NCBI GenBank assembly: GCA_019237415.1
Contig: JAFAHD010000048.1
Location: 1-36,902 of the forward strand
Direction: 5' to 3'
DNA: 36,902 bases
Source: Vulcanimicrobiota bacterium
GTDB lineage: Bacteria > Vulcanimicrobiota > Vulcanimicrobiia > Eremiobacterales > Eremiobacteraceae
A program made the position numbers and the translations under genes. The notes beneath the pieces were generated by a model. That model was not told the DNA's origin, made no database searches, and saw nothing but the letters and a program-made list of their open reading frames with translations. Below are positions 1 to 36,902 of this stretch, piece after piece (the stretch's first letter is position 1; every line of letters starts with the position of its first letter).

Positions 1-1138
1 GCGGCGGAACGCCGGTGAACGGGCCAAGCTGCTGGCAGTAGGCGGATTGCGTGCCGCCATACTGAAGCACGTTGTTGTCGAACGAGAACAGGTTGGCGCC
101 CGTCTCGCCGAAGTACTGAAGCTCGTTGCGGTTGTCTTGGCCCCAGCGGTAGAACAAGTTGACGTTGGCCTCGTTGCCGGAGGCGTCGCCTACGGCCGAT
201 ACCGTTTGCGGCAGGAAGCCTGAATTGGCCCCGTAGATGCGATATTGCCGCAGTCCGTTATAGGACGCGAAGTAGCTGATGCGGTTGTCCGGGGTGCCGT
301 TGCCGTATTCGAACGCGAAGCGGTGGTCGAAGTTCGGCGCATTGATCGTCATCGTCGCTTGGCCGTTGCCCGGATACGAGCCGCGCTTCACCACGATGTT
401 CACGACGCCCGAGTTCGTGTTGCCGTTGCTGACGTCGTAGCCGCCGGTCTCGAGAGTGATGTTCGCCGTGCCCGCCAGCGACAGGCTGTTGATGAACTGG
501 CCGGTGATGGGCTCCGTCGCATCGATGCCCTCGAGCTGGAAGCCTTCGTCGTTTTCGGCGCCGCCGCGGATGATCGGATAACCGCCAGTGTCGGTGGTGA
601 TGCCCGGCAGCGAGTTGAGCACCGCAGTCTCAGAGATGTTCTGCGGCGTTCCGGTGATGTTCTGGATCTGGGTCGAGGTGACCGTATACCGGTCGGAGGT
701 CTGGTTCGGCTGGACCAGCGATTGCGCCCCACGGACGACCACTGGAGACAGGGTCTTGAGCGCCGTCTGCAGGGTGATGTTCAGGGGCACCGTGCCTTCT
801 TGCGTCACCGTGACGCCCGCGATCGGCGACGTCACGAAGCCTTGTTTGGCGAACGTGACGACGTATGTGTCGACCGGCAGGCCGGTGAGCGCGTAGTAAC
901 CGGCCGCGTTGGTCAAAGCCCTGAATGTGCCCGATGGAGACACGGCGGTGACGTTGACGTCGGCGACCGGTACTAACGGCGCGACGTTCTTCGTTGTGTT
1001 TTCCGTCATGCTGCTCGCGACAACGCGCCCGACGATATTGCCGAGGTTGTAAGCAGCCAGCGTCTTCGTTGCCTGGCTGAGGACGACGGCAAATGCCAGC
1101 GCGGCCACGGAAAGCGCCCGTGTGAGCGACTTGGGCAT
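1..1138 (-). CDS. TonB-dependent receptor with N-terminal carboxypeptidase-regulatory-like domain (5' end present, 3' end beyond window)
   Basis: Manual reverse-strand translation is open from ATG at 1138 to the edge (absent from the ORF track because it is unterminated). Signal peptide MPKSLTRALSVAALAFAVVLS; CarboxypepD_reg-like VNVTAVSPSGTFRALTNAAGYYALTGLPVDTYVVTFAKQGF; plug-like IRGGAENDEGFQLEGIDATEPITGQFINSLSLAGTANITLETGGYDVSNGNTNSGVVNIVVKRG. SD AGGAGG upstream of ATG. Confidence 0.88.
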   Translation of the reverse strand, partial: MPKSLTRALSVAALAFAVVLSQATKTLAAYNLGNIVGRVVASSMTENTTKNVAPLVPVADVNVTAVSPSGTFRALTNAAGYYALTGLPVDTYVVTFAKQGFVTSPIAGVTVTQEGTVPLNITLQTALKTLSPVVVRGAQSLVQPNQTSDRYTVTSTQIQNITGTPQNISETAVLNSLPGITTDTGGYPIIRGGAENDEGFQLEGIDATEPITGQFINSLSLAGTANITLETGGYDVSNGNTNSGVVNIVVKRGSYPGNGQATMTINAPNFDHRFAFEYGNGTPDNRISYFASYNGLRQYRIYGANSGFLPQTVSAVGDASGNEANVNLFYRWGQDNRNELQYFGETGANLFSFDNNVLQYGGTQSAYCQQLGPFTGVPP

Positions 1139-1301
1139 GCGATTTTCCTCCTGCAATCCGGGTCCGAGGATTGCCCGGATGCGCGGCGAGAGTTCCGGCG
1201 TTTCCAAACAGAAAACCGACCAGAAAGTGGGTTAACGCCCACCGTTGGAGTCCGGTGCGTGGGGCTTCTGTCAGGGGGCGGTCTTTCCTGCGGAACCGTC
1301 G

Positions 1302-2363
1302 CTAGGGCGCCGCGTCAAACCCCACGCCGCCAGCAGGAGCGGGCGGCGAACCGGATGTAGGAAGCGCCTTGAATTTGGGACATGCCTGATCCCCACAAGA
1401 GATCGTAACGGTGTTCAGATTGCCGGAGCTATCGACGAACGTGTAGGTTCCGCTTTCGACGACGGGGTACTCGCTGAATAGGTCAAGATAGCTAAAGCCA
1501 CCAGCAGGCCCGATATACATCAGGAGGCCCGCAATTGTCGGAGTGTGGATTCCTGAATCTGGGCTATCGGGGTTGTCAACAGGACCACCTGAATGCCACG
1601 GGCCGTGAGGAACGTGAAACGTCATCGGTGATGCGCCGCGAATGATGAATGGAATCGTGATCGGGCCGCCGCCCGGGGGCGGCGGCGGTGCCGCCGGCGC
1701 GAGAACCGCCAGCGAGGTCGGAGCAGCTCGCGAAGCGAGATGCACGGAGATCGGCGCCGGCGCGACGCCGTTCGATGCCTGCCCTTGCACGTCGACGATG
1801 ACGATATCGTTGCCGCCGACCACGCCAGCTGTGCCGTACAGCAGCGACACATCGCTTACCGTCTCCGGGCTGACGACGTCGGCAAGCGATCCCGCCGGTG
1901 TTCGGCGCGGCACGAGCGACTCGATACCGTCGGCCACTTCATCTGCGTGCACGACGACGGGTGCCCCGGCCACGAGCGAGTATTCGTAGCGCGTCACCGT
2001 ACCGCTCGTCTCGTCGAGGCGATATGCGACGTACGCATCGCCGCCCGCCGACAGCTTGCGGAAGAAATCGACCTCGTGCGCCGAAAAGCCGCCATTCGCG
2101 TTTCCGAGAACATCATTCGCAGGGATGAAGACGGCAGTTGAGCTGCGCGCCTCTTCATTCAACCGCGTCACCAGCTCGTTCGCGGTACGCGCTTGTTCCG
2201 CGCGCGCCGAGGACATAGCCGTGTTGTGCAACATCCGCTGGACCGCATCGCTGACGACGAAGAGCAAAAGCAGCAGCACGCAAACGGCGATCAGCGCTTC
2301 GAACAGCGTGTAACCGCGGCAGCGAACGGCGCGTGGTCGCGACGCACTACTCCATCCGGTCAT
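1302..2363 (-). CDS. Prepilin-like protein with N-terminal methylation motif, proline-rich C-terminal part
   Basis: CRGYTLFEALIAVCVLLLLLFVVSDAV is a class III/type IV prepilin signature (G|YTLFE + hydrophobic helix). Start placed at ATG 2363 (MTGWSS...) rather than 2408. Confidence 0.75.
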   Translation of the reverse strand: MTGWSSASRPRAVRCRGYTLFEALIAVCVLLLLLFVVSDAVQRMLHNTAMSSARAEQARTANELVTRLNEEARSSTAVFIPANDVLGNANGGFSAHEVDFFRKLSAGGDAYVAYRLDETSGTVTRYEYSLVAGAPVVVHADEVADGIESLVPRRTPAGSLADVVSPETVSDVSLLYGTAGVVGGNDIVIVDVQGQASNGVAPAPISVHLASRAAPTSLAVLAPAAPPPPPGGGPITIPFIIRGASPMTFHVPHGPWHSGGPVDNPDSPDSGIHTPTIAGLLMYIGPAGGFSYLDLFSEYPVVESGTYTFVDSSGNLNTVTISCGDQACPKFKALPTSGSPPAPAGGVGFDAAP

Positions 2364-2369
2364 GTTGGT

Positions 2370-2377
2370 GTTATAAT
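2370..2377. promoter_or_regulatory. Overlapping divergent -10 elements, apparently leaderless on both strands
   Basis: Plus TATAAT (2372-2377), 6 nt, GTG 2384. Minus TATAAC (2375-2370), 6 nt, ATG 2363. No Shine-Dalgarno in either gap. Confidence 0.5.
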
Positions 2378-2383
2378 CACGCC

Positions 2384-3037
2384 GTGGTGACGGTCCGTCA
2401 AGCCCCAAACACTCGTGCCTTTCACGTAGGCGAAGATCCGTTCGCGGGAGCGACGATCGACGTCGCGCGCCGCCTCATCGGCGCGACCATCGAGCGCGTC
2501 ATTCCGCCGGACGAAATCGACGCTGGTACAATGGTAAGCGGCCGCATCGTGGAAACCGAGGCGTACCTGCCCAACATCGACCCGGCGTGTCACGGCTATC
2601 GCGGCCCCACCAAGCGCAGCGCGACCATCTTCGGCAGACCCGGCTATTCTTATATCTACCTTATATATGGTGTGTATTTCTGCCTTAACGTGGTGACCGA
2701 GCCGCCGGGGATCGGGTCGGCGGTGCTCGTGCGGGCTCTCGAGCCGCTTCGCGGATTGGACGTCATGCGCCGGCGCCGGCCGGGTGTGTCGGACGAGCGG
2801 CTTGCCTCTGGACCCGGCAACCTGTGCACGGCGATGTCGATCGATCTGCGCTGCAACGGCCTCGACCTGCGCAGCAGCCCGCAATTGCACATCGCATTCG
2901 CGGATGCGCTGCAAACGGAGCGGATCGGCGTCACAACTCGCGTCGGTCTAAGCAGCGCCGAGCGCTGGCCGCTGCGCTTCTACGACCGCGAAAGTCGCAG
3001 CGTATCTCGGCGCCCGCAAACCCCGTCAAACCGTTGA
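2384..3037 (+). CDS. 3-methyladenine DNA glycosylase (AAG/MPG family)
   Basis: GRIVETEAYLPNIDPACHGYRGPTKRSATIFGRPGYSYIYLIYGVYFCLNVVTEPPGIGSAVLVRALEP...LASGPGNLCTAMSID is typical of the family. GTG start at 2384 (or 2387) preferred over 2333. Confidence 0.92.
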   Translation: MVTVRQAPNTRAFHVGEDPFAGATIDVARRLIGATIERVIPPDEIDAGTMVSGRIVETEAYLPNIDPACHGYRGPTKRSATIFGRPGYSYIYLIYGVYFCLNVVTEPPGIGSAVLVRALEPLRGLDVMRRRRPGVSDERLASGPGNLCTAMSIDLRCNGLDLRSSPQLHIAFADALQTERIGVTTRVGLSSAERWPLRFYDRESRSVSRRPQTPSNR

Positions 3038-3063
3038 CTCTAGCACGTCCGCTGTGCTATAGT
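3034..3063 (+). promoter_or_regulatory. Sigma70-type promoter for rho
   Basis: TTGACT (3034-3039), 18-nt spacer, TATAGT (3058-3063), about 200 nt upstream of rho. Confidence 0.6.
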
Positions 3064-3264
3064 CAGAGCGGCGTGAGCCTCCCGATCACTTATGACGGCG
3101 TGAGCTCAAGCATTCTGATAATCCCACACATGCGGTGATCCACGTCGAAAACGACGTTAGTGTATTTCATCACGACGCTTCGCAATTGTTGATCCCTCAC
3201 TCGCCGTCCACGGCATCTTGCCGCGGCGCGCTTCCTTAGATATTGGTCCAAGGCGGTACCAAAC

Positions 3265-5073
<1,809 letters not shown>

Positions 5074-5076
5074 ACG

Positions 5077-5754
5077 ATCAGGATCAACAAGTACCTCGCT
5101 GACTCCGGAATAGCTAGCAGACGCGCCGCGGACGAGCTGATCGCCCGCGGCGCCGTCACAATCAACGGGCGCCGCGCGCAACTGGGCGACACGATCGACC
5201 ACGCTGCAGATGACGTCCGAGTCGAAGGCCGGGTCGTCAAGCCGCGCGTCGAGCGCCATGTCACGATCGCGCTCAATAAGCCTGTCGGTGTCATCACGAC
5301 GATGCGCGATGAGCGCGGGCGGCCGTGCGTCGGCGACCTGCTCGAGAAATCTACGAACCGTTTGTTTCCGATCGGCCGTCTCGATGCGCAGACGACCGGC
5401 CTTTTGTTGTGCACGTCGGACGGCGAACTGGGGCGTAATCTCGCCCATCCATCCTCACAGGTCGAACGGACATATCGCGTCACGGTAGCAGGCAAAGCGG
5501 CGCGCGAGGCATTGCGGCGATTGGGCGCGCGTACGGTCATCCAAAGCGCGCACGGCACACGATTCGAGATGACGCTGACGAGCGGTGCGAATCGAGAGAT
5601 TCGGCGCGCCTGCGCGCAGCAAGGTCTGCGCGTCGTGTCGCTCGAGCGCATCGCTTTCGGATCCGTTGTGTTGGGAGACCTTGCGCCAGGCAACTATCGC
5701 ACGTTGAGCGAACGCGAGACGCGACGACTCAGAGACCGCAAAGGCACAACATGA
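5077..5754 (+). CDS. S4-domain pseudouridine synthase (RsuA/RluB/RluF-like); apparent ATC start
   Basis: (I)RINKYLADSGIASRRAADELIARGAVTINGRRAQLGDTID S4 domain, then IALNKPVGVITTMRDERGRPCVGDLL...FPIGRLDAQTTGLLLCTSDGEL catalytic core. The ORF track shows only the part from ATG 5302. No ATG/GTG/TTG between the rho TAA (5071-5073, same frame) and 5302. Confidence 0.85.
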   Translation: MRINKYLADSGIASRRAADELIARGAVTINGRRAQLGDTIDHAADDVRVEGRVVKPRVERHVTIALNKPVGVITTMRDERGRPCVGDLLEKSTNRLFPIGRLDAQTTGLLLCTSDGELGRNLAHPSSQVERTYRVTVAGKAAREALRRLGARTVIQSAHGTRFEMTLTSGANREIRRACAQQGLRVVSLERIAFGSVVLGDLAPGNYRTLSERETRRLRDRKGTT

Positions 5755-6719
5755 TGTACCGGTTTTCCATCGTTGTGATCTTGGCGTGCGTGCTGCTGCC
5801 TTCAGCAGTGGTCGCGGACACCACGAGCGCGCCGCCGCCCGCCGATAAGACCGGACAGGGCGCGCAGGCGGTGCCGCAGACGACCCTCGAGCTTCCGCCG
5901 GGTTCGGACAGCGCTCGAATCCCGTTCAAGATCGTCGGCAGCAGCATCGTGGTGCGCGTGAAGGTCGGTTACCGCGACATGGATTTTGCCTTCGACTCCG
6001 GCGCCGGCACGACGATCCTCAACGAAGACATGTTCAAGCAGATGGTCGACACGCCGGGCAGCACGTTTGCACTGACCACGGTAAAGATCGGCGATGTCAC
6101 GCTGAACGACGTCACCGTGTATCCGAGCCCGATCCTCCAGCGGTACGAGGCTGCCGACACGGCGATCGTCGGGTTGATCGGCGGTGATCTCATGAAGAAC
6201 GCCGTCGTGCGCATCGATTACGATTCCGACACGATCGAAGTCACCAAGCCGTCAGCATTTAACCCGCCGGCGAATGCCGTGAGCGTCCCGATGATGGCAA
6301 ACGCGAGAGTCCCGATCGTCTCCGCGACGATCGGGAACGTCACGGGCGACAAGTTCGTGATCGACACCGGCGCATGGTCGGTGGTTGTGTTCCATCAATT
6401 CGCGGCTGAGCACCCCGAGCTGTTCACGAAGAACAACGAGTTCAAAGGTGAGGGCGTGCGGACGAAGCCGATCTGCGGCACCATCGTCAACACGCCGTAC
6501 CAAGAGAGCAGCGTACAGGTCGGCGACGCGGCGTCGGTTCCGAACTGGCTCGTACTGCTCACGCCGGAATCGAGTTGCTTCAATCGTCCGCTCGACGGCC
6601 TTATCGGGTACGACTATCTTCGCTTCTTCGTGGTCACGATCGACATGCCCCGATCGCGCGTTTACCTCGAGTTGCTCAAGAAGTACTCCGAGATTTCGCC
6701 CATCCTGAAGAGCGCCTGA
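5751..6719 (+). CDS. Secreted retropepsin-like aspartic protease (two D-S/T-G motifs)
   Basis: Signal peptide; FAFDSGAGTTILNEDMF and FVIDTGAWSVVVFHQFA; ATGA overlap with the preceding gene. Confidence 0.8.
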   Translation: MMYRFSIVVILACVLLPSAVVADTTSAPPPADKTGQGAQAVPQTTLELPPGSDSARIPFKIVGSSIVVRVKVGYRDMDFAFDSGAGTTILNEDMFKQMVDTPGSTFALTTVKIGDVTLNDVTVYPSPILQRYEAADTAIVGLIGGDLMKNAVVRIDYDSDTIEVTKPSAFNPPANAVSVPMMANARVPIVSATIGNVTGDKFVIDTGAWSVVVFHQFAAEHPELFTKNNEFKGEGVRTKPICGTIVNTPYQESSVQVGDAASVPNWLVLLTPESSCFNRPLDGLIGYDYLRFFVVTIDMPRSRVYLELLKKYSEISPILKSA

Positions 6720-6767
6720 AGCGCCCACAAGGGCCCGTCGACGGCCGCAAGAAAGAAGGCAACCCAC

Positions 6768-7163
6768 ATGGCGGTGCGGGGCATCCGCGGCGCGATCACG
6801 GCCGCCGCAAACACGCAGGCGGCGATCGTTTCAGCGAGCGAGCGGCTGCTCGTCGCGATGGTCGAGGCCAATGGTGTCCGCGCGCCGGACATCGCCGCAG
6901 TGCTCTTCACCACCACCATGGACCTCGATGCCGAGTTTCCCGCAGCGGCTGCGCGCGGACTGGGGTGGGATAAGGTGCCGCTCTTGTGCGGCCATGAGAT
7001 GGACGTGCCTGGCCGGCTGGCGCAATGCATCCGAATCTTGATGCTGGTGAACTCGGATGCGACGCAAGCGGCAATCAAGCACATCTATCTGGAGGGCGCG
7101 ACGGCATTGCGGCCGGATTTGGCTGGAGAAGACAGCCCTCACACCGCGGGTTCCACGTTCTAG
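6768..7163 (+). CDS. aroH: Chorismate mutase, AroH (B. subtilis) type
   Basis: MAVRGIRGAITAAANTQAAIVSASERLL...TTTMDLDAEFPAAAARGLGWDKVPLLCGHEMDVPGRLAQCIRILM. Confidence 0.95.
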   Translation: MAVRGIRGAITAAANTQAAIVSASERLLVAMVEANGVRAPDIAAVLFTTTMDLDAEFPAAAARGLGWDKVPLLCGHEMDVPGRLAQCIRILMLVNSDATQAAIKHIYLEGATALRPDLAGEDSPHTAGSTF

Positions 7164-7172
7164 GGTACGAGC

Positions 7173-8219
7173 ATGATCGTCATCATCAAGCGCGGCGCCA
7201 CGGACGCCCAAGCACAAGAGGTGGTCGAAAAGATCACGGCGATGGGCTACGGCGTCAACGTCTCCAAAGGCGTCGAGCGTCTGATCATCGGCGTGCTCGG
7301 CGTGCGCGAGAACAAGGAGATGCTCGCCGCACAACTGTCGGGCATCGCTTGCGTCGAGCGCGTCGTGCCGGTCAGCAAGAACTACAAGCTGGTCAGCCGC
7401 GAAGGCGCGCAAGCCGGCACGATCATCAAACTGCCCAACGGCGTCGAGATCGGCGGCACCGCCGTGCACGTGATCGCCGGGCCGTGCACCGTCGAAGGCC
7501 GAGAGATGCTGCTGCGCACCGCGCACGCGGTCAAGCAATCCGGCGCGACGCTGCTGCGCGGCGGCGCGTACAAGCCGAGCACATCGCCCTACTCGTTTCA
7601 AGGCATGGGCAAGGAGGGGTTGGAGATCCTCGCTGCCGCGCGCGAGGAGACCGGGCTGCCCGTCATCACCGAAGTCATGGACCCGCGCGACGTCGCGATG
7701 GTCGAGACCTACGCCGACATCCTTCAGGTCGGCGCGCGCAACATGCAGAACTTCAATCTGCTCAAGGAAGTGGCCAAAGCGCGCAAGCCGATCATGCTCA
7801 AACGCGGCTTGTCGGCGACGATCGAAGAGTGGCTGCTGGCGGCTGAGTACATCTTCGCCGGCGGAAACCACGACGTCATGCTCTGCGAGCGCGGCATCCG
7901 CACCTTCGAAACGGCGACGCGCAACACGCTCGATCTCAACGCCGTGCCGCTGCTCAAGCAGCTCACCCATCTGCCGGTCATCGTCGATCCGAGCCATGGC
8001 ACAGGCCGCTGGGAGCTCGTCTCGCCGATGGCGCGTGCGGGCCTGGCAGCCGGCGCAGATGGATTGATGATCGAAGTGCACCCCAATCCCGCGGATGCGC
8101 TCAAGGACGGCTTCGAATCGCTGACGTTCGAGAAATTCGCCGCGATGATGGACGGCGCGCGCGCGGTCGCGCGCGCGGTGGGGCGGCCCATCGCGTCGGA
8201 CGTCGCCGCGACCGTGTGA
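7173..8219 (+). CDS. aroF: 3-deoxy-7-phosphoheptulonate synthase (AroF/AroA-beta type with N-terminal FeS-like/ACT-like domain)
   Basis: [21 protein letters not shown]...[45 protein letters not shown]...[15 protein letters not shown]. Confidence 0.96.
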
Positions 8220-9121
8220 AACGGCGCAAGAAGCTCTCTCAACTCCTGATCGTCGGCACCGGGCTGATCGGCACATCCGCCGGTCTCGCCTTGCGGTCGC
8301 GATCTCAGCTCGCGATCACAGGCTGGGACCGAAGCCGCCGCAACGCACACGCGGCACGCCGTAGGGGTGCATTGGACGCGGTCGCGTCGCGGCTTGGACC
8401 CGCGGTCGCGCGAGCCGACATCGTGCTGCTTGCCGCGCCGATCGACGCGATCGTTGCGATGTTACCGCGCGTCATCGATGCCGCGAAGAGCGGCGCGCTC
8501 GTGCTCGATGTCGGCCCGCTTTTCGCGCCGGTCGTGGCGGCCGCGCGTCCGGCGCTTGCGAAACACACCGCGGTGAACTTCGTCGCCGGCCACCCGCTCG
8601 CGGGGCGCGAGTCGTCCGGACCCGCGCACGCGGACGCGACGCTCTTTCGCGGCAGTACGTTCGCGCTGTTCGCTCCGCCGCAAGCCGGGCGAGCGGCCGC
8701 CTGGCGCCGCGCGGAGGTATTTGTCCGCCTGCTCGGCGCGCGGCCCGCTCGGGTTGATCCGGCAACGCACGATCGCGCGATCGCTGCCACGAGCGCGTTG
8801 CCTCAGTTGGCGGCGATAGCGCTTGCTCTCGCCGCTGGCCGATCGCTGCCCAAGGGAGGGCGAATGCTGTCCGGTCCGGGCTTTGAAGGCGCAACTCGGC
8901 TCGCGCGATCATCGTTTTCCATATGGAGGCGGGCGCTGTCAGGCAACGCACGCAACGCGGCCGGCGCGCTGCGGGCGCTGGAGAAGGCAGCACGCACGCT
9001 GCGGACTGCGCTCGAAAGCGGGAATATAGAAAAAATCGGCGCCGATTTTCGCGCGGCGGCCGCAGCGCGACGGCGGATTCTGGCGGCCTCGGGCAGAACA
9101 AGCGCGACCCGCACTTCTTGA
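8216..9121 (+). CDS. tyrA: Prephenate dehydrogenase
   Basis: [20 protein letters not shown] Rossmann motif, [30 protein letters not shown] start overlapping the aroF stop (GTGA). Confidence 0.9.
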
Positions 9122-9166
9122 AATTCGGGCGTATGCCCGCGAAATCCACATCGCAAAAGGAGACCC

Positions 9167-10801
9167 ATGGCTCAACTGCATCGCAGCATCGCCGCCGCCG
9201 CTTTCGCGGCCGCCGCTATACTCAGCGCCGTCGCCGCTCACGCCGACGCAGCCGGCTATGCTCCGCCCACATTTTCCAATCAAGTCAAACCGGTGTATCC
9301 GGACAGCGCTCGAGCCGCCGGCGAGACCGGCACCGTGCTGGTCAAAGTGCTGGTGCAGGCCAATGGAAAAGCCACCAGTTTCACGGTCTTCAAGTCCTCG
9401 GGGCACAAGGATCTCGACGACGCGGTGCTCGCCGCCGTGAAAGCGTCGACATACAACCCGGCGATGAGTCAGGGCAAACCGACGCTCGCCTACCTCGACG
9501 TCACGTATCGGTTCACGCTGCAAGGCCTTGCGGAGGAAGAAGGCAACACCAGCGGTTTTGAGGCGAAGCTCGCGGCCAACCCGAACGATGCCGCGGCGCG
9601 CAAGTCGCTTGCGATCACGCTGATCAACAAGCACGATTACGAAAAGGCCGAGGACGTCCTGGTCAAAGGCACGCAGCTCGACCCCAAGAACCAATCGTTC
9701 TGGTCGCTGCTCGGCTTCGCGTACTACAGCGACGGCGTCCAGAACAAGAAAGACGAGCGCTACAAGCAAGCGGCGGAAGCGTACGACCACGCGATGGCGC
9801 TCCAGCCTGCTCCTGAGGCGTCCGACGTGCGCAACGCCGCGGCCGCCTACGGCGAGTACGCGTTCACGTTGCTCGAGAGCCAGCAAGCGGGCGCGGCGCT
9901 GCCGTACGCGCAGAAAGCGGCCAAGCTCGATCCGACCCAGGTCCAATATCAGATCGAACTCGGCGAGGCGCTGCAAGGCACCGGCGATAACACGAGCGCG
10001 CTCGCAGCGTTCAAGACCGCGCAGACGCTTGACGACAAGAAGTCGGCCAACGTCACCGCGCGCATCTACGCCGACATCGGCATTTCGCAGCTCGCGCTTC
10101 CCGGCCACGAAGCAGACGGCATCGCGTCGATCAACCAAGCCGAGAAGATCGCGCCGCAAAGCCCAGTGGCATATCAAGCGCTCGCCAGCTACTACATTCG
10201 CAAGGGCGACTTCGACGCGGCGCTTGGTCCGCTCTCGCAGCTCGCTTCGGTTTCGCCGAACGACCCGCAGGTGCAGGTCGACATCGGCGATATCTACGTG
10301 CAGAAGAAGGACTACGTGAAGGCCAAGGCCGCGTACGACAAGGCGCTCGCGCTGTCGCCCAACAACGGCAACGCCCTATTCGGCTCGGCGCAGATCGCCG
10401 CTGCGCAAGGCGATCTTTCGACCACGCAGACCGCGTTGAGCAAAGCGGTGGCCGCAGCGCCCAACAATGCCGCGGTGTACAACGCGACGATCGCAGCGAT
10501 CCTCTTGCAACTCCAGCCCAAGGGCACCGACCCCACGCCCGATGCGGTCAAGTACGCCACTACCGCCACCACCGCCGACCCCAATTTCGCGAGCGGGTGG
10601 TATGACCTTGGCGTCGGTTTGGCACGAGAGGGAAAGAAAGATCAAGCGAACACCGCGCTGCACAGAGCGTTCGACCTTTTCAAAGCGCAGAACAATTCGC
10701 AGGGAATGGCGCAAGTGAACGCACGTTATAAGGAGCTCAACGGGGCCGACATCGGCGGCTCCTCGACATCGCAAGGCGTCTTGCAGCCCCCGAGCCATTG
10801 A
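9167..10801 (+). CDS. Secreted protein: TonB C-terminal-like domain followed by TPR array
   Basis: Signal peptide; VKPVYPDSARAAGETGTVLVKVLVQANGKATSFTVFKSSGHKDLDDAVLAAVKASTYNPA (TonB_C-like), then repeated TPR units. Confidence 0.85.
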   Translation: MAQLHRSIAAAAFAAAAILSAVAAHADAAGYAPPTFSNQVKPVYPDSARAAGETGTVLVKVLVQANGKATSFTVFKSSGHKDLDDAVLAAVKASTYNPAMSQGKPTLAYLDVTYRFTLQGLAEEEGNTSGFEAKLAANPNDAAARKSLAITLINKHDYEKAEDVLVKGTQLDPKNQSFWSLLGFAYYSDGVQNKKDERYKQAAEAYDHAMALQPAPEASDVRNAAAAYGEYAFTLLESQQAGAALPYAQKAAKLDPTQVQYQIELGEALQGTGDNTSALAAFKTAQTLDDKKSANVTARIYADIGISQLALPGHEADGIASINQAEKIAPQSPVAYQALASYYIRKGDFDAALGPLSQLASVSPNDPQVQVDIGDIYVQKKDYVKAKAAYDKALALSPNNGNALFGSAQIAAAQGDLSTTQTALSKAVAAAPNNAAVYNATIAAILLQLQPKGTDPTPDAVKYATTATTADPNFASGWYDLGVGLAREGKKDQANTALHRAFDLFKAQNNSQGMAQVNARYKELNGADIGGSSTSQGVLQPPSH

Positions 10802-10988
10802 CCGCTACATGAAAGCGGTCGTGGGAGGGGGTCTGCATGCGAAGTAGGAACGGACGCCGGACCCGTATAAGGGGAGGCCTCGATGACGGTCGGGCCACCG
10901 CCCGCCTTCTGCATTTTAGGGGTCCTCACACGCAAGCCTCGGAGGCCTTTCCGGGGGCCGATCTCTCGCCAATAGGGGAACGAGTTTC

Positions 10989-11714
10989 ATGGAAAATCCA
11001 TTAGTAGCTTTCTATAATTTTCTCAACACCGGCGGATTCGCCATGTGGATCCTGCTGGTGATGTCGGTCGTTTCGATCGGCATCGTGTTCGAGCGGTTCT
11101 TCTTCTTCTCGCGGCAGCACTCGGATCCGACCCAGCTCCTCAAAGAGATCGGCGATCGCGTGTCGCGTGACGACATGAACGGAGCGATCGCGGTGTGCGA
11201 TCGCCACCACGGCATGTTGCCGAAGATCCTGCAGTTCGGTCTGTACCGGCACGAGAAGAGCCGCGCCGACATCAGCGACGCGTTGTCGATCGCGCTGCTC
11301 GAACAGCTCAACGCGCTCGAAGCCAACCTGTCGATCATCGGCACGGTCGCGGTCATCGCGCCGTTCGTCGGTCTGTTCGGCACGGTGCTCGGCATCATCC
11401 GCGCCTTCCAAGACATCGCGCTCAAGGGCAACTCGACGCCCGCGGTCGTCGCGGCCGGCGTCTCTGAAGCCTTGATCACGACCGCCGCCGGCCTGTTGGT
11501 CGCCGTCGTCGCCGTGGTGTTCTTCAACTACTTCAAGTCGCGCATCAAGGCGTACAACCAAGAGATGATCGTGGCCGCCAACAAGCTGGCCGAGATGCTG
11601 CACTTCCACAACACCGGTTCGCCGATCCCGACTGAGCTGTACAGCCCGGGCTCGCGGTCGGGCGCCAAGGCACCCTCAACCGCACCCCGGCCATCGGGTC
11701 CAGGCGGAGCGTAG
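10989..11714 (+). CDS. exbB: ExbB/TolQ-family proton channel subunit
   Basis: Three TM segments; LEANLSIIGTVAVIAPFVGLFGTVLGIIRAFQDIA...SEALITTAAGLLVAVVAVVFFNYF. Confidence 0.95.
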   Translation: MENPLVAFYNFLNTGGFAMWILLVMSVVSIGIVFERFFFFSRQHSDPTQLLKEIGDRVSRDDMNGAIAVCDRHHGMLPKILQFGLYRHEKSRADISDALSIALLEQLNALEANLSIIGTVAVIAPFVGLFGTVLGIIRAFQDIALKGNSTPAVVAAGVSEALITTAAGLLVAVVAVVFFNYFKSRIKAYNQEMIVAANKLAEMLHFHNTGSPIPTELYSPGSRSGAKAPSTAPRPSGPGGA

Positions 11715-11737
11715 AACCGGAACGACCGGATTCAGAC

Positions 11738-11757
11738 GGGCGGTCGCATGACCGCCC
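11738..11757 (+). other. Perfect 8-bp hairpin in the exbB-exbD intergenic region
   Basis: GGGCGGTC-GCAT-GACCGCCC; followed by a second pair CCCGGCGC (11756-11763)/GCGCCGGG (11788-11795). Confidence 0.55.
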
Positions 11758-11822
11758 CGGCGCGGCGCTCACGGTTGAACCCCGTCGGCGCCGGGCACGA
11801 CTGATAAGGCGAGAGTAAAAGT

Positions 11823-12260
11823 ATGGGACTGACATCCACCGCGCAAGACACCGAGGTCATGGCCGAGATCAACATCACGCCGTTCACGGACGTGCTGCTC
11901 GTCTTGTTGATCATCTTCATGATTTTGGCCGCGCTTGCGGCGCCGCCCGGCTTCCAAAAGGAATTGCCCAAGAAGAGCGATGCGCCGACCAAGATCAACC
12001 AGAACCAGCTGCACCATCAGATCGACGTCGAAGTTTCGGCGAACAATCGCGTTTTCATCGACGGCCGGCAGACGACCGACGAGCGGTTGTACGACGACAT
12101 GGCGGCCGCCGTGAAGTTCCACAAAGAGAACGCGAACCGGGGCTACCTCACCCACATCTCGCTCGTCGCCGACTCTGCGGCGAGCTATAACACGATCATC
12201 AAGATACTCGATGCGGCGCGCCAAGCCAATGACGACGACGTCGGCTTCGTGACGCAGTAA
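11823..12260 (+). CDS. exbD: ExbD/TolR biopolymer transport protein (paralogue 1)
   Basis: MAEINITPFTDVLLVLLIIFMILAALAAPPGFQKELP...YNTIIKILDAARQANDDDVGFVT. Confidence 0.95.
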   Translation: MGLTSTAQDTEVMAEINITPFTDVLLVLLIIFMILAALAAPPGFQKELPKKSDAPTKINQNQLHHQIDVEVSANNRVFIDGRQTTDERLYDDMAAAVKFHKENANRGYLTHISLVADSAASYNTIIKILDAARQANDDDVGFVTQ

Positions 12261-12275
12261 GGATACGCGCTAACC

Positions 12276-12767
12276 ATGTCGATGGTAGGATCGAACCCAG
12301 AAGAAGATGTCATGTCGACCATCAACATCACGCCCTTCACGGACGTGCTGTTGGTCTTGCTCATCATCTTCATGATCTTGACCTCGTTGTTGAAGCCGCC
12401 GCCGGTGCCGGAGGCGATCAACAAGCTCAAAGTCACCAATTCGCCGATCATTGTCATCGTCGGCCACGAACCGCCGGGCGACAAGTGCCCGTCGAGCGGC
12501 GGGAAGGACTGCGACACGGTGCAAGTGGGCGCCGAGATCATCTGGTCGACAGGCGAAGACGAGAACAAGATCTACGACCGTTTCAAGACCTACTATCAGC
12601 AGTTCAACGAGACGCAGCAAGACATCATCATCAAGGCGGCGCCGACCGCCCACTACGGCACGGTCCTTCGCGTGATGGCCGCGGCGAAAGATGCGGGCTT
12701 CAATCAGTTCAGCTTGGCGAACAAAGTGCGCGGTGGCGAGGACACCTCGACGTCCAATGGTCAGTAA
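12276..12767 (+). CDS. ExbD/TolR-family protein (divergent paralogue 2 with Cys-containing periplasmic insertion)
   Basis: MSTINITPFTDVLLVLLIIFMILTSLL then VIVGHEPPGDKCPSSGGKDCDTVQVGAEIIWSTGEDENK...IIIKAAPTAHYGTVLRVMAAAKDAG. Confidence 0.9.
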   Translation: MSMVGSNPEEDVMSTINITPFTDVLLVLLIIFMILTSLLKPPPVPEAINKLKVTNSPIIVIVGHEPPGDKCPSSGGKDCDTVQVGAEIIWSTGEDENKIYDRFKTYYQQFNETQQDIIIKAAPTAHYGTVLRVMAAAKDAGFNQFSLANKVRGGEDTSTSNGQ

Positions 12768-12800
12768 GCGTCCGGACGGGCAGAAAGGAAGCGACTAGAG

Positions 12801-13529
12801 TTGGCGACGACTCCGACCGCCCCAGCCCAGGGCAAACAACACATCACGCCGGCGCTCTTCACCAAGCGCGAAAAGTACGCGTTGATCTACCTTTCGATCG
12901 GCTTCATCGTGCTTTCGGCCGTCGGTCATTTCGTGCTCGGCGCCGCGGGCGAAAAGGTGTTCCCCCACTTCAAAGAAGAGGCGACGCCGCCGCCGCAAAA
13001 AGTCACCGTGCAGACGTTGATCAAGCCGCCGCCGACGCCCCACCCCACGCCGAAACCGACGCCGACGCCGCCACCGACCCCGACGCCGCCGCCGCTCAAG
13101 AACACGCCGCCGCCTGTGCATCTCAAGCTCAATGTCGTGCATACGCGCGACACAAATGGTACGGGGCCTGCTGAAGTCGCGTACACTCCGCCGGCTCACG
13201 GCAGTGAGAACGGCGTGCCGACCGCGGCGCCCGTCGTCGCGACGGAAGCGCCACGGCCGCAAGGACCGGTCAGTGTCACCGACGCGGACTTCCGGTACAA
13301 AGCGCCGCTTGAATACCCCGAGATGGCAAAAGAGCAGGGCATCCAGGGCACCGCGGTCGTGTTGGTCACGATATCCTCGAGCGGCTCGCTGGTGGCGGCG
13401 AAGATCTATCAATCCTCCGGTAGCGCACTGCTCGACAACGCCGCGCTCAAGGCAGCGCGCGCTTCGACCTTCAAGCCGCCCTCAGTGCAAAGCGACTACT
13501 TGATCGACTACGTCTTCCAACTTGAATAA
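12801..13529 (+). CDS. tonB: TonB-like energy transducer (TTG start)
   Basis: Single TM, Pro-rich linker PPPTPHPTPKPTPTPPPTPTPPP, C-terminal LEYPEMAKEQGIQGTAVVLVTISSSGSLVAAKIYQSSGSALLDNAALKAARASTFKPP. Confidence 0.92.
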   Translation: MATTPTAPAQGKQHITPALFTKREKYALIYLSIGFIVLSAVGHFVLGAAGEKVFPHFKEEATPPPQKVTVQTLIKPPPTPHPTPKPTPTPPPTPTPPPLKNTPPPVHLKLNVVHTRDTNGTGPAEVAYTPPAHGSENGVPTAAPVVATEAPRPQGPVSVTDADFRYKAPLEYPEMAKEQGIQGTAVVLVTISSSGSLVAAKIYQSSGSALLDNAALKAARASTFKPPSVQSDYLIDYVFQLE

Positions 13530-14384
13530 GTGAGCCTCTTCCAGGCTATCGTGCTCGGCGTCATCCAAGGTGTCGCCGAGCTTTTTCCTATCAGCAGCAC
13601 TGCGCACACGCTGCTCATCTCAACGCTGGCCGGCTGGACGCCGCCGAGCCTGCCGTTCGTCGCCATGTTACACCTGGGCACGTTCCTCGCAGTCCTGGCC
13701 TATTTCGCGCGTGACTTCTGGGAGATCGTGCGCGGACTTTTCACCGGCGTTACCGATCGCTGGGCGAAGCCACACGAGCGGCTCGCATTGCTCGTGCTGC
13801 TGGGGACGCTGCCGCTCGCCATCATTGGTGCGCTGCTCGAAAAGCGTCTCGATCCGCTGTATGCCAAACCGCTCGTCGCGGCCGTGTGCCTACTCATCAC
13901 GGGGTTGGTGCTGTTCGTGGTCGAGCGGTTGCCGCAGGGAACGGCGGACGCGGAGCACTTGTCGTGGATCAATGCGTTCTGGATCGGCCTGAGCCAAATC
14001 GCAGGCCTCGTGCCTGGGGGATCTCGGTCCGGCTTTTCGATCGCGGCGGGCTTGCTCGCCGGCCTGACGCGCGAGCAGGCGGCGCGCTTCTCGTTCCTAC
14101 TGGCCGGTCCGGCTATCTTGGGCGCAAGCCTGTTCGAGTTCCGGCGCATCGTGCATCCGCACCCGGGCGCAGCTCACGGGTTCGTGTCCGCAACCGCCGC
14201 TCCCGAGCCGACGCTGATCATCGCTGCCGGCTTCGCCGCCGCGCTGATCTCCGGGCTATTCGCGATCCGGTTCTTCATGCGCTACGTCGACCAGCACCGC
14301 TTGACCCCGTTCGCGATCTACTGCTGGGTCTTCGGCCTCGCGATGATCGCGCTGCTGCTGGCGCGAGGTCACGCCGCCGCGTAA
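13530..14384 (+). CDS. uppP: Undecaprenyl-diphosphatase (BacA/UppP family)
   Basis: LFQAIVLGVIQGVAELFPISSTAHTLLI...FWIGLSQIAGLVPGGSRSGFSIAAGLLAGLTREQAARFSFLLAGPAI. GTG start immediately after the tonB stop. Confidence 0.95.
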   Translation: MSLFQAIVLGVIQGVAELFPISSTAHTLLISTLAGWTPPSLPFVAMLHLGTFLAVLAYFARDFWEIVRGLFTGVTDRWAKPHERLALLVLLGTLPLAIIGALLEKRLDPLYAKPLVAAVCLLITGLVLFVVERLPQGTADAEHLSWINAFWIGLSQIAGLVPGGSRSGFSIAAGLLAGLTREQAARFSFLLAGPAILGASLFEFRRIVHPHPGAAHGFVSATAAPEPTLIIAAGFAAALISGLFAIRFFMRYVDQHRLTPFAIYCWVFGLAMIALLLARGHAAA

Positions 14385-14464
14385 CGGAGTCGGGACGGCG
14401 GGCCGATTGCGCCGCGAACCGTTTCGTACTATACTAACGAGTGGGCGGGAGCAAGGAGGCCTTT

Positions 14465-15181
14465 GTGGCTCCTACTGCTCGCGCGCCCGAATCCCTGACC
14501 AAGTTCTCCAAACGCGAACGCAAGTCGATCGTGCTCTTGTCGCTTGCGTTCATCGTCTTTTCTGCCTTGCTCCATGTCATCTTGGGCTCGCTCGGCACGG
14601 GCATCAAGCTTCCGCAACCACCACCGCTTATCCAGACGCCGGAGCCATTCACGATTAGTTTCGATCCGCCGAGCCCTTCGCCGCGACCCGAACCGACACC
14701 GACCCCGGCGCCCTCGAGGCACGAACCGCAGCGGCCCTCAACCGCGCGTCCAAACCCGCACGCGTCTGCGCCGCCAGTACGCGTGACGCCGCCGTCTGCC
14801 GCACCCGGTGGTGGCCGCGATCCCGGTCTAGGCCCACGCGTCGCGCCGTCGATAGGCCCGGGAGACGGCGACGGCACCACGCCGGCGCCGACCGAACAGC
14901 CGCAGCCGGTGTTCGCACCGTGCCGGATGATCCACAAAGTCGTGCCCGACTATCCGGAGGAACTGCGCAACGAAGGCATCCAGGGAACGGCGTCGGTCAT
15001 CGTGACGATCGCTCCAGATGGCTCGGTCCTCGCGGTGCGCATCGGACAGTCCTCGGGCAACGCCGTCCTCGATTCCTCTGCGCTCGCCGCGGCGCGCGCA
15101 AGCGCGTACGCGTGCCCGCAAGCGCAGGGCCGACCGGAAGCCGACCTCTACCAAGTGATCTACACCTTCTTGGTGGACTAG
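14465..15181 (+). CDS. TonB-like energy transducer (second paralogue; GTG start)
   Basis: FSKRERKSIVLLSLAFIVFSALLHVILG TM resembles the first TonB; PDYPEELRNEGIQGTASVIVTIAPDGSVLAVRIGQSSGNAVLDSSALAAARASAY. SD AAGGAGG precedes GTG 14465. Confidence 0.9.
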   Translation: MAPTARAPESLTKFSKRERKSIVLLSLAFIVFSALLHVILGSLGTGIKLPQPPPLIQTPEPFTISFDPPSPSPRPEPTPTPAPSRHEPQRPSTARPNPHASAPPVRVTPPSAAPGGGRDPGLGPRVAPSIGPGDGDGTTPAPTEQPQPVFAPCRMIHKVVPDYPEELRNEGIQGTASVIVTIAPDGSVLAVRIGQSSGNAVLDSSALAAARASAYACPQAQGRPEADLYQVIYTFLVD

Positions 15182-15190
15182 GAGGGCAGG

Positions 15191-15613
15191 ATGAGCATCG
15201 TGCATCGCATCGACGACGACGTGATGGCAGAGATCAACATCACCCCGTTCACGGACGTGCTGCTGGTCCTGCTCATCATCTTCATGATCCTGGCGGCCGT
15301 GATGGCGCCGCCAGGTTTTCAAAAGCGATTCGAACCGCCAAGCGCACAACCGCCGCCGCGGGCGCGATCGATCCATCAGATCGAGATCGACGTCTCGCGT
15401 ACGAACCGCGTGACGATCGACGGCGTCACCTGCTCGTCGGCGACGCTCTACGCGCTCGTCGCGCGGGCGGTCGCGTCGCACACCGGGCGGCCGGGCTACA
15501 CACGGCATATCGCGCTGCTCGCGGACAAGGACGCGAGCTATGACACGATCATCAAGATCCTGGATGCCGCGCGACAGGCCCACGACGACGATGTCGGGTT
15601 TGTGACCTACTGA
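15191..15613 (+). CDS. ExbD/TolR protein (paralogue 3, close to paralogue 1)
   Basis: MAEINITPFTDVLLVLLIIFMILAAVMAPPGFQKRFEPP...YDTIIKILDAARQAHDDDVGFVTY. Confidence 0.94.
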   Translation: MSIVHRIDDDVMAEINITPFTDVLLVLLIIFMILAAVMAPPGFQKRFEPPSAQPPPRARSIHQIEIDVSRTNRVTIDGVTCSSATLYALVARAVASHTGRPGYTRHIALLADKDASYDTIIKILDAARQAHDDDVGFVTY

Positions 15614-15853
15614 CAAGGCCCGTCGGCAGTCACGACCTCGGCGAGCTCGGGCATCGCAGGCCGGGCCTCCACGGCCCGCTCGGCGATGTCCGAGCCATGG
15701 TCGCCGGACCGTAATGCATCCAAGCGCTCCAGCGTCCCGGCGCGTGCGAAAGGAACGCGCGCGCGGCGGGTGGGAACTCATCGCGGCGTTTCCGAGTTAT
15801 AGCTCCAGATACCCGAGCACTTCTCTCGCGCTTCTAAAAGGAGGCTGTTCCTC

Positions 15854-16642
15854 GTGAGAAGATCGTTATCTGCGCTTGTCATCATGTGTTTGGCCAGCAT
15901 GTATATCGCGATCGCGCACACGCAAGCCGCACCGACATCCGACGTCGCGCTCGCGGGCACGCCGACGCCGTGCCCAGTCGGCAAAGTGTGCACGCCGGCA
16001 CCGACCCCGAAACCGAGCCCACCGTGCTTGCCGAGCATGCCGAACTGCGGCCCGTCGCCGCAGGGCACGCCGACGCCGTGCCACCCGACATCTTCGACGG
16101 TAGTGCCATGTCCGTCGCCGACGCACAATCCGAACGCGACGCCGACGCCATGCCGCCCCACTGCAGCCGGCCCGCCTTGTCCGTCTCCGACACCGTGCCA
16201 CACCGCGACCGGACTGCCGTGCAAGAATCTGCCTGACCTGACCGCGCTCCCGCCGGTTCGCATCGGCAATCCCGCGCACGCGCCGATTCCGGCGACGACG
16301 TGGGGAGGTGCGCTGTCGCTGACGGAGCTTGATGCGGTGACGAAGGCAAAGGGCATCTGCACCTTCGACATCTGGTACACCGACCGCAACATCGGCGCCG
16401 TGAATGCCGCCCCCGCGTGGAAGGACGTCATCAAGGTCGATGGCGTTCAGGTCAGCAATCCGGGTCCGATCGCGCCGCTCGCGCCGGGCGCCAACCGTCT
16501 TGTGATGGCCCAGGCGGTGCTTCGCGGCGGAGCGCACGTGCTGTCGCTTGACGTCAACCAGCCGCATGTCGTCACAGAATCGAACTATGCGAACAACCAC
16601 TTCCAGATCCGCTACACGCTCGTAGGCAACTGCGCGGACTAA
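15854..16642 (+). CDS. Secreted Cys/Pro/Thr-rich protein with CARDB-like C-terminal domain
   Basis: GTG start with SD AAAGGAGG; signal peptide; repeated TPTPC motifs; LPDLTALPPVRIGNP...ICTFDIWYTDRNIGAVNAAPAWKDVIKVDGVQV...VVTESNYANNHFQIRYTL resembles CARDB. Confidence 0.7.
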   Translation: MRRSLSALVIMCLASMYIAIAHTQAAPTSDVALAGTPTPCPVGKVCTPAPTPKPSPPCLPSMPNCGPSPQGTPTPCHPTSSTVVPCPSPTHNPNATPTPCRPTAAGPPCPSPTPCHTATGLPCKNLPDLTALPPVRIGNPAHAPIPATTWGGALSLTELDAVTKAKGICTFDIWYTDRNIGAVNAAPAWKDVIKVDGVQVSNPGPIAPLAPGANRLVMAQAVLRGGAHVLSLDVNQPHVVTESNYANNHFQIRYTLVGNCAD

Positions 16643-16674
16643 CCGCCACCGGCGACGAGCTCACAAAACGCACG

Positions 16675-16710
16675 ATCCCCGGGCCACCCGCCCGGGGATT
16701 TCATTTTTTT
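16675..16710 (+). terminator. Rho-independent terminator
   Basis: ATCCCCGGGC-CACCC-GCCCGGGGAT (10-bp perfect stem) followed by TTCATTTTTTT. Confidence 0.85.
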
Positions 16711-16729
16711 CGAGAAGTCGTATCGGACG

Positions 16730-17212
16730 ATGCCGGCCAAACTCACCCATGTCAGCTCAGATGGCTCCGTCCGCATGGTCGACGTCGGCGCCAAGGCGCC
16801 GACGCAGCGGCGTGCCGTCGCCGAGGCGTTCGTGCGCATGTCGCCGCGCGCTTTACGAGCGCTGCGCGCCGGCGCCGTCAAGAAAGGCGACGTGCTCACC
16901 ACCGCGCAGATCGCCGGGATCGCCGCCGCCAAGAGGACGTCGGACCTCATCCCGTTGTGCCATCCGCTCGCGCTCACACACGTCACGCTTGCCTTTGATG
17001 TGCGGCCACCGAGCCGCGTGCAGGTGCGGTGCGAAACCGCCTGCGTCGGCTCGACCGGCGTCGAGATGGAAGCGCTTACCGGAGCCGCCGTCGCAGCGCT
17101 CACCATCTACGATATGTGCAAGGCGCTCGACCGCGGGATGGCGATCGAGGGACTGCGATTGCTTGAGAAGAGCGGCGGCCGCAGCGGCGTCTTTCGGCGC
17201 AAGCGCCGGTGA
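16730..17212 (+). CDS. moaC: Cyclic pyranopterin monophosphate synthase
   Basis: LTHVSSDGSVRMVDVGAKAPTQRRAVAEAFVRMS...IAAAKRTSDLIPLCHPLALTHVTL...TGVEMEALTGAAVAALTIYDMCKALDRGM. Confidence 0.96.
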   Translation: MPAKLTHVSSDGSVRMVDVGAKAPTQRRAVAEAFVRMSPRALRALRAGAVKKGDVLTTAQIAGIAAAKRTSDLIPLCHPLALTHVTLAFDVRPPSRVQVRCETACVGSTGVEMEALTGAAVAALTIYDMCKALDRGMAIEGLRLLEKSGGRSGVFRRKRR

Positions 17213-17706
17213 GTTGGCGCGTCGCCCTTCTCGTGCTCTCGGACAAGGCGGCGCGCGGCGAGCGTCAGGACCGCTGTCTCGCGGCCATGCGCTCCGTATT
17301 GCCGTCGGGCTTCGATATCGTGAGCGAGCGGATCTTGCCCGACGACGCGCCGCTCATCGAAACGGCTCTGCGCGAGTTGTGCGACGGCGCCGCCGATCTC
17401 GTGCTCACGAGCGGTGGCACCGGCTTAGGCCCGCGCGACGTCACGCCGCAAGCCACGCGCGCCGTCGCGGAATATGAAGTACCGGGCATCGCCGAAGCGA
17501 TGCGCGCGGTGAGCATTGCACGAGTGCCAACCGCGATGCTCTCGCGCGCGATCGCCGCAGTTCGCAACGCCACGCTGATCGTCAATCTGCCGGGAAGTCC
17601 GAACGGCGCTCGCGAAACGCTGTCGGCGATCGCCGGCGTGCTGCCGCACGCGCTCGAACTGCTCACCGGCGCCGCCGGCGAGCACGCACCCCTCCAGGAG
17701 AACTGA
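17209..17706 (+). CDS. MogA/MoaB-family molybdenum cofactor protein
   Basis: VALLVLSDKAARGERQD...DLVLTSGGTGLGPRDVTPQATRAV...LIVNLPGSPNGARETLSAIAGVLPHALELLTG. Confidence 0.93.
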   Translation: MSWRVALLVLSDKAARGERQDRCLAAMRSVLPSGFDIVSERILPDDAPLIETALRELCDGAADLVLTSGGTGLGPRDVTPQATRAVAEYEVPGIAEAMRAVSIARVPTAMLSRAIAAVRNATLIVNLPGSPNGARETLSAIAGVLPHALELLTGAAGEHAPLQEN

Positions 17707-19040
17707 TGGATTTCGCGACCGCAGACCGAATCTTGTCGGCCGCGCAGAACGAGAGCGTGTCCCGCCGCTACCCCGGGCGCCTCGATCGCATGCGCGCGTT
17801 CCTTGCAGCGTTGGGCAATCCTGAACGCTCGTTCGCGAGCGTCCATGTCGGAGGGACTGCGGGCAAGGGATCGACAGCCTCGATGATCGCCGCTATCCTG
17901 ACCCACGCCGGCTATAAAGTCGGTCTGCACACCAAACCGCACTTGCGGTCGGTCACCGAGCGCGCCAGCATCGGCGGTGTGCACATCGCACCGGACCGTT
18001 TCGCCGAGGTCATGTCGACCCTGCTGCCTGCCATCGACGAGATGGAAGGCACGGAGTGGGGCAAGCCGTCGTACTTCGAATTGCTCGTCGCGCTGGCGCT
18101 GCGCTACTTCGCGCTGGAGCGCGTCGATATCGCGGTCGTCGAGGTCGGCATCGGCGGAACGCTCGACGGCACGAACGTCTTGGAGCCGCTCGCCAGCGTC
18201 CTCACCAACGTCGGCTTGGACCACACCGATGTGCTCGGGGACACGGTCGAGGCCATCGCGACCGACAAGGCTGGCATCATCAAGCGCGACACGCCGGTCA
18301 TCACCGCGGCCGACCATCCAGACGCGCAGCGCGTGATCGCACAGCGCGCCGAGCAGATGCACGCGCCGTTGCTGCGCGTGCGAGAGATCGCGAAGATCGA
18401 GCCACTGCCGGATGCAGCAGCCTACTCGCAGACGTTCGCCGTGGCCACGCCGCGCGCGCGGCACGAGATCACGATTCCGCTCATGGGCGAGTTCCAACTG
18501 ATCAACGCCGCGACGGCGATCGTCGCGCTCGAAGCGATCGGCGAGCGCTTCCCGACTAGGAGCGGAGACGTCAGTGGAGGCCTCTCCAGCCTCGCATTGC
18601 CGGGCAGGATGGAGTTCTACCCGTCGCGGCCCTCTCTGCTCTTCGACATCGCGCACAACCACGACAAAGCGGCCGCCCTCGCAGCCGCTCTCGCGCGCCA
18701 TTTTCCCGGCAAGCGCTTCGTGTTCGTCGTCGCGATCGCCGAAGGCAAGGACGCCGCCGCGATGATCGAGACGTGGTCGCAACTGCCGGTGCAGTTCATC
18801 TTCACGAGCTTCGATGTTTCGCACCGGGCAGCTGCGCAGCCGCGCAGCCTCGAGCTCATCGCGCAGTCGTTCGGCGCCGCGGCGCGAGCGGTCGCCGATC
18901 CGGTCGAAGCGCTATCCGTCGCCCGGCGCATCGCGGGCGGGGACGATCTCGTCGTCGTCACGGGCTCGACGTTCCTCGTCGGACTCCTCGGCGGCTGGTT
19001 CTTAGAAAACGCGGGAGCGCACGGGCATGCTCGAGTCTGA
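17706..19040 (+). CDS. folC: Folylpolyglutamate synthase/dihydrofolate synthase
   Basis: SVHVGGTAGKGSTASMIAAILTHAGYKVGLHTKPHLRSVTERASI...AVVEVGIGGTLDGTNVLEPLASVLTNVGLDHTDVLGDTVEAIATDKAGIIK. Confidence 0.95.
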   Translation: MDFATADRILSAAQNESVSRRYPGRLDRMRAFLAALGNPERSFASVHVGGTAGKGSTASMIAAILTHAGYKVGLHTKPHLRSVTERASIGGVHIAPDRFAEVMSTLLPAIDEMEGTEWGKPSYFELLVALALRYFALERVDIAVVEVGIGGTLDGTNVLEPLASVLTNVGLDHTDVLGDTVEAIATDKAGIIKRDTPVITAADHPDAQRVIAQRAEQMHAPLLRVREIAKIEPLPDAAAYSQTFAVATPRARHEITIPLMGEFQLINAATAIVALEAIGERFPTRSGDVSGGLSSLALPGRMEFYPSRPSLLFDIAHNHDKAAALAAALARHFPGKRFVFVVAIAEGKDAAAMIETWSQLPVQFIFTSFDVSHRAAAQPRSLELIAQSFGAAARAVADPVEALSVARRIAGGDDLVVVTGSTFLVGLLGGWFLENAGAHGHARV

Positions 19041-19869
19041 GCGGCGGTCGCGCACGCGTTCGCTGACGCTGCGCGGCCGGACACTCACGTGGGGCGAGCG
19101 CACGTATATCATGGGCATCGTCAATGCGACGCCCGACTCGTTCTCAGGTGACGGCGTCGCCGGCGACGTGGAGGCGGCGACAAAACGGGCGAAGCAGATG
19201 GTCGCGGACGGCGCGGATATGATCGACGTCGGCGGCGAATCCACGCGGCCAGGCCATACGCCGGTCGCCGAAGAGGAAGAAGCGGCGCGCGTCCTGCCGG
19301 TCATCGCAGCACTGCGAGCCGCGCTTCCGGTACCGATCTCCATCGATACATTCAAACCGAGCGTCGCGGCGCGCGCGCTGCAGCTCGGCGCTGACGTGAT
19401 CAACTGCGTGTGGGGAGCAATCCCTGGCATCACCGACGTCGCCGCGGCTGCGGACGCGCCGTTGGTGATCATGCACAACCGCGCGACCGCCGAGTATGCC
19501 GGCGACGTCGTCGAAGAGGTGATATCGTCGCTTGAGCGCGCGGTTCGTGACGCGCAGGCCGCGGGCGTCACCGCCGACAAGATCATCGTCGATCCGGGCA
19601 TCGGATTTGGCAAGACCGCGGAGCACAATCTCGAGATCTTGCGGCGCCTGCGCGAGGTATCCGTACGGCTTGCCTTCCCGTTGCTGCTCGGCACATCGCG
19701 CAAGTCGTTCATCGGTAAGGTCACCGGATTGCCGGTCAAGGAGCGGACGTTCGGGACCGCCGCATCGGTCGCGTTGTCGATCGCGGGAGGTGCCGACATC
19801 GTGCGCGTGCACGACGTCGCCGAGATGTCGGCGGTGGCGCGCGTCGCCGATGCGATCTGCCGTGGCTGA
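19027..19869 (+). CDS. folP: Dihydropteroate synthase
   Basis: YIMGIVNATPDSFSGDG...ADMIDVGGESTRPGHTPV...DPGIGFGKTAEHNLEILRRL...PLLLGTSRKSFIG. Confidence 0.96.
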   Translation: MLESERRSRTRSLTLRGRTLTWGERTYIMGIVNATPDSFSGDGVAGDVEAATKRAKQMVADGADMIDVGGESTRPGHTPVAEEEEAARVLPVIAALRAALPVPISIDTFKPSVAARALQLGADVINCVWGAIPGITDVAAAADAPLVIMHNRATAEYAGDVVEEVISSLERAVRDAQAAGVTADKIIVDPGIGFGKTAEHNLEILRRLREVSVRLAFPLLLGTSRKSFIGKVTGLPVKERTFGTAASVALSIAGGADIVRVHDVAEMSAVARVADAICRG

Positions 19870-20269
19870 CATCATACGCATCCTCGGGATGCACGTCGCC
19901 GTCAAGATCGGCGCATCCGAGCAAGAGCGCATGCAGCCGCAGTCAGTGGATATGGACCTGGAGCTCGAAGTCGACGGCGGGCCTGCGGCTAGATCGGACG
20001 ATCTAAATGACGCAGTCGACTATGCGCAGGTGTGTGCCAGCTGCGAACGCGTCGCCGCCAACCGTTCATTTGCACTGCTCGAAGCGCTCGGCGCGGCCTG
20101 CCTCGACGCGGTGCTGTCCGACCGGCGCATCCACGCGGCGACGATCCGAATCCGCAAACCCGGCATCCTCGGCGGCGCGACGCCCGAGGTGCAGCTGCGC
20201 CGCACGAATCAAGGCAAGGCCGCTGTGTCCTCAGCGACGAAACAGTCGGTTGATGCCCGAATCCACTGA
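19862..20269 (+). CDS. folB: Dihydroneopterin aldolase (FolB)
   Basis: MADIIRILGMHVAVKIGASEQERMQPQSVDMDLELEVDGGPAARSDDLNDAVDYAQVCASCERVAANRSFALLEALG. GTG 19862 in the frame of the longer listed ORF. Confidence 0.85.
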   Translation: MADIIRILGMHVAVKIGASEQERMQPQSVDMDLELEVDGGPAARSDDLNDAVDYAQVCASCERVAANRSFALLEALGAACLDAVLSDRRIHAATIRIRKPGILGGATPEVQLRRTNQGKAAVSSATKQSVDARIH

Positions 20270-20789
20270 TGGCAACGGTTCTACTGCTGCGTCGCTCTCG
20301 CGCTTCGTGAGCGAACGCGTCGCGCCGCTCGCGAAGGCGTTCGCGTCGACGCCGCTCGCCGAGTTGCGCGTGCGGACGAGCGAGGGTTTCATCCGCCTCG
20401 TCAAGGCGGTGGAAGCGCCGGCGCATCAGCGAGCGGCGCCGCCGAAACCCGCACTGCGCGGCTTCAGGCACCAGCTGTTCCCCACGGTCGAGTCGGGCCA
20501 TCCGTACGACGTCATCAGCGCCGACGTGGTGGGCATTTTCACACCGGCCCGCGACGTGCCGCAACCAGGGGAGCGGCTGGCGGACGACGCGGTCTTGGGC
20601 AACATCGAGGCGTTGAAGCTGCAACATCCCGTGCGCAGCGGCGGCGCGGGCGTCTTGATCGCGCAGGTCGCAGAGGACGGACAGGCGGTCGACTTCGGCG
20701 AGCCGCTGTTCGTCGTCGATCGCGAAGCAGCGGGCAAGCCGCCCCCGTCCGACGCCGTGCCCGAACCAATCGAACCGCCTCGCCTGTAA
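20253..20789 (+). CDS. accB: Biotin carboxyl carrier protein-like (AccB) with divergent attachment motif
   Basis: DVISADVVGIFTPARDVPQPGERLADDAVLGNIEALKLQHPVRSGGAGVLIAQVAEDGQAVDFGEPLFVVD; directly upstream of accC. Confidence 0.82.
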   Translation: MPESTDGNGSTAASLSRFVSERVAPLAKAFASTPLAELRVRTSEGFIRLVKAVEAPAHQRAAPPKPALRGFRHQLFPTVESGHPYDVISADVVGIFTPARDVPQPGERLADDAVLGNIEALKLQHPVRSGGAGVLIAQVAEDGQAVDFGEPLFVVDREAAGKPPPSDAVPEPIEPPRL

Positions 20790-20792
20790 TCG

Positions 20793-22151
<1,359 letters not shown>

Positions 22152-22157
22152 CCGGCG

Positions 22158-22658
22158 ATGGCCAAAGAGCGCCGCGAGCATCGCATCGCACTCGAAGTGC
22201 TTTACGCGGTCGACATCGGCAAAGCGCCGATCGATGAAGCGCTGCGCCAAGCGCGCGAAGGCATCGGCGTGTTCGGCCGGGGCGACGAGGCGGCAGGCGA
22301 AGATCCCTACGAAGCGGTCTTGCCGGCGATGGACGCGCGAGCGGATGCGCCGCGCGCGACGGATTGGGTGCTCGTCGAGCAGCTCGTGCGCGGCACGATC
22401 GCGCGCAAAGACGAGCTGCAGGAGCAGATCGCGCCGCTACTCGAGCGTTGGACGATCGAACGCCTCTCGGGCGTGGATCGCCTGGTCCTCGATCTGGCCG
22501 CCTGGGAGCTGCGCTACCGGCCGAACGCGCAGACCACGGAGATCATCAATCACGCCGTCGAACTCGCCCGCCGGTTGTCGACCGAACAGAGCGGAGCGTT
22601 CGTCAACGGCGTGCTTGATGCGCTCGCGAAGACGCCGCCGCCCGGCGTGAAAGCATGA
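22158..22658 (+). CDS. nusB: Transcription antitermination factor NusB
   Basis: MAKERREHRIALEVLYAVDIG...LVRGTIARKDELQEQIAPLLERWTIERLSGVDRLVLDLAAWELRY...IINHAVELARRLSTEQSGAFVNGVLDALAK. Confidence 0.93.
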   Translation: MAKERREHRIALEVLYAVDIGKAPIDEALRQAREGIGVFGRGDEAAGEDPYEAVLPAMDARADAPRATDWVLVEQLVRGTIARKDELQEQIAPLLERWTIERLSGVDRLVLDLAAWELRYRPNAQTTEIINHAVELARRLSTEQSGAFVNGVLDALAKTPPPGVKA

Positions 22659-24790
22659 ATCCCTGGATCTTGCGCGCGCTGCGCCGGGCGCGCACCATGC
22701 GCTCGCTGCGGACGATCGCGCTGATCGTCATCGGTGTGTCGCTCTTCGTGCTGGCGGCGATCATCGCCGGCGCGATCGCGATCGAAACTGCGTTCGGCCA
22801 AAATCTGCCGGACGTCGACCGGCTGTCGGAAGCCGACTCGGGCACGACGACGACGCGCATCTTGGCGCGCGACGGCACCGTGCTCGCGCGGCTATACGAC
22901 ATGAACCGCGTCTACGTGCCGATCACGGGCATCTCGACCGAGATGAAGCAGGCGATCGTCGCCAGCGAGGACGAGCGCTTCTACGAGCACCGCGGCGTCG
23001 ATCTGCGCGGCATCGTGCGCGCCGCCGTGGCCGACTTCAAACACGAGCAGATCCAAGGCGCGAGCACGATCACGCAGCAGCTCGCGCGCACGCTGTTCCT
23101 CAACCGCAACCGGACGTTCGCGCGTAAGGTGCAAGAGGCGCTGCTCGCGATCGAGCTGGAGCGTTACTACACGAAAGACGAGATCCTCGAGCGGTACCTC
23201 AATCTGATCTACTTCGGCGCGGGTGCGTACGGCGTGCAGGCCGCGAGCCAGGCGTATTTCGGCAAGGACGCGTCCAAACTCACGTTACCTGAAGCGGCGA
23301 TGCTCGCGGGCGTCGTCGCCGCGCCATCGGTCTACTCGCCGTACGTCGACGAATCGGCCGCCAAAGATCGGCAACGCAGGGTGCTCGATCGGATGGTGCT
23401 GCTCGGGGAGATCACGCCGGCTCAAGCGTCAGCGGCAGCCGATACGCCGCTCAAGTATGTCGCAGCCGCGCCGCCGGGCGTCGAGGCGTACAAGTATCCG
23501 TACTTCACGACGTACGTCATCGCCCAACTCGAGAAGAACCTCGGCACCGATCAGATGCTTCACGGCGGGCTGACCGTGTACACGACGCTCGATCCGAAGC
23601 TCGAGCGCATCGCGCAACGATCCGTCACGCAGCTCGTGGAGCAGGGTCGCAAAGAAGGCTACGGCATGCACGAGGGAGCGCTCGTGGCAGAAGATCCCCG
23701 CACGGGCGAGATCCTCGCCATGATCGGCGGCGTCGGCTTCTCGGCGAAGAACCAGTTCAACCGCGCGTGGCAAGCGCGCCGCCAGCCGGGCTCTTCGTTC
23801 AAGGGCTTCGTCTATTCGACGGCGGTCGACCGCGGCACGCCGGTCAGTTCGATCTATTCCGACTCGCCGGTGACGTATCCGGCGGGTGACGGCACGTCGT
23901 ATAGCCCGTCGGATGACGATCACCGCTTCCTCGGCTCGATGACGCTGCGCAAGGCGTTCGCGTTGTCGCGCAATATCGTCGCCGTGAAACTCGCGTACGA
24001 CATCGGGATCGACAATGTCGTGCAGTACGCGCACGCGATGGGCATCACCGAAGATCTCGAGGCCGATTTGTCGCTTGCGCTCGGCACGGCCACCGTCTCT
24101 CCGCTCGACATGGTGTCCGGATATTCGACGATCGCCGCCGGCGGCGTCTACACACCGCCGACCGCGATCCGCTATGTGACCGACCGGTACGGCGCCATCG
24201 TGCTCGACAGCCGCTACCCGAAGCGCAGCGTCGCAATGGCGTCGGGCACGGCGTACATCATGACCAGCTTGATGGAAAGCGTCATCAAAGAAGGCACGGG
24301 CTATCCCAACGCGATTATCGGGCGTCCGGCCGCCGGTAAGACCGGTACGACGTCGAGCTTTCGCGATGCGTGGTTCGTGGGATTCGTGCCGCAGCTCGCC
24401 GCGGCGGTCTGGGTCGGCAACGACGACTACACGCCGATGTACGAATCCTATGGCGGCAACGTTCCGGCGCGCACGTGGGCCAACTTCATGAAACAAGCGC
24501 TCGTCGGCGTGAAGACCGAGGACTTCGTCATGCCGCCGGACGTCGAAGAAGTGCACCTGTGCGCGGCCGGCAATTACCGCGCGCCGGCCGGGTCCGGGGG
24601 ACGAACGGAATATTTCTTGCCGGGCACCGCGCCGCTTGCCACGTGTTACGTGCCGAAAGCATCGCCGCCCCCGCCTGCGGTAAGCAGCCAGAACACGGAT
24701 CTGCAGGCGCCGCCGCCAAGCTCACCGACACCGGCGCCATCCGCCGCTCCAAATCCGACCGCCAGTGCTCAACCTGCCGCTTCTCCTTAG
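22655..24790 (+). CDS. Bifunctional class A penicillin-binding protein (PBP1A-like)
   Basis: EDERFYEHRGVDLRGIVRA...GASTITQQLARTLFL (transglycosylase); PGSSFKGFVY, SRN, KTGTTSSFRDAWFVG (transpeptidase); Pro-rich C-terminal tail. Confidence 0.96.
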   Translation: MNPWILRALRRARTMRSLRTIALIVIGVSLFVLAAIIAGAIAIETAFGQNLPDVDRLSEADSGTTTTRILARDGTVLARLYDMNRVYVPITGISTEMKQAIVASEDERFYEHRGVDLRGIVRAAVADFKHEQIQGASTITQQLARTLFLNRNRTFARKVQEALLAIELERYYTKDEILERYLNLIYFGAGAYGVQAASQAYFGKDASKLTLPEAAMLAGVVAAPSVYSPYVDESAAKDRQRRVLDRMVLLGEITPAQASAAADTPLKYVAAAPPGVEAYKYPYFTTYVIAQLEKNLGTDQMLHGGLTVYTTLDPKLERIAQRSVTQLVEQGRKEGYGMHEGALVAEDPRTGEILAMIGGVGFSAKNQFNRAWQARRQPGSSFKGFVYSTAVDRGTPVSSIYSDSPVTYPAGDGTSYSPSDDDHRFLGSMTLRKAFALSRNIVAVKLAYDIGIDNVVQYAHAMGITEDLEADLSLALGTATVSPLDMVSGYSTIAAGGVYTPPTAIRYVTDRYGAIVLDSRYPKRSVAMASGTAYIMTSLMESVIKEGTGYPNAIIGRPAAGKTGTTSSFRDAWFVGFVPQLAAAVWVGNDDYTPMYESYGGNVPARTWANFMKQALVGVKTEDFVMPPDVEEVHLCAAGNYRAPAGSGGRTEYFLPGTAPLATCYVPKASPPPPAVSSQNTDLQAPPPSSPTPAPSAAPNPTASAQPAASP

Positions 24791-26051
24791 CGCCGCGCCG
24801 CTGACCGTTTCGCAGTTCGCGCGAGCGGTCGAAGGCGCGCTGCAGGCATCGTTCCCGTCGCCGGTTCGCGTGCACGGCGAAGTTTCGGGTGCGCACTTCG
24901 CCGCGGCGAGCGGCCATACGTATTTCGATCTCAAGGACCAGTACTCGGTCGTGCGCTGCGTCTGCTGGGCGACCAGCGAAGCGGCCTCGTACATCGCCGA
25001 CGTTGCGCGCGACGGCGCGGCCCTCGAGGTCGTCGCCGACGTACGATCGTATGCGAAGCGCAGCGAGTATCAGCTCAGCGTGCTCGAAGCGGTACCGGTC
25101 GGACGTGGTCGTCTCTTCCGCCTGTTCGAGGCGCTCAAAGCGAAACTCGCCGTAGAAGGCCTGTTCGACGACGCGCGCAAGCGCGCCATCCCGCCGTTCG
25201 TGCGCGAGGTCGCAATCGTCACGAGCCGCGACGGCATGGCGCTGCACGACTTCATCACCGCGGCGCGCGCGCGCGGTGCGCACGTGCGCATCACGCTGGT
25301 CAATGCGCCGGTCCAGGGCGAGGCGGCTGCACCCGCGTTGGCGGCGGCGATCAGGCGCGCGGGCCGGCTCGGCGTCGATGCTGTGGTGATCGCGCGCGGC
25401 GGCGGATCGCTCGAAGACCTGTGGGCCTTCAACACGGAGATCGTAGCGCGCGCGATCGTCGCGTCGGCGCGCCCGGTGATCAGCGCGGTCGGGCACGAGG
25501 GCGACGTGACGATCGCCGATCTCGTCGCAGACCGCCGGGTCGCCACCCCGACCGCGGCTGCCGTGCTGGTCGCCGGCGAGTGGGCGAAATTGGTCGAGCG
25601 GTTCGCTGAGCTTTCCCAGCGGTTGGCGCGAACGATGCGGCTGTTCATCGCATCTGCGGTGCAGCAGCTCGACGATCTCTCGAGCGGTCTGAAACGCAAC
25701 GATCCGCGGATCCGGCTTGAAGACTTGCGCCGGCGTACGCGCGAGGCCGAACGAGCGCTGCGGCAATCGTTCGCGCGGTCGCAGGAGGAGCGGCGGGGCC
25801 GGCTCGCCGGTGCGGTTGCAGGCCTGACGGCACTCGGTCCGCTTCAAACGCTCGCGCGAGGCTACGCGATCGTTTTCGACGGCTCCGGCCAGGTCCTCAC
25901 GGACGCGCGGCGCGCGAGGCTGGGGCAAGAGATCGACGTGCTGCTTCGGAGCGGCTCCCTCAGAGCAGATGTCGTGGCGCATTCGTCGGAACGCGCTGCC
26001 AAGGAGGTGCGCGATGGGCGAGTCGCCCTCGAAGAAGAAGCGCAAGACTGA
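24765..26051 (+). CDS. xseA: Exodeoxyribonuclease VII large subunit
   Basis: VHGEVSGAHFAAASGHTYFDLKDQYSVVRCVCW...VAIVTSRDGMALHDFITAARARGAHVRITLVNAPVQGEAA...VIARGGGSLEDLWAFNTEIVARAI...PVISAVGHEGDVTIADLVADRRVATPTAAA. Confidence 0.96.
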   Translation: MLNLPLLLSAAPLTVSQFARAVEGALQASFPSPVRVHGEVSGAHFAAASGHTYFDLKDQYSVVRCVCWATSEAASYIADVARDGAALEVVADVRSYAKRSEYQLSVLEAVPVGRGRLFRLFEALKAKLAVEGLFDDARKRAIPPFVREVAIVTSRDGMALHDFITAARARGAHVRITLVNAPVQGEAAAPALAAAIRRAGRLGVDAVVIARGGGSLEDLWAFNTEIVARAIVASARPVISAVGHEGDVTIADLVADRRVATPTAAAVLVAGEWAKLVERFAELSQRLARTMRLFIASAVQQLDDLSSGLKRNDPRIRLEDLRRRTREAERALRQSFARSQEERRGRLAGAVAGLTALGPLQTLARGYAIVFDGSGQVLTDARRARLGQEIDVLLRSGSLRADVVAHSSERAAKEVRDGRVALEEEAQD

Positions 26052-26250
26052 CGAGGGCCCGACCTTTGAGGAGGCGCTGGCGCGCCTCGAGGTCATCGTG
26101 GCCCGCCTCGACGACGGGGATCTGCCCCTCGCGCAGGCGCTTTCCTTATATAAGGAAGGAAATGTGCTCGCCAAGCGCTGCCGTGCGCTCTTGACGCGGG
26201 CCGAGGTCGAAGTGAAAGAGGCGTTGGCGGGCGACGCGCCGCCGCAATGA
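26014..26250 (+). CDS. xseB: Exodeoxyribonuclease VII small subunit
   Basis: TFEEALARLEVIVARLDDGDLPLAQALSLYKEGNVLAKRCRALLTRAEVEVKEAL. Start at ATG 26014. Confidence 0.93.
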   Translation: MGESPSKKKRKTDEGPTFEEALARLEVIVARLDDGDLPLAQALSLYKEGNVLAKRCRALLTRAEVEVKEALAGDAPPQ

Positions 26251-26272
26251 CCGAGAGCCCCGCGCGGCCGAG

Positions 26273-27082
26273 ATGACCAAGCGCCGTCTCGACGCCGTCG
26301 TCGCGGAGCGGTTCGGGCTCTCGCGGGCGCGTGCGCAGGCGCTGATCCTAGCCGGTCGCGTCAAGCTCGGCGGCGAGCCGCACCGCAAGGCGGGCGAGTT
26401 CGTGCCGCCGGACGCCGTGCTCGTCGTCGAGGATGATGCGCGCTACGTCGGCCGTGGCGGTGCCAAGCTGGAGCGCGCTCTGGACGAGTTCGACTGGTCG
26501 CCGGACGGCCTGCGCTGTCTGGATGTCGGCGCGTCGACAGGCGGATTCACGGATTGCCTGTTGCAGCGCGGCGCCGTCTCCGTGACGGCGGTGGACGTCG
26601 GTTACGGGCAGATCGCGTGGTCGCTGCGCAACGACCCGCGCGTTCGGCTGTTCGAGCGCTGCAACTTCCGCCACGCCACGGCGCAGGAACTCGGAGGCCC
26701 GTTCGGATTCGCAACTGCGGATGTGTCGTTCATCTCGCTCACCGCGATCGCGCCTGCGCTCACCGCGATGCTCGAGCCGGGCGCGCGATGCGTCGTGCTT
26801 GTGAAGCCCCAGTTCGAAGCTGGCCGCGGCAACGTGTCGCGCGGCGGCGTCGTGCGCGACCAGCAGACGCAGGCGCAAGCGATCGAGCGCGTGGCGGCGT
26901 CCTTTGCGCGCGCAGGGCTCTCGCCGCAGAAGCTCACGTTTTCGCCGCTGCTCGGCCCAGCGGGAAACATCGAGTTCTTGCTCGGCGCGTGCCGAGCCGA
27001 TGTAGGAGCGCGTCCACTGAACGCGCTGCCGTTCGACAATGCGGGGGTTGTCGAAAAGGCCCACGAAACGCTCCTGCGATGA
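26273..27082 (+). CDS. tlyA: TlyA-family rRNA (cytidine-2'-O)-methyltransferase
   Basis: RLDAVVAERFGLSRARAQALILAGRVKLGG (S4) + YVGRGGAKLERALDEF...CLDVGASTGGFTDCLLQRGAVSVTAVDVGYGQIAWSLRNDPRV. Confidence 0.95.
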   Translation: MTKRRLDAVVAERFGLSRARAQALILAGRVKLGGEPHRKAGEFVPPDAVLVVEDDARYVGRGGAKLERALDEFDWSPDGLRCLDVGASTGGFTDCLLQRGAVSVTAVDVGYGQIAWSLRNDPRVRLFERCNFRHATAQELGGPFGFATADVSFISLTAIAPALTAMLEPGARCVVLVKPQFEAGRGNVSRGGVVRDQQTQAQAIERVAASFARAGLSPQKLTFSPLLGPAGNIEFLLGACRADVGARPLNALPFDNAGVVEKAHETLLR

Positions 27083-27963
27083 AGGCCGGCGAGCATCTGG
27101 CTGTTGCGAACCTCGCGCTCTACGTCGATACCGAGCGCCACGAGGCCGTCGACGCCGCGAAAACCATCGCCGGAATCGCTGCAGAGCTGGGCGTCGCGCT
27201 GCAGGTCGGCGAGCCGCAAGCATCAGCGTTGCGTCTCAACGGCGCGGCTGCATCGGGCTTCCCGAAATCCGCTGGATTACTCGTGTCGCTAGGCGGCGAT
27301 GGCACGCTGCTGCGCGCAGCGCACATCGCCGCGGCGTTCGACGTGCCGATCATCGGCGTCGACTTCGGCCGCATGGGGTTTCTCACGCAGATCGAGCGCA
27401 AGGACTTCGAGGCCGTCATCCCGCGGCTGCTGCGGCATGGATTCAAGACCGAAGACCGGACAGCGTTGGACGCGAGCGTCGCCGGCGTTGGACAGCATTT
27501 CTTCGCGCTCAACGACATCTTTCTCGACCGCAGCAACCACGGCAACCTCATGACGCTCGGCATCTCGATCGGCGGCAGGCTCGTCGCGAACATCCCCGCG
27601 GACGGCATCGTGGTCGCGAGCCCGACCGGATCGACCGCATACTTCCTCTCCGCGGGTGGTCCGATCATGGCGCCGGGGCTCGACGCGTTCGGCATCGCGC
27701 CCATCAACCCGCACACGCTGTTCTCCCGGCCGCTCGTCGTGAGCGCGTCCGAAGTCATCAACATCGAGGTGCCCAAGGATGAGCGCGGCGCCAATCTCTA
27801 CGTCGACGGCAAACGCGAAGTGGATGTTCCGCCGGGATCGGTCGTGGAGATCAAGCGCGCTGCGCACCCGGTGAAGTTCGTACGGCTCGACGAGCGTCAT
27901 TTCTTCGTGATGCTTGAGCGTAAGCTGCACTGGGGTGCGTCCATCAAGCGTTCCATCGAATGA
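27079..27963 (+). CDS. nadK: NAD kinase
   Basis: LLVSLGGDGTLLRAAHIAAAFDVPIIGVDFGRMGFLTQ...DGIVVASPTGSTAYFLSAGGPIMAPGLDAFGIAPINPHTLFSRPLVV. Start ATG 27079, overlapping the tlyA stop. Confidence 0.95.
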   Translation: MKAGEHLAVANLALYVDTERHEAVDAAKTIAGIAAELGVALQVGEPQASALRLNGAAASGFPKSAGLLVSLGGDGTLLRAAHIAAAFDVPIIGVDFGRMGFLTQIERKDFEAVIPRLLRHGFKTEDRTALDASVAGVGQHFFALNDIFLDRSNHGNLMTLGISIGGRLVANIPADGIVVASPTGSTAYFLSAGGPIMAPGLDAFGIAPINPHTLFSRPLVVSASEVINIEVPKDERGANLYVDGKREVDVPPGSVVEIKRAAHPVKFVRLDERHFFVMLERKLHWGASIKRSIE

Positions 27964-29636
27964 CGAGCGCGATGCTGCGCTCGCTGACCGTTCAGGGTTT
28001 CGGCCTCATCGATCTCACGTCGGTCGACCTTGAGCCGGGGCTCAACGCCTTCACCGGTGAGACGGGCGGCGGCAAGTCCATGGTGATCGATGCGCTGGGA
28101 TTCGTGTTCGGCGAACGCGCCGGGGCAGATGTCGTGCGCTCGGGTGCCGACAAGGCGACGGTGTTCGCAGAAGTGCAGCCGAATGCGACGGCGCTTGCGT
28201 GGCTCAAAGAGAACGCGCTCGAAGCAGAAGACGACGCGCTCGTGCTGAGCCGCGAGTACTCGGCCTCCGGGCGGTCGTCTGCGCGCGTGAACGGCAAGCC
28301 GGTGACCGCGGGCCAGCTGCGCGAACTGGCGGACATCATGCTCGATGTCGTCGGACAGCACGAGCACCAGAAGTTGTTGCAACCGGCCGCGCACCTCGAC
28401 ATGCTCGACGCGTATGCCGGAGAGGATGCGCTCACCAAGCGTGATGAGGTCGCGGCGCTGGTCACCGCGTCGCGTGCGCTTGCTCGCGAGCTGCACGAGT
28501 TGCGCACGTCGGGCGATCAATCACTGCGCGCGCTCGAGGATGCCAGGTTTGCCGCCGCGGAGATCCGCGATGCGAAGCTCGAACCCGGCGAGATGGAGTC
28601 GTTGCGCGAACGCCGCTCCATGCTCGCACACGCCGCGAAGATCGCGCAGGCGGTGGAGACCGCGATCGATGCGATCGACGATGTAGACCGCGGCGCGACG
28701 GCGCAGCTAGGCCGCGCTTCATCAGCGCTCGGCGGCATCTCGGCGTACGCGTCGTCGCTGCGCGACTTCTCGGACCAAGCGAAGGGTCTGCAGAGCGCCG
28801 CGCAAGATCTTAGCTTTGCGCTCGCGGCGTTGCGCGAAGAAGGCGCGTTTGATCCGGGTCAGCTCGACGAGGTCGAGAACCGGCTCGCGCTGCTCGAGCG
28901 GGTGCTGCATAAGTACGGTCCCTCGCTCGAAGAGGCGATGACCGCTCGCGAGCGTTTTGAAGCGCAGGCGAACAAGCTGGAAAACCGCGAGGCCGAAATC
29001 GCTCGGCTCGAAGGGCAACAGGCGCACACGGATGCGGAACTAGGCGCTGCCGCCGGCGCGCTCACCAGGCTTCGCAAAGACGCTGCCGCGAAGTTGGCGG
29101 CACGAGTCGAAGCCGAGTTGCAACGGCTCAATATGAAGGGTGCGACGTTCGCGTGCGTGGTCGAGGCCTCCAGCGATATCACAGCAACCGGCGGCGATGA
29201 AGTCGAGTTTATGGCGGCCTTAAATCCCAAAGAGCCGGAGCGCGCGATCGCAAAAAGCGCGTCGGGCGGCGAGCTGGCACGATTGCTGCTGGCACTCAAG
29301 ATGGCGTTCGCGAAAGTCGATCCGCACCCGATCGTCGTGCTCGACGAGATCGACGCAGGCATCGGCGGCGCGGCAGCCAGGGCGGTCGGCGAGCGGATCG
29401 CGGAACTCGCGCAAGGCGTGCAGGTGCTGTGCGTGACGCACCTCGCCCAGATCGCGACCTTCGCGCAACGTCACATCGTCATGGAGAAGGCGACGAAGCA
29501 GGGCCGCTCGGTGATCGCCGCGCGCGGGCTGGACGGCAAGGACGAGATCCGTGGCGAAATCGCACGTATGCTCGCAGGGGACGCGCAAAGCGCGGAAGCG
29601 CTGCGCCACGCGGAAGCGCTGCTCAAGAACAAGTGA
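27960..29636 (+). CDS. recN: DNA repair protein RecN
   Basis: LRSLTVQGFGLIDLTSVDLEPGLNAFTGETGGGKSMVIDALGFVFGERA...ASGGELARLLLALKMAFA...VVLDEIDAGIGGAAARAVGERIAELAQGVQVLCVTHLAQIA. Confidence 0.96.
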   Translation: MTSAMLRSLTVQGFGLIDLTSVDLEPGLNAFTGETGGGKSMVIDALGFVFGERAGADVVRSGADKATVFAEVQPNATALAWLKENALEAEDDALVLSREYSASGRSSARVNGKPVTAGQLRELADIMLDVVGQHEHQKLLQPAAHLDMLDAYAGEDALTKRDEVAALVTASRALARELHELRTSGDQSLRALEDARFAAAEIRDAKLEPGEMESLRERRSMLAHAAKIAQAVETAIDAIDDVDRGATAQLGRASSALGGISAYASSLRDFSDQAKGLQSAAQDLSFALAALREEGAFDPGQLDEVENRLALLERVLHKYGPSLEEAMTARERFEAQANKLENREAEIARLEGQQAHTDAELGAAAGALTRLRKDAAAKLAARVEAELQRLNMKGATFACVVEASSDITATGGDEVEFMAALNPKEPERAIAKSASGGELARLLLALKMAFAKVDPHPIVVLDEIDAGIGGAAARAVGERIAELAQGVQVLCVTHLAQIATFAQRHIVMEKATKQGRSVIAARGLDGKDEIRGEIARMLAGDAQSAEALRHAEALLKNK

Positions 29637-29769
29637 ATGCCGGGAACTCCCGGCTCGTGTCCCACGTTCTTATTGGTAAGTCCGGCAGGCTGACGAAGAG
29701 CGTCTTAGGCAGCCGCCGAACGGCTTGAGTAGCCCTTCGCGAACGTGCAACGCATGTGAGGAGTCTGTG

Positions 29770-31395
29770 ATGCGTCACCTGATCGCTTTTCGCGCGACGG
29801 TATTTTCACTCGTCGCGATTCTCTGCGTGACTACCATGCTGATCTCGCCGCGTCCAGCGGCGGCGAGTGCGGGCCTGACGGTTCTCGTCCAGACATGGGA
29901 TCCGAAGAGCCCCGATCTGCATCCGGTCAATCAAGCATTCGATGACCCGACATTCTTCGACAAGGCGGTCAACCAAGCGTGGGCGCTTGGCAAAGCGCAG
30001 ATCTGCACGCAGTTGGAGTCGGACCTCGGTAAGCCCAACGTGATCGCCTCGGGCTTCTCGCTGTACAACATGAGCTGCACGATGGCGTCGAGCGTCCAGG
30101 TCTCGATCGTGGGTCCGGCCACGAAATCCAAGGTCACGATGCAATTCGTGGCGACCGGCAACGAGTTCGACGCGAGCAGCACCCAGCCGTACGTCGGCTC
30201 GTGGGGCGACCCGGCCTTCTCGGTCACCTACGACATGACGGCCAACGTCACGCTGAATCCGTTGCCGCAACCGCAGGTGACGAATCTAACCGTCACCGTT
30301 TCCAACGCGAATGTGCAGACGAAAAACACGATTGCCGACGTCCTCAAAGCGCTCGACGGGTTCTTCGGGACCGGTTTCCTCACGAAGGCGCAGCAGAGCA
30401 TCGACACGACGAAGAAGCTCGACCCGTCGGTCATCAATGGCTTGCTCGCCGGCGTGCAGACGCCGCTCTCGCAGGCGAATCAATTCGGCTACATCGCGCT
30501 GTGGCATCATAATGATCGGATCGTGGTCGATCTTGCTCCGGTGCTGCCGGACACGCCGCGGCCGGCCTCGATCAGCGGCGTCATCACGTGGGCGAAGAGC
30601 GGCATCTCGATCTCCGATTGTTCGAAGATCCAGCTGAGCAACACGGTGCAGCTCGGACCCGATCCGCTCACGCTGCTGCCCAGCTCGTTCGGCGCGGCGC
30701 CGACGGATACGTTCGGGTCGCAGACCGTGTCGAGCGGCGCGCCGCAAGACATGGGCGATCACTATCAGTGCCAGTACACGTACTCGTCGTTGCCGAACAC
30801 GCTGCCGAATACGGTCGCCGGCACGGCGTCTGGAACGACCGGCCAGAAGAACACGCCGATACTGCTCTCCTATCTCAAGGTCAAACCGTCGAATTGGAAC
30901 GGCACCGTGAATCTCAACGGACCGCAGAACGGCCTGAATTTCGAGGTCGACGCCGCGACGGCCGCATTGCCGTACAACGTCGCAGTGCCGCAGATGCCGA
31001 TCCAGAACCCGGGACCGCTGCACGAGAACAACAACCCGAACATCGCCGTGAATCCGGCGGTGACCCAGACGAACACGACGACGCTCGCGCAGAATGCGGC
31101 GCTCTCGAGCCAGCTCACCGCGGAAGGCAGTCGCCTCGCGCAGTCGGGGAATCTCAACGGCGCGGCGTCGGCGTTCAGCAATGCGTTGGCGCTCAAGGGA
31201 GATAACCAGGTCGCGCTGCTCAATCTTGGGCTCGTGCATCTCAAGATGGGGCAGACCGCGACGGCCAAGAACGAGTTGCAACACGCGCTGCAACTTGCGA
31301 CGCAGCACGGCGATACCGCGACCGCGCAAGCCGCCCAGGCCGCATTGCGAACCATAACGCCCGGTGCGGCCGCCGGTGCCGGCATGACGCACTAG
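29770..31395 (+). CDS. Secreted protein of unknown function with C-terminal TPR units
   Basis: Signal peptide MRHLIAFRATVFSLVAILCVTTMLISPRPAAASAG; C-terminal AEGSRLAQSGNLNGAASAFSNALALKGDNQVALLNLGLVHLKMGQTATAKNELQHALQLA. Confidence 0.75.
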   Translation: MRHLIAFRATVFSLVAILCVTTMLISPRPAAASAGLTVLVQTWDPKSPDLHPVNQAFDDPTFFDKAVNQAWALGKAQICTQLESDLGKPNVIASGFSLYNMSCTMASSVQVSIVGPATKSKVTMQFVATGNEFDASSTQPYVGSWGDPAFSVTYDMTANVTLNPLPQPQVTNLTVTVSNANVQTKNTIADVLKALDGFFGTGFLTKAQQSIDTTKKLDPSVINGLLAGVQTPLSQANQFGYIALWHHNDRIVVDLAPVLPDTPRPASISGVITWAKSGISISDCSKIQLSNTVQLGPDPLTLLPSSFGAAPTDTFGSQTVSSGAPQDMGDHYQCQYTYSSLPNTLPNTVAGTASGTTGQKNTPILLSYLKVKPSNWNGTVNLNGPQNGLNFEVDAATAALPYNVAVPQMPIQNPGPLHENNNPNIAVNPAVTQTNTTTLAQNAALSSQLTAEGSRLAQSGNLNGAASAFSNALALKGDNQVALLNLGLVHLKMGQTATAKNELQHALQLATQHGDTATAQAAQAALRTITPGAAAGAGMTH

Positions 31396-31640
31396 CCCAA
31401 TGCTTTCCGGGAGCCTGGCCTGTCTTATTGCGGCGATCGCAGTGTTCGACTCAACCGCACTCGTCCGGGCGGGTCCGTTGAGCGGTGTCGTGATCCGTGA
31501 CGACACGCATGAACCAGTCGGCTTGGGCCGCCCCCAGTAGGCCAATCCGGGGTTTTGCGTCATCCAGTATAGATGGTCCGGCTACGGCTCGGACCTGTGC
31601 GGTTTTCCTTGTCGCGCAAGCGGGAGTGAACTTCGCGGGC

Positions 31641-31785
31641 GGTCTGCACCGCATATTTGCAAACGGCAGCGAGGTGTACGCAAACTGGGGTTCGCCCTCC
31701 GCGCCGGCCACGCTCGATCGCTTCATCCTCAAATACGTGCTACGCATCGGCGGCGGCGCCGGCACCTGGAGATAGCCGGTCCGAA
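31641..31785 (+). repeat. Direct repeat, left copy
   Basis: GGTCTGCACC...CGGTCCGAA; core acggcagcga...ggcacct matches the right copy at 102/105 positions by manual alignment. Confidence 0.95.
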
Positions 31786-31866
31786 CCAAGCGCTTAGCGC
31801 CTCAGTCTGCGCCTCGTTCAACCCCAAAGCCTCACAGGAATCAGTCGCCTGAAAACCCACCTCAGG

Positions 31867-31893
31867 TGTCGAAAATGCCTTAGTCCGTTCGAC
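31867..31893 (+). promoter_or_regulatory. Candidate ECF42-type promoter for the DGPF-sigma operon
   Basis: TGTCGA (31867-31872) - 17 nt - CGAC (31890-31893), 76 nt upstream of the DGPF gene ATG. Confidence 0.55.
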
Positions 31894-31969
31894 GTGAGGG
31901 TAGAAGCACAGCCAGCAAGGCGAATAGCTCGGGGCGACGCTTCAACTCTAAATCGTAAAGGAGAATCTC

Positions 31970-32404
31970 ATGAGGTTCATGGTCATCGTTCCGGCCAACA
32001 AGGACACTGAGGCCGGCATCCTTCCGACCGCCGAGGAATTGGCCGAGATGGGCAAGTTCAATGAAGAGCTGGCAAAGGCCGGGGTCATGCTGGCAGGCGA
32101 AGGACTCCACCCCAGTTCAAAGGGCGCGCGGATCAGGTTCTCGGGAACGAAGCGCACGGTCATCGACGGTCCCTTCACGGAGTCGAAAGAGCTCGTGGCC
32201 GGATTTTGGATCATCCAAACCAAGTCGAAGGAAGAGGCGATCGAGTGGATGAAGCGCGCGCCGCTCTTCGACGGCGGCGTTGAGCTCGAGCTCCGCCAGG
32301 TGTTTGAAGCGTCCGACTTCGGTGACGACGCGAGCAAGGAGCTCAAGAAGAACGAAGAGCGCATGGACGGAAGACTGGCCGAGAATGCGCGACGCGGTCC
32401 CTAG
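31970..32404 (+). CDS. YCII-related (DGPF) domain protein
   Basis: MRFMVIVPANKDTEAGILPTAEELAEMGKFNEELAKAGVMLAGEGLHPSSKGARIRFSGTKRTVIDGPFTESKELVAGFWIIQTKSKEEAIEWMKRAP; SD AAAGGAG. Confidence 0.93.
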   Translation: MRFMVIVPANKDTEAGILPTAEELAEMGKFNEELAKAGVMLAGEGLHPSSKGARIRFSGTKRTVIDGPFTESKELVAGFWIIQTKSKEEAIEWMKRAPLFDGGVELELRQVFEASDFGDDASKELKKNEERMDGRLAENARRGP

Positions 32405-33722
32405 CGTTACCGTGCCAGAAGGGGACACGCACGCCGCCGTCGAGGCAGTCTGGAGAATCGAGTCCGCAAAGCTGATTGCCGGTCTCGCGCGGATCGTACG
32501 GGACGTCGGGGTTGCCGAAGAGCTGGCGCAAGATGCACTCGTTGCGGCGCTCGAGCAGTGGCCCGAGTCCGGCATACCTCGCAAACCGGGCGCCTGGCTC
32601 ATGTTGACCGCCAAGCGCCGCGCGATCGACCGTTTTCGTCGTGACAAACGTTTCGAACGCAAGCATGAAGAGTTGGTTCGCGATCTCGAGGTTCGACAGG
32701 CCCTCTCCGATCCCGGCCTCGACGACGACGTAAGTAATGGATGCGGTGACGACTTGCTGCGGCTCATCTTCACCGCCTGCCATCCGGTTCTAACTCGAGA
32801 AGCTCGCGTTGCTCTCACGCTGCGCCTGCTCGGAGGTTTGACCACCGAGGAGATCGCGCGCGCGTTTCTCGTCCCCGCTGCGACTATCGCGCAGCGCATC
32901 GTTCGTGCTAAGCGCACGCTAGCGGAGGCGCGCGTTCCGTTCGAGGTTCCGGACGGTGGGGACCGCGCGGCTAGACTGCAATCAGTGCTCGAAGTCATCT
33001 ACTTGATATTCAACGAGGGTTATGCGGCGACGGCCGGTGACGATTGGATGAGGCCGGGGCTATGCGAAGACGCGCTCCGCTTGGGACGAATTCTGGCGGA
33101 GCTCGCGCCAAAGGAGCCAGAAGCGCATGGTCTCGCCGCTCTCATGGAAATTCAAGCATCACGGATGAGAGCGCGAACTGGCAAGTCGGGCGAGGCCGTG
33201 AGGCTGTTCGACCAAGATCGCGGACGTTGGGACTACATTCTCATACGCCGGGGTCTGGCTGCACTGCAACGCACCGAGGCGCTCGGCGGAACGCTTGGAC
33301 CTTACGCGCTGCAGGCCGCTATTGCCGCCTGTCATGCACGCGCGCGTACTCCAGAAGAGACGGATTGGCAGCGCATTGTCGCGCTCTACGATGCGCTCGC
33401 CGAGCTCGCGCCGTCGCCGATCGTTGAGCTTAACCGCGCTGTCGCGATCGCGATGGCGTTTGGACCCGCGGCCGGACTTGAGATCGCGGATGGGCTCATG
33501 GACGAGCCGTCACTTCGAGAATACTATCTCTTGCCTGCCGTACGGGGAGACTTACTTGTCAAGATGGGGCGCTTTGATCAGGCGCGCACCGAGTTCGAGC
33601 GCGCCGCCTCGCTGACGAAAAACGCGCGCGAGCGCGAGCTCCTCCTCCGTTTCGCCGCAGATGCCGCGCACCGCTCAATCGGCGCCAACAATCGTCCGGC
33701 TGTGAGCCGCAGCCCGATCTGA
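32385..33722 (+). CDS. ECF-type sigma factor of the ECF42 (DGPF-associated) kind with long C-terminal TPR-like extension
   Basis: VWRIESAKLIAGLARIVRDVGVAEELAQDALVAALEQWPESGIPRKPGAWLMLTAKRRAIDRFRRD (sigma2); FTACHPVLTREARVALTLRLLGGLTTEEIARAFLVPAATIAQRIVRAKRTL (sigma4); YLIFNEGYAATAGDDWMRPGLCEDALRLGRILAEL... extension. ATG 32385 overlaps the DGPF gene. Confidence 0.93.
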   Translation: MRDAVPSVTVPEGDTHAAVEAVWRIESAKLIAGLARIVRDVGVAEELAQDALVAALEQWPESGIPRKPGAWLMLTAKRRAIDRFRRDKRFERKHEELVRDLEVRQALSDPGLDDDVSNGCGDDLLRLIFTACHPVLTREARVALTLRLLGGLTTEEIARAFLVPAATIAQRIVRAKRTLAEARVPFEVPDGGDRAARLQSVLEVIYLIFNEGYAATAGDDWMRPGLCEDALRLGRILAELAPKEPEAHGLAALMEIQASRMRARTGKSGEAVRLFDQDRGRWDYILIRRGLAALQRTEALGGTLGPYALQAAIAACHARARTPEETDWQRIVALYDALAELAPSPIVELNRAVAIAMAFGPAAGLEIADGLMDEPSLREYYLLPAVRGDLLVKMGRFDQARTEFERAASLTKNARERELLLRFAADAAHRSIGANNRPAVSRSPI

Positions 33723-33740
33723 CCCGTTGCTCCGCGAGTT

Positions 33741-33886
33741 GGTCTGCACCATATTTTCCAAGACGGCAGCGAGGAGTACGCAAACTGGGGTTCGCCCTCG
33801 GCGCCGGCCACGCTCGATCGCTTCATCCTCAAATACGTGCTACGCATCGGTGGCGGCGCCGGCACCTAGGCTGCAGCCGGTCCGAA
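33741..33886 (+). repeat. Direct repeat, right copy
   Basis: Begins 18 nt after the sigma factor stop; encodes GLHHIFQDGSEEYANWGSPSAPATLDRFILKYVLRIGGGAGT* in the sigma-factor frame. Confidence 0.95.
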
Positions 33887-33901
33887 GCATCTTTCCCCGC
33901 T

Positions 33902-34666
33902 CTATTGCATATGCAATTTGGGTATGTCGACGAGCCGTTCAGCAAAGGCTTGGGCTTGTGGTGGGACGCCAACGTACACGCGATATCCGTTGCCCAATGG
34001 TCCATCTTGCGACTCCACAACCGTGATGTGAACTTGTTCTTTGATTCCGCATTCTTTAGACGCTAGCCAATAGCTGTTGAGAGCCACGCTTTCAAGGCCG
34101 TTAAGCGCCTGTTCCCGTTGTTCAAGAGAAAGTGTTTCCCAAGATTTGGGCGGTATGCTAACATGGAAGTAATAGAGTTTGTCATCCTTGCCGTACGTGC
34201 TATAACCAGAGCCGCACCCTTCGAAAGGTAGCAGGCCGTCAATGTTATGTCTGGTCGAGAAGCCCGCGGCCAGCCTCCAGGGATTATTAGGCGTAAGACG
34301 CCGGTAAACTTCGGGCAACTCCACGTTAGGAGACACACCAACAAATCCGAACACGGTAACCTGGTTCGCTTCGTCCACTCCCACAAGCACATCTCGCAGG
34401 GTGTCCGCCTTTAAGCGGAACAGGAACGCATCAAGGCCAGGAAAGCGAGACGTTTCAACGCTTGTAAGTGTTTGCCAATCCACCCCGTCTGGTGCCATCA
34501 AGCCGCCGTCTGTCTTGTCCAACCATTTCTGAAGGCCGCGACGCAGGGTATCTGTAAACGCCACAGCCTTCAGGTCGTTCTTGACAAGAGCTGTAACGCA
34601 GGATTTAGCTAGCTCTGCAGCCTGCTCGTCCTTCATGGGCACAGGCCTACGTCTGAACACCGGCAT
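33902..34666 (-). CDS. Hypothetical protein
   Basis: 254-aa ORF with plausible globular composition (MKDEQAAELAKSCVTALVKNDLKAVAFTDTLRRGLQKWL...), lower-GC codon usage; true start may be ATG 34636. Confidence 0.65.
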   Translation of the reverse strand: MPVFRRRPVPMKDEQAAELAKSCVTALVKNDLKAVAFTDTLRRGLQKWLDKTDGGLMAPDGVDWQTLTSVETSRFPGLDAFLFRLKADTLRDVLVGVDEANQVTVFGFVGVSPNVELPEVYRRLTPNNPWRLAAGFSTRHNIDGLLPFEGCGSGYSTYGKDDKLYYFHVSIPPKSWETLSLEQREQALNGLESVALNSYWLASKECGIKEQVHITVVESQDGPLGNGYRVYVGVPPQAQAFAERLVDIPKLHMQ

Positions 34667-34756
34667 AGGCGGGCTGAGAGAACGCTTAGATGTACGATGA
34701 CACTAGTGCCGCTTGGCCACTCAGGCGATGAGTTATTCTCATGCACATTCACCTCT

Positions 34757-34990
34757 TTAGTGCAAAAAGCGGCAATCATGACAACCGTTCGCCGCGTACC
34801 GAATTCTGCGGGCAGTTAGTCGGCACGACCCCGTCCTCCGGAAGGCCTCTATTACCTTATCGACCGGAATGTTGGAGTTCGAGATGTCGGAGTGCGCGCA
34901 GGCCGCAAGTCCCGAGGCGGACAACGTTGCCACCCCTGGCGAGTCGTGCGTGAGAAGCCTATCAATGATGTCCTTAGGCCGCTCCGACAT
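34757..34990 (-). CDS. Possible small hypothetical protein (77 aa)
   Basis: MSERPKDIIDRLLTHDSPGVATLSASGLAACAHSDISNSNIPVDKVIEAFRRTG...; only modest support. Confidence 0.3.
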   Translation of the reverse strand: MSERPKDIIDRLLTHDSPGVATLSASGLAACAHSDISNSNIPVDKVIEAFRRTGSCRLTARRIRYAANGCHDCRFLH

Positions 34991-35035
34991 GCCTCATAAA
35001 AAAACCACCATCGGGGCTGATAGCTAACACAACAA

Positions 35036-35632
35036 GTGAGTATTAATGAGGACGCGACGATCATTGCTCGAGCAGTTGTCTTACTGCTCGACAATCGCGT
35101 AGCGGAAGCAAGCGAAGAGTTGGCAAGTCTTAGCCAAGACGATCCCGTGCCGAAACCAGCCATCATAGCCGGGTGTGGGACAATCGTACCTCACTTGCCG
35201 CGCCCATCAGTCAAGCCGCACCAGCTAGCAACCGTGCTCAGGCGAGATGGATGGCGCTGCCAGTATTGTGGTCGCAAACTCGTTGTCGCCGGCGTTCTGG
35301 AATTGGTTGGAGCGTTGTGTCCGGAAGCGTTTCCCTTTCCCTCTGGCCACCACATGCCGGTTGGTCGGACGCATCCGGCAGCGATCCGCGTATACCCAGC
35401 TGTTGATCATGTTCATCCTGTTTCGCTCGGCGGCGCCTGGGCTGACCCGCAAAACCTTGTGTCGGCTTGCGTCCCATGTAATGAACTCAAGAGCGACAAG
35501 CTAGGCTGGGCCCGCGGAACATTCAGCAATGACGGCTGGAATGGATTGGTCGAATACTATAGAGCGTTGGCCGAGCGCCGCGCCCCGATCCGGAGGTACC
35601 ACCTTGATTGGCTTCGAGCCCTTGGGACCTAA
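35036..35632 (+). CDS. HNH endonuclease family protein
   Basis: VLRRDGWRCQYCGRKL...AVDHVHPVSLGGAWADPQNLVSACVPCNELKSDKLG: CxxC...DHVxP...N...CxxCN...K HNH signature. GTG start. Confidence 0.88.
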   Translation: MSINEDATIIARAVVLLLDNRVAEASEELASLSQDDPVPKPAIIAGCGTIVPHLPRPSVKPHQLATVLRRDGWRCQYCGRKLVVAGVLELVGALCPEAFPFPSGHHMPVGRTHPAAIRVYPAVDHVHPVSLGGAWADPQNLVSACVPCNELKSDKLGWARGTFSNDGWNGLVEYYRALAERRAPIRRYHLDWLRALGT

Positions 35633-36297
35633 TGGAGTTCGCCGAAATGGATAACCCATGGACGCGGCTTCCGGCGCAGCCGCCGTTCGTGTTGCCAGAA
35701 GACGCATCGCCGATTGCGACCTACAACTCGTCGGCCGCGCCCGAAACTATGATTCACTTGGAAGTCCCACCGCTTCCGTACCTAGGGCGGCCGGACGCTC
35801 CGATTCTCCTACTGGCAACCAATCCGGGCTTTGACCCTGATGACGTGAAGCGCAACGAAGCGTATGACAACTACGATCTCAAGAACCTGGCTCACGCGCC
35901 TCTGGACTACCCGTTTTATTGGCTTGATCCGGTCCTGTATGACTCCCCCGGCTACAAGTACTGGGCGACTAGGGTTGCCGCGCTTACAAAGCTCTACGAT
36001 GCCAAACGTGTAGCCAACGCCCTGCTCTGCGTTGAGTACTTCCCGTATCCATCGGTGCGCGCTGCGCAGACACCCCGACTAGCGTCTCAAGAGTATGGCT
36101 TCCACTTGGTCCGCGGGGCACTAAAGCGTAATGCGGCGGTCATCATCCTTCGCGCGAAGGATTTGTGGATCGGCGCGGTCCATGAGCTCGCGACCTATCC
36201 CTACTTCGAAGCGAAGAACCGCCGCGCGGCGTTCTTGTCCGAAGCAAATCTCGGCGAAGGATTCACGGCGATCTGCGGGTGCCTCGACAAAGGATAG
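35632..36297 (+). CDS. Hypothetical protein with LLLATNPGF motif, possibly uracil-DNA-glycosylase-like fold
   Basis: PILLLATNPGFDPDDVKRNE...VEYFPYPSVRAAQTPRLASQEYGFHLVRGALKRNAAVIILRAKDLWIGAV; ATG overlaps the HNH stop (TAATG). Confidence 0.6.
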   Translation: MEFAEMDNPWTRLPAQPPFVLPEDASPIATYNSSAAPETMIHLEVPPLPYLGRPDAPILLLATNPGFDPDDVKRNEAYDNYDLKNLAHAPLDYPFYWLDPVLYDSPGYKYWATRVAALTKLYDAKRVANALLCVEYFPYPSVRAAQTPRLASQEYGFHLVRGALKRNAAVIILRAKDLWIGAVHELATYPYFEAKNRRAAFLSEANLGEGFTAICGCLDKG

Positions 36298-36500
36298 CCA
36301 CGGTTTGCGGCCATTGTTGTTTGCACGCGGGAGCCCACCCGGTCGGGAACTTTTTGAGGCGCGGGACCGTTACTCAGGATAGAAGGGTGCATTCTGCCTG
36401 CCCTCGTCCCGAATAACGGTCCAAGGAGCCCCCAGAGCGGTGGATTCTGTGGATAGCGGTGACGGAATCTGTGGATGCGTGTTATATCACTCGATTTCGT

Positions 36501-36529
36501 TTGACGCCCACCCTGCGGAATGGTAGAAT
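36501..36529 (+). promoter_or_regulatory. Strong sigma70-type promoter of the boxA leader
   Basis: TTGACG (36501-36506), 17-nt spacer, TAGAAT (36524-36529). Confidence 0.7.
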
Positions 36530-36535
36530 ACCCGT

Positions 36536-36690
36536 CGTGACTCGACTTTCGCGGCTTTTGGTGGCCACGAAGGCAAGACCCAGCGAGGGTCTTGTGAGTC
36601 GGTCGTGTTCTTTGAAAACTAAACAGCGCAGACGCAAATAAATTCGTGGGTCCCAAACGACAAGCGGGGCCGGCGCAAGCCGGTTTTTTG
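36536..36690 (+). ncRNA. Leader RNA with boxA: rRNA operon leader or stand-alone boxA RNA
   Basis: Hairpin CAAGACCC-AGCGA-GGGTCTTG (36574-36594), boxA-like TGTTCTTTGAAAACT (36606-36620), then CCGGC-GCAA-GCCGG-TTTTTT (36670-36689). No supported ORF. Confidence 0.5.
36670..36689 (+). terminator. Short intrinsic-terminator-like hairpin downstream of boxA
   Basis: 5-bp GC stem with GCAA tetraloop followed by T6. Confidence 0.5.
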
Positions 36691-36902
36691 TTTGTCGCAA
36701 GGGAGTCAATAAAAAAAGTCGTCTGGAGCGATCGAACCCAATTCGACCGACTCGCAGCGACCCTCATCAGGCTTGGATTTGGCCCCCCTGATGTTGTAAG
36801 CGCCGCCCGTCCACCGGGTGGTGCCAGCTAAAAGAGCCGCAAGCCGCTCGTTTATCAATTTGACTCCGATCGAACATCCATCTAACCCATGGAGCAGCCG
36901 GA

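Follow-up and report, generated by a model that had tools for sequence, protein, structure and literature searches.

Towards the right end of a contig assigned to a Vulcanimicrobiota bacterium, an HNH endonuclease gene is directly followed by a second gene carrying an asparagine-proline-glycine motif. The question that this locus raises is what the second product, hereafter protein 2, might do, and whether it does so in concert with the nuclease. The window, that is the whole stretch of 36,902 nucleotides that was analysed, is one entire contig. The draft genome to which it belongs measures 1.76 Mb, with a completeness of about 72%, and the window contains the following features.

32280-33722 (strand not given): sigma-factor-like gene, preceding the low-GC segment
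33902-34666, minus strand: hypothetical gene, 254 aa, of low GC and without a family, flanking the HNH/protein 2 pair in the accessory segment
35036-35632, plus strand: HNH endonuclease gene, GTG start, 198 aa
35630-35634, plus strand: TAATG stop/start overlap of the HNH gene and protein 2, read from the sequence
35632-36297, plus strand: protein 2, a Brig-like, uracil-DNA glycosylase (UDG)-superfamily DNA glycosylase candidate, ATG at 35632, stop at 36297, 221 aa
36608-36626, plus strand: boxA-like rRNA operon leader element, TTCTTTGAAAACTAAACAG, which precedes 16S rRNA in relatives

The two open reading frames of the pair were borne out as given in the preliminary description. The overlap from which translational coupling had been proposed is present as well, the stop codon of the HNH gene (TAA, 35630-35632) and the ATG of protein 2 having one base in common. 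An alternative in-frame ATG is located at 35647 (Met6), with a GGAG (35634-35637) 9 nt upstream, and this ATG, served by the GGAG, may be the true start of protein 2. A 14-base gap would then replace the one-base overlap, an arrangement with which coupling remains compatible, and translational coupling of the two genes is thus to be regarded as possible.

The segment from 33.9 to 36.3 kb has a GC content of 0.53-0.59, against 0.648 ± 0.029 for 700-base stretches in the remainder of the window. The fall from 0.65 occurs past the sigma-factor-like gene, at the right end of the window, and the genes downstream of this sigma factor are different in every relative compared. These features agree with the accessory segment initially described, and the HNH/protein 2 cluster was probably acquired. 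Among the genes of the window, no known defence gene was found beside the pair. The adjoining rRNA-type locus was also confirmed: the leader element TTCTTTGAAAACTAAACAG recurs in three members of the same family, where at most a few hundred bases separate it from the 16S rRNA downstream. The contig itself stops short of the 16S gene, and an assembly join may be present near its end, beside the rRNA operon.

Regarding the HNH gene, its product scores above the curated Pfam cut-off for PF01844 (E=7.8e-8; 32.8 bits versus 21.4). Following an N-terminal region of its own, it displays CxxC (75-78), an insertion of about 45 residues, DH (124-125), N140 and CxxCN (145-149), the core CxxC...DH...N...CxxCN (C75, C78, D124-H125, N140, C145, C148) being intact. 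It hence shares a complete HNH core and zinc-binding cysteines with the PF01844 endonucleases, including PtuB-type and actinobacterial plasmid HNH proteins, and differs from them by the insertion between CxxC and DH. Septu (PtuA/PtuB) was considered and rejected for this locus, as the match to PtuB is weak (E=0.0017), the adjacent genes are not ATPases and no PtuA adjoins it. The closest relative, 61% identical over nearly its full length, comes from a single further genome of this bacterial family, G006; the HNH gene is therefore real and no chance open reading frame, and its relative in G006 argues that at least this gene of the pair is native to the lineage. Remoter relatives reside on actinobacterial plasmids (Rhodococcus, Curtobacterium), where their neighbours vary.

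In G006, the HNH relative heads four same-strand genes (L026:4758-8776, minus strand). Behind it come P0015, a protein of 242 aa, then a 197-aa protein that falls into no family, and last a Schlafen group 3 helicase resembling Nhi and AbiO; a DndC gene (E=4e-142) is located some 7 kb further along. Judged by sequence, the HNH type of the window occurs in at least one clear defence island, which supports the defence-like setting originally suggested for the pair. The HNH relative, P0015, the 197-aa protein and the helicase near DndC possibly form a defence operon not described before. The P0015 family is present in 19 of the 149 genomes of the phylum and has no Pfam match. P0015 itself carries LFIGLEEGG and VRHPSR, which raised the suspicion of a likeness to UDGs, and a low-probability alignment places the HP of its family against UDG motif B; none of nine members matches PF03167. 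One P0015-family member (L041:1444-2927) is immediately followed by a gene of the PF03167 uracil-DNA glycosylase superfamily (E=1.2e-5), and at another locus (L037:1483-3332) the gene directly after the P0015-family gene is three-Cys-motif partner-like, as recognised by eye.

With protein 2, we turn to the gene on which the interpretation of the locus hinges. Relatives 36-44% identical occur in Eremiobacterota, Phycisphaerae, Planctomycetales and Coriobacteriia, and since these are full-length proteins of three phyla, protein 2 is a real gene. No Pfam family, PF03167 included, matches it, and sequence searches of the PDB returned nothing credible. The NCBIfam model antiviral_Brig1 (NF047634) matches residues 40-144 with E=0.0037 (16.8 bits). 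The same model matches all seven intact close family members scanned (best 8e-10), and in a phylum-wide scan it recovered a 43%-identical relative in G111 (2.0e-9; positions 44-208 of 254; 38.2 bits). Both scores fall far short of the 230 bits set as the equivalog cut-off; as read from these profile matches, protein 2 and Brig1 share a real yet distant homology, and protein 2 belongs to the Brig1 family in the wide sense.

The protein 2 family has a patchy distribution. Within the phylum it is present in 4 of 149 genomes, the relative in G111 being identical to the one at an Eremiobacterota locus (L013). Remoter relatives are carried by plasmids of Streptomyces, Variovorax and Rhizobium, and decayed copies were found in one betaproteobacterium and one Geobacteraceae genome (L019, L020). 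One relative comes after a terminase large subunit gene (PF20454; L014:1417-4695), which suggests a prophage setting, and a cut-off relative at a contig end adjoins a TIR-domain gene (PF13676, E=1.7e-14; L012/L028). A further relative lies in MT836197.1, named as a faecal bacteriophage clone, beside cytochrome c biogenesis-like and c-type cytochrome-like genes (recognised by eye); this clone looks like bacterial DNA. No relatives came to light in viral contigs scanned with the close family, with the Streptomyces relative or with the faecal-clone relative.

Does protein 2 adopt the fold of a uracil-DNA glycosylase? Its AlphaFold2 model, built from seven sequences (pLDDT 81, pTM 0.83), is an alpha/beta structure with core strands at 58-63, 131-136 and 169-172. 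When this model was compared with the PDB by Foldseek, uracil-DNA glycosylases made up 17 of the 20 best matches (best E=0.38), many of the 17 being mutants of one protein, UdgX, with five different proteins among them. For a second family member, whose model is poor (pLDDT 65), uracil-DNA glycosylases occupied ranks 1-8 (best E=0.042). The check by AlphaFold and Foldseek advised in the preliminary description thus gave a divided outcome: UDGs rank first for two models, and no single match is significant, with TM-scores of 0.2-0.4. Given these high E-values, each match means little by itself, and the argument for a UDG fold is that one rare fold ranked first in both searches; on these models, we infer that protein 2 has this fold. 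The family 4 uracil-DNA glycosylases/UdgX (PF03167) are its best fold matches in both searches. In a profile-profile comparison with family 4, motif A alone aligned, with low probability, GEGPGETED being placed against ATNPGFDPD of protein 2. In contrast to family 4 enzymes, protein 2 lacks a Pfam match and the HPS motif B, and its TM-scores are low.

Active-site-type residues add to this picture. The motifs first singled out, LLLATNPGF and the conserved-looking VEYFPYPS...ILRAKDLW, are present, several of their letters being invariant in the family. The landmarks of protein 2 are N64-P65-G66, Y110/W111, E135-x-F-P-Y-x-S141, R174, W179 and N206, of which N64, P65, W111 and E135 are invariant across the close family. 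In the model, the first core strand ends in N64-P65-G66, Y110/W111 come next, and E135 is located in the next core strand. Mutants have established that Brig1 requires Y121 and E147 (PMC11078745) and that Brig3 requires N50, E55, W100, D127, R197 and N225 (PMC13160076), the pocket of Brig3 also including P51 (PMC13160076). The distance from the asparagine to the tryptophan is 47 in protein 2 versus 50 in Brig3, and that from the aromatic to the acidic residue is 24-25 versus 25-27 in Brig1/Brig3, the Brig-type residues of protein 2 being assigned by motif and spacing and not by residue-level alignment to Brig1 or Brig3. By the same spacing, the fifth residue after the asparagine appears to be a proline in protein 2, whereas it is a glutamate in Brig3 (E55, which reads the hydroxymethyl group in 5hmC recognition). 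A 5hmC or glucosyl-hmC substrate can hence not be assumed, and substrate recognition probably differs from that of Brig3. Taken together, the Brig1 model matching 7/7 close members, the UDGs heading two PDB fold searches and the conserved active-site-type residues support the early assignment of protein 2 to the UDG superfamily.

Among characterised enzymes, the closest parallels are thus with the Brig proteins. With Brig1, an anti-phage alpha-glucosyl-hmC DNA glycosylase, protein 2 shares a sequence relation detectable across its family, putative pocket residues of aromatic and acidic type that are similarly spaced, and a patchy accessory distribution; the Brig1 neighbour is an ADP-ribosyl glycohydrolase, that of protein 2 an HNH gene. 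With Brig3, a 5hmC DNA glycosylase accompanied by BapA, it has in common the N-P motif, the putative aromatic and acidic pocket residues and the two-gene arrangement, although the Brig3 neighbour is a glucosyl hydrolase and not an HNH nuclease. R.PabI-type restriction glycosylases offer a possible common logic, namely base excision as restriction aided by strand breakage at abasic sites, but they have the HALFPIPE fold, sequence specificity and a methylase partner, and no homology to protein 2 was seen.

On this evidence, we lean towards a reading in which protein 2, encoded in an accessory island, is a modified-base glycosylase of a distant Brig-like branch and probably serves against phages, its UDG fold, catalysis, base specificity and anti-phage role all being predicted. 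In invading phage DNA, protein 2 would flip a modified base out into its aromatic pocket, and the glycosidic bond would be hydrolysed with the help of N64 and E135, the resulting abasic sites presumably blocking phage replication. The HNH protein, as the nuclease of the same accessory island, may cut the same DNA, for instance at or near abasic sites; such cooperation, which this reading does not require, we consider possible but unlikely.

The preliminary description had seen in the two genes a nuclease paired with a base-recognition fold, and had named a lack of co-conservation as one of the points on which this idea could fail. At 15 other loci with protein 2 relatives, some of them short or at contig ends, no HNH gene was found nearby by tblastn, by reading of the neighbours or by a six-frame motif scan, the latter being so strict that the HNH gene known in L030 escaped it, and taken beside the other two approaches. 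In phylum-wide searches, HNH and protein 2 matches co-occur in 1/149 genomes, that of the window itself. The two genes are not co-conserved, and a conserved HNH-glycosylase operon was rejected. The searches beyond the phylum comprised one pattern-based genome scan and plasmid and phage collections, and given this limited extent, further HNH-glycosylase pairs may exist. In G006, the gene that follows the HNH relative is P0015, a different gene. As the pair is not conserved, joint sensing or cleavage of modified DNA rests on a single locus and on the HNH relative in the defence island.

A nuclease of another type was found at L013, where an Exo_endo_phos gene (PF03372, E=2.6e-11; 4984-5787) lies directly upstream, on the same strand, of the 43%-identical protein 2 relative (5983-6654) and ends about 200 bases before it. 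There are hence two cases of a nuclease-superfamily gene directly upstream of a protein 2-type gene; they involve different families and are too few to argue from. By eye, the LQE-type motif of the Exo_endo_phos protein appears as LQS, its activity being uncertain.

How, then, are the two genes related? That they are unrelated neighbours is plausible, if short of probable: the HNH protein would be an independent accessory nuclease, defensive or mobile, standing by chance upstream of a Brig-like gene where accessory genes collect, an account compatible with the glycosylase reading of protein 2. The pairing that is not conserved, the varied neighbours of the Rhodococcus and Curtobacterium plasmid relatives and the different genes trailing the sigma-factor gene in each relative speak for it, although a one-base same-strand overlap is more typical of operon partners and in the defence island of G006 a gene on the same strand again closely trails the HNH relative.

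More doubtful is a two-component glycosylase-nuclease restriction, in which modified phage DNA would acquire abasic sites through protein 2 and the HNH protein, recognising protein 2 or the abasic site, would cut the strand and convert base removal into strand breaks. The TAATG overlap, the strand and low-GC segment that the two genes have in common, the defence-island HNH relative and the Exo_endo_phos gene upstream of the 43%-identical relative are consistent with it. In addition, AP endonucleases promote restriction by the glycosylase R.PabI (PMC10273834), and Brig3 likewise has an operon partner, BapA (PMC13160076). However, HNH is absent at every other glycosylase-family locus seen, the genes co-occur in a single genome of the phylum, and Brig1 is protective as a single gene (PMC11078745). 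A version in which base-excision restriction is carried out by a Brig-like glycosylase and a co-translated HNH, the partner nuclease being swapped between lineages (HNH versus Exo_endo_phos), is given a low probability.

UDG superfamily proteins are mostly repair enzymes, and this argues for the least probable alternative, that protein 2 serves not in defence but in host DNA repair, as a glycosylase for a base that is damaged or deaminated. Brig1 and Brig3 also retain residual uracil activity (PMC13160076), but the host genome already has a separate, ordinary PF03167 UDG on another contig, and this, with the patchy spread of the family, its plasmid and phage-like settings and its decayed copies, makes a repair role improbable.

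We therefore return to protein 2 as a Brig-like modified-base glycosylase, most likely a stand-alone one, with or without cooperation from the HNH protein. A system made up of glycosylase and HNH would be new, although it rests on one locus; if the HNH partner is functional, it would show the conversion of base excision into DNA cleavage. From its sequence, protein 2 belongs to a known kind of glycosylase, within which it forms a new and distant branch, and the characterised base-excision defence enzymes are very few, namely Brig1, Brig2 and Brig3. With the family of protein 2, the Brig-like group reaches into Eremiobacterota, Planctomycetota and Coriobacteriia and, more distantly, to plasmids of Streptomyces, Variovorax and Rhizobium, and with another residue where Brig3 reads 5hmC, the members of this family may recognise other phage base modifications.
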